Assembly (NCBI GenBank): GCA_027083355.1
Contig: JALWOY010000186.1
Span: 1 to 44,342 of the forward strand
Source of the DNA: Phycisphaerales bacterium
GTDB lineage: Bacteria; Planctomycetota; Phycisphaerae; Phycisphaerales; UBA1924
Reading direction: 5' to 3'
Length of the DNA: 44,342 nt
A program made the translations under genes and the position numbers. Each line of letters begins with the position of its first letter. The first letter of the stretch is position 1. The notes below the pieces were generated by a model. That model worked only from the letters and a program-made list of their open reading frames with translations. It searched no databases and had not been told where the DNA came from. This document shows positions 1-44,342 of this stretch, one piece after another.

Positions 1-82
1 GTGTGGCGGGTGGGGAGCGGGTGTGGTCGTGGCTGAGGGGTGTTGGGGGGGGGGGGATTTCGTGGAACCGGCGGGGGGCGGG
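1..82. other. Left-edge intergenic, G-rich with a G12 run
   Basis: No gene is visible here. The stretch lies downstream of the minus-strand gene ending at 83 and contains a run of twelve G residues at 45-56. No terminator hairpin followed by a T-run was seen on the minus strand. A homopolymer of this length is prone to slippage and sequencing error, but it lies outside any coding region seen here. Confidence 0.6.
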
Positions 83-1555
83 CTAATCGAGGGGGAGCCC
101 CTTTGATTCCCAGATTTTGTAGAGGCGGTCGAACTCGATGGGTCTTTTGATGAGTCCGTCGGAGGTTTCGGCGCGGATGAGCCTGCCGAACCGGTTGTAA
201 TCGGAGGTTTCGAAAGACTCGTCGATCTGTCTGATGGTGATTCTCCAGACATCGGGTCGGTCGGGCGCCTTGACGAGCTCGACCCTTCGGAGGCGGTTCG
301 ATTCGGCGGCCTGGTCGTATGTGTAGAAGGCGTATTTGCCGGGTCGGCCGGCGCGGATGAGCAGCTGCGGGAGCAGGTACGACTCGAGCCGGCTGATGTA
401 GCCCTCGCCCTCGATGGCGGGGCGGAAGGTTCGAGTGCTCCTGCCGGCTTCGTTGATCTGGACGGACATGCTTTTGCCGGCGCGGGCGCCGAGTTCGTTC
501 CAGACTTCGGGTTCGGCGTTTTCGCTGCGGATGGCCATGGTGACGGACCACGCTTCCTGGTTGCGGTCTCTGGAGAGGTAGTAGACGCCTCGGCTGTCGG
601 CGCGTCGCCCGTCGACGAGGAGGACGAGCCCGTCGATTCTGAGGATGTATCCGTCGCCCTTGCCGTCGTGGTGAGGTTTGGCATCGGTCAGGTCGGACTT
701 GGAGCCGATCCAGGCACGGACGCGACGGTAGCCGACCTCTTTTTCGTCGGCTTGTGCGCCACCGGGGGCGGGTCGGTAGATGCGTTCGAACTGGTCGGGG
801 AAATCGTTGACGACGTCGTCGTACGCCTTCGGGCTGAGCGAAGCGAGGCGTTCGATGCCTGCACGGACGGCGTCGGCGAGCTCGCTGTTGAGGGCGTCGG
901 CTTTGATCGGTCTCGCGGTGGTGAGCATGACCTCGAATGTATTTCTGGCTTTCTCGAAGTGGGCTTCGTCTGTGAAGAGCTGGAAGAGCACGAAATCGCG
1001 GGCGGAAAGTTTGAAGACGGCGAACCCCCTGTAGGGTGTTTTCTTTTCGTCTTTGAGTAAAACGTAGAAGGGCCTGACGATTCGGCCGGCGGCGGGGATC
1101 GCGGGGCTTCGGCCGAGGAATCGGCCCGATCTCGATTCGACCTGTTCGTCGATGGTGATGCCTGTGATCGATTCGGGGAGTTTGAGGGCCCGTTCGAGGA
1201 TGGAGCCCTCGATTTCGACCAGGGAGAGGTCGTCGCGGGAGGTTGTCCGGCGTTGGACGCTGACGGTGGAGGTGTTGTCACTGAGCGCGAGCGTGGAGGT
1301 GACGAGGCCTCCGAGTGTCTGCGTGTATGCGTTGGAGCCGGCTTCGGGGAAGAACTCGAGGCCGATGGCTTCGATGACGAGGGGGGTGTCGGCGAGGGTG
1401 ACCCGGGAGGGGTCGGGTGCGGGGTAGACCGGTACGGCGCAGACACTTGGAGAGATCGAGGCGAGCAGGAGCAGGGTGAGCAGGAGGCGTGGGAAAAGTC
1501 GGGCCAACGCATTTAGGTAGGTGTGCGGGTTGTTGGAGTCGGCGGTTGGTGGCAT
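83..1555 (-). CDS. Secreted protein of unknown function (490 aa)
   Basis: I do not recognise a family. The start at 1555 is chosen because an AGGAG Shine-Dalgarno sits about 9 bases upstream and because the protein then begins with a convincing signal peptide. That peptide has a charged N-region, a Leu-rich core (LLLTLLLLASIS) at about residues 24-35, and a likely cleavage after the VCA at residues 38-40. The frame stays open far upstream, past 2800, but that extension runs antisense to rpsJ and rplC and reads as low-complexity Arg/Pro/His, so it is rejected. The mature part looks like a mixed alpha/beta soluble protein with no membrane segment, no Cys cluster and no recognisable catalytic motif. 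The gene is divergent from the ribosomal cluster and there is no functional link in context. It is probably exported to the periplasm or surface. Confidence 0.8.
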   Translation of the reverse strand: MPPTADSNNPHTYLNALARLFPRLLLTLLLLASISPSVCAVPVYPAPDPSRVTLADTPLVIEAIGLEFFPEAGSNAYTQTLGGLVTSTLALSDNTSTVSVQRRTTSRDDLSLVEIEGSILERALKLPESITGITIDEQVESRSGRFLGRSPAIPAAGRIVRPFYVLLKDEKKTPYRGFAVFKLSARDFVLFQLFTDEAHFEKARNTFEVMLTTARPIKADALNSELADAVRAGIERLASLSPKAYDDVVNDFPDQFERIYRPAPGGAQADEKEVGYRRVRAWIGSKSDLTDAKPHHDGKGDGYILRIDGLVLLVDGRRADSRGVYYLSRDRNQEAWSVTMAIRSENAEPEVWNELGARAGKSMSVQINEAGRSTRTFRPAIEGEGYISRLESYLLPQLLIRAGRPGKYAFYTYDQAAESNRLRRVELVKAPDRPDVWRITIRQIDESFETSDYNRFGRLIRAETSDGLIKRPIEFDRLYKIWESKGLPLD

Positions 1556-1719
1556 GTGTGGATGTCTCCTGCCGGGGTGGTCGGCGTGGTCGGTGCTGTG
1601 TGCGTGGGGGGGTGGTTGCATGGTATCGCATCGGTTGGGGGGTGTGGATTCGGCGGGGTCTTCGGGTGCATCCGGTGGGTGGAAACGAGGAATGATGTCG
1701 AGAATCCCGGGTTTGTTCG

Positions 1720-1747
1720 TTGACACTCGAAAACTCGGTCCTACGCT
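1720..1747 (+). promoter_or_regulatory. Sigma-70-like promoter of the S10 operon
   Basis: A perfect -35 hexamer TTGACA (1720-1725) is followed after 16 bases by TACGCT (1742-1747), matching TATAAT at four of six positions. Transcription would start near 1754, leaving a leader of about 180 bases before rpsJ. Position, orientation and spacing fit the main promoter of the ribosomal cluster. No better match was seen elsewhere in the 378-base spacer between the divergent gene and rpsJ. Confidence 0.6.
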
Positions 1748-1755
1748 TGCAGACT

Positions 1756-1933
1756 CGGCCGGTGGGTGAGCCCACGGGAGTGGCCGGTGTCGGGCGTGCG
1801 TCGAGGTGGGGCGCGTCCAGTGAATTTGTTGATGAGCGGCCCGGCGTGTGTGCGTCGGGGGACGCATGAGCGAGTTTGGCCCGGGAACGACAACGGGCCG
1901 GGTGTCACGTCTCGACGGAGTGGTTGGAACGAC
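1756..1933 (+). promoter_or_regulatory. Hairpin-bearing leader of the S10 operon
   Basis: The leader between the proposed promoter and rpsJ contains perfect short stems. TGCGTC/GACGCA with a GGGG loop lies at 1851-1866 and GGCCCG/CGGGCC at 1878-1899. A shorter GTGGG/CCCAC stem lies near 1762-1775. In other bacteria the S10 leader is a target of autogenous control by a ribosomal protein (L4 in E. coli). A similar role here is inference from position and structure only. Confidence 0.4.
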
Positions 1934-2245
1934 ATGAGCGACGGCCCGCGAATCAGGATCCGGATGGAGGCGTATGACCACATCGCGCTGGATGCATCTG
2001 CGCGAGAGATTGTGGATCACGCCAAGCGAACGAACGCGAAGGTGAAGGGCCCGATCCCGCTGCCGACGCGGATCGAGCGGTACACGGTCCTGCGTGGTCC
2101 GTTCATTGACAAGAAGAGCCGGGAGCAGTTCGAGATCCGCACGCATAAGCGGATCATCGACATCGTCGAGCCGAACGCTCGGACGGTGGAGGCGTTGAAC
2201 CGTCTCGTGGTTCCTGCGGGCGTTTTTGTGAAGATCAAGGCATGA
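1934..2245 (+). CDS. rpsJ: 30S ribosomal protein S10
   Basis: The protein is 103 residues, the usual S10 length, and shows the family hallmarks: [10 protein letters not shown] near the N-terminus, [18 protein letters not shown] in the middle and [15 protein letters not shown] in the conserved loop. S10 sits in the head of the 30S subunit and also serves as the NusE transcription antitermination factor in many bacteria. It is the first gene of the cluster. The ATG at 1934 is preferred over the upstream in-frame ATG at 1766 because the extra residues have no counterpart in S10. The tufA/fusA/rpsG genes that often precede S10 are not present on the left. Confidence 0.97.
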
Positions 2246-2296
2246 TGACCGGCCCGGGCGGCGTGTCCGGGTCTTTTTGTTGAACGGGTGAGCACG

Positions 2297-2980
2297 ATGG
2301 CAGCGATGATGATGGGGACCAAGCTGGGCATGACCCGCGTCTTCCGGGACGACGGGGTGAACGTGCCCGTGACGGTCATCAAGCTCGGGCCGTGTGTCGT
2401 GACGCAGATCAAGACCGAGGAGCGGGACGGTTACAACGCCGTGCAGATCGGTTACGGGGAGATGAAGCCCCGGAACTCGACGATCCCGATGATCGGGCAC
2501 GACATGAAGGCTGGCGCGTCGCCGATGCGTCACCACCGCGAGTTCCGGGTTTCGGCGGACGAGATCGGTGATTACGAGCTCGGCCAGGAGATCCGTACGG
2601 ACGTGTTCGAGAAGGTCGCGTACGTCGACGTGATCGGGACGAGCAAGGGGAAGGGGTACGCCGGCGGGATGAAGCGTCACGGCTTCAAGGGTCAGCTGGC
2701 GAGCCACGGTGTGGAGCGGAAGCACCGCTCTCCGGGCTCGATCGGTGGGCACGCGTCCGAGGCGGGCGGTCCCGGTCGGATCAAGAAGGGCAAGCGCATG
2801 GCCGGGCATCTGGGTGATGTCCGTGTGACGATGCGGAGTCTTGATGTCGTGCGGATCGATGGGGACCTGCTGCTGGTGAAGGGCCCGGTTCCGGGTGCGA
2901 ACAACGGTTTGGTGATGGTGCGTCCATCGGTGCGTTTGTATAAGGGCAAGGCGGCGAAGGCCGCGGAAGTGGCCGGCTGA
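2297..2980 (+). CDS. rplC: 50S ribosomal protein L3
   Basis: The protein is 227 residues and begins MAAMMMGTKLGMTRVF, the normal L3 N-terminus. It carries the L3 signature around KRHGFKGQLASHGVERKH and SIGGHASEAGGPGRIKKGKR. L3 is an early assembly protein near the peptidyl transferase centre, and the loop with KHRSPGSIG approaches the active site. The ATG at 2297 is chosen because GGTGAG lies just upstream. A GTG at 2288 would add three residues. The gene is 51 bases after rpsJ and is followed by an unusually long, structured 288-base gap before rplD. Confidence 0.96.
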   Translation: MAAMMMGTKLGMTRVFRDDGVNVPVTVIKLGPCVVTQIKTEERDGYNAVQIGYGEMKPRNSTIPMIGHDMKAGASPMRHHREFRVSADEIGDYELGQEIRTDVFEKVAYVDVIGTSKGKGYAGGMKRHGFKGQLASHGVERKHRSPGSIGGHASEAGGPGRIKKGKRMAGHLGDVRVTMRSLDVVRIDGDLLLVKGPVPGANNGLVMVRPSVRLYKGKAAKAAEVAG

Positions 2981-3268
2981 TGCCGGTTGGTTGATGAAGA
3001 AGCCGTGGGGCCGGACGAGGCCCGCGGGCCCGGCAGGTCAAGCCCCGGTGCGTCGGGGGGAGAAACGGTCGGGCGACACAGGAGCATCGGCTTACCCGGG
3101 GGCGTGCCCCGGGGGAGACAGCCGAGTCGATGCCGAGCGGACCGCACGGGGCGAGGGAAGCCCCGGGCCGGATTCCCCGAGAGGGGGAACGGCGAGAGCA
3201 GGCCGCCGGCTAGGCGAGAACCCGGGCCGGGCGTTGCCCAGCCGGAGGCGTCGGACGAGGTAAGACAC
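2981..3268 (+). promoter_or_regulatory. Long structured spacer between rplC and rplD
   Basis: This 288-base gap is atypical for an S10 operon. It holds several perfect stems: CCCGGGG/CCCCGGG (3095-3113) on top of GCATCG/CGATGC (3084-3089 with 3128-3133), GGGGC/GCCCC with a purine loop (3148-3164), TTCCCC/GGGGAA (3173-3189), and GGGC/GCCC (3229-3239). The rplD frame happens to be open through it, but the residues are low-complexity Arg/Gly/Pro and precede a normal L4 start with its own Shine-Dalgarno. It is likely an RNA leader or processing region. The function is inferred from structure only. Confidence 0.5.
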
Positions 3269-4060
3269 ATGGATGTCCCCGTCTACAACATGCAGGGTCA
3301 GGAAGTCGGTCAGATGACGATCGACGAGGCGGCCCTTGGGGGGCGGATCAATCCCGCCCTGATCAAGCAGGCGTACGTTCGGTATCACGCGAATCTGCGG
3401 CAGGGGTCTGCGCGTTCGAAGACCCGGGCGCAGGTCTCGGGGTCGGGCGCGAAGATCTATCGGCAGAAGGGTACGGGGCGTGCCCGTCACGGGGACAAGC
3501 GTCCGCCGCACTTCCGCGGGGGTGGTCATTCGTTCGCCAAGACTCGTCGGCGTGAGGACTTCCGTCTGGACATGCCGAAGAAGATGCGTCGCAAGGCGAA
3601 CCGGAACGCGTTGCTTGCGAAGCTGCTGGACAGCGAGGTGCGGGTGGTCGAGAAGATCGCTCTTGATGCGCCCCGGACGAAGGATGTCGTTGCGTTTCTC
3701 GGTGCGTTGAAGGTTGACAACACGGCTTTGCTGGCGTTGTCGCCGGACCCGGATCGGAGCGGAGCGGTGCGTCTTTCGGCGCGGAACGTCGACGGCGTTT
3801 CTCTGTGCCGTGCGGATCAGCTGACGTGTTTCGAGATGCTGAACCATCGTTACCTGGTGATCGAGCGGGGCGAACTTGAGGCCTGGCTGAACGGTCCGAG
3901 CGGTCAGACCGACAAGCGTGCGAAGCTGGAGCCTCTGGGCAAGGGCGCGGGTGTGAAAGAGGCCCGCAAGCCCAGGCCGAAGCGTGGTCACGAGGTGAAG
4001 AAGCAGGCTTGGGCCGCCCGGAGCGGCGGTGCCGGTGGGACTTCCGAGGGGGAGGGCTGA
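3269..4060 (+). CDS. rplD: 50S ribosomal protein L4
   Basis: The protein has 263 residues against about 205 normally. The body is clearly L4: the exit-tunnel loop motif RQKGTGRARHGD, the GGG.. stretch that follows, and the LPKKMRRKANR-like segment (here MPKKMRRKANRNALLAKL). The surplus is a C-terminal tail of about 50 residues rich in Lys, Arg and Gly. L4 lines the polypeptide exit tunnel and in E. coli represses its own operon. The ATG at 3269 has GAGGT 7 bases upstream, which supports this start over an in-frame extension through the structured spacer. Confidence 0.95.
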   Translation: MDVPVYNMQGQEVGQMTIDEAALGGRINPALIKQAYVRYHANLRQGSARSKTRAQVSGSGAKIYRQKGTGRARHGDKRPPHFRGGGHSFAKTRRREDFRLDMPKKMRRKANRNALLAKLLDSEVRVVEKIALDAPRTKDVVAFLGALKVDNTALLALSPDPDRSGAVRLSARNVDGVSLCRADQLTCFEMLNHRYLVIERGELEAWLNGPSGQTDKRAKLEPLGKGAGVKEARKPRPKRGHEVKKQAWAARSGGAGGTSEGEG

Positions 4061-4063
4061 CGC

Positions 4064-4348
4064 ATGGCGCTCGATCCGATCTACATCATCAAGAAGCCGG
4101 TTCTGACGGAGAAGAGCACCGAGGCGATGAACGAGTACGGGAAGTACACGTTCGAGGTGGACCGTCTTGCGACGAAGACGGACATCAAGGGTGCGATCGA
4201 GTCTCTGTACGACGTGCATGTTGAGCGTGTGCAGACGCGTGTTTGCAAGGGCAAGCTGAAGCGGATGCGTTTCGGTTACGTGCGTGAGAAGGTCCGCAAG
4301 GTTGCGACCGTGCGGCTTCGGGAGGGCGAGGTGATCGAGCTCTTCTGA
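4064..4348 (+). CDS. rplW: 50S ribosomal protein L23
   Basis: The protein is 94 residues, typical for L23, with the family start (IIKKPVLTEKSTEAMNEYGKYTF) and the central VDRLATKTDIKGAIE..Y-VHVERVQT motif. L23 lies at the tunnel exit and is the docking site for trigger factor and SRP. It begins 3 bases after the rplD stop, so translation is probably coupled. The Shine-Dalgarno lies within the GGGGGAGGG run at the end of rplD. Confidence 0.96.
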   Translation: MALDPIYIIKKPVLTEKSTEAMNEYGKYTFEVDRLATKTDIKGAIESLYDVHVERVQTRVCKGKLKRMRFGYVREKVRKVATVRLREGEVIELF

Positions 4349-4370
4349 GCCGGTCGCGGAGGAATTTTCG

Positions 4371-5228
4371 ATGGCGATCAGAGTCTACAAGCCGACGAGC
4401 CCGGGCCGCCGCAACGCATCGGTGAACATGCACACCGAGGTGACGAAGAAGAAGCCCGAGGGGTCGCTGTTGGTGCCGCTGAGCAAGAAGGGCGGTCGGA
4501 ACCACAAGGGCATCATCACGGTCCGCGGCCGGGGGGGCGGCGCGAAGCGTCGTTACCGGAAGATCGATTTCAAGCGTCGGGACCGTGACGGGGTGCCGGG
4601 GAAGGTGGTCGGGATCGAGTACGACCCGAACCGCTCGTGCCACATCGCGTTGATCGAGTACGCCGACGGGGTGAAGCGCTACATCCCGGCGCCGGTGGGC
4701 TTGAAGGACGGCGACGAGGTTCTTTCTTCGACGTGCGAGGCGGTTGAGCCGAACGTGGGCAATTCGATGCCGCTGCGTTACATCCCGCTCGGTCTGAGCA
4801 TCCACTGTGTGGAGTTGACGAAAGGGCGTGGGGCGCAGGTGTGTCGGTCCGCGGGCGTTGCGGCGAGGCTGATGAACCGTGAGGGTGATTACGCGACGAT
4901 CCTGCTGCCCTCTGGCGAGATGCGTCGTGTGCACGCGGACTGCCGGGCGACGATCGGGCAGGTGGGCAATAAGGATCATCAGCTTCGGCGTCTTGGCAAG
5001 GCGGGGATCAGCCGGCATCTGGGTCGTCGTCCGAAGGTGCGTGGTGTGGCGATGAGCCACCACGAGCACCCGCTGGGCGGCGGCGAGGGGCGGAGCAAGG
5101 GCGGTCGTGCCCCGGTGAGCGAGAGCGGGACGCTGTCGAAGGGCGGCGGTACGCGGAACCGGAAGAAGCCGAGCCAGAAGTTGATCATCCGTCGTCGCAA
5201 GAGCAAGCGATACGGGCAGTTGAAGTGA
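4371..5228 (+). CDS. rplB: 50S ribosomal protein L2
   Basis: The protein is 285 residues and begins MAIRVYKPTSPGRRNASV, with the RNA-binding GGGAKRRYRKIDFKRRD motif and the C-terminal GGGEGRSKGGRAPVSESG segment. L2 is needed for subunit association and peptidyl transferase activity. Just before GGGEG the sequence is HHEHPL, where most bacteria have PVDHPH. The first conserved His is kept and the second is Leu. A strong GGAGGA lies upstream of the ATG. Confidence 0.97.
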   Translation: MAIRVYKPTSPGRRNASVNMHTEVTKKKPEGSLLVPLSKKGGRNHKGIITVRGRGGGAKRRYRKIDFKRRDRDGVPGKVVGIEYDPNRSCHIALIEYADGVKRYIPAPVGLKDGDEVLSSTCEAVEPNVGNSMPLRYIPLGLSIHCVELTKGRGAQVCRSAGVAARLMNREGDYATILLPSGEMRRVHADCRATIGQVGNKDHQLRRLGKAGISRHLGRRPKVRGVAMSHHEHPLGGGEGRSKGGRAPVSESGTLSKGGGTRNRKKPSQKLIIRRRKSKRYGQLK

Positions 5229-5274
5229 TCGTCGGGTTGAAGCGATTGGCGCAGTGACGAAGGGATAGCAGGTC

Positions 5275-5559
5275 ATGGGACGCAGTCTGAAAAAAGGCCC
5301 GTATGTCGACGAGAAGCTCTACCGGAAGGTGGAGAAGATGGAGGCGGAGGGCCGGCGTGATCCGATCAAGACGTGGTCGCGTGCGTGCACGATCGTGCCG
5401 GAGTTCGTGGGGCACACGTTCCAGGTGCACAACGGGCGGTACTTCATCGACGTGTTCGTGACGGAGGACATGGTCGGGCACAAGCTGGGCGAGTTCTCGA
5501 TCACACGGACGTTCCGGGGTCACACGAACAAGAAGGAAGGCATCAAGTCCGGCCGCTGA
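5275..5559 (+). CDS. rpsS: 30S ribosomal protein S19
   Basis: The protein is 94 residues, the normal size. It begins [19 protein letters not shown] and carries the S19 signature [14 protein letters not shown] followed by [11 protein letters not shown]-like residues ([20 protein letters not shown]). S19 forms a complex with S13 in the 30S head, and its gene sits as expected between L2 and L22. It is followed after 27 bases by the extended rplV. Confidence 0.97.
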
Positions 5560-5586
5560 GGCGGGGGCTGATGGGAGGGTCTTGCG

Positions 5587-6144
5587 GTGAGACTGCGAGC
5601 CGATGAATTGAAGCGACGGGCCGAGGAGATGGGCGTGAGCGTCGAGCAGCTCGCCGGCGCTGTCGAGCGAACCGGTCTCGAGGGTGCCGCGGCGGAGAAG
5701 GCGGTCCGGAACTGGATCTCGGGCCGGGATCATCCGCGGTGCAAGAAGACTGATATCGAGCGGTTGGCGGATGCCGTGGGTTGCGAGGCGCGTGAGATCG
5801 CGCGGTTCGTGAGCCGGGTGAATCATCACCGGGGGAGCCCGCGGAAGGCGAAGCTTCTGGTGGACATGATCCGTGGCCGTGGCGCCGACGAGGCGGAGGA
5901 GATGCTCCGTTTCTCGACGAAGCGGGCGGCGGTGAACGTGCGGAAGGCGCTCGAGGCGGCGCGTGCGGACGCGCAGGAGGCGGGTGCGGATTCGTCGGCG
6001 TTGTTTGTCGCGGAGTGCCGCGTGGACGAGGGCCCGCACATCAAGCGATTCCGGCCGAAGGACCGGGGGCGGGCGCACCCGATCCTGAAGCGGACGAGTC
6101 ATATCACGGTGGGTTTGCAGGAGCGCCCCGGCTCGGGGTTCTAA
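5587..6144 (+). CDS. rplV: 50S ribosomal protein L22 with N-terminal HTH domain
   Basis: This is a 185-residue protein where L22 is normally about 110-120. Residues about 80-185 are ordinary L22: SPRKAKLLVDMIRG, TKRAAVNVRKALEAA, VDEGPHIKRFRPKDRGRA and ILKRTSHITV. Residues 1-75 look like a Cro/C1 (XRE-like) helix-turn-helix with four predicted helices: DELKRRAEEMG, SVEQLAGAVERT, AVRNWISGRDHP, and DIERLADAVGC. Translation starts at a GTG with GGGAGG about 8 bases upstream, so the extension appears to be genuinely translated. L22 lines the exit tunnel and is an assembly protein. The added domain could bind rRNA, another ribosomal protein or nucleic acid. Its role is unknown, but the fusion itself is visible in the sequence with no stop or new start between the parts. 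Confidence 0.92.
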   Translation: MRLRADELKRRAEEMGVSVEQLAGAVERTGLEGAAAEKAVRNWISGRDHPRCKKTDIERLADAVGCEAREIARFVSRVNHHRGSPRKAKLLVDMIRGRGADEAEEMLRFSTKRAAVNVRKALEAARADAQEAGADSSALFVAECRVDEGPHIKRFRPKDRGRAHPILKRTSHITVGLQERPGSGF

Positions 6145-6156
6145 CAGAGGTCATCC

Positions 6157-6861
6157 ATGGGACAAAAGACACACCCATTCGGTCTTCGGCTCGGGATCAC
6201 GGAGGCGCACCGCAGCCGGTGGTATGCCCCGAAGGCGTTGTACGGCGAGTTGCTCGTCGAGGATCAGAAGATCCGGGCGTTCCTCGATCACCGTCTGAAC
6301 CGGACGCCGCCGAACGCGGCGGTTTCGGACATCCACATCGAGCGTACACGGGAGGAGCTGAAGGTGATCATCCGCACGGCGAGGCCCGGGCTGGTGATCG
6401 GCCCGAAGGGCGCCGAGGTGGACCGGATGACGGAGGAGTTGCAGTACATGACGGGGCGGAAGGTTTCGATCTCGATCATCGAGATCAAGAACCCCGACAT
6501 GGACGCGCAGCTGGTCGCGGAGAACGTGGCGGAGCAGTTGAAGAAGCGGATGAGTTTTCGTCGGGCCGTGAAGATGCGGACGGAGGCGGTGATGCAGGCG
6601 GGCGCCAAGGGCGTGCGTCTGAAGATCTCGGGTCGTCTCGGCGGCGCGGAGATGAGCCGGGTGCTGGATGTCCGGCAGGGGTCGCTGCCTTTGAGCACGC
6701 TGCAGGCGAACGTTGATTACGGGTTTGCGGAGTCACGGACGACGTACGGTGTGATCGGCGTGAAGTGCTGGATCTACAAGGGTCTGTACACCGAGGGTCA
6801 GGAGGACGACACGTCATCGAACGCCGCGGGCGGTCGGGCCAGGGCGCGTGGTCGCCGCTGA
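6157..6861 (+). CDS. rpsC: 30S ribosomal protein S3
   Basis: The protein is 234 residues. It begins MGQKTHPFGLRLGI, has the type II KH domain with the GPKG loop (LVIGPKGAEVDRM) at about residues 78-90, and shows the C-terminal S3 domain signature GRLGGAEMSR with later GVIGVKCWIYKG. S3 forms part of the mRNA entry channel and helicase of the 30S subunit. It ends in an Arg-rich tail (RARARGRR). It lies 12 bases after rplV. Confidence 0.97.
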   Translation: MGQKTHPFGLRLGITEAHRSRWYAPKALYGELLVEDQKIRAFLDHRLNRTPPNAAVSDIHIERTREELKVIIRTARPGLVIGPKGAEVDRMTEELQYMTGRKVSISIIEIKNPDMDAQLVAENVAEQLKKRMSFRRAVKMRTEAVMQAGAKGVRLKISGRLGGAEMSRVLDVRQGSLPLSTLQANVDYGFAESRTTYGVIGVKCWIYKGLYTEGQEDDTSSNAAGGRARARGRR

Positions 6862-6920
6862 TCGATTTGAGACAGGGTTCCGGCGGATGTGCCGGTTGTT
6901 GAACGCAGAGGAAACGAAAC

Positions 6921-7346
6921 ATGCCTCCCTACAAGATTCCCAAGCGGGTGAAATATCGCAAGGAGTTCCGCCGCGTGCGGGACCGGAAGGCGACGAAGGG
7001 GAACTACGTCGCTTTCGGCGACTACGGTCTGCAGGCGCTCGAGGGTTGCTGGCTGAAGAGCAACCAGATCGAGGCGGGCCGCGTTGCGATCCAGCGTGTG
7101 CTGAACCGCGAGGGCAAGGTTTTCATCCGGGTGTTCCCGGACAAGCCTGTTGCGAAGAAGCCGCTGGAGACGCGTATGGGCAAGGGGAAGGCCGACGTTG
7201 ATTACTGGGCGGCGCGGGTGAAGCCGGGGACGATGCTCTACGAGCTCGCGGGCGTGAGCGAGTCTCGTGCTCGACTGGCGTTTGCTCGTGTTGCGATGAA
7301 GATGCCGATCCGCTGCCGCTTTGTCGGCCGGCGGATCACGGCTTGA
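6921..7346 (+). CDS. rplP: 50S ribosomal protein L16
   Basis: The protein is 141 residues with an L16 pattern: KYRKEFRRVRDRKATKGNYVAFGDYGLQAL, then IEAGRVAIQRVLNREGKVFIRVFPDKPV, then METRMGKGKADVDYW-like residues. L16 organises the A-site finger region of 23S rRNA. The N-terminus (MPPYKIPKRVKYRKEFRR) is slightly diverged from the usual MLxPKRTKYRKxHRG. The gene follows rpsC by 59 bases. Confidence 0.96.
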   Translation: MPPYKIPKRVKYRKEFRRVRDRKATKGNYVAFGDYGLQALEGCWLKSNQIEAGRVAIQRVLNREGKVFIRVFPDKPVAKKPLETRMGKGKADVDYWAARVKPGTMLYELAGVSESRARLAFARVAMKMPIRCRFVGRRITA

Positions 7347-7355
7347 CGGGAGTGG

Positions 7356-7592
7356 ATGATGGCCTACGAGACGCTGACGGGCGCGAAGGTGAAGGCGAAG
7401 AGCGACGAGGAGATCGCCGAGGAGATCGCGCTGCTTCGGGAGAAGCTTTACACGCTCCGTGTGCAGTCGGTGACGGAGAAAGTCGAGGACAACAGCCTGT
7501 TCATGAAGATCCGGCGTGATATCGCGAGGTTGCTGACGGAGCAGAACGCCCGTCGGCGTGAGAAGATCGAGCAGCAACTGTCCGCGGGGTAA
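7356..7592 (+). CDS. rpmC: 50S ribosomal protein L29
   Basis: The protein is 78 residues with the two-helix hairpin expected of L29: EIAEEIALLREKLYTLRVQ followed by KIRRDIARLLTEQNARRRE, with a short N-terminal extension. L29 sits next to L23 at the tunnel exit. Two adjacent ATGs (7356 and 7359) follow GGGAGTGG, and the first is used here. The position between L16 and S17 is canonical. Confidence 0.94.
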   Translation: MMAYETLTGAKVKAKSDEEIAEEIALLREKLYTLRVQSVTEKVEDNSLFMKIRRDIARLLTEQNARRREKIEQQLSAG

Positions 7593-7658
7593 TACGCGGG
7601 TTGACCGGGCGGGACCGGCCGGGTTCTGGCGGGGCGGGGCTCGGCGAGGGAAGCATCC

Positions 7659-7940
7659 ATGACGAACAGCGAGACGAATGTCGGCGGCGAGATCAAGGGC
7701 GTGAAGGTCGGGGTGGTTGATTCGGACGCCCGGGACAAGACGCGTCGTGTTGTGATCGCCTACCGGGCGAAGCATCCGAAGTACGGCAAGTACGTGAGCA
7801 AGCGGACGCGTCTGCACGTGCACGACGAGAACAACGAATCGAAGGTCGGGGACATGGTTGAGATCATCCAGTGTCGCCCGATGAGCAAGACGAAGGCCTG
7901 GAAGCTTCTGCGCGTGGTCAAGAGCGGCGGCGAGGGCTGA
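7659..7940 (+). CDS. rpsQ: 30S ribosomal protein S17
   Basis: The protein is 93 residues with an OB-fold S17 body: [29 protein letters not shown], then [37 protein letters not shown] in pieces matching the family signature (GDMVEI.xCRPxSKTK). It binds 16S rRNA early in assembly. The 66-base spacer before it is G-rich without obvious signals other than the ribosome-binding region GAGGGAAG. Confidence 0.96.
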
Positions 7941-7983
7941 GGCAACGGCAAGCCGGCGGTATGCCGGGCGAGGGTTTGGACAG

Positions 7984-8370
7984 ATGCTCCAGCAAGAATC
8001 CAGATGCGAGGTCGCGGACAACTCGGGGGCGAAGGTCGCCTATGTGATCCGCGTGTACGGCGGCTCGAAGCGTCGCGGCAGCTATACGCGTCAGCGAGCG
8101 GACGTGGGCGACAAGGTGCTGGTGAGCATCAAGAAGTCGCTCCCGGGCGCGGACATCAAGTCCGGGGACATGTCCAAGGCGGTGATCGTTCGGACGAAGA
8201 AGTCGACGCGTCGTCCCGACGGGTCGTACGTGGCGTTCGACAACAACGCGGTGGTGCTGATCAACGACGACGGGAACCCGAAGGGGACCCGTATCTTCGG
8301 CCCGGTGGCGCGTGAGTTGCGTGACAGGAATTACATGAAGATCGTCTCGCTCGCGAGCGAGGTCGTCTGA
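7984..8370 (+). CDS. rplN: 50S ribosomal protein L14
   Basis: The protein is 128 residues. It begins [18 protein letters not shown], close to the usual MIQ.ES.L.VADNSGA, and contains the L14 signature with KAVIVRTKK and [29 protein letters not shown]14 contacts 16S rRNA to form bridge B8 and lies close to the binding site of the silencing factor RsfS. The N-terminus is slightly longer than typical near residues 66-80. Confidence 0.97.
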
Positions 8371-8383
8371 GGGAGGTTCAGCG

Positions 8384-8743
8384 ATGGCAAGGCATGTGCG
8401 GACGGGCGATACCGTCGTCATCAACTCGGGCGATCACAAGGGCAAGACGGGCGAGGTGATCCGCGTCGATACGGCCCGGGATCGCGTGTATATCAAGGGG
8501 GTCAACCTTCGGACGAAGCACATGCGTCCGACGCGTCTGAACCCTCGCGGGGGCGTGATCACGAAAGAGGCGCCGATCCATATCTCGAACGTGAACCCGA
8601 TCGCCGACGGCAAGCCGACGCGTGTTCGTTTCGAGGTCGACGGCAAGGGCGGGAAGAAGCGTGTGGCTGTGCGGACGGGCAAGGCGTTGCCGGTGATGGT
8701 CCGCCGCAGCGCCGGGGATCGTGGCAAGGCGGACACTGTCTGA
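8384..8743 (+). CDS. rplX: 50S ribosomal protein L24
   Basis: The protein is 119 residues with the KOW motif at the N-terminus (TGDTVVINSGDHKGKTGEVIRV) and the L24 features PTRLNPRGGVITKEAPIHISNV. L24 is an early assembly initiator that binds the 5' part of 23S rRNA. It is 13 bases downstream of rplN, with a GGGAGG Shine-Dalgarno just before the ATG. Confidence 0.97.
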   Translation: MARHVRTGDTVVINSGDHKGKTGEVIRVDTARDRVYIKGVNLRTKHMRPTRLNPRGGVITKEAPIHISNVNPIADGKPTRVRFEVDGKGGKKRVAVRTGKALPVMVRRSAGDRGKADTV

Positions 8744-8757
8744 TTGGGAGCCGAGCG

Positions 8758-9417
8758 ATGGCCAAGGACAAGAAAAAGAAGAAGGGCGCCGAGCCGACGC
8801 CCGAGGAGCTGGAGGCGTTGAAGGTCTCCGGTCCCCCTCGTCTTCGGGCGAAGTACGACGACGAGATCCGCAAGAGTTTCGCCGAGAAGTTCGGGATCTC
8901 GAACCGGATGGCGCAGCCGAAGCTGGAGAAGATCACGATCAACGTGAACATGGGGCGTCATCTGGACGGGACGAAGGTGCCGCAGAACGTCAAGGGTCAG
9001 GTCCTGGCGACGCTGGAGCAGATCAGCGCTCAGAAGCCCGTGATGATTGCGGCGAAGAAGAGCGTTTCGAACTTCAAGGTTCGCACGGGTTACGAGACGG
9101 CTGCGATGGTGACGCTTCGGCGTGACCGGATGTGGCACTTCCTGGACCGGCTGATCCATCTGGCGACGCCGCGTATCAAGGACTTCCGTGGTCTTTCGGA
9201 GAAGGCGTTCGATCGTCAGGGGAACTATTCGTTCGGTCTGACGGAGCAGGGCGTATTCCCGGAGATCAACATGGCGGAGGCCACGTTCACGCACGGGATG
9301 AACATCAATCTGACGTTCAGCAACTCGGACCCGGAGAAGAGCCGATTCGTGCTGAACGAGTTGGGCTGGCCGTTCCGCAAGCCGGAGCAGAAACGGCGGA
9401 AGACGGTGTCGGCGTAG
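8758..9417 (+). CDS. rplE: 50S ribosomal protein L5
   Basis: The protein is 219 residues, longer than the usual 180 because of an N-terminal extension beginning with a Lys run (DKKKKKG) and an acidic helix. From about residue 29 the L5 fold is normal: [15 protein letters not shown], then ITINVNMG, then [18 protein letters not shown] and a conserved [12 protein letters not shown]5 contacts 5S rRNA and the P-site tRNA. The ATG at 8758 follows TGGGAG. Confidence 0.96.
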
Positions 9418-9473
9418 CACGGGCCCACCGGGGGTTGACACGAGCGGAAGGCAAAGGACCACAGGAAGCAAGC

Positions 9474-9659
9474 ATGGCGACAAAGGCACAGATCGCGAAG
9501 AGCAAAAGGACGCCCAAGTTTTCGACCCGGCAGGTGCGTCGGTGCGAGTTGACGGGGCGTTCACGGGGCGTGTACCGCAAGTTCCGCATCAGCCGGATCA
9601 TGCTGCGGAAGCTGGCGTTGGAGGGGAAGATCCCCGGGATGCGCAAGGCGTCCTGGTGA
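9474..9659 (+). CDS. rpsN: 30S ribosomal protein S14, short form lacking the zinc cysteines
   Basis: The protein has 61 residues, the size of the zinc-type S14, and keeps its frame: [37 protein letters not shown] and [11 protein letters not shown]. The zinc-type protein has cysteines at positions 24, 27, 40 and 43. Here only Cys24 remains, and positions 27, 40 and 43 are Thr, Ser and Met. The protein therefore probably does not bind zinc although it belongs to the short class. S14 sits in the 30S head next to S3 and S10. The ATG at 9474 follows CAGGAAGC. Confidence 0.95.
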
Positions 9660-9697
9660 GCGGGCATCCTGAAGAAGGTCACGAGAGGAACTAGGCA

Positions 9698-10099
9698 ATG
9701 GCGATCAACGACCCAATCGCGGACATGCTGACGCGGATCCGCAACGCCACGCGGAACAAGGCGAAGCACGTCTCGTGCATGAACAACAAGATCTGCCGCG
9801 GGATCGCGCAGACGCTGCAGGACGAGGGCTACATCGCCGGATACGAGGTGCAGGAGATCCCGGGCAAATCGGGCGTGATCAACATCACGCTGAAGTACGG
9901 GCCGCGGGGTGAGCATGTGATCCACGAGCTGAAGCGGGCGAGCAAGCCCGGGCGTCGTCTGTACACGAAGGTCCGAGATATTCCCCGTCCGATGCAGGGG
10001 CTGGGGATCTCGATCGTTTCGACGAGTTCGGGTGTGATGAGCGACCGGGTCGCGAGGGAAAAGAACGTGGGCGGGGAGTTGCTCTGCACCGTCCTGTAA
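9698..10099 (+). CDS. rpsH: 30S ribosomal protein S8
   Basis: The protein is 133 residues with the S8 start (MAINDPIADMLTRIRNA) and the C-terminal signature GLGISIVSTSSGVMSDRVA followed by GGELLCTVL. S8 binds the central domain of 16S rRNA and in E. coli represses the spc operon by binding the L5 message. A clear AGAGGAA lies upstream of the ATG. It is followed by a 69-base gap before rplF. Confidence 0.97.
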   Translation: MAINDPIADMLTRIRNATRNKAKHVSCMNNKICRGIAQTLQDEGYIAGYEVQEIPGKSGVINITLKYGPRGEHVIHELKRASKPGRRLYTKVRDIPRPMQGLGISIVSTSSGVMSDRVAREKNVGGELLCTVL

Positions 10100-10168
10100 C
10101 GAGGAACACGAATGGCGTGGACTCCCCGGCCCGGCGGCCGGACGACGACGACAGCCGGAGAACACACG

Positions 10169-10714
10169 ATGTCAAGAATCGGCAAGAAACCCGTTGAAGT
10201 GCCCAAGGGCGTGAAGGTCGCGGTGAACGGCACGACGATCTCGGTCGAGGGCCCGAAGGGCAAGCTCGAGTGGACGCATCGGCCCGAGGTGAACGTTCAG
10301 GCCGAGGACGGCCGGGTGAGCGTGTCTGTGGACGATTCGCTGGTCGGCGACAAGCGTGTTCGTGCGCTTTGGGGGACGACACGGGCGCTCATCAACAACA
10401 TGATGACGGGTGTCAGCAAGGGTTACGAAAAGAAGCTCGAGATCCACGGTGTGGGCTGGACGGCCTCGGTGGGGGGGCAGACGCTGAAGCTGAACGTCGG
10501 GTTCGCGAACACGGTGGAACTCCCGATCCCGGCGGGTGTGAATGTCGCCGTCGAGAAGCAGTTGATCACGGTCACCGGCGCGGACAAGCAGGCGGTTGGT
10601 CAGTTCGCCGCGGCGGTGCGGAGCAAGCGTCCTCCGGAGCCGTACAACGGCAAGGGGATCCGTTACTCCGACGAGGTCGTGCGGAAGAAGGAAGGCAAGC
10701 AGTTCGGCAAGTAA
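10169..10714 (+). CDS. rplF: 50S ribosomal protein L6
   Basis: The protein is 181 residues. It begins [17 protein letters not shown] and has the usual duplicated fold with GPKGKLEW in the first half and the L6 signature [25 protein letters not shown] near the C-terminus in conserved order. L6 lies near the sarcin-ricin loop and GTPase centre. The ATG at 10169 has CCGGAG 8 bases upstream. An in-frame ATG at 10112 would add 19 atypical residues and is rejected. Confidence 0.96.
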
Positions 10715-10731
10715 GCCGGGGAGCATCCGTC

Positions 10732-11097
10732 ATGGACAAGCAGAAACTCAAATCGCGGCGTCGGGCTCGTCGGCGGATCGGGATCCGCAAGCGGATCGTC
10801 GGGACGGCCGAGTGTCCGCGGCTGAGCGTGTATCGCTCTTTGAATCACATCTACGCGCAGATCATCGACGATCTGAATGGTCGGACACTGGTGGCCGCTT
10901 CGACGCGGGACAAGGACATCGGTGTCGAGGGTTCGACGGGCAACGCGGCGGCGGCGGCGGCGGTGGGCGCGAAGCTCGCGGAGAAGGCGAAGGCCGCGGG
11001 GATCGGGCGGGTGAAGTTCGACCGCGGTGGTTTCAAGTATCACGGGCGGGTGAAGGCGCTCGCCGAGGCGGCCCGCGAGGGCGGGTTGACGTTCTGA
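10732..11097 (+). CDS. rplR: 50S ribosomal protein L18
   Basis: The protein is 121 residues with an Arg/Lys-rich N-terminal arm ([17 protein letters not shown]), [18 protein letters not shown] and the C-terminal [24 protein letters not shown], the 5S rRNA-binding features of L18. It sits between L6 and S5 as expected. GGGGAGC precedes the ATG at 10732. Much longer in-frame extensions overlap rplF and are not real. Confidence 0.96.
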
Positions 11098-11164
11098 ATG
11101 ATGACCGTTCCGGGCGTGTGTGCTCGGGGCGACAAGCGGGCGGTGAGCCCGGGGACACGCAGCA

Positions 11165-11932
11165 ATGGCCGAAGTTCTTGACGAAACAACGAATCTGGAA
11201 TCGACGACCGTCAATATTTATCGCACGAGCGCGACGGTGAAGGGCGGCCGGCGGTTCAGTTTCGGCGCGTTGGTCGTCGCGGGCGATCACCGTGGCAAGG
11301 TGGGCTACGGCTATGCCAAGAGCACGGAAGTCCCCAACGCGATCGAGAAGGCGCAGAAGGAAGCGCGGCAGAACCTGACACGGATCCCGCTTGCGGGCCA
11401 GACGATTCCGCACGAGGTCGAGGGCCGGTACGGCGCCTCGAAGGTACGGCTGCTCCCGGCCAGCCCGGGGACGGGCGTCGTGGCGGGGGCGACGGTCCGT
11501 GCGGTGCTCGAGATGGCCGGTGTCACGGATTGCCTGACGAAGGTCTACGGCTCGAACAACAAGCTGAACGTGGTCAAGGCGACGCTCGCGGGGATGCAGC
11601 AGTTGATGAACCGTGAGAGCATCGCGGAGCTCCGCGGTGTCGAGATCACGACCACGGATATCGAGGAGCGGATCGAGCGGGGCCAGCGATTCATGCCCAA
11701 GACCACCGGCGAGAAGATGCAAGGCCCGGTCAACACGATCGGGCAGGAACGCCGGGGCGGCCGGGGCGGCCGCGGTGGTCGAGGTGGCCGGGGCGGTGGT
11801 CGTGGCGGTCGCGGGGGTGATCGCGGCGTGGCGCCGTCGGCTTCCGCGGAGCAGCCCGCCGCGGGTGCCGGGGAAGCGTCGTCTCAGGATCAGGGGGCCG
11901 TCGAGGGTGGCGGCGAGAGCAAGAGCGAATAA
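11165..11932 (+). CDS. rpsE: 30S ribosomal protein S5 with RGG-box tail
   Basis: The protein is 255 residues against about 165 normally. Residues 14-180 are a normal S5, with the double-stranded RNA-binding type N-terminal domain (GGRRFSFGALVVAGDHRGKV) and the C-terminal half with the PGTGVVAGATVRAVLEMAG signature. Residues 197-219 are almost pure Arg-Gly-Gly repeats, followed by an Ala/Ser/Glu-rich acidic tail. S5 helps form the mRNA entry site and affects decoding accuracy. RGG boxes are RNA-binding and often phase-separating elements, mainly described in eukaryotes. Their role on S5 here is unknown. The gene for L30, which normally follows, is absent. Confidence 0.95.
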   Translation: MAEVLDETTNLESTTVNIYRTSATVKGGRRFSFGALVVAGDHRGKVGYGYAKSTEVPNAIEKAQKEARQNLTRIPLAGQTIPHEVEGRYGASKVRLLPASPGTGVVAGATVRAVLEMAGVTDCLTKVYGSNNKLNVVKATLAGMQQLMNRESIAELRGVEITTTDIEERIERGQRFMPKTTGEKMQGPVNTIGQERRGGRGGRGGRGGRGGGRGGRGGDRGVAPSASAEQPAAGAGEASSQDQGAVEGGGESKSE

Positions 11933-11987
11933 ACGTGTGCACGGCCGAGCCGTGGATGCTGCGGCGGAAGTCGCGAGGGAACAAGCC

Positions 11988-12596
11988 ATGATGATTCACG
12001 AGATCACCGCCCTGGCCGGCAAGTACAAGAGCCGCAAGCGTGTCGGCCGCGGTCCGGGTTCCGGCGTTGGGAAGCGGTCCGGGCGTGGCCAGAAGGGCGC
12101 GGGTTCGCGGAGCGGGACGAGCCGACGGTTCCAGTTCGAGGGCGGCCAGATGCCGTATTTCCGTCGGATGCCGAAATTCGGGTTTACGAACGCGAATTTC
12201 CGGCAGTCGTTCTGGCTGGTGAACCTTCGTCAGATCATCGCGAGCCCGGCGTTTTCGGGTGGCGGCGAGGTGACGAACGCGTCGCTGATCGAGGCCGGGC
12301 TTGTCCGTGACGACAGCCGGGACGTGAAGATTCTGGGTGATCTTCCGGAGGGCGTCGAGAGCCTGAATGTGAAGCTGGACGTGAAGGTGAACCGGGTGAC
12401 GGACCCCGCCCGGAAGCTGATCGAGGACGCGGGCGGGAGCGTGCACGAGCTGGGGACGCGGCGCGATCGTGTCCGCGGCGTGGATCGCAACAGCGATGAC
12501 CGCTCGCCGAAGAACCAGACGAAGAAGGCGAAACGTCGGGCATACCAGCAGGCCCGGGCCGAGGCCGCCGCCCGGGGCGAGTCGTACAAGAAATGA
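11988..12596 (+). CDS. rplO: 50S ribosomal protein L15
   Basis: The protein is 202 residues. The glycine-rich N-terminal region KRVGRGPGSGVGKRSGRGQKG and the motif FEGGQMPYFRRMPKFGFTN are diagnostic for L15, with the C-terminal KLDVKVNRVTDPARKLIEDAGG segment in place. It has an extra basic tail of about 50 residues ending GESYKK. Two adjacent ATGs (11988 and 11991) follow GCGAGGGA. The gene directly follows S5 because L30 is missing. Confidence 0.95.
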   Translation: MMIHEITALAGKYKSRKRVGRGPGSGVGKRSGRGQKGAGSRSGTSRRFQFEGGQMPYFRRMPKFGFTNANFRQSFWLVNLRQIIASPAFSGGGEVTNASLIEAGLVRDDSRDVKILGDLPEGVESLNVKLDVKVNRVTDPARKLIEDAGGSVHELGTRRDRVRGVDRNSDDRSPKNQTKKAKRRAYQQARAEAAARGESYKK

Positions 12597-12655
12597 TGAT
12601 TGAGACCCGCCCGGGTTCGTTGCGGGGCGGGGCGGCATCGGAAGTCCTGCGGTAC

Positions 12656-12671
12656 CCGGCTCGAGAGCCGG
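12656..12671 (+). other. Hairpin in the rplO-secY spacer
   Basis: A perfect six-base stem, CCGGCT/AGCCGG with a CGAG loop, lies in the 118-base gap between rplO and secY. It has no T-run, so it is not an intrinsic terminator. It may be a processing or attenuation structure that lowers secY expression relative to the ribosomal genes, but this is inference from position. Confidence 0.35.
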
Positions 12672-12714
12672 AGTTGGATGTGAACGCTCCTACGCCACGG
12701 AGACGAGGCACGCG

Positions 12715-14130
12715 GTGAACATATTTTCGACGATCGTCAACGTGTTCAAGGTCAAGGAGCTGCGTGACAAGCTTCTGTTCACGCTGGCGATGCTCGCGGT
12801 GTACCGCGTGGGGTTCTGGATCCCGCTGCCGGGTGTGAACCAGAGCATGCTGGCGGAGTATTTCGAGCGTGCGGCGTCGGAGGGCAACGCCGCGGGTCGG
12901 ATGGCGCAGTTCGTGTCGATCTTCTCCGGGGGTGCGTTCGGCCAGAGCACGATCTTCGGTCTGGGGATCATGCCTTACATCTCGGCGGCGATCATCTTCC
13001 AGATCCTCGGGTCTGTGCTGGAGCCGCTGAAGAAGCTGCAGGAAGAAGGCCCGACGGGTCAGCAGAAGATCCAGGAGTGGACGCGGTATGCCACGATCGG
13101 GCTCTGCCTGATTCAGGCGATCGGCTGGCTGACATTCATCACGTCGCAGCGGATGGTGTACACCGACTGGTCGAGCAATCCGGTCTGGTGGGTGATGGCG
13201 GTGACGGCGCTCACCGCGGGCACGATCTTCCTGATGTGGCTTGGTGAACAGATCGACCGTTTCGGGATCGGCAACGGTGTGAGCCTGATCATCACGGCCG
13301 GGATTCTGACGCGGATGCCCAACGCGGTGATGTGGGTCTGGAACAACTTCGATCCCGGGAACCCTCAGAAGCTCGGTTGGCTCCAGTTGATCCTGATCTT
13401 TGCTGGTTTCGTGCTGGTCGTCGCGGGGAGTGTCGTGATCACGGTGGCGCAGCGGCGGATCCCAGTGCAGCAGGCCAAGCACACGCGTGGGCGGCGGGTG
13501 TACGGCGGGCAGCGGTCGTACCTGCCGCTGAAGGTGAACCACGGCGGGGTGATGCCGATCATCTTCGCGTCGTCGCTGATGATCTTCCCGAGCGTGATCC
13601 TGAGCGGGCTGCACGATCAGGCGCGCAACGCGCAGCAGTCCGGGGCCGGTTCCTGGCTGGCGTCGGACTGGTGGTATTCGCTGACCCAGTGGCTCTCGAA
13701 CAACATCCAGACCGGGGAGTTCCCGTATGTGGTGCTCTACATCCTGATGGTGTTCTTCTTCAGCTACTTCTGGATCACGGTGCAGTTCAACCCGGAGGAG
13801 ATGTCCAAGCAGCTGCGTGAGCACGGGTCGTTCATCCCGGGTTTGCGTCCGGGGCCTCGGACGGCGGAGTATCTCGAGACGGTGATGGAGCGGATCACGT
13901 ATGTGGGGGCTGGTTTCCTCGCGGTGATCGCGGTGCTGCCGATGGTGGTGAACAAGTCGATGAATATCGATTTTTCGGTGACGCAGTTCCTTGGCGGGAC
14001 GGGGCTGCTGATCGTGGTGAACGTCGTGCTTGACTTCCTCCAGAGGATCGAGGCGAATCTGCTGATGCGGAACTACGCCGGCTTCCTCGGCGGGGGTGAC
14101 GACGGGAAAGGGCCGCGGCTGCGGGGGTAA
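12715..14130 (+). CDS. secY: Protein translocase channel subunit SecY
   Basis: SecY is the pore of the Sec translocon in the inner membrane. This one has 471 residues with ten expected membrane segments. Visible landmarks are the N-terminal ELRDKLLFTLAMLAVYRVG and plug region GAFGQSTIFGLGIMPYIS. The cytoplasmic loop QRRIPVQQAK and the C5 loop with PEEMSKQLREHGSFIPGLRPG are also present; C5 contacts SecA and the ribosome. It starts at a GTG preceded by GAGACGAGG. The genes often found next (adk, map, infA) are absent, and rpmJ follows after 150 bases. Confidence 0.96.
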   Translation: MNIFSTIVNVFKVKELRDKLLFTLAMLAVYRVGFWIPLPGVNQSMLAEYFERAASEGNAAGRMAQFVSIFSGGAFGQSTIFGLGIMPYISAAIIFQILGSVLEPLKKLQEEGPTGQQKIQEWTRYATIGLCLIQAIGWLTFITSQRMVYTDWSSNPVWWVMAVTALTAGTIFLMWLGEQIDRFGIGNGVSLIITAGILTRMPNAVMWVWNNFDPGNPQKLGWLQLILIFAGFVLVVAGSVVITVAQRRIPVQQAKHTRGRRVYGGQRSYLPLKVNHGGVMPIIFASSLMIFPSVILSGLHDQARNAQQSGAGSWLASDWWYSLTQWLSNNIQTGEFPYVVLYILMVFFFSYFWITVQFNPEEMSKQLREHGSFIPGLRPGPRTAEYLETVMERITYVGAGFLAVIAVLPMVVNKSMNIDFSVTQFLGGTGLLIVVNVVLDFLQRIEANLLMRNYAGFLGGGDDGKGPRLRG

Positions 14131-14280
14131 GACGGCTTCCCCCGGGAGACAGGCCGGCGAAGGGGGCCTACACTCGGGGTTCCCGGGGAGGGTGCCGGGG
14201 TTTGTACGCCCGGCGGTTATGGCGGAAACAGGCGCCTCGCCGGGGTGTGAGGACGTTTAGAAGATTGGACGGGCTGTCAG
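14131..14280 (+). other. Spacer where adk-map-infA would normally lie
   Basis: This 150-base GC-rich gap between secY and rpmJ holds no open frame resembling adenylate kinase, methionine aminopeptidase or IF-1, and no clear terminator with a T-run. CCCGGG-type complementary stretches occur around 14142-14195, but no single strong stem stands out. Confidence 0.5.
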
Positions 14281-14397
14281 ATGAAGGTGAAAGCGAGTGT
14301 CAAGCGGATCTGCAATCAGTGTCAGATCGTCCGGCGTAAGGGTAAGGTGCGGGTGATCTGCAAGGCGGACCCGAAGCACAAGCAGGTTCAGGGCTGA
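14281..14397 (+). CDS. rpmJ: 50S ribosomal protein L36
   Basis: This is a 38-residue protein: [14 protein letters not shown], then [11 protein letters not shown] and PKHKQVQG. The zinc-binding set Cys11, Cys14, Cys27 and His33 is complete, so this is the zinc form. L36 stabilises 23S rRNA near L6 and L16. It contrasts with S14 in the same cluster, which has lost its cysteines. The TGA at 14395-14397 closes the frame. Confidence 0.96.
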
Positions 14398-14450
14398 ACG
14401 ACATCCGCGTCCGGTCGGAGAAGATTCCGGGCGTGTGAGAGGAGCGAATC

Positions 14451-14828
14451 GTGCCGCGTATCACAGGTGTAGACGTCCCGGATCGGAAGAAGATTTTGTA
14501 CGCTCTTCAGTACATCCACGGCATCGGTCCGAAGTTCGCCGCGGACATTCTGGCCGAGGCGCAGATCGATCCGAACCTGAAGGCGAACGAGTTGAACGAG
14601 CAGCAGATCGCGCAGTTGAACGCGATCATCGACGCGGGGTACCTTGTCGAGGGTGCATTGCGGCGACAGGTGCAGCAGAACATCCAGCGTCTGCGTGATA
14701 TCCGTTCGTACCGTGGCGAGCGTCACCGCGCGGGTCTTCCGACGCGTGGGCAGCGGACCCGATGCAACGCCCGGACGCGGAAGGGCCGGAAGAAGACGGT
14801 CGCGGGCAAGAAGGGCGTGAAGGGCTGA
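14451..14828 (+). CDS. rpsM: 30S ribosomal protein S13
   Basis: The protein is 125 residues. It starts at GTG with AGGAG 7 bases upstream, and the first residues PRITGVDVPDRKKILYALQYIHGIG are those of S13. The C-terminal region has LRDIRSYRGERHRAGLPTRGQRT and RTRKGRKKTVAGKK. S13 contacts the P-site tRNA and forms intersubunit bridges B1a/B1b. Its place after L36 is canonical for the alpha operon. Confidence 0.96.
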   Translation: MPRITGVDVPDRKKILYALQYIHGIGPKFAADILAEAQIDPNLKANELNEQQIAQLNAIIDAGYLVEGALRRQVQQNIQRLRDIRSYRGERHRAGLPTRGQRTRCNARTRKGRKKTVAGKKGVKG

Positions 14829-14932
14829 ATCATCGTGCCCGGGCCGGTGTGGTCCGGGTTTATTGCAACAGGGACTCGTGAGGAACCAGCCGTCGCGGGG
14901 AGCGGGGGAGATCGGTTCCGTCGGGAGCGAGC

Positions 14933-15307
14933 ATGGCCAAACAGAAGAAACAGCGGAAGAACGTGGTGCGCGGGATCGCGCACATCAAGGCGACGCACAA
15001 CAACACGATCATCACCATCACGGACACCAGCGGGGAGGCGCTCGCTTGGGATTCCGCGGGGACGATCGGGTTCAAGGGGGCACGCAAGGCGACGCCGTTC
15101 GCGGCGACCCGTGCGGGCGAGCAGGTGGGCCAAAAGGCCCGCAAGATGGGCATCAGCGAGGTCGAGGTGAAGATCCGCGGGATGGGTGCGGGCCGCGAGT
15201 CCGCGGTGCAGGGCCTGGTTTCGACGGGGATCCGCGTGACGGCGATCGAGGACCACACGCCGGTGCCTCACAACGGGTGCCGTCCGCGCAAGAAGCGTCG
15301 TGTCTGA
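14933..15307 (+). CDS. rpsK: 30S ribosomal protein S11
   Basis: The protein is 124 residues with the S11 core: [31 protein letters not shown], and [25 protein letters not shown] at the C-terminus. S11 binds the platform of the 30S subunit near the Shine-Dalgarno helix. GGGAG lies upstream of the ATG. The next gene is usually rpsD (S4), which is not present here. A structured spacer and rpoA follow instead. Confidence 0.97.
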
Positions 15308-15459
15308 TACCAACCCGGTGATTGCCGGGTAAGACAACCCCCGGGGCGAGCAGAAGGCCGACCGCGTGCAGCGGGGCGGGTCGGCCGAGGATCGCCGCCG
15401 GGACCGGTTTTTCGAAGGCACCGCTGCGTGTGCCGGCTTGGGTCGGCAGAGGTGATCGA
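15308..15459 (+). promoter_or_regulatory. Structured leader between rpsK and rpoA
   Basis: This 152-base gap occupies the slot of rpsD. It holds two perfect stems: ACCCGG/CCGGGT (15313-15330) and GGCCGACC/GGTCGGCC (15356-15386), followed by a weak CCGG..CCGG stem ending in five T residues (about 15398-15412). In E. coli S4 represses the alpha operon through leader RNA. Whether anything similar, or an attenuator, works here is inference. No coding sequence was recognised. Confidence 0.4.
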
Positions 15460-16470
15460 ATGAGAGTCAAATGGCGAGGTCTCGAGCTTCCCAGCCGCGT
15501 GGTTTCCGACCCCAAGTTCGCGGCGCCCGATTACGGCCGGTTCACGGTCGAGCCATTCGAGCGCGGTTTCGGCACGACGGTGGGCAACAGCCTGCGTCGG
15601 GTGTTGCTGAGTTCGCTTGAAGGCGCGGCGGTTGTTTCGGTGAAGATCAAGGGCGTGGAGCACGAGTTTACGAGCATGCCGGGCGTGATGGAGGATGTCA
15701 CGGACATCATCCTGAACGTGAAGAACCTGGTGGTGAAGCTCAACAGCGACGAGCCGAAGCAGATGAGGCTGGCGGCGCAGGGTCCGGGCGATGTGACGGC
15801 GGACCTGATCGAGGCGGACCCTGCGATCGAGATCATCAACAAGGACCTGATCCTTTGCACGCTGGCCGACGAGATCCCGTTCGAGATGGAGATGACAGTC
15901 GCGAAGGGGCGTGGTTATGTGCCCGCGAGCGAGCAGTACAAGTCTCAGGACGAGCAGGAGATCGGGGTGATCCCGGTCGACGCGATCTACAGCCCCGTGC
16001 AGCGGGTGCGATACAAGATCGAGGAGACCCGCGTCGGTCAGCTGACGAACTACGACCGTCTGATGATGGAGATCTGGACGGACGGGACTGTTTCCCCGGA
16101 GATGGCCCTCGTCGAGGCGGCGAAGATTTTCCGCAAGCACCTGAACCCGTTCGTGCAGTATTTCGAGCTCGGGCAGGAGCGCGTGAGCGAGGAGGCCGCG
16201 GCGGCGGCGGGCGTGGACGAGGAGCTGATCCGCAAGCTGAACATGCCGATCGCGGATCTGGACCTTTCCGTCCGTGCGAGCAACTGCCTTGAATCCGCCC
16301 GGATCGATACGGTCGCGGAGCTTGTTCGTCACACGGACCAGGAACTGCTCAAGCTTCGGAGCTTCGGCAGGACCTCGCTGCGTGAGGTCAAGCGGAAGCT
16401 GGTCGATCTTGAACTCGAGCTCGGGATGGAGCTTCCCGAGGGATACCAGATGCCGAACCGGGCTGAGTGA
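15460..16470 (+). CDS. rpoA: DNA-directed RNA polymerase alpha subunit
   Basis: The protein is 336 residues. The N-terminal domain, which dimerises and assembles beta and beta', shows FTVEPFERGFGTTVGNSLRRVLLSSLEG and the HEFTSMPGVMEDVTDIILN segment. A linker with an Ala-rich stretch at about residues 246-252 leads to the C-terminal domain with LSVRASNCLESARIDTVAEL and LRSFGRTSLREVK, which contact UP elements and activators. The ATG at 15460 has AGAGGTGA just upstream. The longer in-frame region through the leader is not alpha-like. Confidence 0.97.
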   Translation: MRVKWRGLELPSRVVSDPKFAAPDYGRFTVEPFERGFGTTVGNSLRRVLLSSLEGAAVVSVKIKGVEHEFTSMPGVMEDVTDIILNVKNLVVKLNSDEPKQMRLAAQGPGDVTADLIEADPAIEIINKDLILCTLADEIPFEMEMTVAKGRGYVPASEQYKSQDEQEIGVIPVDAIYSPVQRVRYKIEETRVGQLTNYDRLMMEIWTDGTVSPEMALVEAAKIFRKHLNPFVQYFELGQERVSEEAAAAAGVDEELIRKLNMPIADLDLSVRASNCLESARIDTVAELVRHTDQELLKLRSFGRTSLREVKRKLVDLELELGMELPEGYQMPNRAE

Positions 16471-16528
16471 GCCCGCGCGGGCCGGGCCCGCACAGATGGG
16501 GCGGTGACGCCCCGGAGGAAGCGTAACG

Positions 16529-17215
16529 ATGCGACACCGCAAAGCCGGCTACAAACTCGGGCGGACGACGGCCCACCGTCAGGCGATGCTTCGGAACATG
16601 GCTGCGAGCCTGTTCGAGCACGGTCAGATCACGACGACGATCCCGAAGGCGAAGGCGCTGCAGCCGTTCGTCGAGAAGATCGTGACGAAGGCGAAGAAGG
16701 GCGACCTGCACAGCCGGCGTCGGGTGATCTCGATGCTCGGGGGCGATCGTCGGGCGTTCGCGTGGTCGTACATCCCGAAGAACGCGAGCGAGGACGAGCG
16801 TCACGCCGTCGAGCAGCAGCGCGAACGCGTCGAGGCGTTCTTCGACATCCCGGAGGCCGAGGAGGTCGAACGCAACCGGTACGGGGAGCTCCGCAAGGCC
16901 CCGAAGCTGGTGCGTCATATCTTCGAGAACGTGGCGCCTCGGTTCGAGGACCGCGACGGCGGGTACACCCGGATCATCAAGCTGGGGTATCACCGCGTGG
17001 GCGACGGCGGCGAGCTGTGCGTGATCCAGTTCTGCGGCGCCGAGGAAGGGCCGGAGATCTCGGGCCGCCCGAGCGGGCGTCGTCGGCAGGCCGACCGTCG
17101 GACGGCGTACGCGGCGAAGCTCCGCAAGTCGGCGCCGGCCGAGGCGGTGGCTGTTTCCGAGACGAGCGAGGAAGCGTCCGATGCCGGGGGAGAGGCGGCC
17201 GCGGACGGGGAGTGA
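16529..17215 (+). CDS. rplQ: 50S ribosomal protein L17 with insertion and tail
   Basis: The protein is 228 residues against about 120-130 normally. Residues 1-70 are standard L17 (MRHRKAGYKLGRTTAHRQAM, then ITTTIPKAKALQPFVEKIVTKAKKG). Residues about 72-122 are an insertion rich in charged residues, after which the family continues with LVRHIFENVAPRFEDRDGGYTRI. The last 55 residues form a basic then acidic, Ala-rich tail. L17 lies near the tunnel exit and is surface exposed, so an insertion there can be tolerated. GGAGGA precedes the ATG. It is the last gene of the operon and is followed by a terminator. Confidence 0.95.
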   Translation: MRHRKAGYKLGRTTAHRQAMLRNMAASLFEHGQITTTIPKAKALQPFVEKIVTKAKKGDLHSRRRVISMLGGDRRAFAWSYIPKNASEDERHAVEQQRERVEAFFDIPEAEEVERNRYGELRKAPKLVRHIFENVAPRFEDRDGGYTRIIKLGYHRVGDGGELCVIQFCGAEEGPEISGRPSGRRRQADRRTAYAAKLRKSAPAEAVAVSETSEEASDAGGEAAADGE

Positions 17216-17247
17216 GTTTCCCCGCGTGAAACTTTCGAAGCACAAGG

Positions 17248-17271
17248 CCCGGGTGCGAACCCGGGTTTTTT
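17248..17271 (+). terminator. Intrinsic terminator of the ribosomal operon
   Basis: A perfect seven-base stem, CCCGGGT/ACCCGGG, closed by a GCGA tetraloop (GNRA type) is followed directly by six T residues. It lies 32 bases after the rplQ stop and marks the end of the cluster. Confidence 0.9.
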
Positions 17272-17345
17272 CTGCGCGCCGAGGGTGCTCGTCGGGTGCG
17301 AGGGCATGATCTGCAGGGTTTCAACAGAACTATCTCTGTGGCCCC

Positions 17346-17563
17346 GGTGGTGAATTCTGATTGATTCAAAAAGAGCCCGGAGCATTCGCGACGGGCCGTG
17401 CCTGGTGTTGTCATCCTCTCGGCGTTTGGCCCCGCGCTGACGCTTGGGGCTCTTTGGAGCACGCGGATCGACGGGGTGTGTGTGCTGTTGTCATCTCCCC
17501 GTCGTTTGGCTCCGCGCTGACGCTTGGGGCTCTTTGTGGTGCATTCAGATTGAGTCAGAGAAG
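17346..17563. repeat. Composite intergenic repeat block
   Basis: Within the 378-base gap after rplQ, two tandem units of about 80 bases (17379-17456 and 17457-17536) share the conserved core GCTGACGCTTGGGGCTCTTT and a GTTGTCATC box. Each core can fold through GCCCC/GGGGC (first copy) or a one-mismatch version (second copy). The pair is flanked by two imperfect copies of a further element, GTGGTG.ATTC.GATTGA (17348-17365 and 17536-17553). No open frame of interest crosses the block. It resembles non-coding interspersed repeats of planctomycete genomes, but I cannot search for other copies. The rest of the gap (17272-17345, 17564-17593) shows nothing further. Confidence 0.7.
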
Positions 17564-17593
17564 GCTGTTTGCACAAAATGAACGGGATGCGGG

Positions 17594-18616
17594 TCAATCG
17601 TATCTGCGGACCAGCTCGATGATTTTCGGTTGGTTTGTTTTGATCTGGAGCGATCTGCGGAGGGCCTCGATCGCGCCGCGTCGGGCGCGGGTGTCCTGCT
17701 TGCCGGACCAGAGGTACTGGTTGAGGAGACAGACGCCGACCCCGTTCCATGCGGGGTAATGGTTCGGGTCGATCTCGGTTGCTTTCTGGAACGCGGCGAG
17801 GGCCTTGTCGTATTCCTTGAGCCTGAAGAGGGCCGAGCCGAGCCTTTCGTAGGCGGGGGCGCTGGGCGCGATGCGGACGAGTTGATCCAGTGTTGCGGCC
17901 ATCTCGGCGTATCGCCCGGTTTTGCCGAGGCTGTCTGCGAGGTTGAGAAGCAGTTCGGGCCCGAGGTCCATCAGCTCGGCCGCCTGTTGATATTCCAGCA
18001 CGGCGGCATCGTGCATGCCGAGAGCGGCGTAGACGGCGCCGAGGTTCACGCGTGCCGGGCCGCTCTCGGGGTTGAGCCGCACGGCCCGCTCGGCGTATGG
18101 CCTAGCCTGTGCCGGTTCGTTGACCTGCATGTAGGCCGTTGCGAGGTTGAGGTTGGCGTCGAAGTCGTCCGGCCGGATCGCCAATGCGCGGAGATAGGCC
18201 CGGATCGCCTCGGCGACGCGGTCGAGGATCTGGAGCACGAGCCCGTGGCCGTACTGGGCGTCGAAGTTGGCGGGTTCGAGTTCGGTCGCCTTGCGGTAGC
18301 GTTGCTCGGCGGTGTCGTAGTCGCCCTTCTGGGCATAAAGCTCGGCGGCGCCGACATATGCGATGGTCAGGGTCGGGTTGATCTCGATGGCGCGCTCGAA
18401 TTCGCGGAGGGCTTCGTCGGTCACGCCCTGCGCCCGGAGCCGGCTTGCATTGGCGAAGGCGTCCTGCGCGGCGGCCTGGCGTTCGGCTTTCCGTGCCTGG
18501 GCCCGGGTCGGCTGCTTCGCGGCGACCCCGGTTGTGCAGGCGGGCACCAGACAGAACGAGCAGAGAAGCAGGAGCAATACGGCGGATATGGCGGGTGTTC
18601 GACGGTGTGCAGACAT
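17594..18616 (-). CDS. TPR-repeat lipoprotein-like protein
   Basis: The protein is 340 residues. Its N-terminus has a hydrophobic segment (VLLLLLCSFCLVPAC) ending in Cys27 in a lipobox-like context. The Pro at -2 is unusual, so plain secretion is possible. From about residue 50 it is a run of tetratricopeptide repeats of 34 residues, with typical A..LY...GDYDTAEQRYRKATELEP-like units, about seven in all. TPR arrays act as protein-binding scaffolds; the partner is unknown. GGGAG precedes the ATG at 18616. The gene lies downstream of the hypothetical secreted protein on the same strand after 110 bases. Confidence 0.85.
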   Translation of the reverse strand: MSAHRRTPAISAVLLLLLCSFCLVPACTTGVAAKQPTRAQARKAERQAAAQDAFANASRLRAQGVTDEALREFERAIEINPTLTIAYVGAAELYAQKGDYDTAEQRYRKATELEPANFDAQYGHGLVLQILDRVAEAIRAYLRALAIRPDDFDANLNLATAYMQVNEPAQARPYAERAVRLNPESGPARVNLGAVYAALGMHDAAVLEYQQAAELMDLGPELLLNLADSLGKTGRYAEMAATLDQLVRIAPSAPAYERLGSALFRLKEYDKALAAFQKATEIDPNHYPAWNGVGVCLLNQYLWSGKQDTRARRGAIEALRRSLQIKTNQPKIIELVRRYD

Positions 18617-18726
18617 TTCGGCTCCCGGGTCGGTTGCGTAATCACACCGATTGTTGGTCGTTTCGACGTTCCGGGGCTTTTCGGACCAAAAAAGGGCGTC
18701 GATAGTCGGTCAAATGCGGGCACGGC

Positions 18727-19587
18727 TCAATCGGCATGGGCAGCGGCCGGGACCGTTATCCGCTCGCGTCGGGGGTCGAGCGGGGCGACGCCGAGGGGCA
18801 GGGCTTCGAACTCGACATGGAAGTGGATGGGTTCGAGGAAGGTGCCGGGCAGGTCGCTCTGCCACGGGTCGCGGATGTTGCGCAGGGCGGGGTACTTGAA
18901 TCGGACGGCCATCGTGACCGAGCCGTCGTCCTCGACGCGGAGGTCGGCCGAGCCGAGGGCGTCTTTCGAGCCGTCGAGCGCGCCGAGCCGGGCGTCGATG
19001 CCGGGGCGGATGCGGTCGTTGAGTGTTTCATCGGGCGAGGCGAGGTTGAACTGCTCGCGGGCGTCGCCGGGTATGCCGCAGGCGTTCATGTCGCCGCGGT
19101 CATATTTGAGGTGCATGAGGATCGAATCGGGGTGGACTTCAACGGGCTGGTTGAAGCGGACGCCTCTGAGCATGATCTCGAAGGTGGTGTCCTTGGTGAT
19201 GCCGTCGAAGAACGGCTTGCCCTTGTCGTGCTTGTAGAACCCGACGCGGACGACGGCGCCCTTCGGGTGGCCTGCGCCCTTGGTGAGGCGGGTGCCCCCG
19301 ACGGCGACGAAGCAGTCGATATTGCCGCCGAGGGTGGTCTTGGCGGCATCGGCGGCGTAGGGGCGGGGGGCTGAATACAAAACCCACCGGTCCGATTTGT
19401 TCTTCCACCGGATCGTGACGGTCGGCTTGTGCGTGTCATCGACGAGCAGCAGCGGGGGGGTGGGGCGTGGATTCTGGCTAGGGGCGTGTCCGGGGCTTTG
19501 CCCGGATGATGCCGAATCCGGCGTGCCTGCGGCGGGGAATGTCATCGCCGAGAGTGTCAAGGCGGTCAGGACTGTGAGAAATCGCAC
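18727..19587 (-). CDS. Secreted protein of unknown function (286 aa)
   Basis: I do not recognise the family. A GTG at 19587 with AAGGA 7 bases upstream gives a protein with a clear signal peptide (MRFLTVLTALTLSAMTFPAAG). A Ser/Pro-rich linker of about 20 residues follows, then a mostly beta body rich in Asp, Lys and aromatic residues (TVTIRWKNKSDRWVLYSAP, VRVGFYKHDKGKPFFDG, FEIMLRGVRFNQP). Only two Cys are present in the body, so it could hold one disulfide. No catalytic motif is apparent. The frame is open well upstream, but that part is antisense to the next gene and is not used. A beta-sandwich binding domain is a reasonable guess only. Confidence 0.75.
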   Translation of the reverse strand: MRFLTVLTALTLSAMTFPAAGTPDSASSGQSPGHAPSQNPRPTPPLLLVDDTHKPTVTIRWKNKSDRWVLYSAPRPYAADAAKTTLGGNIDCFVAVGGTRLTKGAGHPKGAVVRVGFYKHDKGKPFFDGITKDTTFEIMLRGVRFNQPVEVHPDSILMHLKYDRGDMNACGIPGDAREQFNLASPDETLNDRIRPGIDARLGALDGSKDALGSADLRVEDDGSVTMAVRFKYPALRNIRDPWQSDLPGTFLEPIHFHVEFEALPLGVAPLDPRRERITVPAAAHAD

Positions 19588-19710
19588 GCGTCGATCCTTT
19601 TCGATATTCGGAATCGGGTTGTCCACGCGAGGGAACATTCGTGTATGGTGAGCGTATCGGTTCCGGTCTGCCGATGAATCCCGGTCTTCCTTTCTCTGGA
19701 GATTTTCCGC

Positions 19711-21981
19711 ATGCGTACGAACTCGCCGCGAAAAACGGCCAATGCGTTGTCTCGGATCCTTGCCGTCACGGCGGGGGTGGTGATGGTTTCGGGTGTCTCG
19801 GCCCACGATGAAGACTGGCGGAAACTCAAGGACGCGCTCCCGCCCGTGATCGGGGATATCTGGCGGCTCGGCGACCCCGTGACGCGCGGGGCCGGGTTCG
19901 ATTCGTCCGGTGTCACGCTGCTGGCGCACATCCCGTTGAACAACTTTTCCGGCAACACCGCCAGCGGCAACGACTGCTGGGGCTACACCTCGCCCTCGGG
20001 TCGCGAGTACGCGATCATGGGCCTCGAAGGGGGCTACGGCTTCGTCGAGATCACCGACCCGGCCAACCCCGTCATCCTCACCACGATCACCGGGCCTTCC
20101 AGCCTGTGGCACGACGTGAAGGTGGCGGGTCATTATGCCTACGGCGTGAGCGAGGGGGGTTCGGGCGTCCAGGTCATGGACCTGTCGAACATCGATTCGG
20201 GGGTGGTCACGCTCGTGCGCAACTGGCAGGCCGGGGGGCACAGCACGACGCACAACATCATCGTCGACGACGACGGGACGGACCTGTATCTGGCCGGGGC
20301 GAATATCGGCAACGGCGGGCTGATGCACCTGGATATGTCGGACCCGACGCGGCCGACGGTCGACGGGGGCTGGACACAGATGTACGTCCACGACGCCGAG
20401 GTGGTGACGTGGCAGGGCGGCGCGCTCGACGGGCACGAGATCGCGTTCTGCGCCGCGGGCATGAACGGCGGGTTTACATCCGTCGGTTTGCGGGTGGTGG
20501 ATATCACCAACCCGGCCAACGCGACGACGCTCGCGACGTTGTTCTATCCGAATCCGGGGTATGCCCACCAGGTCTGGCTCTCGTCCGATCGGCAGTATCT
20601 GTATCTCAACGATGAGCTCGACGAGGAGAACGGGCTGGTGCCTACGACGACGACCCGCGTGATCGACGTGTCCGACCCCGCGAACCCCGTGCTGGTGGGG
20701 ACGTTCACCTCGGGCCGACCCAGCATCGACCACAACCTGTACACGCGTGACGGGTTCATCTTCGAGGCGAACTATCGCTCGGGCCTCCGCGTGTTCGACG
20801 CGTCGGACCCGGTGCACCCGGTCGAGATCGCCTATTTCGACACGTTCCCCAACAGCGACGCGGCCCAGTTCAACGGGGCGTGGTCGGTCTACCCGTTCTT
20901 CCCGAGCGGCACCGTGATCGTCAGCGACATCGAGCGGGGGTTGTTCATCCTCGACGTGACCGCTCTCGACGCCGAGCGGCTGATCATCTCGCCCGTGGGC
21001 GAGGTGCCGACAACGCTCGACCCGGCCGGGGGCGCGGCGATGTCGGTTTCGATCAACGCATTCAACACGCAGCTGGACGCGTCGAGCGTGGCGCTGTCGA
21101 TCACCGACGCCAACGGCACCCGGACCGTCGCCGGCTCGGACCAGGGCGGCGGGGTGTTCTCGTTCACGTTCCCGTCGGTGGCGTGCGGCGGGGCGACGTT
21201 CTTCGTCTCGGCCGACGCGACCAACGGGCAGACGTTCACGCTGCCCGCGGACGGGTCGTCGTACAGCGCCTCGGTCGTTTCATCCCTCGTCGGCGTCTTC
21301 GCGGACGACTTCCAGACGAATCAGGGCTGGACGGTGGCCTCGACGGCCAGCGACGGGCAGTGGCAGCGCGGGGTGCCGGTGAACGCGGGGCGGGGCGACC
21401 CGCCCGCCGACGCCGACGGCTCGGGGATGTGCTACGTCACGGACAACAGCGCCGCCAACGCGGGGAACTCGGACGTGGACAACGGCTCGACGACGTTGAC
21501 AAGCCCGGTGCTCGACCTGACCGGGAATGTGCGCGTGTCGTATGCCTATTGGCTCAACGACGTCGCGGGCGGAAACCTTGACAACGACGCGATGGTCGTC
21601 GAACTGAGCCTCAACGGCGGGGCCAGCTGGACCGAGATGGCACGGTACGAATCGGCGTCGTCGTCCTGGCGGAGCGGCGGGTTCGATATCGCCAACGGCA
21701 CGGCGAACGGGCGCGTCCGGTTCATCGTCTCCGACAACGACCCGCAGAGCGTCGTCGAGGCCGGGCTGGACGCGTTTACGGTCGATCAGATCGTCTGCGA
21801 GAACCCGTGCCCGGTCGATCTGGCCGAGCCGTTCGGGGTGCTCGATCTGGCGGACATCCAGGCGTTTGTCGCGGCGTTCGCTTCGGGCGGGAGCGCGGCG
21901 GATCTGGCCGAGCCGTTCGGCGTGCTTGACCTGAACGACCTTTCGGCTTTTGTGCAGGGGTTCCTCGCGGGGTGCCCATAA
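19711..21981 (+). CDS. Choice-of-anchor-B-like secreted protein with dockerin-like C-terminus
   Basis: The protein is 756 residues with a signal peptide at 1-31 (ends VSGVSA, then HDEDW). Residues about 60-425 contain repeated segments of the LVIVD / choice-of-anchor-B type, with recurring phrases such as VEITDPANPVIL, VVDITNPANATTLATL and VIDVSDPANPVLVGTF, consistent with a beta-propeller. A beta-rich domain and a jelly-roll-like domain (from about residue 530, DDFQTNQGWTV) follow. The last 60 residues are a duplicated dockerin-like domain ending AGCP, with DLAEPFGVLDL in both halves. Such C-termini are known as anchoring domains of Phycisphaerae-type exported proteins. The ligand and anchor are unknown. 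GGAG lies about 11 bases before the ATG. Confidence 0.85.
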   Translation: MRTNSPRKTANALSRILAVTAGVVMVSGVSAHDEDWRKLKDALPPVIGDIWRLGDPVTRGAGFDSSGVTLLAHIPLNNFSGNTASGNDCWGYTSPSGREYAIMGLEGGYGFVEITDPANPVILTTITGPSSLWHDVKVAGHYAYGVSEGGSGVQVMDLSNIDSGVVTLVRNWQAGGHSTTHNIIVDDDGTDLYLAGANIGNGGLMHLDMSDPTRPTVDGGWTQMYVHDAEVVTWQGGALDGHEIAFCAAGMNGGFTSVGLRVVDITNPANATTLATLFYPNPGYAHQVWLSSDRQYLYLNDELDEENGLVPTTTTRVIDVSDPANPVLVGTFTSGRPSIDHNLYTRDGFIFEANYRSGLRVFDASDPVHPVEIAYFDTFPNSDAAQFNGAWSVYPFFPSGTVIVSDIERGLFILDVTALDAERLIISPVGEVPTTLDPAGGAAMSVSINAFNTQLDASSVALSITDANGTRTVAGSDQGGGVFSFTFPSVACGGATFFVSADATNGQTFTLPADGSSYSASVVSSLVGVFADDFQTNQGWTVASTASDGQWQRGVPVNAGRGDPPADADGSGMCYVTDNSAANAGNSDVDNGSTTLTSPVLDLTGNVRVSYAYWLNDVAGGNLDNDAMVVELSLNGGASWTEMARYESASSSWRSGGFDIANGTANGRVRFIVSDNDPQSVVEAGLDAFTVDQIVCENPCPVDLAEPFGVLDLADIQAFVAAFASGGSAADLAEPFGVLDLNDLSAFVQGFLAGCP

Positions 21982-21990
21982 ACCGGGCCG

Positions 21991-22018
21991 GGCCGGATGG
22001 TGTGTTCTCGGTCTTTTT
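21991..22018 (+). terminator. Weak terminator candidate
   Basis: GGCCG pairs with CGGTC (one G-U pair) around a 13-base loop, followed by TTTTT at 22014-22018. It lies 10 bases after the stop of the preceding gene. The stem is short, so efficiency is doubtful. Confidence 0.4.
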
Positions 22019-22091
22019 CCCTGTGAGGGGGAACCTCTCGCGCTGAGGTGCCGAATGTGTTGGCGTGCGGGCTGTATTCACGGCCCTCCGC

Positions 22092-22103
22092 ATATCGCGA
22101 TAT
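22092..22103. promoter_or_regulatory. Perfect 12-base palindrome upstream of the protease gene
   Basis: ATATCGCGATAT is a perfect palindrome 37 bases before the protease start, in an AT-richer patch of a GC-rich spacer. It could be an operator for a dimeric regulator, or part of a promoter region. No regulator is encoded next to it, so this is only a candidate. A CCGCG/CGCGG stem follows at about 22107-22122. Confidence 0.3.
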
Positions 22104-22140
22104 CAACCGCGGGTTCTCGCGGGCCGAATCGGAGGCACGG

Positions 22141-24366
22141 ATGAAGTTCTTCGGTGTGATTCTTTCTGTCTTTGTCTGTGTGTCCGCGATGGCGGATGAG
22201 TTATCGCAATCGATGGCGCTCGGTGTCAGCCGGGTGAGCCTTCAGCAGCTGGACGTGTCCCGCGACGGGGAGGGGCGGGCCATGGTTTCGGTTGACCTTG
22301 ACGGCCGGGAAGTGGTTCTCGACCTGGAGCCGTACTCGGCCCGGGCCGAGGATTTCCGGCTGGTGCTCGACCTCGGGGGCGGTGTGCTCAAGGAAGTGCC
22401 CGCCCCGGCGCCGAGGACCATGCGAGGCGTCGTCGTCGGCGAGCCCGGTTCCGTGGCGTCGGGCTCGTTGACCGACGACGGGCTGACCCTGATGATCTCA
22501 TCCGGCGGCGAGCTTTGGACGGTTCAGCCTGTTGAGAACGAGGGCGAGGGCGTGCACGCGGTCTATCGCGGGTCGGACGTGCTCGACCACGGCGGCACCT
22601 GCGGCGTGATCGACGTGGCGGGGCTTGGAGATGTCCCCGTCAAGATGGCCCGGTTCGGCAACGGCGATGCCGGGACCCGCGGCACGGGGAATTTCAGGAT
22701 CGCCGAGATCGCGATCGACGCCGACTGGCAGCTGTACAACAACTTTTTCGGGCGGAACCAGACGTCGCTGCTGAACGACATCGATTCGGTGATGGCGGGT
22801 CTGAACGTGATCTATGAGCGGGACGCGGTGCTGACGTACACGCTGACGCAGGTGATCATCCGCACGAGCTCAAGCTCGAACCCGTACACGACCAACGACC
22901 CGAGCGCCCTGCTCAACCAGTTCGCGGCGGAGTGGAACAACAATCAGCAGGACGTGCAGCGGGATGTCGCCCACCTCTGGACGGGCCGGAACATGACCGG
23001 CTCGACGATCGGCATCGCGTTCCTCGGGACGGTGTGCACGTCGAGCGGGTACGGAGCCGACCAGATCCGGTTCACCTCGAACTACAACAGCCGGGTGGCG
23101 TTGTTCGCGCACGAACTGGGGCACAACTGGAACGCGGAGCACTGCGACGGCGACGGCGATTGCCACATCATGTGCTCGGGGCTCGGCGGGTGCAACGGGC
23201 TGGGCAACCCCGTGCGTTTCGGGGCGAGCGCCAAGACCCAGATGAACGGGTTCATCCCGTCGCGTTCCTGCGTGGATAACATCGGGACGAGCCTGCCCGT
23301 GTTCGAGAATTTCGACGACAACGTGCTCGACCCGGTGGACTGGTCCGGCGGCGTCGGGTTCGACATCATCACGGACGGCTCGGCCCCGAGCGGAAACCGC
23401 GTCGGCCGGTTGACACCCCCGTTTGCCAGCCTCGGGACGACGCCCGTTGCGATGAATGTCGCCCCCGGCAACACCGTCGCGGTTCAGCTGTGGCTCAAGC
23501 CACAGAGCGCGACGGGCAAGACCTTCCGCGTGAGTGTCCGCGACGCCAGCGGCTCGCTCCTGAGGATCGGCGAGATCCCCGGCGACGAGCAGAACGGGCA
23601 ATACAAGCTTTACACCATGCAGCTGCCGGCGTCGGCCCTGAACATCGACACGCCCGTCTCGTTCACGCCCGACTCGACCGGGCCCGCGTGGCGGTTCGAC
23701 GACATCAACATCTTCGAGGCTTCCTCGACCAACGCGACGATCTCGCTGCCGTTGGTCGAAGATTTCGAGCGTGCGGGGCTGTTCATGGACCGCTGGCAGC
23801 CATCGTCCCCCGAGGTGAACAACGATGAGCCCTCGCCGCCGAGCGGGGTCTACTCCGTCGAGATGCAGGCCGGCCAACGGATGGAGACCGCGGACATCCT
23901 CGCCGCGGGTTCCAGCAACATCGTCTTCGGTGTGCTGGTGTCCAGCCCGTCCGACGCGGCCCCTGACGCGGCGCTCGTCTTCGAGTATCGCGAGAGCGGC
24001 GGGTCGTGGCACCAGGTCGCGAGCTTCCCGGCGTCCTCGCTGCCCACGTCGGGGTTCGGTGTGGCCGAGGTGGTTCTGCCCGCGGGCGCCGAACACAACG
24101 CCCTCAGCCTCGCGATCGAGGCCGTCGGTGGGGCGAGCAGCGATGCGTGGCGGCTCGACGATCTGGAAGTCGGCGGCGACCCCCGCGGGGCCGATTGCCC
24201 GGCGGACCTCAACGGGGACGGCGTGCTCGACCTTCTGGATATCTCGGCCTTCGTTGCGGCGTTTTCCTCCGGTGATCCCGCGGCGGATCTCGCCGAGCCG
24301 TTCGGCGTGCTCGACCTCGGCGACGTGAGCGCGTTCGTGACCTCGTTCACGGCGGGTTGTCCCTGA
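22141..24366 (+). CDS. Secreted zincin metalloprotease (M12-like) with dockerin-like C-terminus
   Basis: The protein is 741 residues. The signal peptide is at 1-18. Residues about 20-170 look like a propeptide with beta structure. The catalytic domain holds the zinc motif HELGHNWNAEH (His324, Glu325, His328, His334) and a Met-turn candidate at Met344 in CHIMCSGLGG, the pattern of M12 (reprolysin-like) peptidases. Two jelly-roll-like domains follow (about 400-535 and 545-680). The last 60 residues are a dockerin-like domain: the first half has the calcium-type DLNGDGVLDLLD, the second DLAEPFGVLDLGD, and it ends AGCP. It is likely an exported, surface-anchored protease. GGAGG precedes the ATG at 22141. 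In-frame residues upstream have no signal peptide and are excluded. Confidence 0.88.
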   Translation: MKFFGVILSVFVCVSAMADELSQSMALGVSRVSLQQLDVSRDGEGRAMVSVDLDGREVVLDLEPYSARAEDFRLVLDLGGGVLKEVPAPAPRTMRGVVVGEPGSVASGSLTDDGLTLMISSGGELWTVQPVENEGEGVHAVYRGSDVLDHGGTCGVIDVAGLGDVPVKMARFGNGDAGTRGTGNFRIAEIAIDADWQLYNNFFGRNQTSLLNDIDSVMAGLNVIYERDAVLTYTLTQVIIRTSSSSNPYTTNDPSALLNQFAAEWNNNQQDVQRDVAHLWTGRNMTGSTIGIAFLGTVCTSSGYGADQIRFTSNYNSRVALFAHELGHNWNAEHCDGDGDCHIMCSGLGGCNGLGNPVRFGASAKTQMNGFIPSRSCVDNIGTSLPVFENFDDNVLDPVDWSGGVGFDIITDGSAPSGNRVGRLTPPFASLGTTPVAMNVAPGNTVAVQLWLKPQSATGKTFRVSVRDASGSLLRIGEIPGDEQNGQYKLYTMQLPASALNIDTPVSFTPDSTGPAWRFDDINIFEASSTNATISLPLVEDFERAGLFMDRWQPSSPEVNNDEPSPPSGVYSVEMQAGQRMETADILAAGSSNIVFGVLVSSPSDAAPDAALVFEYRESGGSWHQVASFPASSLPTSGFGVAEVVLPAGAEHNALSLAIEAVGGASSDAWRLDDLEVGGDPRGADCPADLNGDGVLDLLDISAFVAAFSSGDPAADLAEPFGVLDLGDVSAFVTSFTAGCP

Positions 24367-24397
24367 CGGCACACGACGGGGCCGGAGTTGGGAAGAG

Positions 24398-24422
24398 GGG
24401 CGTCCTTCGGGACGCCCTTTTT
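24398..24422 (+). terminator. Intrinsic terminator with UUCG loop
   Basis: A perfect eight-base stem, GGGCGTCC/GGACGCCC, closed by the extra-stable TTCG loop is followed by five T residues. It ends the protease transcript 31 bases after its stop and insulates trkA. Confidence 0.92.
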
Positions 24423-24460
24423 CGGTTCGCGCGAGGGTGGAGAAAACAGCCGCGCCGGGC

Positions 24461-24469
24461 TGATACGAT
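24461..24469 (+). promoter_or_regulatory. Extended -10 promoter candidate of trkA
   Basis: TGATACGAT combines the TGn extension with a -10 hexamer TACGAT, with no clear -35. The start of transcription would be near 24476, just upstream of the GAGGAGG ribosome-binding site and the ATG at 24491. It lies between the terminator and trkA, where a promoter is required. Confidence 0.4.
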
Positions 24470-24490
24470 TGCGGCTCGCGAGGAGGTCGC

Positions 24491-25888
24491 ATGAATATCG
24501 TCATTTGCGGAGCGGGGCATGTCGGGCGTCACGCGGCGGAAGTCCTCGTCGACGAGGGGCACCGCGTCACGGTGATCGATCTCGATTCGGCCGCTCTGCG
24601 GGTCATCCAGGACACCCTCGACGCGGCGACGCTGCACGGTTCGTGCTCGGAGCCCCGCGTGCTGATCGAAGCCGGCGCCCCGAAGGCCGACCTCGTTGTG
24701 GCGGCGACGAACATCGACGAGGTGAACCTGCTCTCGGCGACTCTCGCCAAGGGTCTCGGCGCCAGGAGCGTCGTCGCCCGGGTTCATCACCGCTCGTTCT
24801 TCGAGAACAGCATCTTCGACTATGCCTCGCACCTCGGGATCGACCGGCTGATCTGTCCGGAGTATGTCACGGCCGAGGCGATCGCGCGCACGCTCCGCAA
24901 CCCCGGCGCGATCGCGATCGAGAGTTTCGCCCGGGGCCGGATCGAGATGCAGGAGTTCCCAGTCCCCGATGATTCGCCGGTGCTCGGCAAGCCCCTTTCT
25001 TCGCTCCGTCTGCCCGACCGGACCCGGTTGATCGGCATCTCTCGGGATCATTTCGTGTTCCTGCCGCGGGCCGACAGTGTCATCGAGCCGGGCGATGTCG
25101 TGATCCTGCTGAGCGACAAGGAACACTTCGAGGCGGCGCTGAATATCTTCGGTTTCAAGGCGGGGCTGTCGCGGCGTCGTGTGGTGATCATGGGCGGGCC
25201 GGCGATGGCGGTGTGGCTGTGCCGTTCGTTGCATTCGAGGCGTTTCTCGCTGCGTGTGTTCGAGACGGACACGAACCGGGCGCAGATCCTCGCGGAGAAG
25301 CTGGATTGGGTCACGGTGATCAACGCCGACCCGACGGACGCGGGCGTCTTCAGCGAGGAGGCGATCTCGCAGGCGGACACGTTCATCGCGATCACGAACG
25401 ACGACGAGCGGAACATCCTCGGCAGCGCCTGGGTGAAAAGCCAGGGGGTGAAACAGACGATCGCGGTCGTCCAGAGGCCGCAGTACGGGCATCTGCTCGA
25501 GCACGTCGGGATCGACAAGGCGTTCAGCCCCCGCCTGACCGCGGTGAGCGAGATCCTGAATGTTCTCGAACGTCACGGGCTCCGGCGTGTGACATCGCTC
25601 GCCGAGGGTGTGCTCGACGTTTTCCGCGCCCGCGTCGAGCAGGGCTCCGCGATCACCGGCAGGCCGTTGCGGGATATCCCCGAGCTGGTGTCCTGGGTGG
25701 TCGTCGCGATTGAACACGGCGACAAGGTCACGGTGCCGACGGCGGATACCGTGGTCGAGGTCGGCGATACGGTGCTTGTTGTGGGGCCGCACGGCACGGA
25801 GCAACAACTCGCCGAGCTGCTGGCCACGCACGTCAGCACCCCCCCGGCGGTGCTGAAGGCCGCTCGGAACGTGCCGGCGAGAGGTTGA
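24491..25888 (+). CDS. trkA: Trk potassium uptake regulatory subunit TrkA
   Basis: TrkA is the cytoplasmic nucleotide-binding subunit that gates the TrkH potassium channel. The 465-residue protein has the expected duplicated RCK layout. The first Rossmann motif GAGHVG is at residues 7-12, with the acidic end of the second strand in VIDLDS, then an RCK-C domain. A second RCK half starts near residue 229 with a degenerate glycine motif (IMGGPAMA), followed by its own C-terminal domain. The degenerate second site suggests that only the first half binds NAD(H) in the standard way, though this is inference. GAGGAGG gives a strong start. It is 33 bases from trkH. Confidence 0.93.
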   Translation: MNIVICGAGHVGRHAAEVLVDEGHRVTVIDLDSAALRVIQDTLDAATLHGSCSEPRVLIEAGAPKADLVVAATNIDEVNLLSATLAKGLGARSVVARVHHRSFFENSIFDYASHLGIDRLICPEYVTAEAIARTLRNPGAIAIESFARGRIEMQEFPVPDDSPVLGKPLSSLRLPDRTRLIGISRDHFVFLPRADSVIEPGDVVILLSDKEHFEAALNIFGFKAGLSRRRVVIMGGPAMAVWLCRSLHSRRFSLRVFETDTNRAQILAEKLDWVTVINADPTDAGVFSEEAISQADTFIAITNDDERNILGSAWVKSQGVKQTIAVVQRPQYGHLLEHVGIDKAFSPRLTAVSEILNVLERHGLRRVTSLAEGVLDVFRARVEQGSAITGRPLRDIPELVSWVVVAIEHGDKVTVPTADTVVEVGDTVLVVGPHGTEQQLAELLATHVSTPPAVLKAARNVPARG

Positions 25889-25921
25889 TAGACTCTCGGC
25901 CCTGCCCCCCCGGAGACGGAC

Positions 25922-27448
25922 GTGAAATACGCCTTTGTCGCCAAACAGCTCGCGATTTTGATACTCGTGCTCTCCGGCGTGATGCTGCTTGTCGCGGGGT
26001 GGGCCGGGGCGCAGGCTCTCACGGGCACCGGAAGCGAACGGGAGGCGGCGGGGTCGTTGCTGATCGCCGCCCTCTCCGGTCTGCTTTTCGGGGGATCGGT
26101 CTGGTTGATGACCCGGCGCATCAACGGGTTCCTCGACAAACGCGAGGCGCTCCTGCTCGTCGTGCTTTCGTGGATCGGGGCGGCTGTGCTCGGCGGGGCG
26201 CCCTATTTCGTATGGACACACCTGGCGGGTCTGCCGACCCACCCATACAGCTCACCCGTCGCCTGTTTCTTTGAGGCCATGAGCGGGCTGACGACCACGG
26301 GGGCCACGGTGCTGTCGAACATCGAGGCCGTCCCTTCGTCGCTGCTGCTGTGGAGGGCGACGACACACTGGTTCGGCGGGCTGGGGATTATCGTGTTGTT
26401 CGTCGCGGTGCTGCCCTCTCTGGGGGTCGGGGGGCGGCATCTCTTCGGGATGGAATCGCCGGGGCCGCAGCCGGGAGGGGTACACCCGCACATCCGCGAG
26501 ACGGCCCGGGTGTTGTGGTATATCTATTCCGGGCTGACGCTGCTGCAGATCCTCGCGTTGAAGGTCGCGGGGATGACGTTTTTCGACGCGACGTGCCACG
26601 CGTTCGCGACGCTCGCGACGGGCGGGTTCTCGACGAAAAACGCGAGCGTCGGGGCGTACAACGCCGTCATCCAGGTCATCATCATTGTGTTTATGGTGCT
26701 CGCCGGGGGGAATTTCGGGCTGTACCACAGCCTGCTGCGGGGGAAGTTTCGAGAAGTCTTCCGCGACCCCGAGCTGCGGGTCTACCTCGCCATCATCGCC
26801 TTCTCGGCCGCCGCGATCGCGTTCTGGATCAACGGCACCACGATCGAGACGACCGCGGGTGGGCACGTCCCCGCGACGGCGGGCGTGGCGATCCGGGAGG
26901 CCGCGTTCAATGTGGCCACGATCCAGACGACGACGGGATTCGGGATCTCTGATTTCGATATCTGGCCTTCGCCGACGCGGCTGCTGCTCGTGGTTCTGAT
27001 GTTCGTTGGGGGCAGCGCGGGCTCGACGGCGGGGGGGATCAAGGTCATCCGGATCTGGATCGCCCTGCGGGTGCTCGCCCACGAGATCGAGCGCGTGTTC
27101 CGCCCGCATATCGTCCGCCCCGTCAGGCTCGGGGGCAAGGCGCTCGACCCGACGCTGCGGAACTCGGCGGTGATCTACGTCGTCGGGATGGTCCTGCTGT
27201 TCATCCTCGGCGCGTTCATGGTGCTCGTCTTCGAAGGATCGAAGATGGATATCGCGACCGCCACCACGGCCTCGGCCGCGTGTCTCTGCAATGTCGGCCC
27301 GGGGCTCAGCCTGGTCGGGCCGCTCGAAAATTACGGCTGGATGACCGATTCGACGCTCGCCTGGCTGTCCTTGATGATGCTCATGGGCCGGCTCGAAGTG
27401 CTCCCGGTGCTCGTGCTGATCGTCCCGAGCTACTGGCGTGGGGAGTAG
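25922..27448 (+). CDS. trkH: Trk potassium uptake channel subunit TrkH
   Basis: The protein is a 508-residue polytopic membrane protein that carries potassium into the cell with TrkA. The four pore loops are recognisable: SGLTTTGATV, FATLATGGFSTKN, IQTTTGFGISD and ACLCNVGPG. The last contains CNVGPG, the usual end of the family. The intramembrane loop residues GGSAGSTAGGIK, which form the flexible gate loop in TrkH, are present in the third repeat. The start is GTG with CGGAG upstream. The two genes form a simple K+ uptake operon with no regulator nearby. Confidence 0.94.
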   Translation: MKYAFVAKQLAILILVLSGVMLLVAGWAGAQALTGTGSEREAAGSLLIAALSGLLFGGSVWLMTRRINGFLDKREALLLVVLSWIGAAVLGGAPYFVWTHLAGLPTHPYSSPVACFFEAMSGLTTTGATVLSNIEAVPSSLLLWRATTHWFGGLGIIVLFVAVLPSLGVGGRHLFGMESPGPQPGGVHPHIRETARVLWYIYSGLTLLQILALKVAGMTFFDATCHAFATLATGGFSTKNASVGAYNAVIQVIIIVFMVLAGGNFGLYHSLLRGKFREVFRDPELRVYLAIIAFSAAAIAFWINGTTIETTAGGHVPATAGVAIREAAFNVATIQTTTGFGISDFDIWPSPTRLLLVVLMFVGGSAGSTAGGIKVIRIWIALRVLAHEIERVFRPHIVRPVRLGGKALDPTLRNSAVIYVVGMVLLFILGAFMVLVFEGSKMDIATATTASAACLCNVGPGLSLVGPLENYGWMTDSTLAWLSLMMLMGRLEVLPVLVLIVPSYWRGE

Positions 27449-27458
27449 CATCAGCAGA

Positions 27459-27501
27459 GCGAAGCAGCGAAGCAGCGAAGCAGCAAAGCAACAAAGCAAC
27501 A
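27459..27501. repeat. Octamer tandem repeat after trkH
   Basis: About 5.4 copies of an 8-base unit (GCGAAGCA, drifting to GCAAAGCA and ACAAAGCA) begin 11 bases after the trkH stop. No gene crosses it. The unit resembles the octamer repeated at 38061-38092 (GAAG, two variable bases, then GC). The remainder of the 150-base spacer up to 27598 shows no clear terminator or Shine-Dalgarno. Confidence 0.8.
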
Positions 27502-27598
27502 GATTTGATACTCGCAGAAGCCTGTCGGAGCAGCTCAGATTTGCTGGTCTTCCGCTATTCTGATCAGCCGCTGTGCAGTTCTTTTCCTATCCTTTCGC

Positions 27599-29581
27599 AT
27601 GACCGAACCAATCATCGGGATCGATCTCGGGACGACCAACAGCCTTGTCGCCATCGCCGACGAGCGCGGGCCGAGGGTGTTGACGCCGGACGGCGGCGAC
27701 CCTCTGGTGCCGAGCGTGGTTCGTTTCGAGCCGGGCGGCGGGGTCGTCGTGGGCGCGGACGCCCGGGATCGCGCGGTCGAGTTCCCGCATACCACGGTGT
27801 CGAGCGTCAAAAGGCTGATGGGGCGGAGTGTCCGCGACGCCCGGGCCGATCTGCCTTATCTCGGATACCGCGTCGTCGAGGGGGAACACGACACGGCCCG
27901 GATCGCGATCCCCGGTGAAGACGGTTCGGACCGCATCATCAGCCCGCAGGAAGTCTCGGCGATCATCCTGCGCGAGTTGAAGGGCCGGGCCGAGTTGGTT
28001 CTCGGCACCACGGTCAAGAAGGCGGTGGTGACCGTGCCGGCGTATTTCGACGACGCCCAGCGGCAGGCGACCCGGGATGCGGGCCGGATCGCGGGGCTCG
28101 ACGTCGTGCGGATCGTCAACGAGCCGACCGCGGCCGCGCTCGCCTACGGCCTGGGCACGGCCCGGGAATCGGAGCGCAACGCGGGCACGCGGCACGTCGT
28201 GGTCTACGACCTCGGCGGGGGGACGTTCGATGTCTCGGTGCTGCGACTGACGCCGGGGGAGGACACGAGTTTCTTTCAGGTGCTCTCGACCGCGGGGGAT
28301 ACGCATCTCGGCGGGGACGACATCGACTTCGCACTGGTGAAGTTGTTTGTCGAGGAGATGGGGGCTCAGGCACCTTTGCCCGCCGAGCCGGGTTCTGAGT
28401 CTGGGGTAACGAAATCCTCCTGTCCGGGAGAAGAGGGGAAAGACAACTCGGTTCGGAGAACCGGTGCACCTGTCCCGCTGGAGATGGAAGGGCTGGACGC
28501 TTCGACGAAGAAGGCTCTCGTTTCGTTCGCCCGGGCAGTCAAGCATCGGCTCAGCGAGGAAGAATCCGCGTCGGTCCGGATCGACATGGGTGCCGGGCGG
28601 GTGTACGAGCGGGTCATCACGCGCGCTGAAATCGAGGCGATGATGACGCCGTGGGTCGAGCGGACGATCGCGTCATGCGAACGGGCGATGCGAGACGCGA
28701 AGCGAGATCTTGGGGAATCCGGGATCGATGCCGTCGTGCTCGTGGGCGGGTCGACTCGGGTCCCGCTGGTCCGCCGGCGTGTCGCCGAGTTCTTCGGCGT
28801 CGAACCCTACACCGCGATCGATCCGGATCAGGTCGTCGCGCTCGGGGCCGCGGTTCAGGGCGCGATCCTCGCCGGGTCCCAGAAGGGCGCGTTGCTGCTG
28901 GACGTCATCCCGCTGAGCCTGGGCATCGAGACCCGCGGCGGGGCGGTCGCCAAACTCATCATGCGGAACACCCCCGTGCCGGCCCGCGCGACCGAGATTT
29001 TCTCGACCAGCGTCGACGGGCAAACGTCGATCAAGCTCAACATCGTGCAGGGCGAACGTGAGATGGCCGAGGACTGCCGGAGCCTCGGCGAGTTTCACCT
29101 CAAGGGCCTGCCCCCGATGCCCGCGGGGATCCCACAACTGGAGGTCGAGTTCCTCGTCGACGCCAACGGCGTGCTCAACGTCTCCGCGCACGAAAAACGG
29201 AGCGGAAAACGGGCCGGGCTTCAGATCATCCCCAACCACGGGCTGACCGCCGACGAGGTCGACCGTATCGAGGCCGAGAGTTTCGAGCACGCCCGCGAAG
29301 ACATGACCCGCCACCGCGTTGTCGATCTGGTCGTCAACAGCCGGCTCGATCTCAAATGGATCGGCGAGCGGCTGGAGAAATACGGCGACCAACTCGAACC
29401 GGCATACCGCGAAGAGCTGCGGGGGCTGGTCGAACAGCTGGCCGGGATGGTCGAGCGAGCCGACCGCGATTGGAAGAGTGTCGACCCCGACGCCTTCGCC
29501 CGGCTCAAGCAGGAGCTCGACACGAGGAGCGTTCGGCTCCAGGAGATCGGGATCGCCGAGTCGCTCCGCGGCGACGGTTGA
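27599..29581 (+). CDS. Hsp70-family chaperone (DnaK/HscA-like) with in-frame insertion
   Basis: The protein is 660 residues. The ATPase domain has [10 protein letters not shown] (phosphate 1), the connect motif [29 protein letters not shown] (phosphate 2) and [13 protein letters not shown] (adenosine). The linker and start of the substrate-binding domain follow with [16 protein letters not shown]. The C-terminal part is helical and lacks the conserved acidic end of canonical DnaK, and no dnaJ, grpE or iron-sulfur genes are adjacent. It is therefore probably a paralogue, and I give no symbol. Residues 257-293 are an insertion in subdomain IIB that is unlike the rest and whose DNA looks like a repeat element. 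No Shine-Dalgarno is seen before the ATG, which sits in a T/C-rich stretch. Confidence 0.9.
28367..28476. repeat. Putative palindromic repeat inserted in the Hsp70 gene
   Basis: About 110 bases begin CAGGCACC and end GGTGCACCTG plus TCCC, an imperfect inverted terminal pair. Inside is a perfect CGGTTC/GAACCG hairpin (28449-28463). The stretch encodes residues 257-293 of the chaperone with no homologous segment in Hsp70s known to me, and is richer in Ser, Gly, Glu and Pro than its surroundings. CAGGCACC-type ends are typical of bacterial intergenic repeats. That identification is from memory, not a search. Confidence 0.5.
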
Positions 29582-29586
29582 TATTC

Positions 29587-29601
29587 GGGTCGGTGCGACC
29601 C
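29587..29601 (+). other. Hairpin after the Hsp70 gene
   Basis: A perfect GGGTCG/CGACCC stem with a GTG loop lies 5 bases after the Hsp70 stop, without a T-run. It may slow or process transcripts before the PA14 gene, but it is not a standard intrinsic terminator. The rest of the 114-base spacer holds a degenerate 9-base repeat (AGACCGGAC-like, about 29621-29645). Confidence 0.35.
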
Positions 29602-29695
29602 GCGCAACCCGCACAAATAGACCGGACAGACCGGGCAGGATCGGGCCGCGCGAGGTGGGGTGTCGCGGCGGTGCTGACCGTCCGAAAAAGACGAT

Positions 29696-32600
29696 ATGCG
29701 TTTTTCCGGGCGACGGGTGATCGTGTGGCTGTGCGCGGTGTGCTGGTTGTTGGTGCCGCGCGCGCACGGGGACGCCGGTCTGCGTGCTTACTGGTCGTTC
29801 GGTGTGACGCACGCGCTCAAACTCGGGCATGTCGACTGGGCTGTCTACGACCTGACCACAACGGTTTCAGACGTCGATTTCCCGTACACCAGCGGCGCCT
29901 TTGTCGCCAACGGGCCGGAGAATTACTTTGCGCTCAGGCTCGTCGGCCGGATCGACATCCCCGCCGACGGCGACTGGACGTTCGGCCTTTCGAGTGACGA
30001 GGCGGCCCGGCTCTGGATCGACGGGCGGCTCGTCGTCAACGACGGCAGCCGACACGGGTTCCACACCCGGGAGGGCACGGTCAATCTCGACGCCGGGGCG
30101 CACGATATCGAGATCCGTTTTCTGGAGCGTTATTACGGCGCGGGGCTTCAACTGCGGTGGTCCGGGCCGGGGGTTGCCGAGGAGATTGTCCCCGCGAGCG
30201 CGTTCACCCTCCGCGACAGCGATCCGGAGTTTCCCGCTGGTGACGGGTTGTGGGTCTACTGGTCACACAACCAGTCCCACGCCGACAACCTCGGCCACAT
30301 CGATTGGACGAATTACGACCGGGCCGAGATCGTTTCCCGCGTGAGCTACCGCATCACGAGCGGCGCGTTCGAGAACGGCGGGCCCGACAATTACTTCGCC
30401 GGCCGGTTCATGGGGCTTGTGGAGGTGCCCGAGAGCGGGACGTGGAGCTTCGAACTGGGGTCGGACGAGGCCGCCGCCTTGATCATCGACGGGCAACCCG
30501 TGATCTCGGATGCCACCCGGCACGGCTTCCACTGGAAGACGGGGTCGGTGCACCTCGACGCGGGTCGGCACAGCATCGAAGTGCGGTACTACGAGCGTTA
30601 TTACGGCGCGGGACTTGTGCTCGCGTGGCGAGGGCCGAGCGATGAATATGTCTCTGTGATCCCGTCGAGCGCCTTCAGCCCCGGCGATGGGATGTCGGCC
30701 GCTGCGTCGGGTGGGCTACGGGCCTACTGGACCTCGAACATGACCTACCCGGATTCGGTCAGCCAGGTGGACTGGACCCAGCACGACACCGTTACGAACG
30801 AGCCGAACATCGCCTATGAAATCACGAGCGGCGCGTTCACCAACGGCGGCCCGACGAACTATTTTTCCGCTCGATTCGTCGGGCTGCTCGATGTTCCCGA
30901 GGGTGGGGCGTGGACCTTCGGCCTGGGTTCCGACGAGTCCGCCCGGCTCTACATCGACGGCGAGCCGGTGATCGTCGACGACACACGCCATGGTTTCCAC
31001 TGGCGTTACACGACGCTCAAACTCGCGGCCGGTCAGCATGATTTCGAGATCAGGTTCTTTGAGCGTTACTACTCGGCCGGTCTCGTGTGCACTTGGCAGG
31101 GGCCGTCGATGCCCTACCAGGAGGTCATCCCGTCCTCGGCGTTCTCGACATACGACGTCGATCCGCCGGTGGAAGGGGCCGGGGGCGAAGGGCTGCGGGC
31201 GTACTGGTACCACGGCATGACCCACGCCGACCGCGCGGGGCATATCGACTGGGCCGACTACGACGACACCTCGCAGGTCGACAACATCTCGTGGCGTGTG
31301 ACCAATCGCCCGTTCGAAGCGGGGCAGCCGGAAAACTATTTCGGCCTGCGGGTCGTCGGGCAGATCGACATCCCCGAGACAGGGACATGGCGATTCGGGC
31401 TGGGCTCGGATGAATCCGCGCAGCTCTTCATCGACGGCCGACCCGTGATCGACGACAGCAGCCGGCACGGGTTCCGCTGGAAACACGCGTCTCTGGATCT
31501 CGACGAGGGCAAGCACGATATCGAGGTGCGATTCTTCGAACGCTATTACAGCGCCGGGCTTGTGCTCACGTGGGATTCACCCAGCGGATACGAGCAGGTT
31601 GTCCCGCCCGCGGCGTTCTCGCACACGGCCGAGGAAGTCCCGTTCGATTCGGGCGGTGGGGGGCTGCGCGCGTACTGGTCGACCGGTGTCCAGCACGCCG
31701 ACAAGGTCGGGCATATCGACTGGGAATCGCACGACCGGGCGACCATCGTCGACAACATCTCGTGGAAACCCACGAGCGGCGCGTTCTATGACGGCGGCCC
31801 ATCGAACTATTTCGCCCTGCGTCTTGTGGGGCAGGTCGACATCCCCGCGACAGGATCGTGGACATTCGGGCTGGGGTCCGACGAGAGCTCCGTGCTGTTC
31901 ATCGACGGCGAACCCGTCGTCGTCGACGATTCCCGGCACAGTGCGCGATGGAAACACGGTTCGGTTACGCTGGACGCCGGGAAGCACGATATCGAAGTCT
32001 GGTTCTATGAGCGGTACTACGGCGCGACGCTATATGTCTCGTGGAGAGGGCCGACCGTCCCGAGCGAGATCATCATCCCAGCCAGCGCGTTCTCGATGCC
32101 GGAATCCGAGGCCCCGTTCGAGCCGGGCGGTGGGATCAGGGCCTACTGGACACGGAACCTCTACCACGCCAACAACGCCGGCCAGATCGACTGGAACGCC
32201 CATGACTCGACCACGATCGAGACGAAGGTGCATTACAAGTTGACGAGTGGGTCGTTCTATTCGGGAGGGCCGAAGAACTATTTCGCTGTGAGATTCGTCG
32301 GGCTCCTCGATATCCCCGAAGACGGCACATGGGCGTTCGAGCTCGGCTCGGACGAGGCCGCCATGCTCTATATCGACGATCGCCCCGTCATCATCGATCA
32401 CACGCGGCACAGTTTCAGATGGAAGCGTTCCACGGTTGCGCTCACGGAGGGCAAGCACAAGGTCGAGGTTCGATACTTCGAGCGGTACTACAGCGCGGGT
32501 TTGTCGCTGGTCTGGCAAGGGCCGTCCATGCCGTTCGCCCGCGTGATCCCCGCTGCGGCTTACAGCACCGACCCGAACCCCACGGTGATCGACAACGGCG

Positions 32601-33106
32601 AGGCCACGCTGCGGGCGGAATGGTTCTGGTACCACCGCTACCTCGACTCGATCGAGACGCTCGATCTCTCAAACCCGCGGGCCACGACGACGGAATCACA
32701 CCCGTACTGGCGGACGACCAGCGGTGCGTTCTTCGACGGGGGTCCGACGAACTTCTTCGTATTGAAACTGACCGGGCGGCTCGTGATCCCGGAGGGCGGC
32801 GTCTGGACATTCAGTCTCGGGAGTGACGAGACCGCGGTCCTCTCCATCGATGGACAGGCCGTCGCCCGGGATACCTCACGCCACAGCTTCAGGTGGAAAA
32901 CGGGCACCGTTTCGCTGACCGAGGGCACGCATGATTTCGAGATCCTCTTCGGCGACCGTTACTATAGCGCCGGCCTCGTCGCGACGTGGAAAGGCCCATC
33001 CGACCCGATCGAATCGGTGATCCCGGCGGCCGCGTTCGAGCAGCCGGGCAGCGGCTCAGATCGACGTGTTGTGCAATGGCGGGAGATCAGCCCGGAGAGC
33101 GATTAG
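29696..33106 (+). CDS. Exported protein of seven PA14 domains
   Basis: The protein is 1136 residues with a signal peptide at 1-26 (VIVWLCAVCWLLVPRAHG). It consists of seven tandem PA14-type domains spaced about 157 residues, starting near residues 28, 184, 340, 499, 656, 813 and 971. Each begins with a variant of GLRAYW....H.....GHIDW. Each then has FGLGSDE.A.L.IDG..V, RH.F.WK..., and ends with a block of the type FERYYSAGL..W.GPS. PA14 domains bind carbohydrates or proteins in many secreted enzymes and adhesins. No enzyme domain is present, so an adhesin or matrix role is likely. The seventh copy is the most diverged. The last 14 residues (RRVVQWREISPESD) match the end of the next protein. 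The start lacks an obvious Shine-Dalgarno. Confidence 0.85.
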   Translation: MRFSGRRVIVWLCAVCWLLVPRAHGDAGLRAYWSFGVTHALKLGHVDWAVYDLTTTVSDVDFPYTSGAFVANGPENYFALRLVGRIDIPADGDWTFGLSSDEAARLWIDGRLVVNDGSRHGFHTREGTVNLDAGAHDIEIRFLERYYGAGLQLRWSGPGVAEEIVPASAFTLRDSDPEFPAGDGLWVYWSHNQSHADNLGHIDWTNYDRAEIVSRVSYRITSGAFENGGPDNYFAGRFMGLVEVPESGTWSFELGSDEAAALIIDGQPVISDATRHGFHWKTGSVHLDAGRHSIEVRYYERYYGAGLVLAWRGPSDEYVSVIPSSAFSPGDGMSAAASGGLRAYWTSNMTYPDSVSQVDWTQHDTVTNEPNIAYEITSGAFTNGGPTNYFSARFVGLLDVPEGGAWTFGLGSDESARLYIDGEPVIVDDTRHGFHWRYTTLKLAAGQHDFEIRFFERYYSAGLVCTWQGPSMPYQEVIPSSAFSTYDVDPPVEGAGGEGLRAYWYHGMTHADRAGHIDWADYDDTSQVDNISWRVTNRPFEAGQPENYFGLRVVGQIDIPETGTWRFGLGSDESAQLFIDGRPVIDDSSRHGFRWKHASLDLDEGKHDIEVRFFERYYSAGLVLTWDSPSGYEQVVPPAAFSHTAEEVPFDSGGGGLRAYWSTGVQHADKVGHIDWESHDRATIVDNISWKPTSGAFYDGGPSNYFALRLVGQVDIPATGSWTFGLGSDESSVLFIDGEPVVVDDSRHSARWKHGSVTLDAGKHDIEVWFYERYYGATLYVSWRGPTVPSEIIIPASAFSMPESEAPFEPGGGIRAYWTRNLYHANNAGQIDWNAHDSTTIETKVHYKLTSGSFYSGGPKNYFAVRFVGLLDIPEDGTWAFELGSDEAAMLYIDDRPVIIDHTRHSFRWKRSTVALTEGKHKVEVRYFERYYSAGLSLVWQGPSMPFARVIPAAAYSTDPNPTVIDNGEATLRAEWFWYHRYLDSIETLDLSNPRATTTESHPYWRTTSGAFFDGGPTNFFVLKLTGRLVIPEGGVWTFSLGSDETAVLSIDGQAVARDTSRHSFRWKTGTVSLTEGTHDFEILFGDRYYSAGLVATWKGPSDPIESVIPAAAFEQPGSGSDRRVVQWREISPESD
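33062..33106 (+). other. C-terminal tag of the PA14 protein
   Basis: The last 15 codons (including stop) encode RRVVQWREISPESD. The next protein ends VRVVNWREISPADR, so RVV-x-WREISP is shared although the rest of the two proteins is unrelated. It may be a sorting or anchoring signal. The DNA of the two tags differs at wobble positions, so they are not a recent copy. Confidence 0.6.
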
Positions 33107-33133
33107 TCGACAATGCAAGATCGGAGAACGAAG

Positions 33134-35863
33134 ATGACGAAGAACTCCCGCAGGATAATCGCGAGCCTGCTCGTCGGTATCATGGCGGCGAACGCGGCCG
33201 CCGAGCGGTACTTTGTTTCGCCGACCGGCAATGACAGCTCGCTGGGCACGACACCCGCCAGTGCCCTGCGGACGATCCAGGCCGCCGTCAATAAATGCAC
33301 CGGCTCGGGCAACACCATCTACGTCGCGCCCGGTACATATAACGAAATGATCGAGATCGGGATCGGCGCGGGCGTTGACGCCTCCAGCGGCACGGCCGAC
33401 AGCCCGAACCGGATCATCGGCGACTTCTCCGGCGTCTTCACCGGTTCGGCCCCCGGGCAGGTCACGATCTCGGGCGGGGATGTTCAGCAGTACGGCGTCC
33501 GGATCCAGGCCCGCTCATGGTGGGAGTTCTACAACCTGTCGCTGGCTGACCAGACGAACTATGGCATCTTCGGGTATCTCACGACGGGGGTGATGATCAA
33601 CAACTGCGCGTTCGATGTCCCCACGTCTTTCGCCGTGTATCTGCTCGGCGGAGGGGATTACACGATCGATCAGTGCGATTTCAACCGCGGTTCCGATTCC
33701 GGCCATTGTGTGTGGATTTTCCCATACAGAAACGTCGTGCCGGGTGCCTACGTCCGCATCCGCAGGAACAACTTCGCCATGAAGGGCGGCCTGTTCATGT
33801 CGACGCCATACAGGGAAAACCAGATCCCCATGAACGGGAGACGCCGGGTTTATTCCTACGGCCTGATTGTTTTCAACTGGGCATGGGCGAGCAATCAGAG
33901 GGGGCTTGACGAGGCCGTCGTCGAAAACAACGTGTTCTCCGATTTCTATCTGCCCATGCTCGTTATTACATATCGCAAGGACGGAGGGGCGACGGACGTC
34001 AGAGTCTCGAATAACTCTATTGTGGGGTGTACCTATTCGATCTACTCATACGCGGCAGGCGCCACCCGTCCCGTGTTGTCGAATAACTTCGCGAGTGATT
34101 GTTATTTCAGCCCATACTTTGCGAACACCGACGTTCACGGCATATTGCTCAACGGTATCCGCCGCGAACAGAACAGCAACTGGATCCGCAACTCGACCAT
34201 CGAGGGCCAGATCACGGACGAGGACCCCATGCTCACCGATCCAGCCAACGGCGATTGGTCGCCGCGCGAGGGGTCGCCGTTGATCGACGCCGGTTTCGCC
34301 GACGGCGCCCCGAACGTCGATTATCTCGGTAACGACCGTCCCTACGACGGCGACCGCGACGGCACGTCCGACTACGACATCGGGGCGGTCGAGTTCGGTT
34401 CGTCACAATCCGTCTTCGTCGATGTCTCGGCCGATACCGGGTTCAACCTGCCCAACAGATCGGGCGTGCACAGGGGCTCGGGGCTTCACTGGGGCGATCT
34501 CGACAACGACGGTGATCTCGACGCCGTCGTCACGGGCGTCGGCAGCGCCGTGCTCATCAACAACGGACAGACCTTCTCGGCGTATGCCCTCGCGGACGGT
34601 CAGGCATGGAGACAGGGTGCCCTGCTCGACGCCGACGCCGACGGGGATCTCGATTTCTACATTTCCTGCGACAGCTCGTTCAATGATGAGACGCTGTTCA
34701 TCAACGACGGCACCGGCTCCTTCACCGATGGCGGCGACGCCGGGTTCGTCGCCGCTTCCAACAACGAAGGCCTCGCCGCGGCCGATCTCGACGCGGACGG
34801 TTCGGCCGATCTCGTCTTGTTCTCGGAGAACGGGAACTGGAGAGGGATCAACACAACGAACAACGGAGCGATCGATTTCGACGCCACGAACGATGCCGGC
34901 GACGGGCTGGCCGAGGCCAACCTCGCGGGAAACGGCGATTTCGTTTCGGCCGCGGACGTCAACGATGACGGTTATCTCGATTTCTTCTACAACTACGCCA
35001 ACGGTCGGCTCTTTGTCTCCGACGGGCGGGGTGGGTTCAACGCGGACGATTCGGCGATCACCGTCGCCACCGGCAACGGCATCAAGTTCGGCTCCGCCTG
35101 GGGCGACTTCGACAACGACGGGGATATGGATCTCTTTACGCCCTCGCGGTCATCCGGCACGCGCGGCGCCCTGTTCGAAGACAACGGGTCCGCGTATGTC
35201 AACATCGCGGGGTCGGCGGGGGTGACGAACTCGACCGTGCAGTATTCCGCGGCGTGGGGCGACTACGACAACGACGGCGACCTCGACCTGCTCATCGCGA
35301 CGGGCGCCCGCGCCCCGATCGCCCTCTACGCCAACAACGGCGACGGCTCTTTCTCCGAGGCCGACGACGGCCCGACGATCGACGGGCTGGTCCAGGACGT
35401 GGTGTTCGTCGACTACGACAACGACGGCGACCTCGATATCGCCGCGACACGCCCGGGGGCGACGAATGTGCTCATGCAGAACACCCTCGACAACAACGCC
35501 TTCCTGAAGGCACGCGCCGTTTATCTCACCTCGGCCGGTGTCCCCGTCGACGTGATCGGTGCTCGGATCGAGCTGCTCGATCAAGCCGGGACGCTGCTGG
35601 CCAGACGTGAAGTCGGCGTCGCCCGGGGGTACGGCGGCACCGAACCGACCTGGGCGCATTTCGGCGGTGTCGACCCGGCGGAAACCTATACCGTCCGCGT
35701 CACCTGGCCCGGCGGCAGCACGACCTCGGCACAGGTCGTCCCCGGCGAGGCATCCACGACGATCGGCGGGCGAAACATCCCGCAGATGATCACGATGACA
35801 AAGGATTTCCCGGCCGCCGTCCGGGTCGTGAATTGGCGTGAAATCAGCCCGGCCGACAGATGA
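33134..35863 (+). CDS. Exported beta-helix / VCBS / ASPIC protein
   Basis: The protein is 909 residues. The ATG at 33134 is used because GGAG lies 7 bases upstream and the signal peptide then starts normally (RRIIASLLVGIMAANAAA). Residues about 26-430 look like a right-handed parallel beta-helix of the pectate-lyase type (YFVSPTGNDSSLGTTPASAL, IQAAVNK, then repeated N-rich turns). Residues about 440-780 contain FG-GAP/VCBS repeats with calcium-type cores DLDNDGDLD, DADADGDLD, DFDNDGDMD and DYDNDGDLD. An ASPIC/UnbV domain precedes the end (IGARIELLDQAG, then TYTVRVTWPGGST). The last 14 residues are VRVVNWREISPADR, the same tag as the upstream PA14 protein. Only 27 bases separate the two, so they are probably co-transcribed. 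Function is unknown; a polysaccharide-binding surface protein is the best inference. Confidence 0.87.
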   Translation: MTKNSRRIIASLLVGIMAANAAAERYFVSPTGNDSSLGTTPASALRTIQAAVNKCTGSGNTIYVAPGTYNEMIEIGIGAGVDASSGTADSPNRIIGDFSGVFTGSAPGQVTISGGDVQQYGVRIQARSWWEFYNLSLADQTNYGIFGYLTTGVMINNCAFDVPTSFAVYLLGGGDYTIDQCDFNRGSDSGHCVWIFPYRNVVPGAYVRIRRNNFAMKGGLFMSTPYRENQIPMNGRRRVYSYGLIVFNWAWASNQRGLDEAVVENNVFSDFYLPMLVITYRKDGGATDVRVSNNSIVGCTYSIYSYAAGATRPVLSNNFASDCYFSPYFANTDVHGILLNGIRREQNSNWIRNSTIEGQITDEDPMLTDPANGDWSPREGSPLIDAGFADGAPNVDYLGNDRPYDGDRDGTSDYDIGAVEFGSSQSVFVDVSADTGFNLPNRSGVHRGSGLHWGDLDNDGDLDAVVTGVGSAVLINNGQTFSAYALADGQAWRQGALLDADADGDLDFYISCDSSFNDETLFINDGTGSFTDGGDAGFVAASNNEGLAAADLDADGSADLVLFSENGNWRGINTTNNGAIDFDATNDAGDGLAEANLAGNGDFVSAADVNDDGYLDFFYNYANGRLFVSDGRGGFNADDSAITVATGNGIKFGSAWGDFDNDGDMDLFTPSRSSGTRGALFEDNGSAYVNIAGSAGVTNSTVQYSAAWGDYDNDGDLDLLIATGARAPIALYANNGDGSFSEADDGPTIDGLVQDVVFVDYDNDGDLDIAATRPGATNVLMQNTLDNNAFLKARAVYLTSAGVPVDVIGARIELLDQAGTLLARREVGVARGYGGTEPTWAHFGGVDPAETYTVRVTWPGGSTTSAQVVPGEASTTIGGRNIPQMITMTKDFPAAVRVVNWREISPADR
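35819..35863 (+). other. C-terminal tag of the beta-helix protein
   Basis: The last 15 codons (including stop) encode VRVVNWREISPADR, matching the end of the preceding PA14 protein in nine of its core residues. See that entry. It follows the ASPIC domain directly, so it is an added terminal motif rather than part of a domain. Confidence 0.6.
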
Positions 35864-35873
35864 CCCGGGTCAT

Positions 35874-37964
35874 TCACAGCCGCACTTTCCGGTTATAGAC
35901 ATACCACTCGAGCATCATCACCAGCAGCGAGCCGAGCAGCAGCCAACGCCAATACCGACGGACCCCCATCGACTCCCGGCTCGACGATGAAACGATCCGT
36001 GAGGCGAGCGCCACCTCGGATTCGGGCGCGATATCCGATTCGAATGCGTCGAGCAGATTGCTCGCGATCGGCCTGACCGCTTCGCCGCCGTCCGACACGT
36101 CCAGAGGCCCTGTGTCGCCGCGCCAACGGAGCGTGTACAGCCCCGCACGTCGGACCGGGCCCCACGTCACGCGTCCGTCCGGCGTCGTGGTCAGGGCGTG
36201 CGAGTCCCCATCGGGCGACACCAAGCGGACCGCGGAGGCCCGGGCGGGCAGCCTCGTCGAAATCACCTCTCCCGGCCGCACCGAGCGGGCGCCGCCCTCC
36301 GCGCCCGACACCGTGTCCAGATAGTCGATCGCGGACGCGAGGAACACGACGAAGCTCACATCGAAGGGCCAGTTGCTTTCCGCCACGTCGAAGAGCACCG
36401 CGATCGCCCGGCTCTCCGGGGTCAGCATCTCGACGATCCCCGGGCCGGCGGTTGTCTCGGCGAGGGGCACGGCGACGCTGTTCTCGCCGATCTCGATCCG
36501 CCGACCCACGCCGATCCGCACGGGTTCGAGTGTCAGATCCCGCAGAACCGGGTGATTCCGTTTCCAGTCCACGAACCGGGTCATCCCCGCCTCGCCGCGG
36601 TCGATCAGCCCTTCCGACCCGCCCGGCACGGCACCCAGAATCAACCAGCGCCCCGGCCCCAACGCCCGCCCGGGCGACGTGTTCGGCGGCAGAATCCCGT
36701 CGAGCACCACGACGTCGTAACGATCAGCACGCCCGTCCTCGAGCGCCGCCTTGAATTCTTCGGGAGTCAGCGTGTCCAGCGTCGCCAGCGGCAGACCCGC
36801 GAGTGCTTCCGCGAGATACAGATTCCCCGATGTCACCACCGCAACCGAGGTTTTCGTCGCGGGGGGGATCACCAGAACACCCTCATCATCCGTCGCGAAC
36901 GCGTCGTCCGTATGTACGCGGACCGTCGCGATCGCGCCCCGGCTCATGTCCATCTCGAACACCAGCCCGCCCCGGCCCGGCTCGGGCCGGAGTTCAGCAC
37001 GGACGCCGTTCTCACCCCCGGATTCCACCACGCCCTCGCGCGTCTCGGCCCCCGGGATCGAAACATCACGCACCGCGCTCGGCACGCCGTCGATCAGCAG
37101 CTCGACCTCGACGCTCCGCGGCTCCGGCGCGGTGTTCTGCACCCCGACGAACACCGTCACATGCTCGGGCTGCTCATACCCACGCTCGGCACGAAGCCCG
37201 ACGATGCCGATATTCGTTGTCTTCGGATCGCCCGCGGTGTGATAGATCACGCTGTCCCGGCTTGTCGGTGAAAACGAATCGAGATCGGCCAACCGACCAT
37301 CGGTGAACAAGTGAAATGTCTGTGGTGGGACGATACCGGCGAACACATCCGCATCGGGTTCCGGGTCGCCCGATGGTTCACCCGCGGGGCGCGGCCTGTG
37401 GGCCCGGGCGAGCTGGAACGCCTCGCGGATCGAGCCGGGGGCGTCGGTCTGTTCGATCGATTCCACGGCCTCTCGGAGCCGAGCTTTATCCGACGTAAAC
37501 CCCTGCACGACCCGGGCGGTGGTGTCGAACGCGATGACCATGGCCTCGTGCGCGTCGGCGCCGAAGATATCGCCCTCGTCGAGCGAGTCGATCAGTTTGA
37601 CGGCGTCTTTCTTCGCCGCGTCGAGGCGGGATAACCCGCCGTTCCCGTCACGGGCCGCCATGCTCGCGGAGCGATCGATCAGCAGGACATGCCGCGTCCC
37701 GGTCGTTTCCGCCGTCTTCTTCTCCGGCTGCGCCACCGCCAGCAGCGCCGCGGCGAGGGCGAGCAATTGCAGCAGCAGCAGGATGTTCTTGCGAAGCCGC
37801 TGGAACGGCGCGTTGGCCTGCAGATCCTGGATCGCCTTCTTCCACAGCAGCGTGGACGAAATCTCCACGCTCCGCCGGCGGAGTTTCAGGAAGTACAGAA
37901 TCACCAACGCCGGCACCGCGATCGCGGCGGCGATGATCGCCAGCATGGGTGTGGCAAACGTCAT
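35874..37964 (-). CDS. BatA-like vWA membrane protein
   Basis: The protein is 696 residues. The N-terminus is a BatA-type region: a membrane segment at about 5-25, a basic cytoplasmic loop with FLKLRRR, then a second segment at about 59-78 (NILLLLQLLALAAALLAVA). A von Willebrand A domain follows with the metal site DRSAS at residues 97-101. A long periplasmic region and a C-terminal membrane segment (RWLLLGSLLVMMLEWYVYN) close it. The MIDAS Asp-x-Ser-x-Ser is intact. In MoxR systems such proteins work with a MoxR ATPase and a DUF58 protein, both encoded upstream here. The start at 37964 is the best fit for the family, but an ATG at 37979 cannot be excluded. It ends 10 bases from the convergent beta-helix gene. 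Confidence 0.85.
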   Translation of the reverse strand: MTFATPMLAIIAAAIAVPALVILYFLKLRRRSVEISSTLLWKKAIQDLQANAPFQRLRKNILLLLQLLALAAALLAVAQPEKKTAETTGTRHVLLIDRSASMAARDGNGGLSRLDAAKKDAVKLIDSLDEGDIFGADAHEAMVIAFDTTARVVQGFTSDKARLREAVESIEQTDAPGSIREAFQLARAHRPRPAGEPSGDPEPDADVFAGIVPPQTFHLFTDGRLADLDSFSPTSRDSVIYHTAGDPKTTNIGIVGLRAERGYEQPEHVTVFVGVQNTAPEPRSVEVELLIDGVPSAVRDVSIPGAETREGVVESGGENGVRAELRPEPGRGGLVFEMDMSRGAIATVRVHTDDAFATDDEGVLVIPPATKTSVAVVTSGNLYLAEALAGLPLATLDTLTPEEFKAALEDGRADRYDVVVLDGILPPNTSPGRALGPGRWLILGAVPGGSEGLIDRGEAGMTRFVDWKRNHPVLRDLTLEPVRIGVGRRIEIGENSVAVPLAETTAGPGIVEMLTPESRAIAVLFDVAESNWPFDVSFVVFLASAIDYLDTVSGAEGGARSVRPGEVISTRLPARASAVRLVSPDGDSHALTTTPDGRVTWGPVRRAGLYTLRWRGDTGPLDVSDGGEAVRPIASNLLDAFESDIAPESEVALASRIVSSSSRESMGVRRYWRWLLLGSLLVMMLEWYVYNRKVRL

Positions 37965-38060
37965 GCGGCCCCCCGGCATGCCACACCGCCACAAAGCCAC
38001 GAACCCGCGGAGTCACCGATCCGAGCCGCGGGGGTGTCCAACCGTCCTCCGGCGGGCCGT

Positions 38061-38092
38061 GCCACTTCGCCACTTGGCCACTTCGCCACTTC
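38061..38092. repeat. Octamer tandem repeat between DUF58 and BatA genes
   Basis: Four back-to-back copies of an 8-base unit (GCCACTTC, one copy GCCACTTG; GAAGTGGC on the minus strand). It lies in the 133-base spacer between the two genes. The unit resembles the one after trkH. Confidence 0.85.
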
Positions 38093-38097
38093 CCCCC

Positions 38098-39114
38098 TCA
38101 CCGTACCAACCCCCTTCGTCTGAGGTAGTCCAGCAACAACACATCCACCGGCGTGTCCGTTTGCACGGTCAGAGCTGTGATCTCTCGACGCGCACAGAAA
38201 TTCCGCAGCCCGTCGCAGTACGCCGCCAGGTTCTTCCTGTATTTCTTCAGCAGCGGCGCCGAAATCGTCACCTCCGCCCGGTCCCCGTCCTCCACATCGA
38301 CCAGCCGCAGGTCCCCCCCGATGTCCGGCTCGACCTCCTGCGGGCTCAGGCACTGCACCGCGAACAGGTCATACCCCCGCCCCACCAGCAGCCGCAGCCC
38401 GTCCTCGTAACCCTCCTTCATGAAAAAGTCGCTCACGACCACCATCACACCCCGCCCGCGCCTCGCCAGCGCGAGCCGCCGGGCCTGATCGCCGAAATCG
38501 GTCGCCCCAGCCGGCCTCAGCGAGCACAGGAACCGGGCGAGATCCTGCGTGCGTCTTCTTCCCCGCAAGTCTCTGATCGTGTGCAGCGAAGAATCCGACA
38601 CTTCGCGTCGCTCAGTGTCGGCGTCATTATCCTTCGACGCCGACGCTAAGCCCGCTTGGGCGGGCGAAGCGTCGGATCGCCCCGTCTCGACCATCCCGCC
38701 CACCGCCGTCACCGCCACGCGGTTCAGGTTCACCAGCCCGACATACCCCAGCGCCATCGCGAACCGCTGCGCATACAAAAACTTGCTCGGCTCCCCGCAA
38801 TCCATGCTCTCGCTCGCATCGATCACGATGTGCAGCGACAGATCTTCCTCTTCGAGAAACAGCTTCAGGAACAGCCGATCGAGCCGCCCGAAGATGTTCC
38901 AGTCGATGTGCCGCAGGTCGTCGCCCGACACATAGGGCCGGTGGTCGGCGAACTCGACGGATTCGCCCCGTTTCTTGCTCCGCCGCTCGCCCTTGAGTTT
39001 GCCCGCGAAGATCTTTCGGCTCGTCAGATCCAGCCGGCTGATCTTGGCGATCAGCGTGCTGTCGAGCAGCTCGTCCATCGACGCGGGCCGGGATGGGTCG
39101 GTGCTGCGCAGCAT
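38098..39114 (-). CDS. DUF58 protein with in-frame palindromic insertion
   Basis: The protein is 338 residues. The DUF58 signature is clear: HRPYVSGDDLRHIDWNIFGR at about residues 58-77, then a vWA-like fold starting VIDASES at 98-104 and continuing with GGMVETGR. Residues about 147-179 interrupt the domain between GGMVETGR and RDLRGRRR and are rich in Ser, Asp and Ala. They correspond to the palindromic element at 38595-38675. The ATG at 39114 overlaps the stop of the upstream transglutaminase-like gene as TGATG, so translation is probably coupled. That overlap is the reason for this start, as no Shine-Dalgarno is visible. DUF58 proteins belong to MoxR systems and probably act in envelope assembly. 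Confidence 0.9.
   Translation of the reverse strand: MLRSTDPSRPASMDELLDSTLIAKISRLDLTSRKIFAGKLKGERRSKKRGESVEFADHRPYVSGDDLRHIDWNIFGRLDRLFLKLFLEEEDLSLHIVIDASESMDCGEPSKFLYAQRFAMALGYVGLVNLNRVAVTAVGGMVETGRSDASPAQAGLASASKDNDADTERREVSDSSLHTIRDLRGRRRTQDLARFLCSLRPAGATDFGDQARRLALARRGRGVMVVVSDFFMKEGYEDGLRLLVGRGYDLFAVQCLSPQEVEPDIGGDLRLVDVEDGDRAEVTISAPLLKKYRKNLAAYCDGLRNFCARREITALTVQTDTPVDVLLLDYLRRRGLVR
38595..38675. repeat. Palindromic repeat element inside the DUF58 gene
   Basis: 81 bases with terminal inverted repeats CCGACACTTCG (38595-38605) and CGAAGCGTCGG (38665-38675), matching at ten of eleven positions. Inside are three overlapping perfect or near-perfect stems: CCGACACT/AGTGTCGG (38595-38621), GTCGGCGTC/GACGCCGAC (38617-38644), and GACGCTAAGCCCGC against GCGGGCGAAGCGTC (38642-38673, 12 of 14). 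The length is exactly 27 codons and keeps the frame open. The encoded residues interrupt the DUF58 domain. This is the signature of a palindromic mobile repeat inserted in frame. Confidence 0.75.
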
Positions 39115-40493
39115 CAGGGGACCGATTCGGAGCACGACGCCGCGGGTGTCTCTGTCGCAGCGGCTGTCGAGGGTTCGACGTGTTCGGGGGTGATCTCGTA
39201 GAACAGCACGAGGGCGTTCTCGTTGCGCTCATCACCGGAATGCATGAGCACGATCGTCGTTTCGGTCTCGCGGGGGATGAACGCCGCTCGGAGATCGATC
39301 ACCGGCGACTTCCCGGGCGCATCCTCGACCCGATTGATCCGGACCGTGGCAAGCCGACCGCCGTCGGCCACGACCGGCCACAGCCTGATGTCGGGCGAAC
39401 GAAGCACCGCGCGGAGGCTCAGCACCATCCGCTCGCCCGGCGTCAACCCAGTGATATGCACCACTGGAACGATGTCGTAGCTTTGCTCGCTGACACCGAC
39501 GAGATGCTGCCATGTCAACCGCCGCCCGTCCCGGCGAAGCACCGTGGGACGCACGGACCCGTCGGGGTTCAGAAGCGCCGTCTCGAGCCGGGCGGTCTCC
39601 GGCCATGAAAGCCGGATCGACGACGGAATGGGGTTCTCCGGCGAGCCGCTGCCCCACGCGGTCGAAAGCTCAAGCATCTGTTGCAGCGGGAAATTCGGAA
39701 GGCTGAAGTCGGGCACGCGCTCGATCAATTCATCAATCGGGCCCTCGAAGCAGATCTCACGCGGTGGACAATGCACCCGATCCATGACCGGGGCCCACGG
39801 CCCGATCCGGCTCACAATCGACGGATCGGCGAACACCTCGTTCTGCGAAAGAATCCGCCCGTTCCGCTCACCGTTCTCCGTGAAGAACAGGCCCGCCGAC
39901 GGGTCGAACCACGCCCAGCCGCCTTGATCGTCGAGCCAGACTTCGAGCGTGGTGTGCGAGGCCTGCTGCGGCACGCTCGCCATCCCCGCGTACCGCAGCG
40001 GGATGTCGTCGTCGAAGGTCCGGATGATCCTCCCCAGCAGCATCGCACGCCTGCCGCACGAACCGTTTCGCAAACCCGTTTCCAGAAAATCCTTCCAGTT
40101 CTTCGTCTGTTCGATCGGGCCGTTCTCCATCCGAGAGACGATCAGATTCGCGGCGATGATCCGATCTCGAAGCGGCGCGTCGTCCGGCACCAGCGCATCG
40201 ACCGCTTCGAGCACATCGTTGAACGCGTCCTTGCCCCATTTGGAAGGAGATGGCAGGTCCCGGTTCCGGATCGTCCCCACCGGCCGCGGATAGTCCAGAT
40301 CCGGTTCAGACCACAAGCCGGCGAGCACGAATCGCCCGCCGGAACGGCGCGTCAGCTCGGCGATACCGTGGGGAGAGAAAAAGGCATACCCGCCGAACAG
40401 CCCCGCGGCAAAGATCAGACAGGACGCGGTGATGATCCTGAAGGGCAGATGACACAGCGGGCAGTGCTTTGAACGACAACCAGAGTTCAACAT
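39114..40493 (-). CDS. Transglutaminase-like membrane protein
   Basis: The protein is 459 residues. A Cys/His-rich start (CRSKHCPLCHLP) leads into one membrane segment at about residues 18-40, and the rest should be outside. The transglutaminase-like core has the expected triad in order: Cys146 in RNGSCGRRA, His180 in SHTTLEVW, and Asp197 in AWFDPSAG. This fold covers peptidases, transglutaminases and inactive binding proteins, and the intact triad suggests activity. The start at 40493 is chosen because GGAG lies 8 bases upstream; an ATG at 40541 would add 16 residues. The gene sits between the lipoprotein and DUF58 genes of the MoxR operon, where transglutaminase-like proteins are common partners. 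A CTATAG sequence in the 162-base spacer upstream might be an internal -10 element. Confidence 0.82.
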   Translation of the reverse strand: MLNSGCRSKHCPLCHLPFRIITASCLIFAAGLFGGYAFFSPHGIAELTRRSGGRFVLAGLWSEPDLDYPRPVGTIRNRDLPSPSKWGKDAFNDVLEAVDALVPDDAPLRDRIIAANLIVSRMENGPIEQTKNWKDFLETGLRNGSCGRRAMLLGRIIRTFDDDIPLRYAGMASVPQQASHTTLEVWLDDQGGWAWFDPSAGLFFTENGERNGRILSQNEVFADPSIVSRIGPWAPVMDRVHCPPREICFEGPIDELIERVPDFSLPNFPLQQMLELSTAWGSGSPENPIPSSIRLSWPETARLETALLNPDGSVRPTVLRRDGRRLTWQHLVGVSEQSYDIVPVVHITGLTPGERMVLSLRAVLRSPDIRLWPVVADGGRLATVRINRVEDAPGKSPVIDLRAAFIPRETETTIVLMHSGDERNENALVLFYEITPEHVEPSTAAATETPAASCSESVP

Positions 40494-40655
40494 CCATTCG
40501 ACTCCATAGATGTACCGAAGCCGCGCACGGTTCGGCTCCATTCGATACGCCCGGCGGAACAGGCTCGGCGAACGACCCGGGAGAAAATCGGCCCGGATGC
40601 TATAGGGTTGCTTCGCCGCTCGAAACCGCCCCGCCCGCCGCCCACCGATTCGAGA

Positions 40656-40883
40656 TCACTTCCGCCGGTCCTCGATCTGCATGCCGCCGAACAGCAGATC
40701 GCCCGCGCCATTGAGCACGCCCTCGCCGCCCTTCGACTCCTTCAGGTTCGGCTCGTAGATCTCCGTCTTGCCCCACTCGGCCCCCAACCCCTTCGCCCCG
40801 ACCGTCCGCGTATAGCAGCCGATCAGCGGCAGAGCGCATACCAACGAGAATACCACGATCCCCGTCTTCTTCGCTTTTTTCAT
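40656..40883 (-). CDS. Small lipoprotein in the MoxR operon
   Basis: The protein is 75 residues. A Lys-rich N-region and hydrophobic core end in a classical lipobox ALPLIGC, so acylation at Cys23 is expected. The mature part is about 50 residues, rich in Gly, Glu and Lys, without a known domain. The ATG at 40883 has a G-rich GGGGGTG stretch upstream. A GTG at 40889 that overlaps the MoxR stop is an alternative start and adds two residues. The gene directly follows the MoxR ATPase and is likely translated with it. Its role in the system is unknown. Confidence 0.8.
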   Translation of the reverse strand: MKKAKKTGIVVFSLVCALPLIGCYTRTVGAKGLGAEWGKTEIYEPNLKESKGGEGVLNGAGDLLFGGMQIEDRRK

Positions 40884-40885
40884 CT

Positions 40886-41938
40886 TCACACCCCCGCCAT
40901 CCCCACGGGCTGCGTCGGCACCCGCTGCAAAATATCACCCACCAACGCGTCCGGGTCCACCCGGTCCGCCTCGGCCTCGAAGTTCAACAGGACCCGGTGA
41001 CGCAACGCCGGCAACGCCGCCTCCTCGATGTCCTTGTACGAAACGTTATAGCGCCCGTCCGTCAGCGCTCGCACCTTCCCCGCCAGCACCAGCGCCTGCG
41101 CCGCACGCGGGCTCGCCCCGCATCGGATATACCGGTTCGTCGGCCCGTCCGCCCCGCCCGCGGCGAAGTCCCCGCCGGGGTGCGTCGCCAGGACCAGCCT
41201 CGCGGCATATTGCTTCACGTGCGGCGCGATCACCACCTCGCGCACCAACTGCTGCGCCTCCAAAATCCCCGGCCCGTCCAGCACCGCCTCCGCCTCGGGG
41301 GTCTCCGCTCCGGTCGTCCGGTCGAGCACGACCATGAGATCATCGAGCCGCGAATACCCCACGTTCACCTTGAACATGAACCGGTCCATCTGCGCCTCAG
41401 GGAGCGGATACGTCCCCTCCTGCTCGATCGGGTTCTGCGTCGCCAGCACCAGGAACGGCGACGCGAGCACGTGCGTCTCGCCCCCGACCGTCACGCTCCG
41501 CTCCTGCATCGCCTCAAGCAAAGCGCTCTGCGTCTTGGGCGTCGCACGGTTGATCTCGTCCGCCAGCACCACCTGCGCAAAGATCGGCCCCGGCTGAAAA
41601 ACAAACGACCGCCGACCCGTCTCCGCGTCCTCGCTCACGATGTTCGTCCCGATCACGTCCGCCGGCATCAGGTCCGGCGTGAACTGGATCCGGCTGAACG
41701 GCAGGCTGAGCGCCCGCGCCAGCGTGCGCACAAGCAGCGTCTTGCCCAGCCCCGGCACGCCCTCGAGCAGCACGTTCCCGCCCGCGAACAGGCACGTCAG
41801 CACCGCGTCGACCACCTCATCCTGGCCAACCATCACCTTGCCGATCTCCGCCTTGAGCCTCGTGAAAGTCTCGCGGAAAGCCTCGGCCCGGGCCTGCACC
41901 TCCTGCGGCGTCTGTTCATGCTCGGGGTTCATCGCCAT
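40886..41938 (-). CDS. MoxR-family AAA+ ATPase
   Basis: The protein is 350 residues. Walker A GVPGLGKT is at 60-67, Walker B VVLADE at 123-128, sensor 1 ends in LATQN (Asn169), and a DRF sequence at 185-187 fits the family. MoxR ATPases act as chaperones for vWA-containing partners and often help envelope or metal-enzyme assembly. It sits here between two vWA proteins and a DUF58 protein, the classical arrangement. The start at 41938 is chosen for the GGAG 7 bases upstream. The upstream in-frame residues from 42019 are not MoxR-like. Confidence 0.93.
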   Translation of the reverse strand: MAMNPEHEQTPQEVQARAEAFRETFTRLKAEIGKVMVGQDEVVDAVLTCLFAGGNVLLEGVPGLGKTLLVRTLARALSLPFSRIQFTPDLMPADVIGTNIVSEDAETGRRSFVFQPGPIFAQVVLADEINRATPKTQSALLEAMQERSVTVGGETHVLASPFLVLATQNPIEQEGTYPLPEAQMDRFMFKVNVGYSRLDDLMVVLDRTTGAETPEAEAVLDGPGILEAQQLVREVVIAPHVKQYAARLVLATHPGGDFAAGGADGPTNRYIRCGASPRAAQALVLAGKVRALTDGRYNVSYKDIEEAALPALRHRVLLNFEAEADRVDPDALVGDILQRVPTQPVGMAGV

Positions 41939-42049
41939 CGTCGTCTCCTGTCGATTCAATCTTCTCATTGCCCCAACGAGCCGTGATTGTCTGGGAGCGG
42001 TCCCGTCGTCAGAAACCACGCCCTCACGGTCGCGGTTCGTTCCATACTG

Positions 42050-44342
42050 TCACGATCCGTCAACGTCAAACTCTTCCATCGCACGTCGTTTCGCTTTCTT
42101 CAGACGGAACAACCCGCCTGTTTCTTCTTCATCTGTCCGCGTCGCCGCGGATGCCGGTTTGGTTAACCCCTCGATCGCCGGGGCTTCGGTTTCGCCGGAA
42201 AGCGCGATGACCGGTTCGTCGGTGTTCCCCCCGTCTCCCGGTGTTCCTGCGGTGAATCTGTCCCGGTTCGCGATGTCACCGGCCTGCGCTGCTTGCGACG
42301 CCATCCGTGCGCGCGCCCCGGCGCGGGCCGCCCGCAGGCTCTCCATCTGCACGCCCGCCCCGCGCTCCGTGGTCCTGCCGAACATCCGCGCCCCGACCGC
42401 CGCGATCCCCGCCGGGTCGATCCGCACCCTCCGGATCCCGACATCAACAACAAACAGCCCGATCCCGATCAACGCCGCCGCGATCCAGACCGCCCGCGTC
42501 ATGACCGGCATCTCCAGCCCGTCGCGTCTCCACGGGTTGGAGGCGGTGGGGTCGCGAGAGAGAACCTCACCGCCCGTCATCGCCGCCACCTGCTTCAGCA
42601 ACGCCGTGTTTGTGCGCAGAGACCGGAACTCGTCGGCGAACGGCCTCGTCACCGCCGCGAGCACCACGCCCCGGGTTTCGCCGTCCACGCCCGGTGCCCG
42701 ATACTGCATCGTGATGATGTACGACCCCGGCTGCTCGGTCTTGATCACGCCCTCGTACCGCCCCGGCCCGGACTGACGCATCGGGAGCGAGAACCCACCA
42801 CCGTCCGGCGCCGAGACTCGGGCCTCGAAATCCGCGAAGTTCAGCCGATCCCCTTCGTCGTTCAGCGCCTCGACCACCACGACGGTCTCGTCGCCCCTCG
42901 GCTCGGTGACCACCCGCACATTCGCGGACCCCGCCGGGCGGAGCACCCACCGGATCTGTTGCTCCCAGAACTGCTCGTAGCCCGGCCAGGCCACCCAGTC
43001 CGGCGACCAGCGCGGCGCCGCATCGCTCGTAAACGCGATCACCCGCCCCAGGCCGTACTGCCATTGCGCCGCGATCGGGTCCGTCACCGGCTCATCGACA
43101 CCCTCGACCTGCTGCACCGCACGGATCGTGACCTGCGAAAGCCCCTCACGCTCGGCCGTCACCACATACCCCGAGATCGGGGGCACCGACCCGATCCCGC
43201 GCATCGTCTCGGTCGGGAAGCCGGTCAACTCCGGCGAGAACGGGTCCCCTTCCCAGATCAGGCTCCGCCGGACCGTCTGGGCTTCTTTCATGAAAATCTG
43301 CGGCAACTGGATCAACGCCTGCCCGTTCGAGACCTTGTAGAACCGCCCCCCGCCCCGGACCGCGATCCCCTCGAGCAGCTGCTCGTTCGCCCAGTCCCCG
43401 ACCGCGACGGTCGAGATGGTCACGCCCGAGGCATAGATCTTCGCCGCGAGATTGAACCCGTCGTTGTTGGTCCCCATCGTCTGGCCGTCCGACAGCACGA
43501 TGATGTGTTTCACGCCCGCGGGCGACGCCGATAGCTCGCGGTATGCCCCCTCGATCGCGGGGAACATGTTCGTTCCCCCGCCCGGCCCGATCGACCGGAT
43601 CCGCCGGGCGATCGCCGGTTGATCCGCGCACGGCATCAGCGGGACCACGACGCGGTAGGAGCCGGTGAACGAGAGCACCGTGATCTGGTCGAGCCGGCTG
43701 AGGGTCTGGACCGCCGCGATCGCCGCCTCGTTGGCCACCTGCTGCTGGTTCATCGACGTCCCGGACACGCCCGCGCCCATCGATCCGGACGAGTCGAGCA
43801 CGATTGCGAGCGCCCCCATCGGCATCTGCCGTTTCTGCGGCGGGTCCAGCTGCACGGGCAGCGCATCTTCCAGCGGGCTGCCGATCCAACCGCCGGCACC
43901 GAACGAATCCGGCCCGCCCACCATCACCAGACCGCCCCCCGAATCGTGGATATACCGCCGGAGCGATTCCTGTTGGGCCTGGCTGAACGCGTAGGCGGGC
44001 TGGTCCACCAGCACGATGCAGCCGAACGCGTTGAGTTGGGTCAGGTCGCCGGGCACCGAATCGGCGAGGCGGCGATCGACACGAAGACCCGCGCGACGCA
44101 ACGCGCCGACGAGCGGCGCGACGGCCTCCTCGTTGTCGCCCACCACGAGCACCCATCCCTCCGAGCCGACGAAAGTGACGGCCGACGCCCGGTTGTTTTC
44201 GGGGATCGAATCCCCGACGACGCGTTCACCCGTGCTTGTGCGCACGTCGAGCGGTTCGAACACGGCCTCGTAGGTCCGCGGGCCGGGGCGGAGCGGGGTG
44301 ATCGGCACCGACAGCACGTTCTTGCCCGCGTCGAGTTCGACG
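42050..44342 (-). CDS. vWA / glutamine-amidotransferase-like membrane protein (5' end outside window)
   Basis: The frame runs off the right edge, so the N-terminus is missing. The visible part is about 764 residues. A glutamine-amidotransferase-like segment (GWVLVVGDNEEAVAPLVGAL, then GGLVMVGGPDSFGAGGW) is followed by a von Willebrand A domain with DSSGSMG. Long beta-rich regions come next, then one membrane segment (AVWIAAALIGIGLFVVDVG) and a cytoplasmic tail of about 130 residues rich in Arg, Ala and Glu. The amidotransferase-like part lacks a visible catalytic Cys and is probably a structural or binding fold. It is the first gene of the MoxR operon seen here and a probable client or partner of the ATPase. 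The gap to the next gene is 111 bases without a clear promoter. Confidence 0.83.
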   Translation of the reverse strand, partial: VELDAGKNVLSVPITPLRPGPRTYEAVFEPLDVRTSTGERVVGDSIPENNRASAVTFVGSEGWVLVVGDNEEAVAPLVGALRRAGLRVDRRLADSVPGDLTQLNAFGCIVLVDQPAYAFSQAQQESLRRYIHDSGGGLVMVGGPDSFGAGGWIGSPLEDALPVQLDPPQKRQMPMGALAIVLDSSGSMGAGVSGTSMNQQQVANEAAIAAVQTLSRLDQITVLSFTGSYRVVVPLMPCADQPAIARRIRSIGPGGGTNMFPAIEGAYRELSASPAGVKHIIVLSDGQTMGTNNDGFNLAAKIYASGVTISTVAVGDWANEQLLEGIAVRGGGRFYKVSNGQALIQLPQIFMKEAQTVRRSLIWEGDPFSPELTGFPTETMRGIGSVPPISGYVVTAEREGLSQVTIRAVQQVEGVDEPVTDPIAAQWQYGLGRVIAFTSDAAPRWSPDWVAWPGYEQFWEQQIRWVLRPAGSANVRVVTEPRGDETVVVVEALNDEGDRLNFADFEARVSAPDGGGFSLPMRQSGPGRYEGVIKTEQPGSYIITMQYRAPGVDGETRGVVLAAVTRPFADEFRSLRTNTALLKQVAAMTGGEVLSRDPTASNPWRRDGLEMPVMTRAVWIAAALIGIGLFVVDVGIRRVRIDPAGIAAVGARMFGRTTERGAGVQMESLRAARAGARARMASQAAQAGDIANRDRFTAGTPGDGGNTDEPVIALSGETEAPAIEGLTKPASAATRTDEEETGGLFRLKKAKRRAMEEFDVDGS

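Follow-up and report, generated by a model that had tools for sequence, protein, structure and literature searches.

A Cro/C1-type helix-turn-helix domain fused to the N-terminus of ribosomal protein uL22 in two orders of planctomycetes

Introduction

Ribosomal protein uL22 lines the tunnel through which new proteins leave the ribosome; it is universal and, to our knowledge, varies very little in architecture among bacteria. The uL22 gene in a 44,342-nucleotide contig of a Phycisphaerales bacterium (the window; GenBank JALWOY010000186.1) encodes a chain with a long N-terminal extension, which a preliminary description read as a Cro/C1-like helix-turn-helix (HTH) domain. This locus raises the questions of whether the extension is a genuine and conserved part of the protein, how widely the fusion is distributed, and what a domain with the fold of a repressor might do on a ribosomal protein.

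Results

Gene and domain assignment

The fused rplV gene sits between rpsS and rpsC in an ordinary S10 operon (Table 1), the names rpsS/uS19 and rpsC/uS3 being assigned from the sequences. Its frame starts with GTG at 5587 and continues as one uninterrupted chain of 185 residues to the stop codon at 6142–6144, and the earlier observation of a single frame preceded by a good Shine-Dalgarno sequence was confirmed, with GGGAGGG located 7 bases upstream; by eye, AGG-rich sites are found at a similar position ahead of the fused L22 in nearly all relatives. An L22 search of the bacterium's own genome gave one match only, and no paralogue of the HTH domain was found there (next-best domain match, E 0.14). 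Elsewhere in the window, the product of 11165–11932 (+), a uS5-like protein judging from its sequence, carries a C-terminal Arg-Gly-Gly-rich tail of about 65 residues.

Table 1 Features of the fused rplV locus, in window coordinates
Feature	Coordinates	Strand	Remarks
rpsS (uS19)	5275..5559	+	upstream S10-operon neighbour of rplV
Shine-Dalgarno-like GGGAGGG	5573..5579	+	7 bases 5' of the rplV GTG
rplV (fused HTH-uL22)	5587..6144	+	185 aa, GTG start, single copy in its own genome
Cro/C1-type HTH domain, residues 1–71	5587..5799	+	profile and predicted fold
H3, recognition-helix position, residues 33–44	5683..5718	+	first half variable, W43 invariant (partly built in where a motif scan collected the sequences)
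Loop motif GRDHPRCK, residues 46–53, between H3 and H4	5722..5745	+	
uL22 domain, residues 72–185	5800..6141	+	strand 1 (72–81) runs on from H5
rpsC (uS3)	6157..6861	+	downstream S10-operon neighbour of rplV

Residues 78–177 match Pfam Ribosomal_L22 (PF00237) at E 2.3e-31 with a score of 108.5 bits, above the cut-off of 28, and the cut-off of TIGR01044 (L22) was also passed (96.9 against 73.65 bits). The comparison of the extension with HTH profile families that the preliminary description had proposed did find similarity: HTH_31 matched residues 1–80 alone at E 9.5e-5, under the model's cut-off, with the window member scoring 23.2 bits against 27, and the same model was matched at E ≤ 1 by 28 of 39 aligned relatives (best E 3.1e-8), HTH_26 being matched by 23 and HTH_3 by 17 of these 39. 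A homologue from family f13, which belongs to a second order (see below), exceeded the HTH_3 cut-off with 25.6 bits against 23; it was the only one of five second-order HTH segments to do so, the other four and the segment from family f4 being weaker. Many phage repressors among the PHROGs families also matched (best E 7.8e-9) with no single source apparent, the leading four repressor families being matched by 16 to 18 of 18 members. The best PDB-sequence profile match of one alignment (A1), a viral RNA-binding protein at E 0.0056, was judged to be spurious; the same search returned an HTH protein at E 0.1.

Predicted structure

The AlphaFold2 model of the full protein, built with 65 aligned sequences, had a pLDDT of 91.6 and a pTM of 0.83, and the HTH domain modelled alone had a pLDDT of 93.3. 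Five helices were predicted before the L22 fold (H1 5–15, H2 19–26, H3 33–44, H4 54–64 and H5 68–71), and H5 passes into L22 without a linker because L22 strand 1 starts at residue 72. The earlier division into a four-helix HTH at residues 1–75 and a standard L22 at residues 80–185 therefore held for the identity of both domains, but not for the helix count or the boundaries, with the HTH ending at residue 71 and L22 starting immediately after it, its canonical part spanning residues 72–178. At the junction, the end of helix 5 (DIARF.., DISQW..) occupies the place where ordinary L22 has its initiator Met (MAY..). The HTH is thus predicted to be joined rigidly to the uL22 N-terminus, the relative placement of the two domains being judged from pTM only.

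The 50 PDB matches listed for the L22 fold were, judged by alignment and entry, L22 chains, 97–142 residues long, with TM (target) values up to 0.92. For the HTH domain, the leading Foldseek rows were Cro/C1 domains, either free or in enzymes, with probabilities up to 1.00 and no E below 0.07. A second structural comparison gave C.Csp231I (Z 10.0, 69 residues aligned), SinR (9.4) and P22 c2 (8.9), these three and 434 Cro spanning Z 8.4–10, and placed the enzymes HppE and PhpD among the high-ranking neighbours (Z 8.8–8.9). Chains from eukaryotic ribosomes were also present among the neighbours, namely Mbf1 (9f9s_CN) and 7o81_AU of the rabbit 80S ribosome (Z 7.9), which we take to be EDF1. Residues 1–71 are a Cro/C1-type HTH fused to a canonical uL22, an identity on which the profile and fold searches agree with the preliminary description.

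The HTH is mildly basic, its net charge averaging +4.4 (range +1 to +8). In repressors the first half of helix 3 reads bases; here this segment belongs to the variable regions of the domain, and the H2–H3 turn exceeds that of the canonical HTH pattern by 4–7 residues. The DHPRC loop is present in 23 of 34 f1 sequences that were gathered without using the motif. Alignments A4 and A5 (the A5 model comprising 57 of the 65 rows of A4) were gathered by scanning for W[MIL]xG[RSN]DHPRC, so the invariance of residues 43–52 within them is partly built in. The combination of a variable helix 3 start and a retained loop favours a fixed contact over sequence-specific reading of DNA.

Conservation and coding constraint

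An L22 match was obtained in 58 of the 61 genomes around the window. In family f1, which we suspect to be GTDB SM1A02, L22 was found in 34 of 37 genomes, the remaining three (G002, G022 and G034) being each 74–86% complete, and all 34 proteins had the extension and the aligned start codon (GTG in 32, ATG in 2). Five of six genomes of family f4 had the aligned fusion, starting with ATG; in the f4 genome G051 (L040), whose assembly has two contigs, a frameshift within the HTH breaks the fused L22, and since the gene is essential this is probably a sequencing error. Short ordinary L22s are encoded in the 18 genomes of f2, f3, f5 and f6, starting with MAY, MSY or similar, and no remnant of the HTH could be read by eye in the 330 bases before L22 in the unfused f3. 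In an order-wide search of 201 genomes, which for families other than f1 and f4 gives the extent of the match in 69 of 120 genomes, the extension was matched in 75 of 75 f1 and 5 of 6 f4 genomes. A scan of the genome_contigs collection with the f1 domain gave 67 loci, the 64 strong ones all being in-frame fusions with no stop, titled nearly all as Phycisphaerae, Phycisphaerales, Phycisphaeraceae or Planctomycetota; the other three, from other phyla, had a weak HTH match and no L22. Record titles thus place the f1-type fusions in Phycisphaerales. One record titled 'Cyanobacteria bacterium CYA' (L096, RHKP01000006.1) contains a Phycisphaerales-type fused L22, and this title is probably wrong.

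All 39 relatives have a start codon at codon 1, against 4 of 39 at codon 75 and 7 of 39 at codon 78, and the count at any single position from codon 61 to codon 90 does not exceed 8 of 39; the conserved start near residue 75 that would have marked a shorter L22 was thus looked for in these relatives and not seen. Differences at codon positions 1, 2 and 3 were 0.436, 0.379 and 0.536 in the extension and 0.306, 0.248 and 0.481 in the core, position 2 being the least substituted in both. The median dN/dS was 0.54 for the extension and 0.43 for the core over the 1508 of 2080 pairs passing the dS limits, the extension being below 1 in 98% of the 1508, with ratios that are rough since dS values were high. 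Because the extension is aligned, in frame and constrained in every f1 L22 found, chance is excluded. The fusion is a real conserved gene structure, and the earlier judgement that it is no annotation artefact is borne out by the start aligned in 34 of 34 f1 L22s and by the constraint on the extension.

Distribution beyond the home order

Among 61 genomes sampled across the class, the HTH domain was found in 12, five from f1 and seven from families f13, f18 and f20, which we suspect to belong to Sedimentisphaerales; twelve other families of the class, with one genome each, had ordinary L22s. The L22 frames of the seven are 183–193 residues long and have the same N-terminal domain. Their L22 cores (L173–L179) contain a few extra residues, for example AGRRIGTKAW, where relatives have GPxIKRF. 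A search of 246 genomes of the phylum, none of them from f4, gave strong matches only in the f1 and f13/f18/f20 groups, together with eight weak matches (E 3.5e-6 to 0.007) with no L22 within the locus. The fusion is thus conserved in planctomycetes other than the source bacterium, in f1, f4 and the second order, as had been proposed for checking.

On trees built from adjacent ribosomal proteins, genomes with the fusion fall into separate groups, f1 and f4 within the home order and f13, f18 and f20 within the other. The fusion requires three changes on these trees, of which well-supported branches force at least two, and the AU test of a single clade for all fused L22 cores gave p 0.094, so that such a clade is not rejected. 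One fusion origin followed by several losses, or transfer between the orders, is possible.

rRNA, a neighbouring protein and the region upstream of the operon

No 23S indel tracking the fusion was found in 20 full sequences (12 fused, 8 unfused), and the number of 23S columns in which the four fused families share a state lacking in the five unfused ones was 0, against a mean of 1.6 over the 60 splits, counting the observed one, that take two families from the home order and two from the other. That no 23S change follows the fusion counts against a simple rRNA clamp. Individual 23S genes had insertions of their own: in L195 (G043, f4) some 312 additional bases lie at E. coli positions 540–550 and 53 at 130–157, perhaps an intron or intervening sequence, and in L216 (G230, f18) some 289 additional bases lie at positions 1867–1875 of the E. 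coli numbering, both full 23S copies in G230 spanning 3,167–3,170 bases. Protein bL32, which lies close to uL22 on the ribosome, was found in all of 23 genomes with and without the fusion, so no replacement of bL32 was seen.

A k-mer count upstream of the S10 operon in 49 relatives and the window, a simple procedure from which operators that are degenerate or act as RNA could escape, gave no shared operator, the enriched k-mers being only those of the S10 start codons. By eye, a sigma-70-like TTGAC(A/T)...TACGCT recurs before the operon in the window and several relatives.

Discussion

The reading that we consider probable, with moderate confidence, is that the extension is a ribosome-resident accessory HTH contacting rRNA or protein on the outer face of the 50S subunit near the tunnel exit. 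The gene would supply the only uL22 found in this bacterium, with the HTH at its N-terminus, and the fused protein would enter the 50S subunit stoichiometrically. The HTH would then be located on the outer 50S face in the tunnel-exit region, a placement that we infer, in part, from the known site of uL22. Projection from the solvent side, as suggested in the preliminary description, is plausible. There it may serve as a structural or assembly domain touching rRNA via its basic residues and the H3–H4 loop, or it may touch a neighbouring protein, and a role as a sequence-specific DNA-binding regulator would be disfavoured. Passages of PMC5071890 describe uL22 among the proteins around the tunnel exit in E. 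coli, and part of PMC13338714 likewise locates it near the exit.

Contact of the HTH with a further protein could also take the form of a docking platform near the exit for a putative nascent-chain factor or a clade-specific protein, recruited via protein-protein contacts. This is a doubtful alternative, consistent with the position of uL22 bordering the tunnel exit in E. coli (in the relevant passages of PMC5071890), with the occurrence of HTH domains in enzymes such as HppE and PhpD, and with the finding that no rRNA change tracks the fusion. A broader proposal, in which the HTH would be permanent in the 50S subunit, reading nucleic acid or recruiting a factor at the exit, and would have been passed between the two orders or repeatedly lost across them, seems to us unlikely.

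Autoregulation of ribosomal proteins is common, and the HTH fold is the classic repressor fold, as in C.Csp231I, SinR, P22 c2 and 434 Cro, so free uL22 might bind DNA or mRNA with its HTH and repress its own S10 operon, with assembly relieving the repression. Repressors of the Cro/C1 kind usually act as dimers. The start of the recognition helix is variable, however, and the k-mers enriched upstream of S10 in the 49 relatives and the window are those of start codons, which makes this scheme quite improbable; the DNA-binding autoregulator suggested in the preliminary description thus found no backing, given the lack of a shared operator k-mer in that count, the variable recognition-helix start and an H2–H3 turn longer than in the canonical pattern. 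Hardly credible at all is a mature uL22 from which an internal start or cleavage has removed the extension, with the HTH as a by-product: the window does have GTG codons at 75 and 78 from which an L22 of normal length could begin, but start-type codons are rare at these positions in the 39 relatives, compared with their constant presence at codon 1, and constraint on the extension is almost as strong as on the core.

The accessory HTH on uL22 that we favour can be set against known systems. With ordinary uL22 the protein shares the profile cut-offs passed, the canonical fold, the place in the S10 operon and the single copy, and it differs by the 71-residue HTH before strand 1. With the Cro/C1 HTH domains (C.Csp231I, SinR and P22 c2; HTH_31, HTH_26 and HTH_3) it shares the fold and the W..G...P motif of this family, whereas Cro/C1 repressors have neither the longer H2–H3 turn (relative to the canonical pattern), nor the variable recognition-helix start, nor a ribosomal protein as partner domain. 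The structural match to EDF1/Mbf1 offers a Cro/C1 HTH that does contact the ribosome, sitting between 18S rRNA helices 16 and 33 according to the section of PMC7486125 concerned. As described there, EDF1/Mbf1 is a separate small-subunit factor with an MBF1 N-terminal domain, whereas the window HTH is part of a large-subunit protein, and such an N-terminal domain is absent from the window protein, in which helix 1 of the HTH already starts at residue 5 and L22 follows the HTH.

Enlarged L22 proteins are known in other forms. Chloroplast uL22c is likewise enlarged, but extended at both termini (in passages of PMC5071890), and NF008917 (PRK12279, 'L22/unknown domain fusion protein') is an enlarged L22 whose model gave the window protein 52.6 bits, below its cut-off of 526, and aligned to it only at model positions 12–108 of 311, that is, in the L22 part. 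No publication on an HTH-L22 fusion was found in the open-access full-text literature, an absence that is no proof, and a term search for L22 and HTH in the first 300,000 characters of PMC7203096 gave no mention.

That uL22 carries a conserved repressor fold throughout one family, in a related one and in a second order points to a redesign of the 50S surface specific to this clade. The fused and unfused relatives provide a clean natural contrast in which the function of a new ribosomal domain can be studied. The notion that Cro/C1 HTH domains can serve on ribosomes would gain a bacterial example in this fusion. If the HTH were indeed permanent in the 50S subunit, reading nucleic acid or recruiting a factor at the exit, it would constitute a ribosome-borne sensor in planctomycetes, comparable in kind to Mbf1/EDF1.

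Follow-up and report, generated by a model that had tools for sequence, protein, structure and literature searches.

The window analysed here, the whole 44,342-nt stretch from a Phycisphaerales bacterium, carries a strong palindrome within the open reading frame of a DUF58 gene, which raises the question of what this element is and how it came to lie in frame in a protein-coding sequence. The initial annotation had described a single 81-base element at 38595-38675, exactly 27 codons long, with 11-base terminal inverted repeats and three overlapping internal stems. The palindrome is real and belongs to a dispersed repeat; however, its limits are better set at 38593-38677 (85 bp), and what had looked like one 81-bp element is a REPIN/BIME-type composite of two REP units. 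The features of the locus are as follows:

38098..39135, minus strand: DUF58 (vWA-like) host gene, 345 aa (Pfam PF01882, E value 1.3e-26; structural model; vWA folds in the PDB)
38593..38677: whole composite element, 85 bp, two inverted REP units and a spacer (pattern matches, fold, terminal inverted repeat)
38593..38625, minus strand: REP unit 1, 33 bp, GACGCCGACACTGAGCGACGCGAAGTGTCGGAT (pattern match)
38626..38635: spacer between the units, 10 bp, with the GACG ends facing inward
38636..38677, plus strand: REP unit 2, 42 bp, GACGCCGACGCTAAGCCCGCTTGGGCGGGCGAAGCGTCGGAT, with an internal GCCCGCTTGGGCGGGC hairpin (pattern match)
38610..38651: central stem pairing units 1 and 2 (arms 38610-38625 and 38636-38651, 16 nt, 88 % complementary)
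40886..42019, minus strand: upstream MoxR-type AAA+ ATPase ORF, named from sequence (genomic context)
35874..38000, minus strand: downstream BatA-like membrane/vWA ORF, named from sequence (genomic context)

A length of 81 bp or 27 codons results from trimming both ends; measured between the natural ends of its units, the element spans 85 bp. Inverted ends are present as annotated, although the better pair (ATCCGACACTTCGC and GCGAAGCGTCGGAT) matches over 13 of 14 bases, and the three overlapping stems correspond to the two unit hairpins plus the stem formed between the units. The folding energy of the element on the coding strand is -65.6 kcal/mol (z = -6.55 relative to 200 dinucleotide-shuffled sequences), a strength reached by 0 of 1196 sampled minus-strand and 2 of 1196 sampled plus-strand stretches of the window; the shuffles, together with the dispersed copies described below, rule out a chance palindrome in the DUF58 gene. 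An Rfam scan returned no family at gathering score. The only match was a weak CRISPR repeat model (E value 0.019, below the model's cut-off), a score best explained by the palindrome itself, and no similar DNA was found in plasmid records.

As the initial annotation had supposed, the element belongs to a repeat family, dispersed over many contigs rather than confined to a single copy. Pattern searches of the 3.4-Mb assembly returned 74 strict and 117 relaxed copies of a GACG-tagged unit and none for a reversed control pattern; the strict pattern leaves stem and loop positions free, and the genome-wide counts are those of pattern searches, while contexts come from examined stretches. The unit has the consensus GACG-CCGANNCT-GA-loop-GA-AGNNTCGG-AT, that is, conserved ends (GACG...GGAT) around a hairpin in which an 8-bp stem, some of whose pairs co-vary, leads to a tandem G.A/G.A mismatch and then to a loop that is variable. 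The two free stem pairs co-vary strongly (98.7 % of cells paired in 157 units, compared with 48 % on average and 59 % at most after shuffling), and in 170/196 units recovered with a looser seed the stem is followed by the tandem GA/GA mismatch. The main units are 32 bp (GACGCCGACGCTGAGCCTGCGAAGCGTCGGAT), 42, 27 and 40 bp long. Most close pairs in the genome (12/15) have their GACG ends outside; these outward pairs are mostly 42+32-bp heterodimers with 21–30-bp spacers, the layout of REPINs and BIMEs. Inward pairs, to which that of DUF58 belongs, are rarer; the 10-bp inward arrangement seen in DUF58 recurs elsewhere in the same genome (G000:C30:6473-6559). Strict copies were detected in 15 of 150 genomes of the taxonomic family, three of which, besides the host genome, contain 149, 131 and 55; the two congeners returned none. 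In a class-level sample of 150 genomes the host genome was the sole match, with none outside the taxonomic family.

At least two more palindromic repeat families are abundant in this genome. Among the stretches examined we counted at least 61 copies of a GTGGGACGGGC..GCCCGTC palindromic family and at least 62 of a CCCTCTCCCC..GGGGAGAGGG family (both at L002, L007 and other loci). Within the window, a GGCCCCGCGCTGACGCTTGGGGCTC palindrome of a further REP-like family occurs twice in tandem at positions 17370-17536, the copies being 80 bp apart, and positions 29777-32989 hold seven tandem repeats of about 470 bp each that are 60–71 % alike.

To what extent does the GACG family enter genes? Codon usage was tested to either side of about 99 occurrences, and most copies proved to lie between genes, a long spanning ORF being counted as a gene only if codon usage agreed on both sides of the copy. 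About three loci of the host genome are convincingly intragenic, namely DUF58, KdsA and RarA. The proposal of a repeat family able to enter proteins in frame is thus borne out at these three genes, but its depiction as a gene invader needs narrowing, as most members of the family lie between genes. In KdsA (nearest structure in the PDB 3fs2; NCBIfam NF003543), two congeners are without exactly 11 codons (ELDCSKF-SEAGSPPVCFD compared with ELDCSKFRPDADIEQSEVSDLFSPPVCFD). The net difference of 33 bp is the unit's own length and the number of flanking codons is unchanged, so that the site shows no net target duplication. RarA (PDB 3pvs; NCBIfam) carries two paired 33-bp units, which contribute VDAESEQSGGSDRSDASRRSASAS to a loop 20 residues longer than that of the aligned congener, a net gain of 60 bp that differs from the 68-bp pair. 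A survey of 62 clusters in other genomes of the taxonomic family revealed in-frame copies with a two-sided coding signal in DnaE2 (error-prone DNA polymerase), RarA, a YpdA-like reductase, an Mrp/ApbC-like ATPase and an amidohydrolase-like ORF, the last named from sequence only. The RarA copies of the other genome sit in the same loop as those of the host genome, across two genera. One candidate (L328 in G125) looked doubtful and was left out of the count. Separately, the DnaE2-like gene at L290 (G008:C84) carries, besides its REP unit, a second low-complexity in-frame insert, KGGDEETERRRDEETKWGREMEG.

The intragenic units of the host genome are biased in length. Units of 33 bp account for 4/5 intragenic copies and 0/91 others (Fisher, 1.5e-6), the dominant 32-bp form is never intragenic in this genome, and lengths divisible by three are found in 5/5 intragenic units and 29/91 others (p = 0.005); both biases were noticed post hoc. 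Units of 34 bp do occur in genes of other genomes, so what is filtered is net length and not just the unit. A stop is present in one of the unit's six reading frames, and intragenic units are read in frames yielding Asp/Ala/Ser-rich peptides.

Taken together, we consider it highly probable that the DUF58 element is a REPIN-like pair from a GACG-tagged, non-autonomous REP family so far seen in a single Phycisphaerales-type taxonomic family. Its units probably spread as single-stranded hairpins on which an enzyme encoded at another locus acts; most copies persist between genes, and intragenic copies would survive as tolerated in-frame loops. A copy landing in a gene would last only in a surface loop that tolerates it, and only if its net length keeps the frame and the frame read is hydrophilic and free of stops; it would then stay as a short disordered Ser/Asp/Ala-rich insert. 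Such inserts are presumably neutral for protein function, with purifying selection the probable source of the length bias.

The mobilising enzyme is most plausibly a Y1 HUH (TnpA/RAYT-type) transposase. The hairpin, the conserved end, the inverted pairs and the KdsA gain without net target duplication are consistent with single-strand hairpin transposition by Y1 HUH enzymes, as proposed for REPs. Class 3 TnpA-Y1 proteins with associated hairpins occur mainly in Planctomycetes (PMC6006769), and a search of 13 genomes for Y1_Tnp genes returned four matches in the host genome, which has three class-3-like Y1 proteins whose NHVH, WT and YVxxxQ motifs resemble those of class 3. The inspected Y1_Tnp genes (the four matches in the host genome and 30 loci elsewhere) had no GACG unit closer than about 1.5 kb, and none of these genes was retained as a dedicated transposase for the family; because no inspected Y1 gene adjoins GACG units, we infer the enzyme from the form of the units. 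The class-3-like Y1 genes of the host genome are instead flanked by palindromes other than GACG units. One such gene, at L010 (G000:C24), has flanking GCCCTCGCTTCCGCTCGGGC palindromes and is likely a REPtron of another family.

A different origin would be that recombination, gene conversion or hairpin replication slippage placed the repeats, the units being fossil hairpins copied by DNA repair with no transposase involved. We regard this as unlikely. No transposase gene flanked by the GACG family among those inspected and the varying loop length of the units would accord with such placement, but the clean gain of exactly one unit length in KdsA argues against it, as does dispersal over many contigs with conserved ends, which is expected of a defined mobile unit.

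Where the DUF58 copy resides is informative in its own right. The element lies in frame in the minus-strand 345-aa ORF, as annotated, although it encodes residues 153-181 (RSDASPAQAGLASASKDNDADTERREVSD) and not the span of about 147-179 first given. The initial annotation had it interrupting a conserved domain, but it occupies a length-variable loop between two beta-strands, and no conserved segment of the domain is broken. In an AlphaFold model built with 47 sequences, pLDDT falls below 50 over exactly the element-encoded residues, which sit between strands 139-145 and 184-190 of a predicted fold matching vWA domains such as BatB (PDB). The insert is therefore a predicted disordered segment in a hypervariable loop, the pLDDT values being supportive only, since AlphaFold disorder is expected for any sequence without aligned relatives. 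Among many Phycisphaerales MAGs, this loop ranges from 8 to 56 residues and is mostly 14–31; one relative (L135) with a partly masked loop was counted as 64 residues. Taking out exactly these 85 bp would leave the gene out of frame, and the event is not polarisable base by base because congeners carry other sequence in the loop.

Inspection of those relatives revealed other repeats at the same position. The DUF58 loop of G038 contains two other palindromes (about 40 and about nine copies among the matches listed in that genome), that of G112 another (about eight copies) and that of G013 another with a second copy at 96 %. In the congener G094, the loop contains a palindrome with 97 % copies scattered in the host genome, while in the congener G055 the loop consists of GAGCCCCGAGCGTCAGCGAGGGG, which resembles a repeat of the host genome and has no further copy among the matches listed in G055. 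In all, the DUF58 loop has been struck by at least three, and probably five, families other than GACG. The loops of L057, L058 and L107 look similar to the repeat-bearing ones, only some of them having been checked. L058 comes from a public record titled 'Cyanobacteria bacterium', and its DUF58 protein is of Phycisphaerales type, so the title looks mislabelled.

These observations raise a wider possibility, to which we give roughly even chances: the DUF58 and RarA loops of Phycisphaerales may be repeated landing sites into which unrelated palindromic families insert in frame independently across lineages, making mobile hairpins a steady source of new disordered loops in otherwise conserved proteins of bacteria. 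Recurrence of this kind might also be read as a sign that intragenic copies are kept for a benefit to the host, as RNA hairpins pacing translation or as protein linkers, and are not tolerated neutral insertions. The shared RarA loop with GACG units in two genera, the repeats of several families in the DUF58 loop of different lineages and the recurrence of DNA repair genes as hosts, both in our analysis and in published work (PMC3733652), are what such a benefit would lead one to see. Flexible loops explain the same recurrence with no function invoked, however; the inserted peptides differ between families, and the insert is absent from the closest relatives in KdsA and from the aligned congener in RarA, all of which makes a host function very unlikely. 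That the segment is simply an ancestral Ser/Asp/Ala-rich DUF58 loop, with a palindrome arising by chance or by RNA-level selection in a GC-rich gene, has next to no probability: the loop is variable in length in all DUF58 relatives and reaches at least 40 residues in several, but most relatives have loops of 14–31 residues, the same units are present in unrelated proteins, and the element DNA comes from a repeat family of which more than 70 strict copies are dispersed in the genome, which refutes this as a full explanation.

We return to the reading of the element as a mobile REPIN-like pair and to what it adds. REPs inside genes have been published for many species, encoding 20–30 residues (PMC3733652), and the intragenic phenomenon is therefore already known; our search of the openly licensed literature found intragenic REPs and no description of the GACG family. 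New here are this repeat family, with its GACG end, GA mismatch and occurrence in one family of planctomycetes, as well as the filter on length, the clean event in KdsA and the DUF58 loop entered by many families. In-frame gene invasion by REP-type repeats is thereby extended to a new Phycisphaerales family, with unusually clear signs of selection (no unit lengths but frame-compatible ones in the genes of the host genome, one clean net gain of 33 bp and a multi-family loop), and the creation of protein loops by short mobile hairpins becomes testable.

CGTC is the 5′ end in known alpha-proteobacterial repeats. The CGTC super-family has a CGTC end, a stem starting with A-T pairs and a tail near CCA, and is without a dedicated transposase (PMC3733652); we rejected it for our units, as these have GACG at the 5′ end (CGTC only on the opposite side), a stem starting C-G, C-G and an AT tail. 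The GTAG super-family was likewise set aside, the unpaired end being GACG and not GTAG. By general REP/REPIN standards, the family is a high-copy palindrome with an unpaired end, inverted dimers and a mostly extragenic location. With REP/REPIN/BIME systems (PMC3733652; REPINs, PMC3116915) it shares 20–45-bp palindromes with a conserved unpaired end and co-varying stems, about a hundred copies, inverted dimers that are mostly heterodimers 20–30 bp apart, and mostly intergenic copies with some in frame in genes, including DNA-repair hosts. In contrast to them, it has a tandem G.A mismatch inside the stem and no associated transposase gene among those inspected, and among the genomes sampled it was seen in just one planctomycete taxonomic family. 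Parallels in host choice extend to published systems, in which DNA repair genes including DnaE2 carry intragenic REPs and different REPs occupy about the same recB site in two Xanthomonas species (PMC3733652).

The element is also reminiscent of the Rickettsia palindromic elements (RPEs), a likeness that the initial annotation had pointed out and that stands as one of insertion behaviour. Both are palindromic repeats lying in frame in conserved genes (here DUF58, KdsA, RarA, DnaE2 and others), where they lengthen the protein by tens of residues at sites that tolerate it. Two of the Rickettsia families, RPE-4 and RPE-6, are classed as CGTC REPs (PMC3733652), and by description their CGTC type differs from the GACG ends found here, in a planctomycete host. 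In Phycisphaerales, then, the GACG repeats appear to make up a new REP/REPIN family, RPE-like in the way it enters genes.
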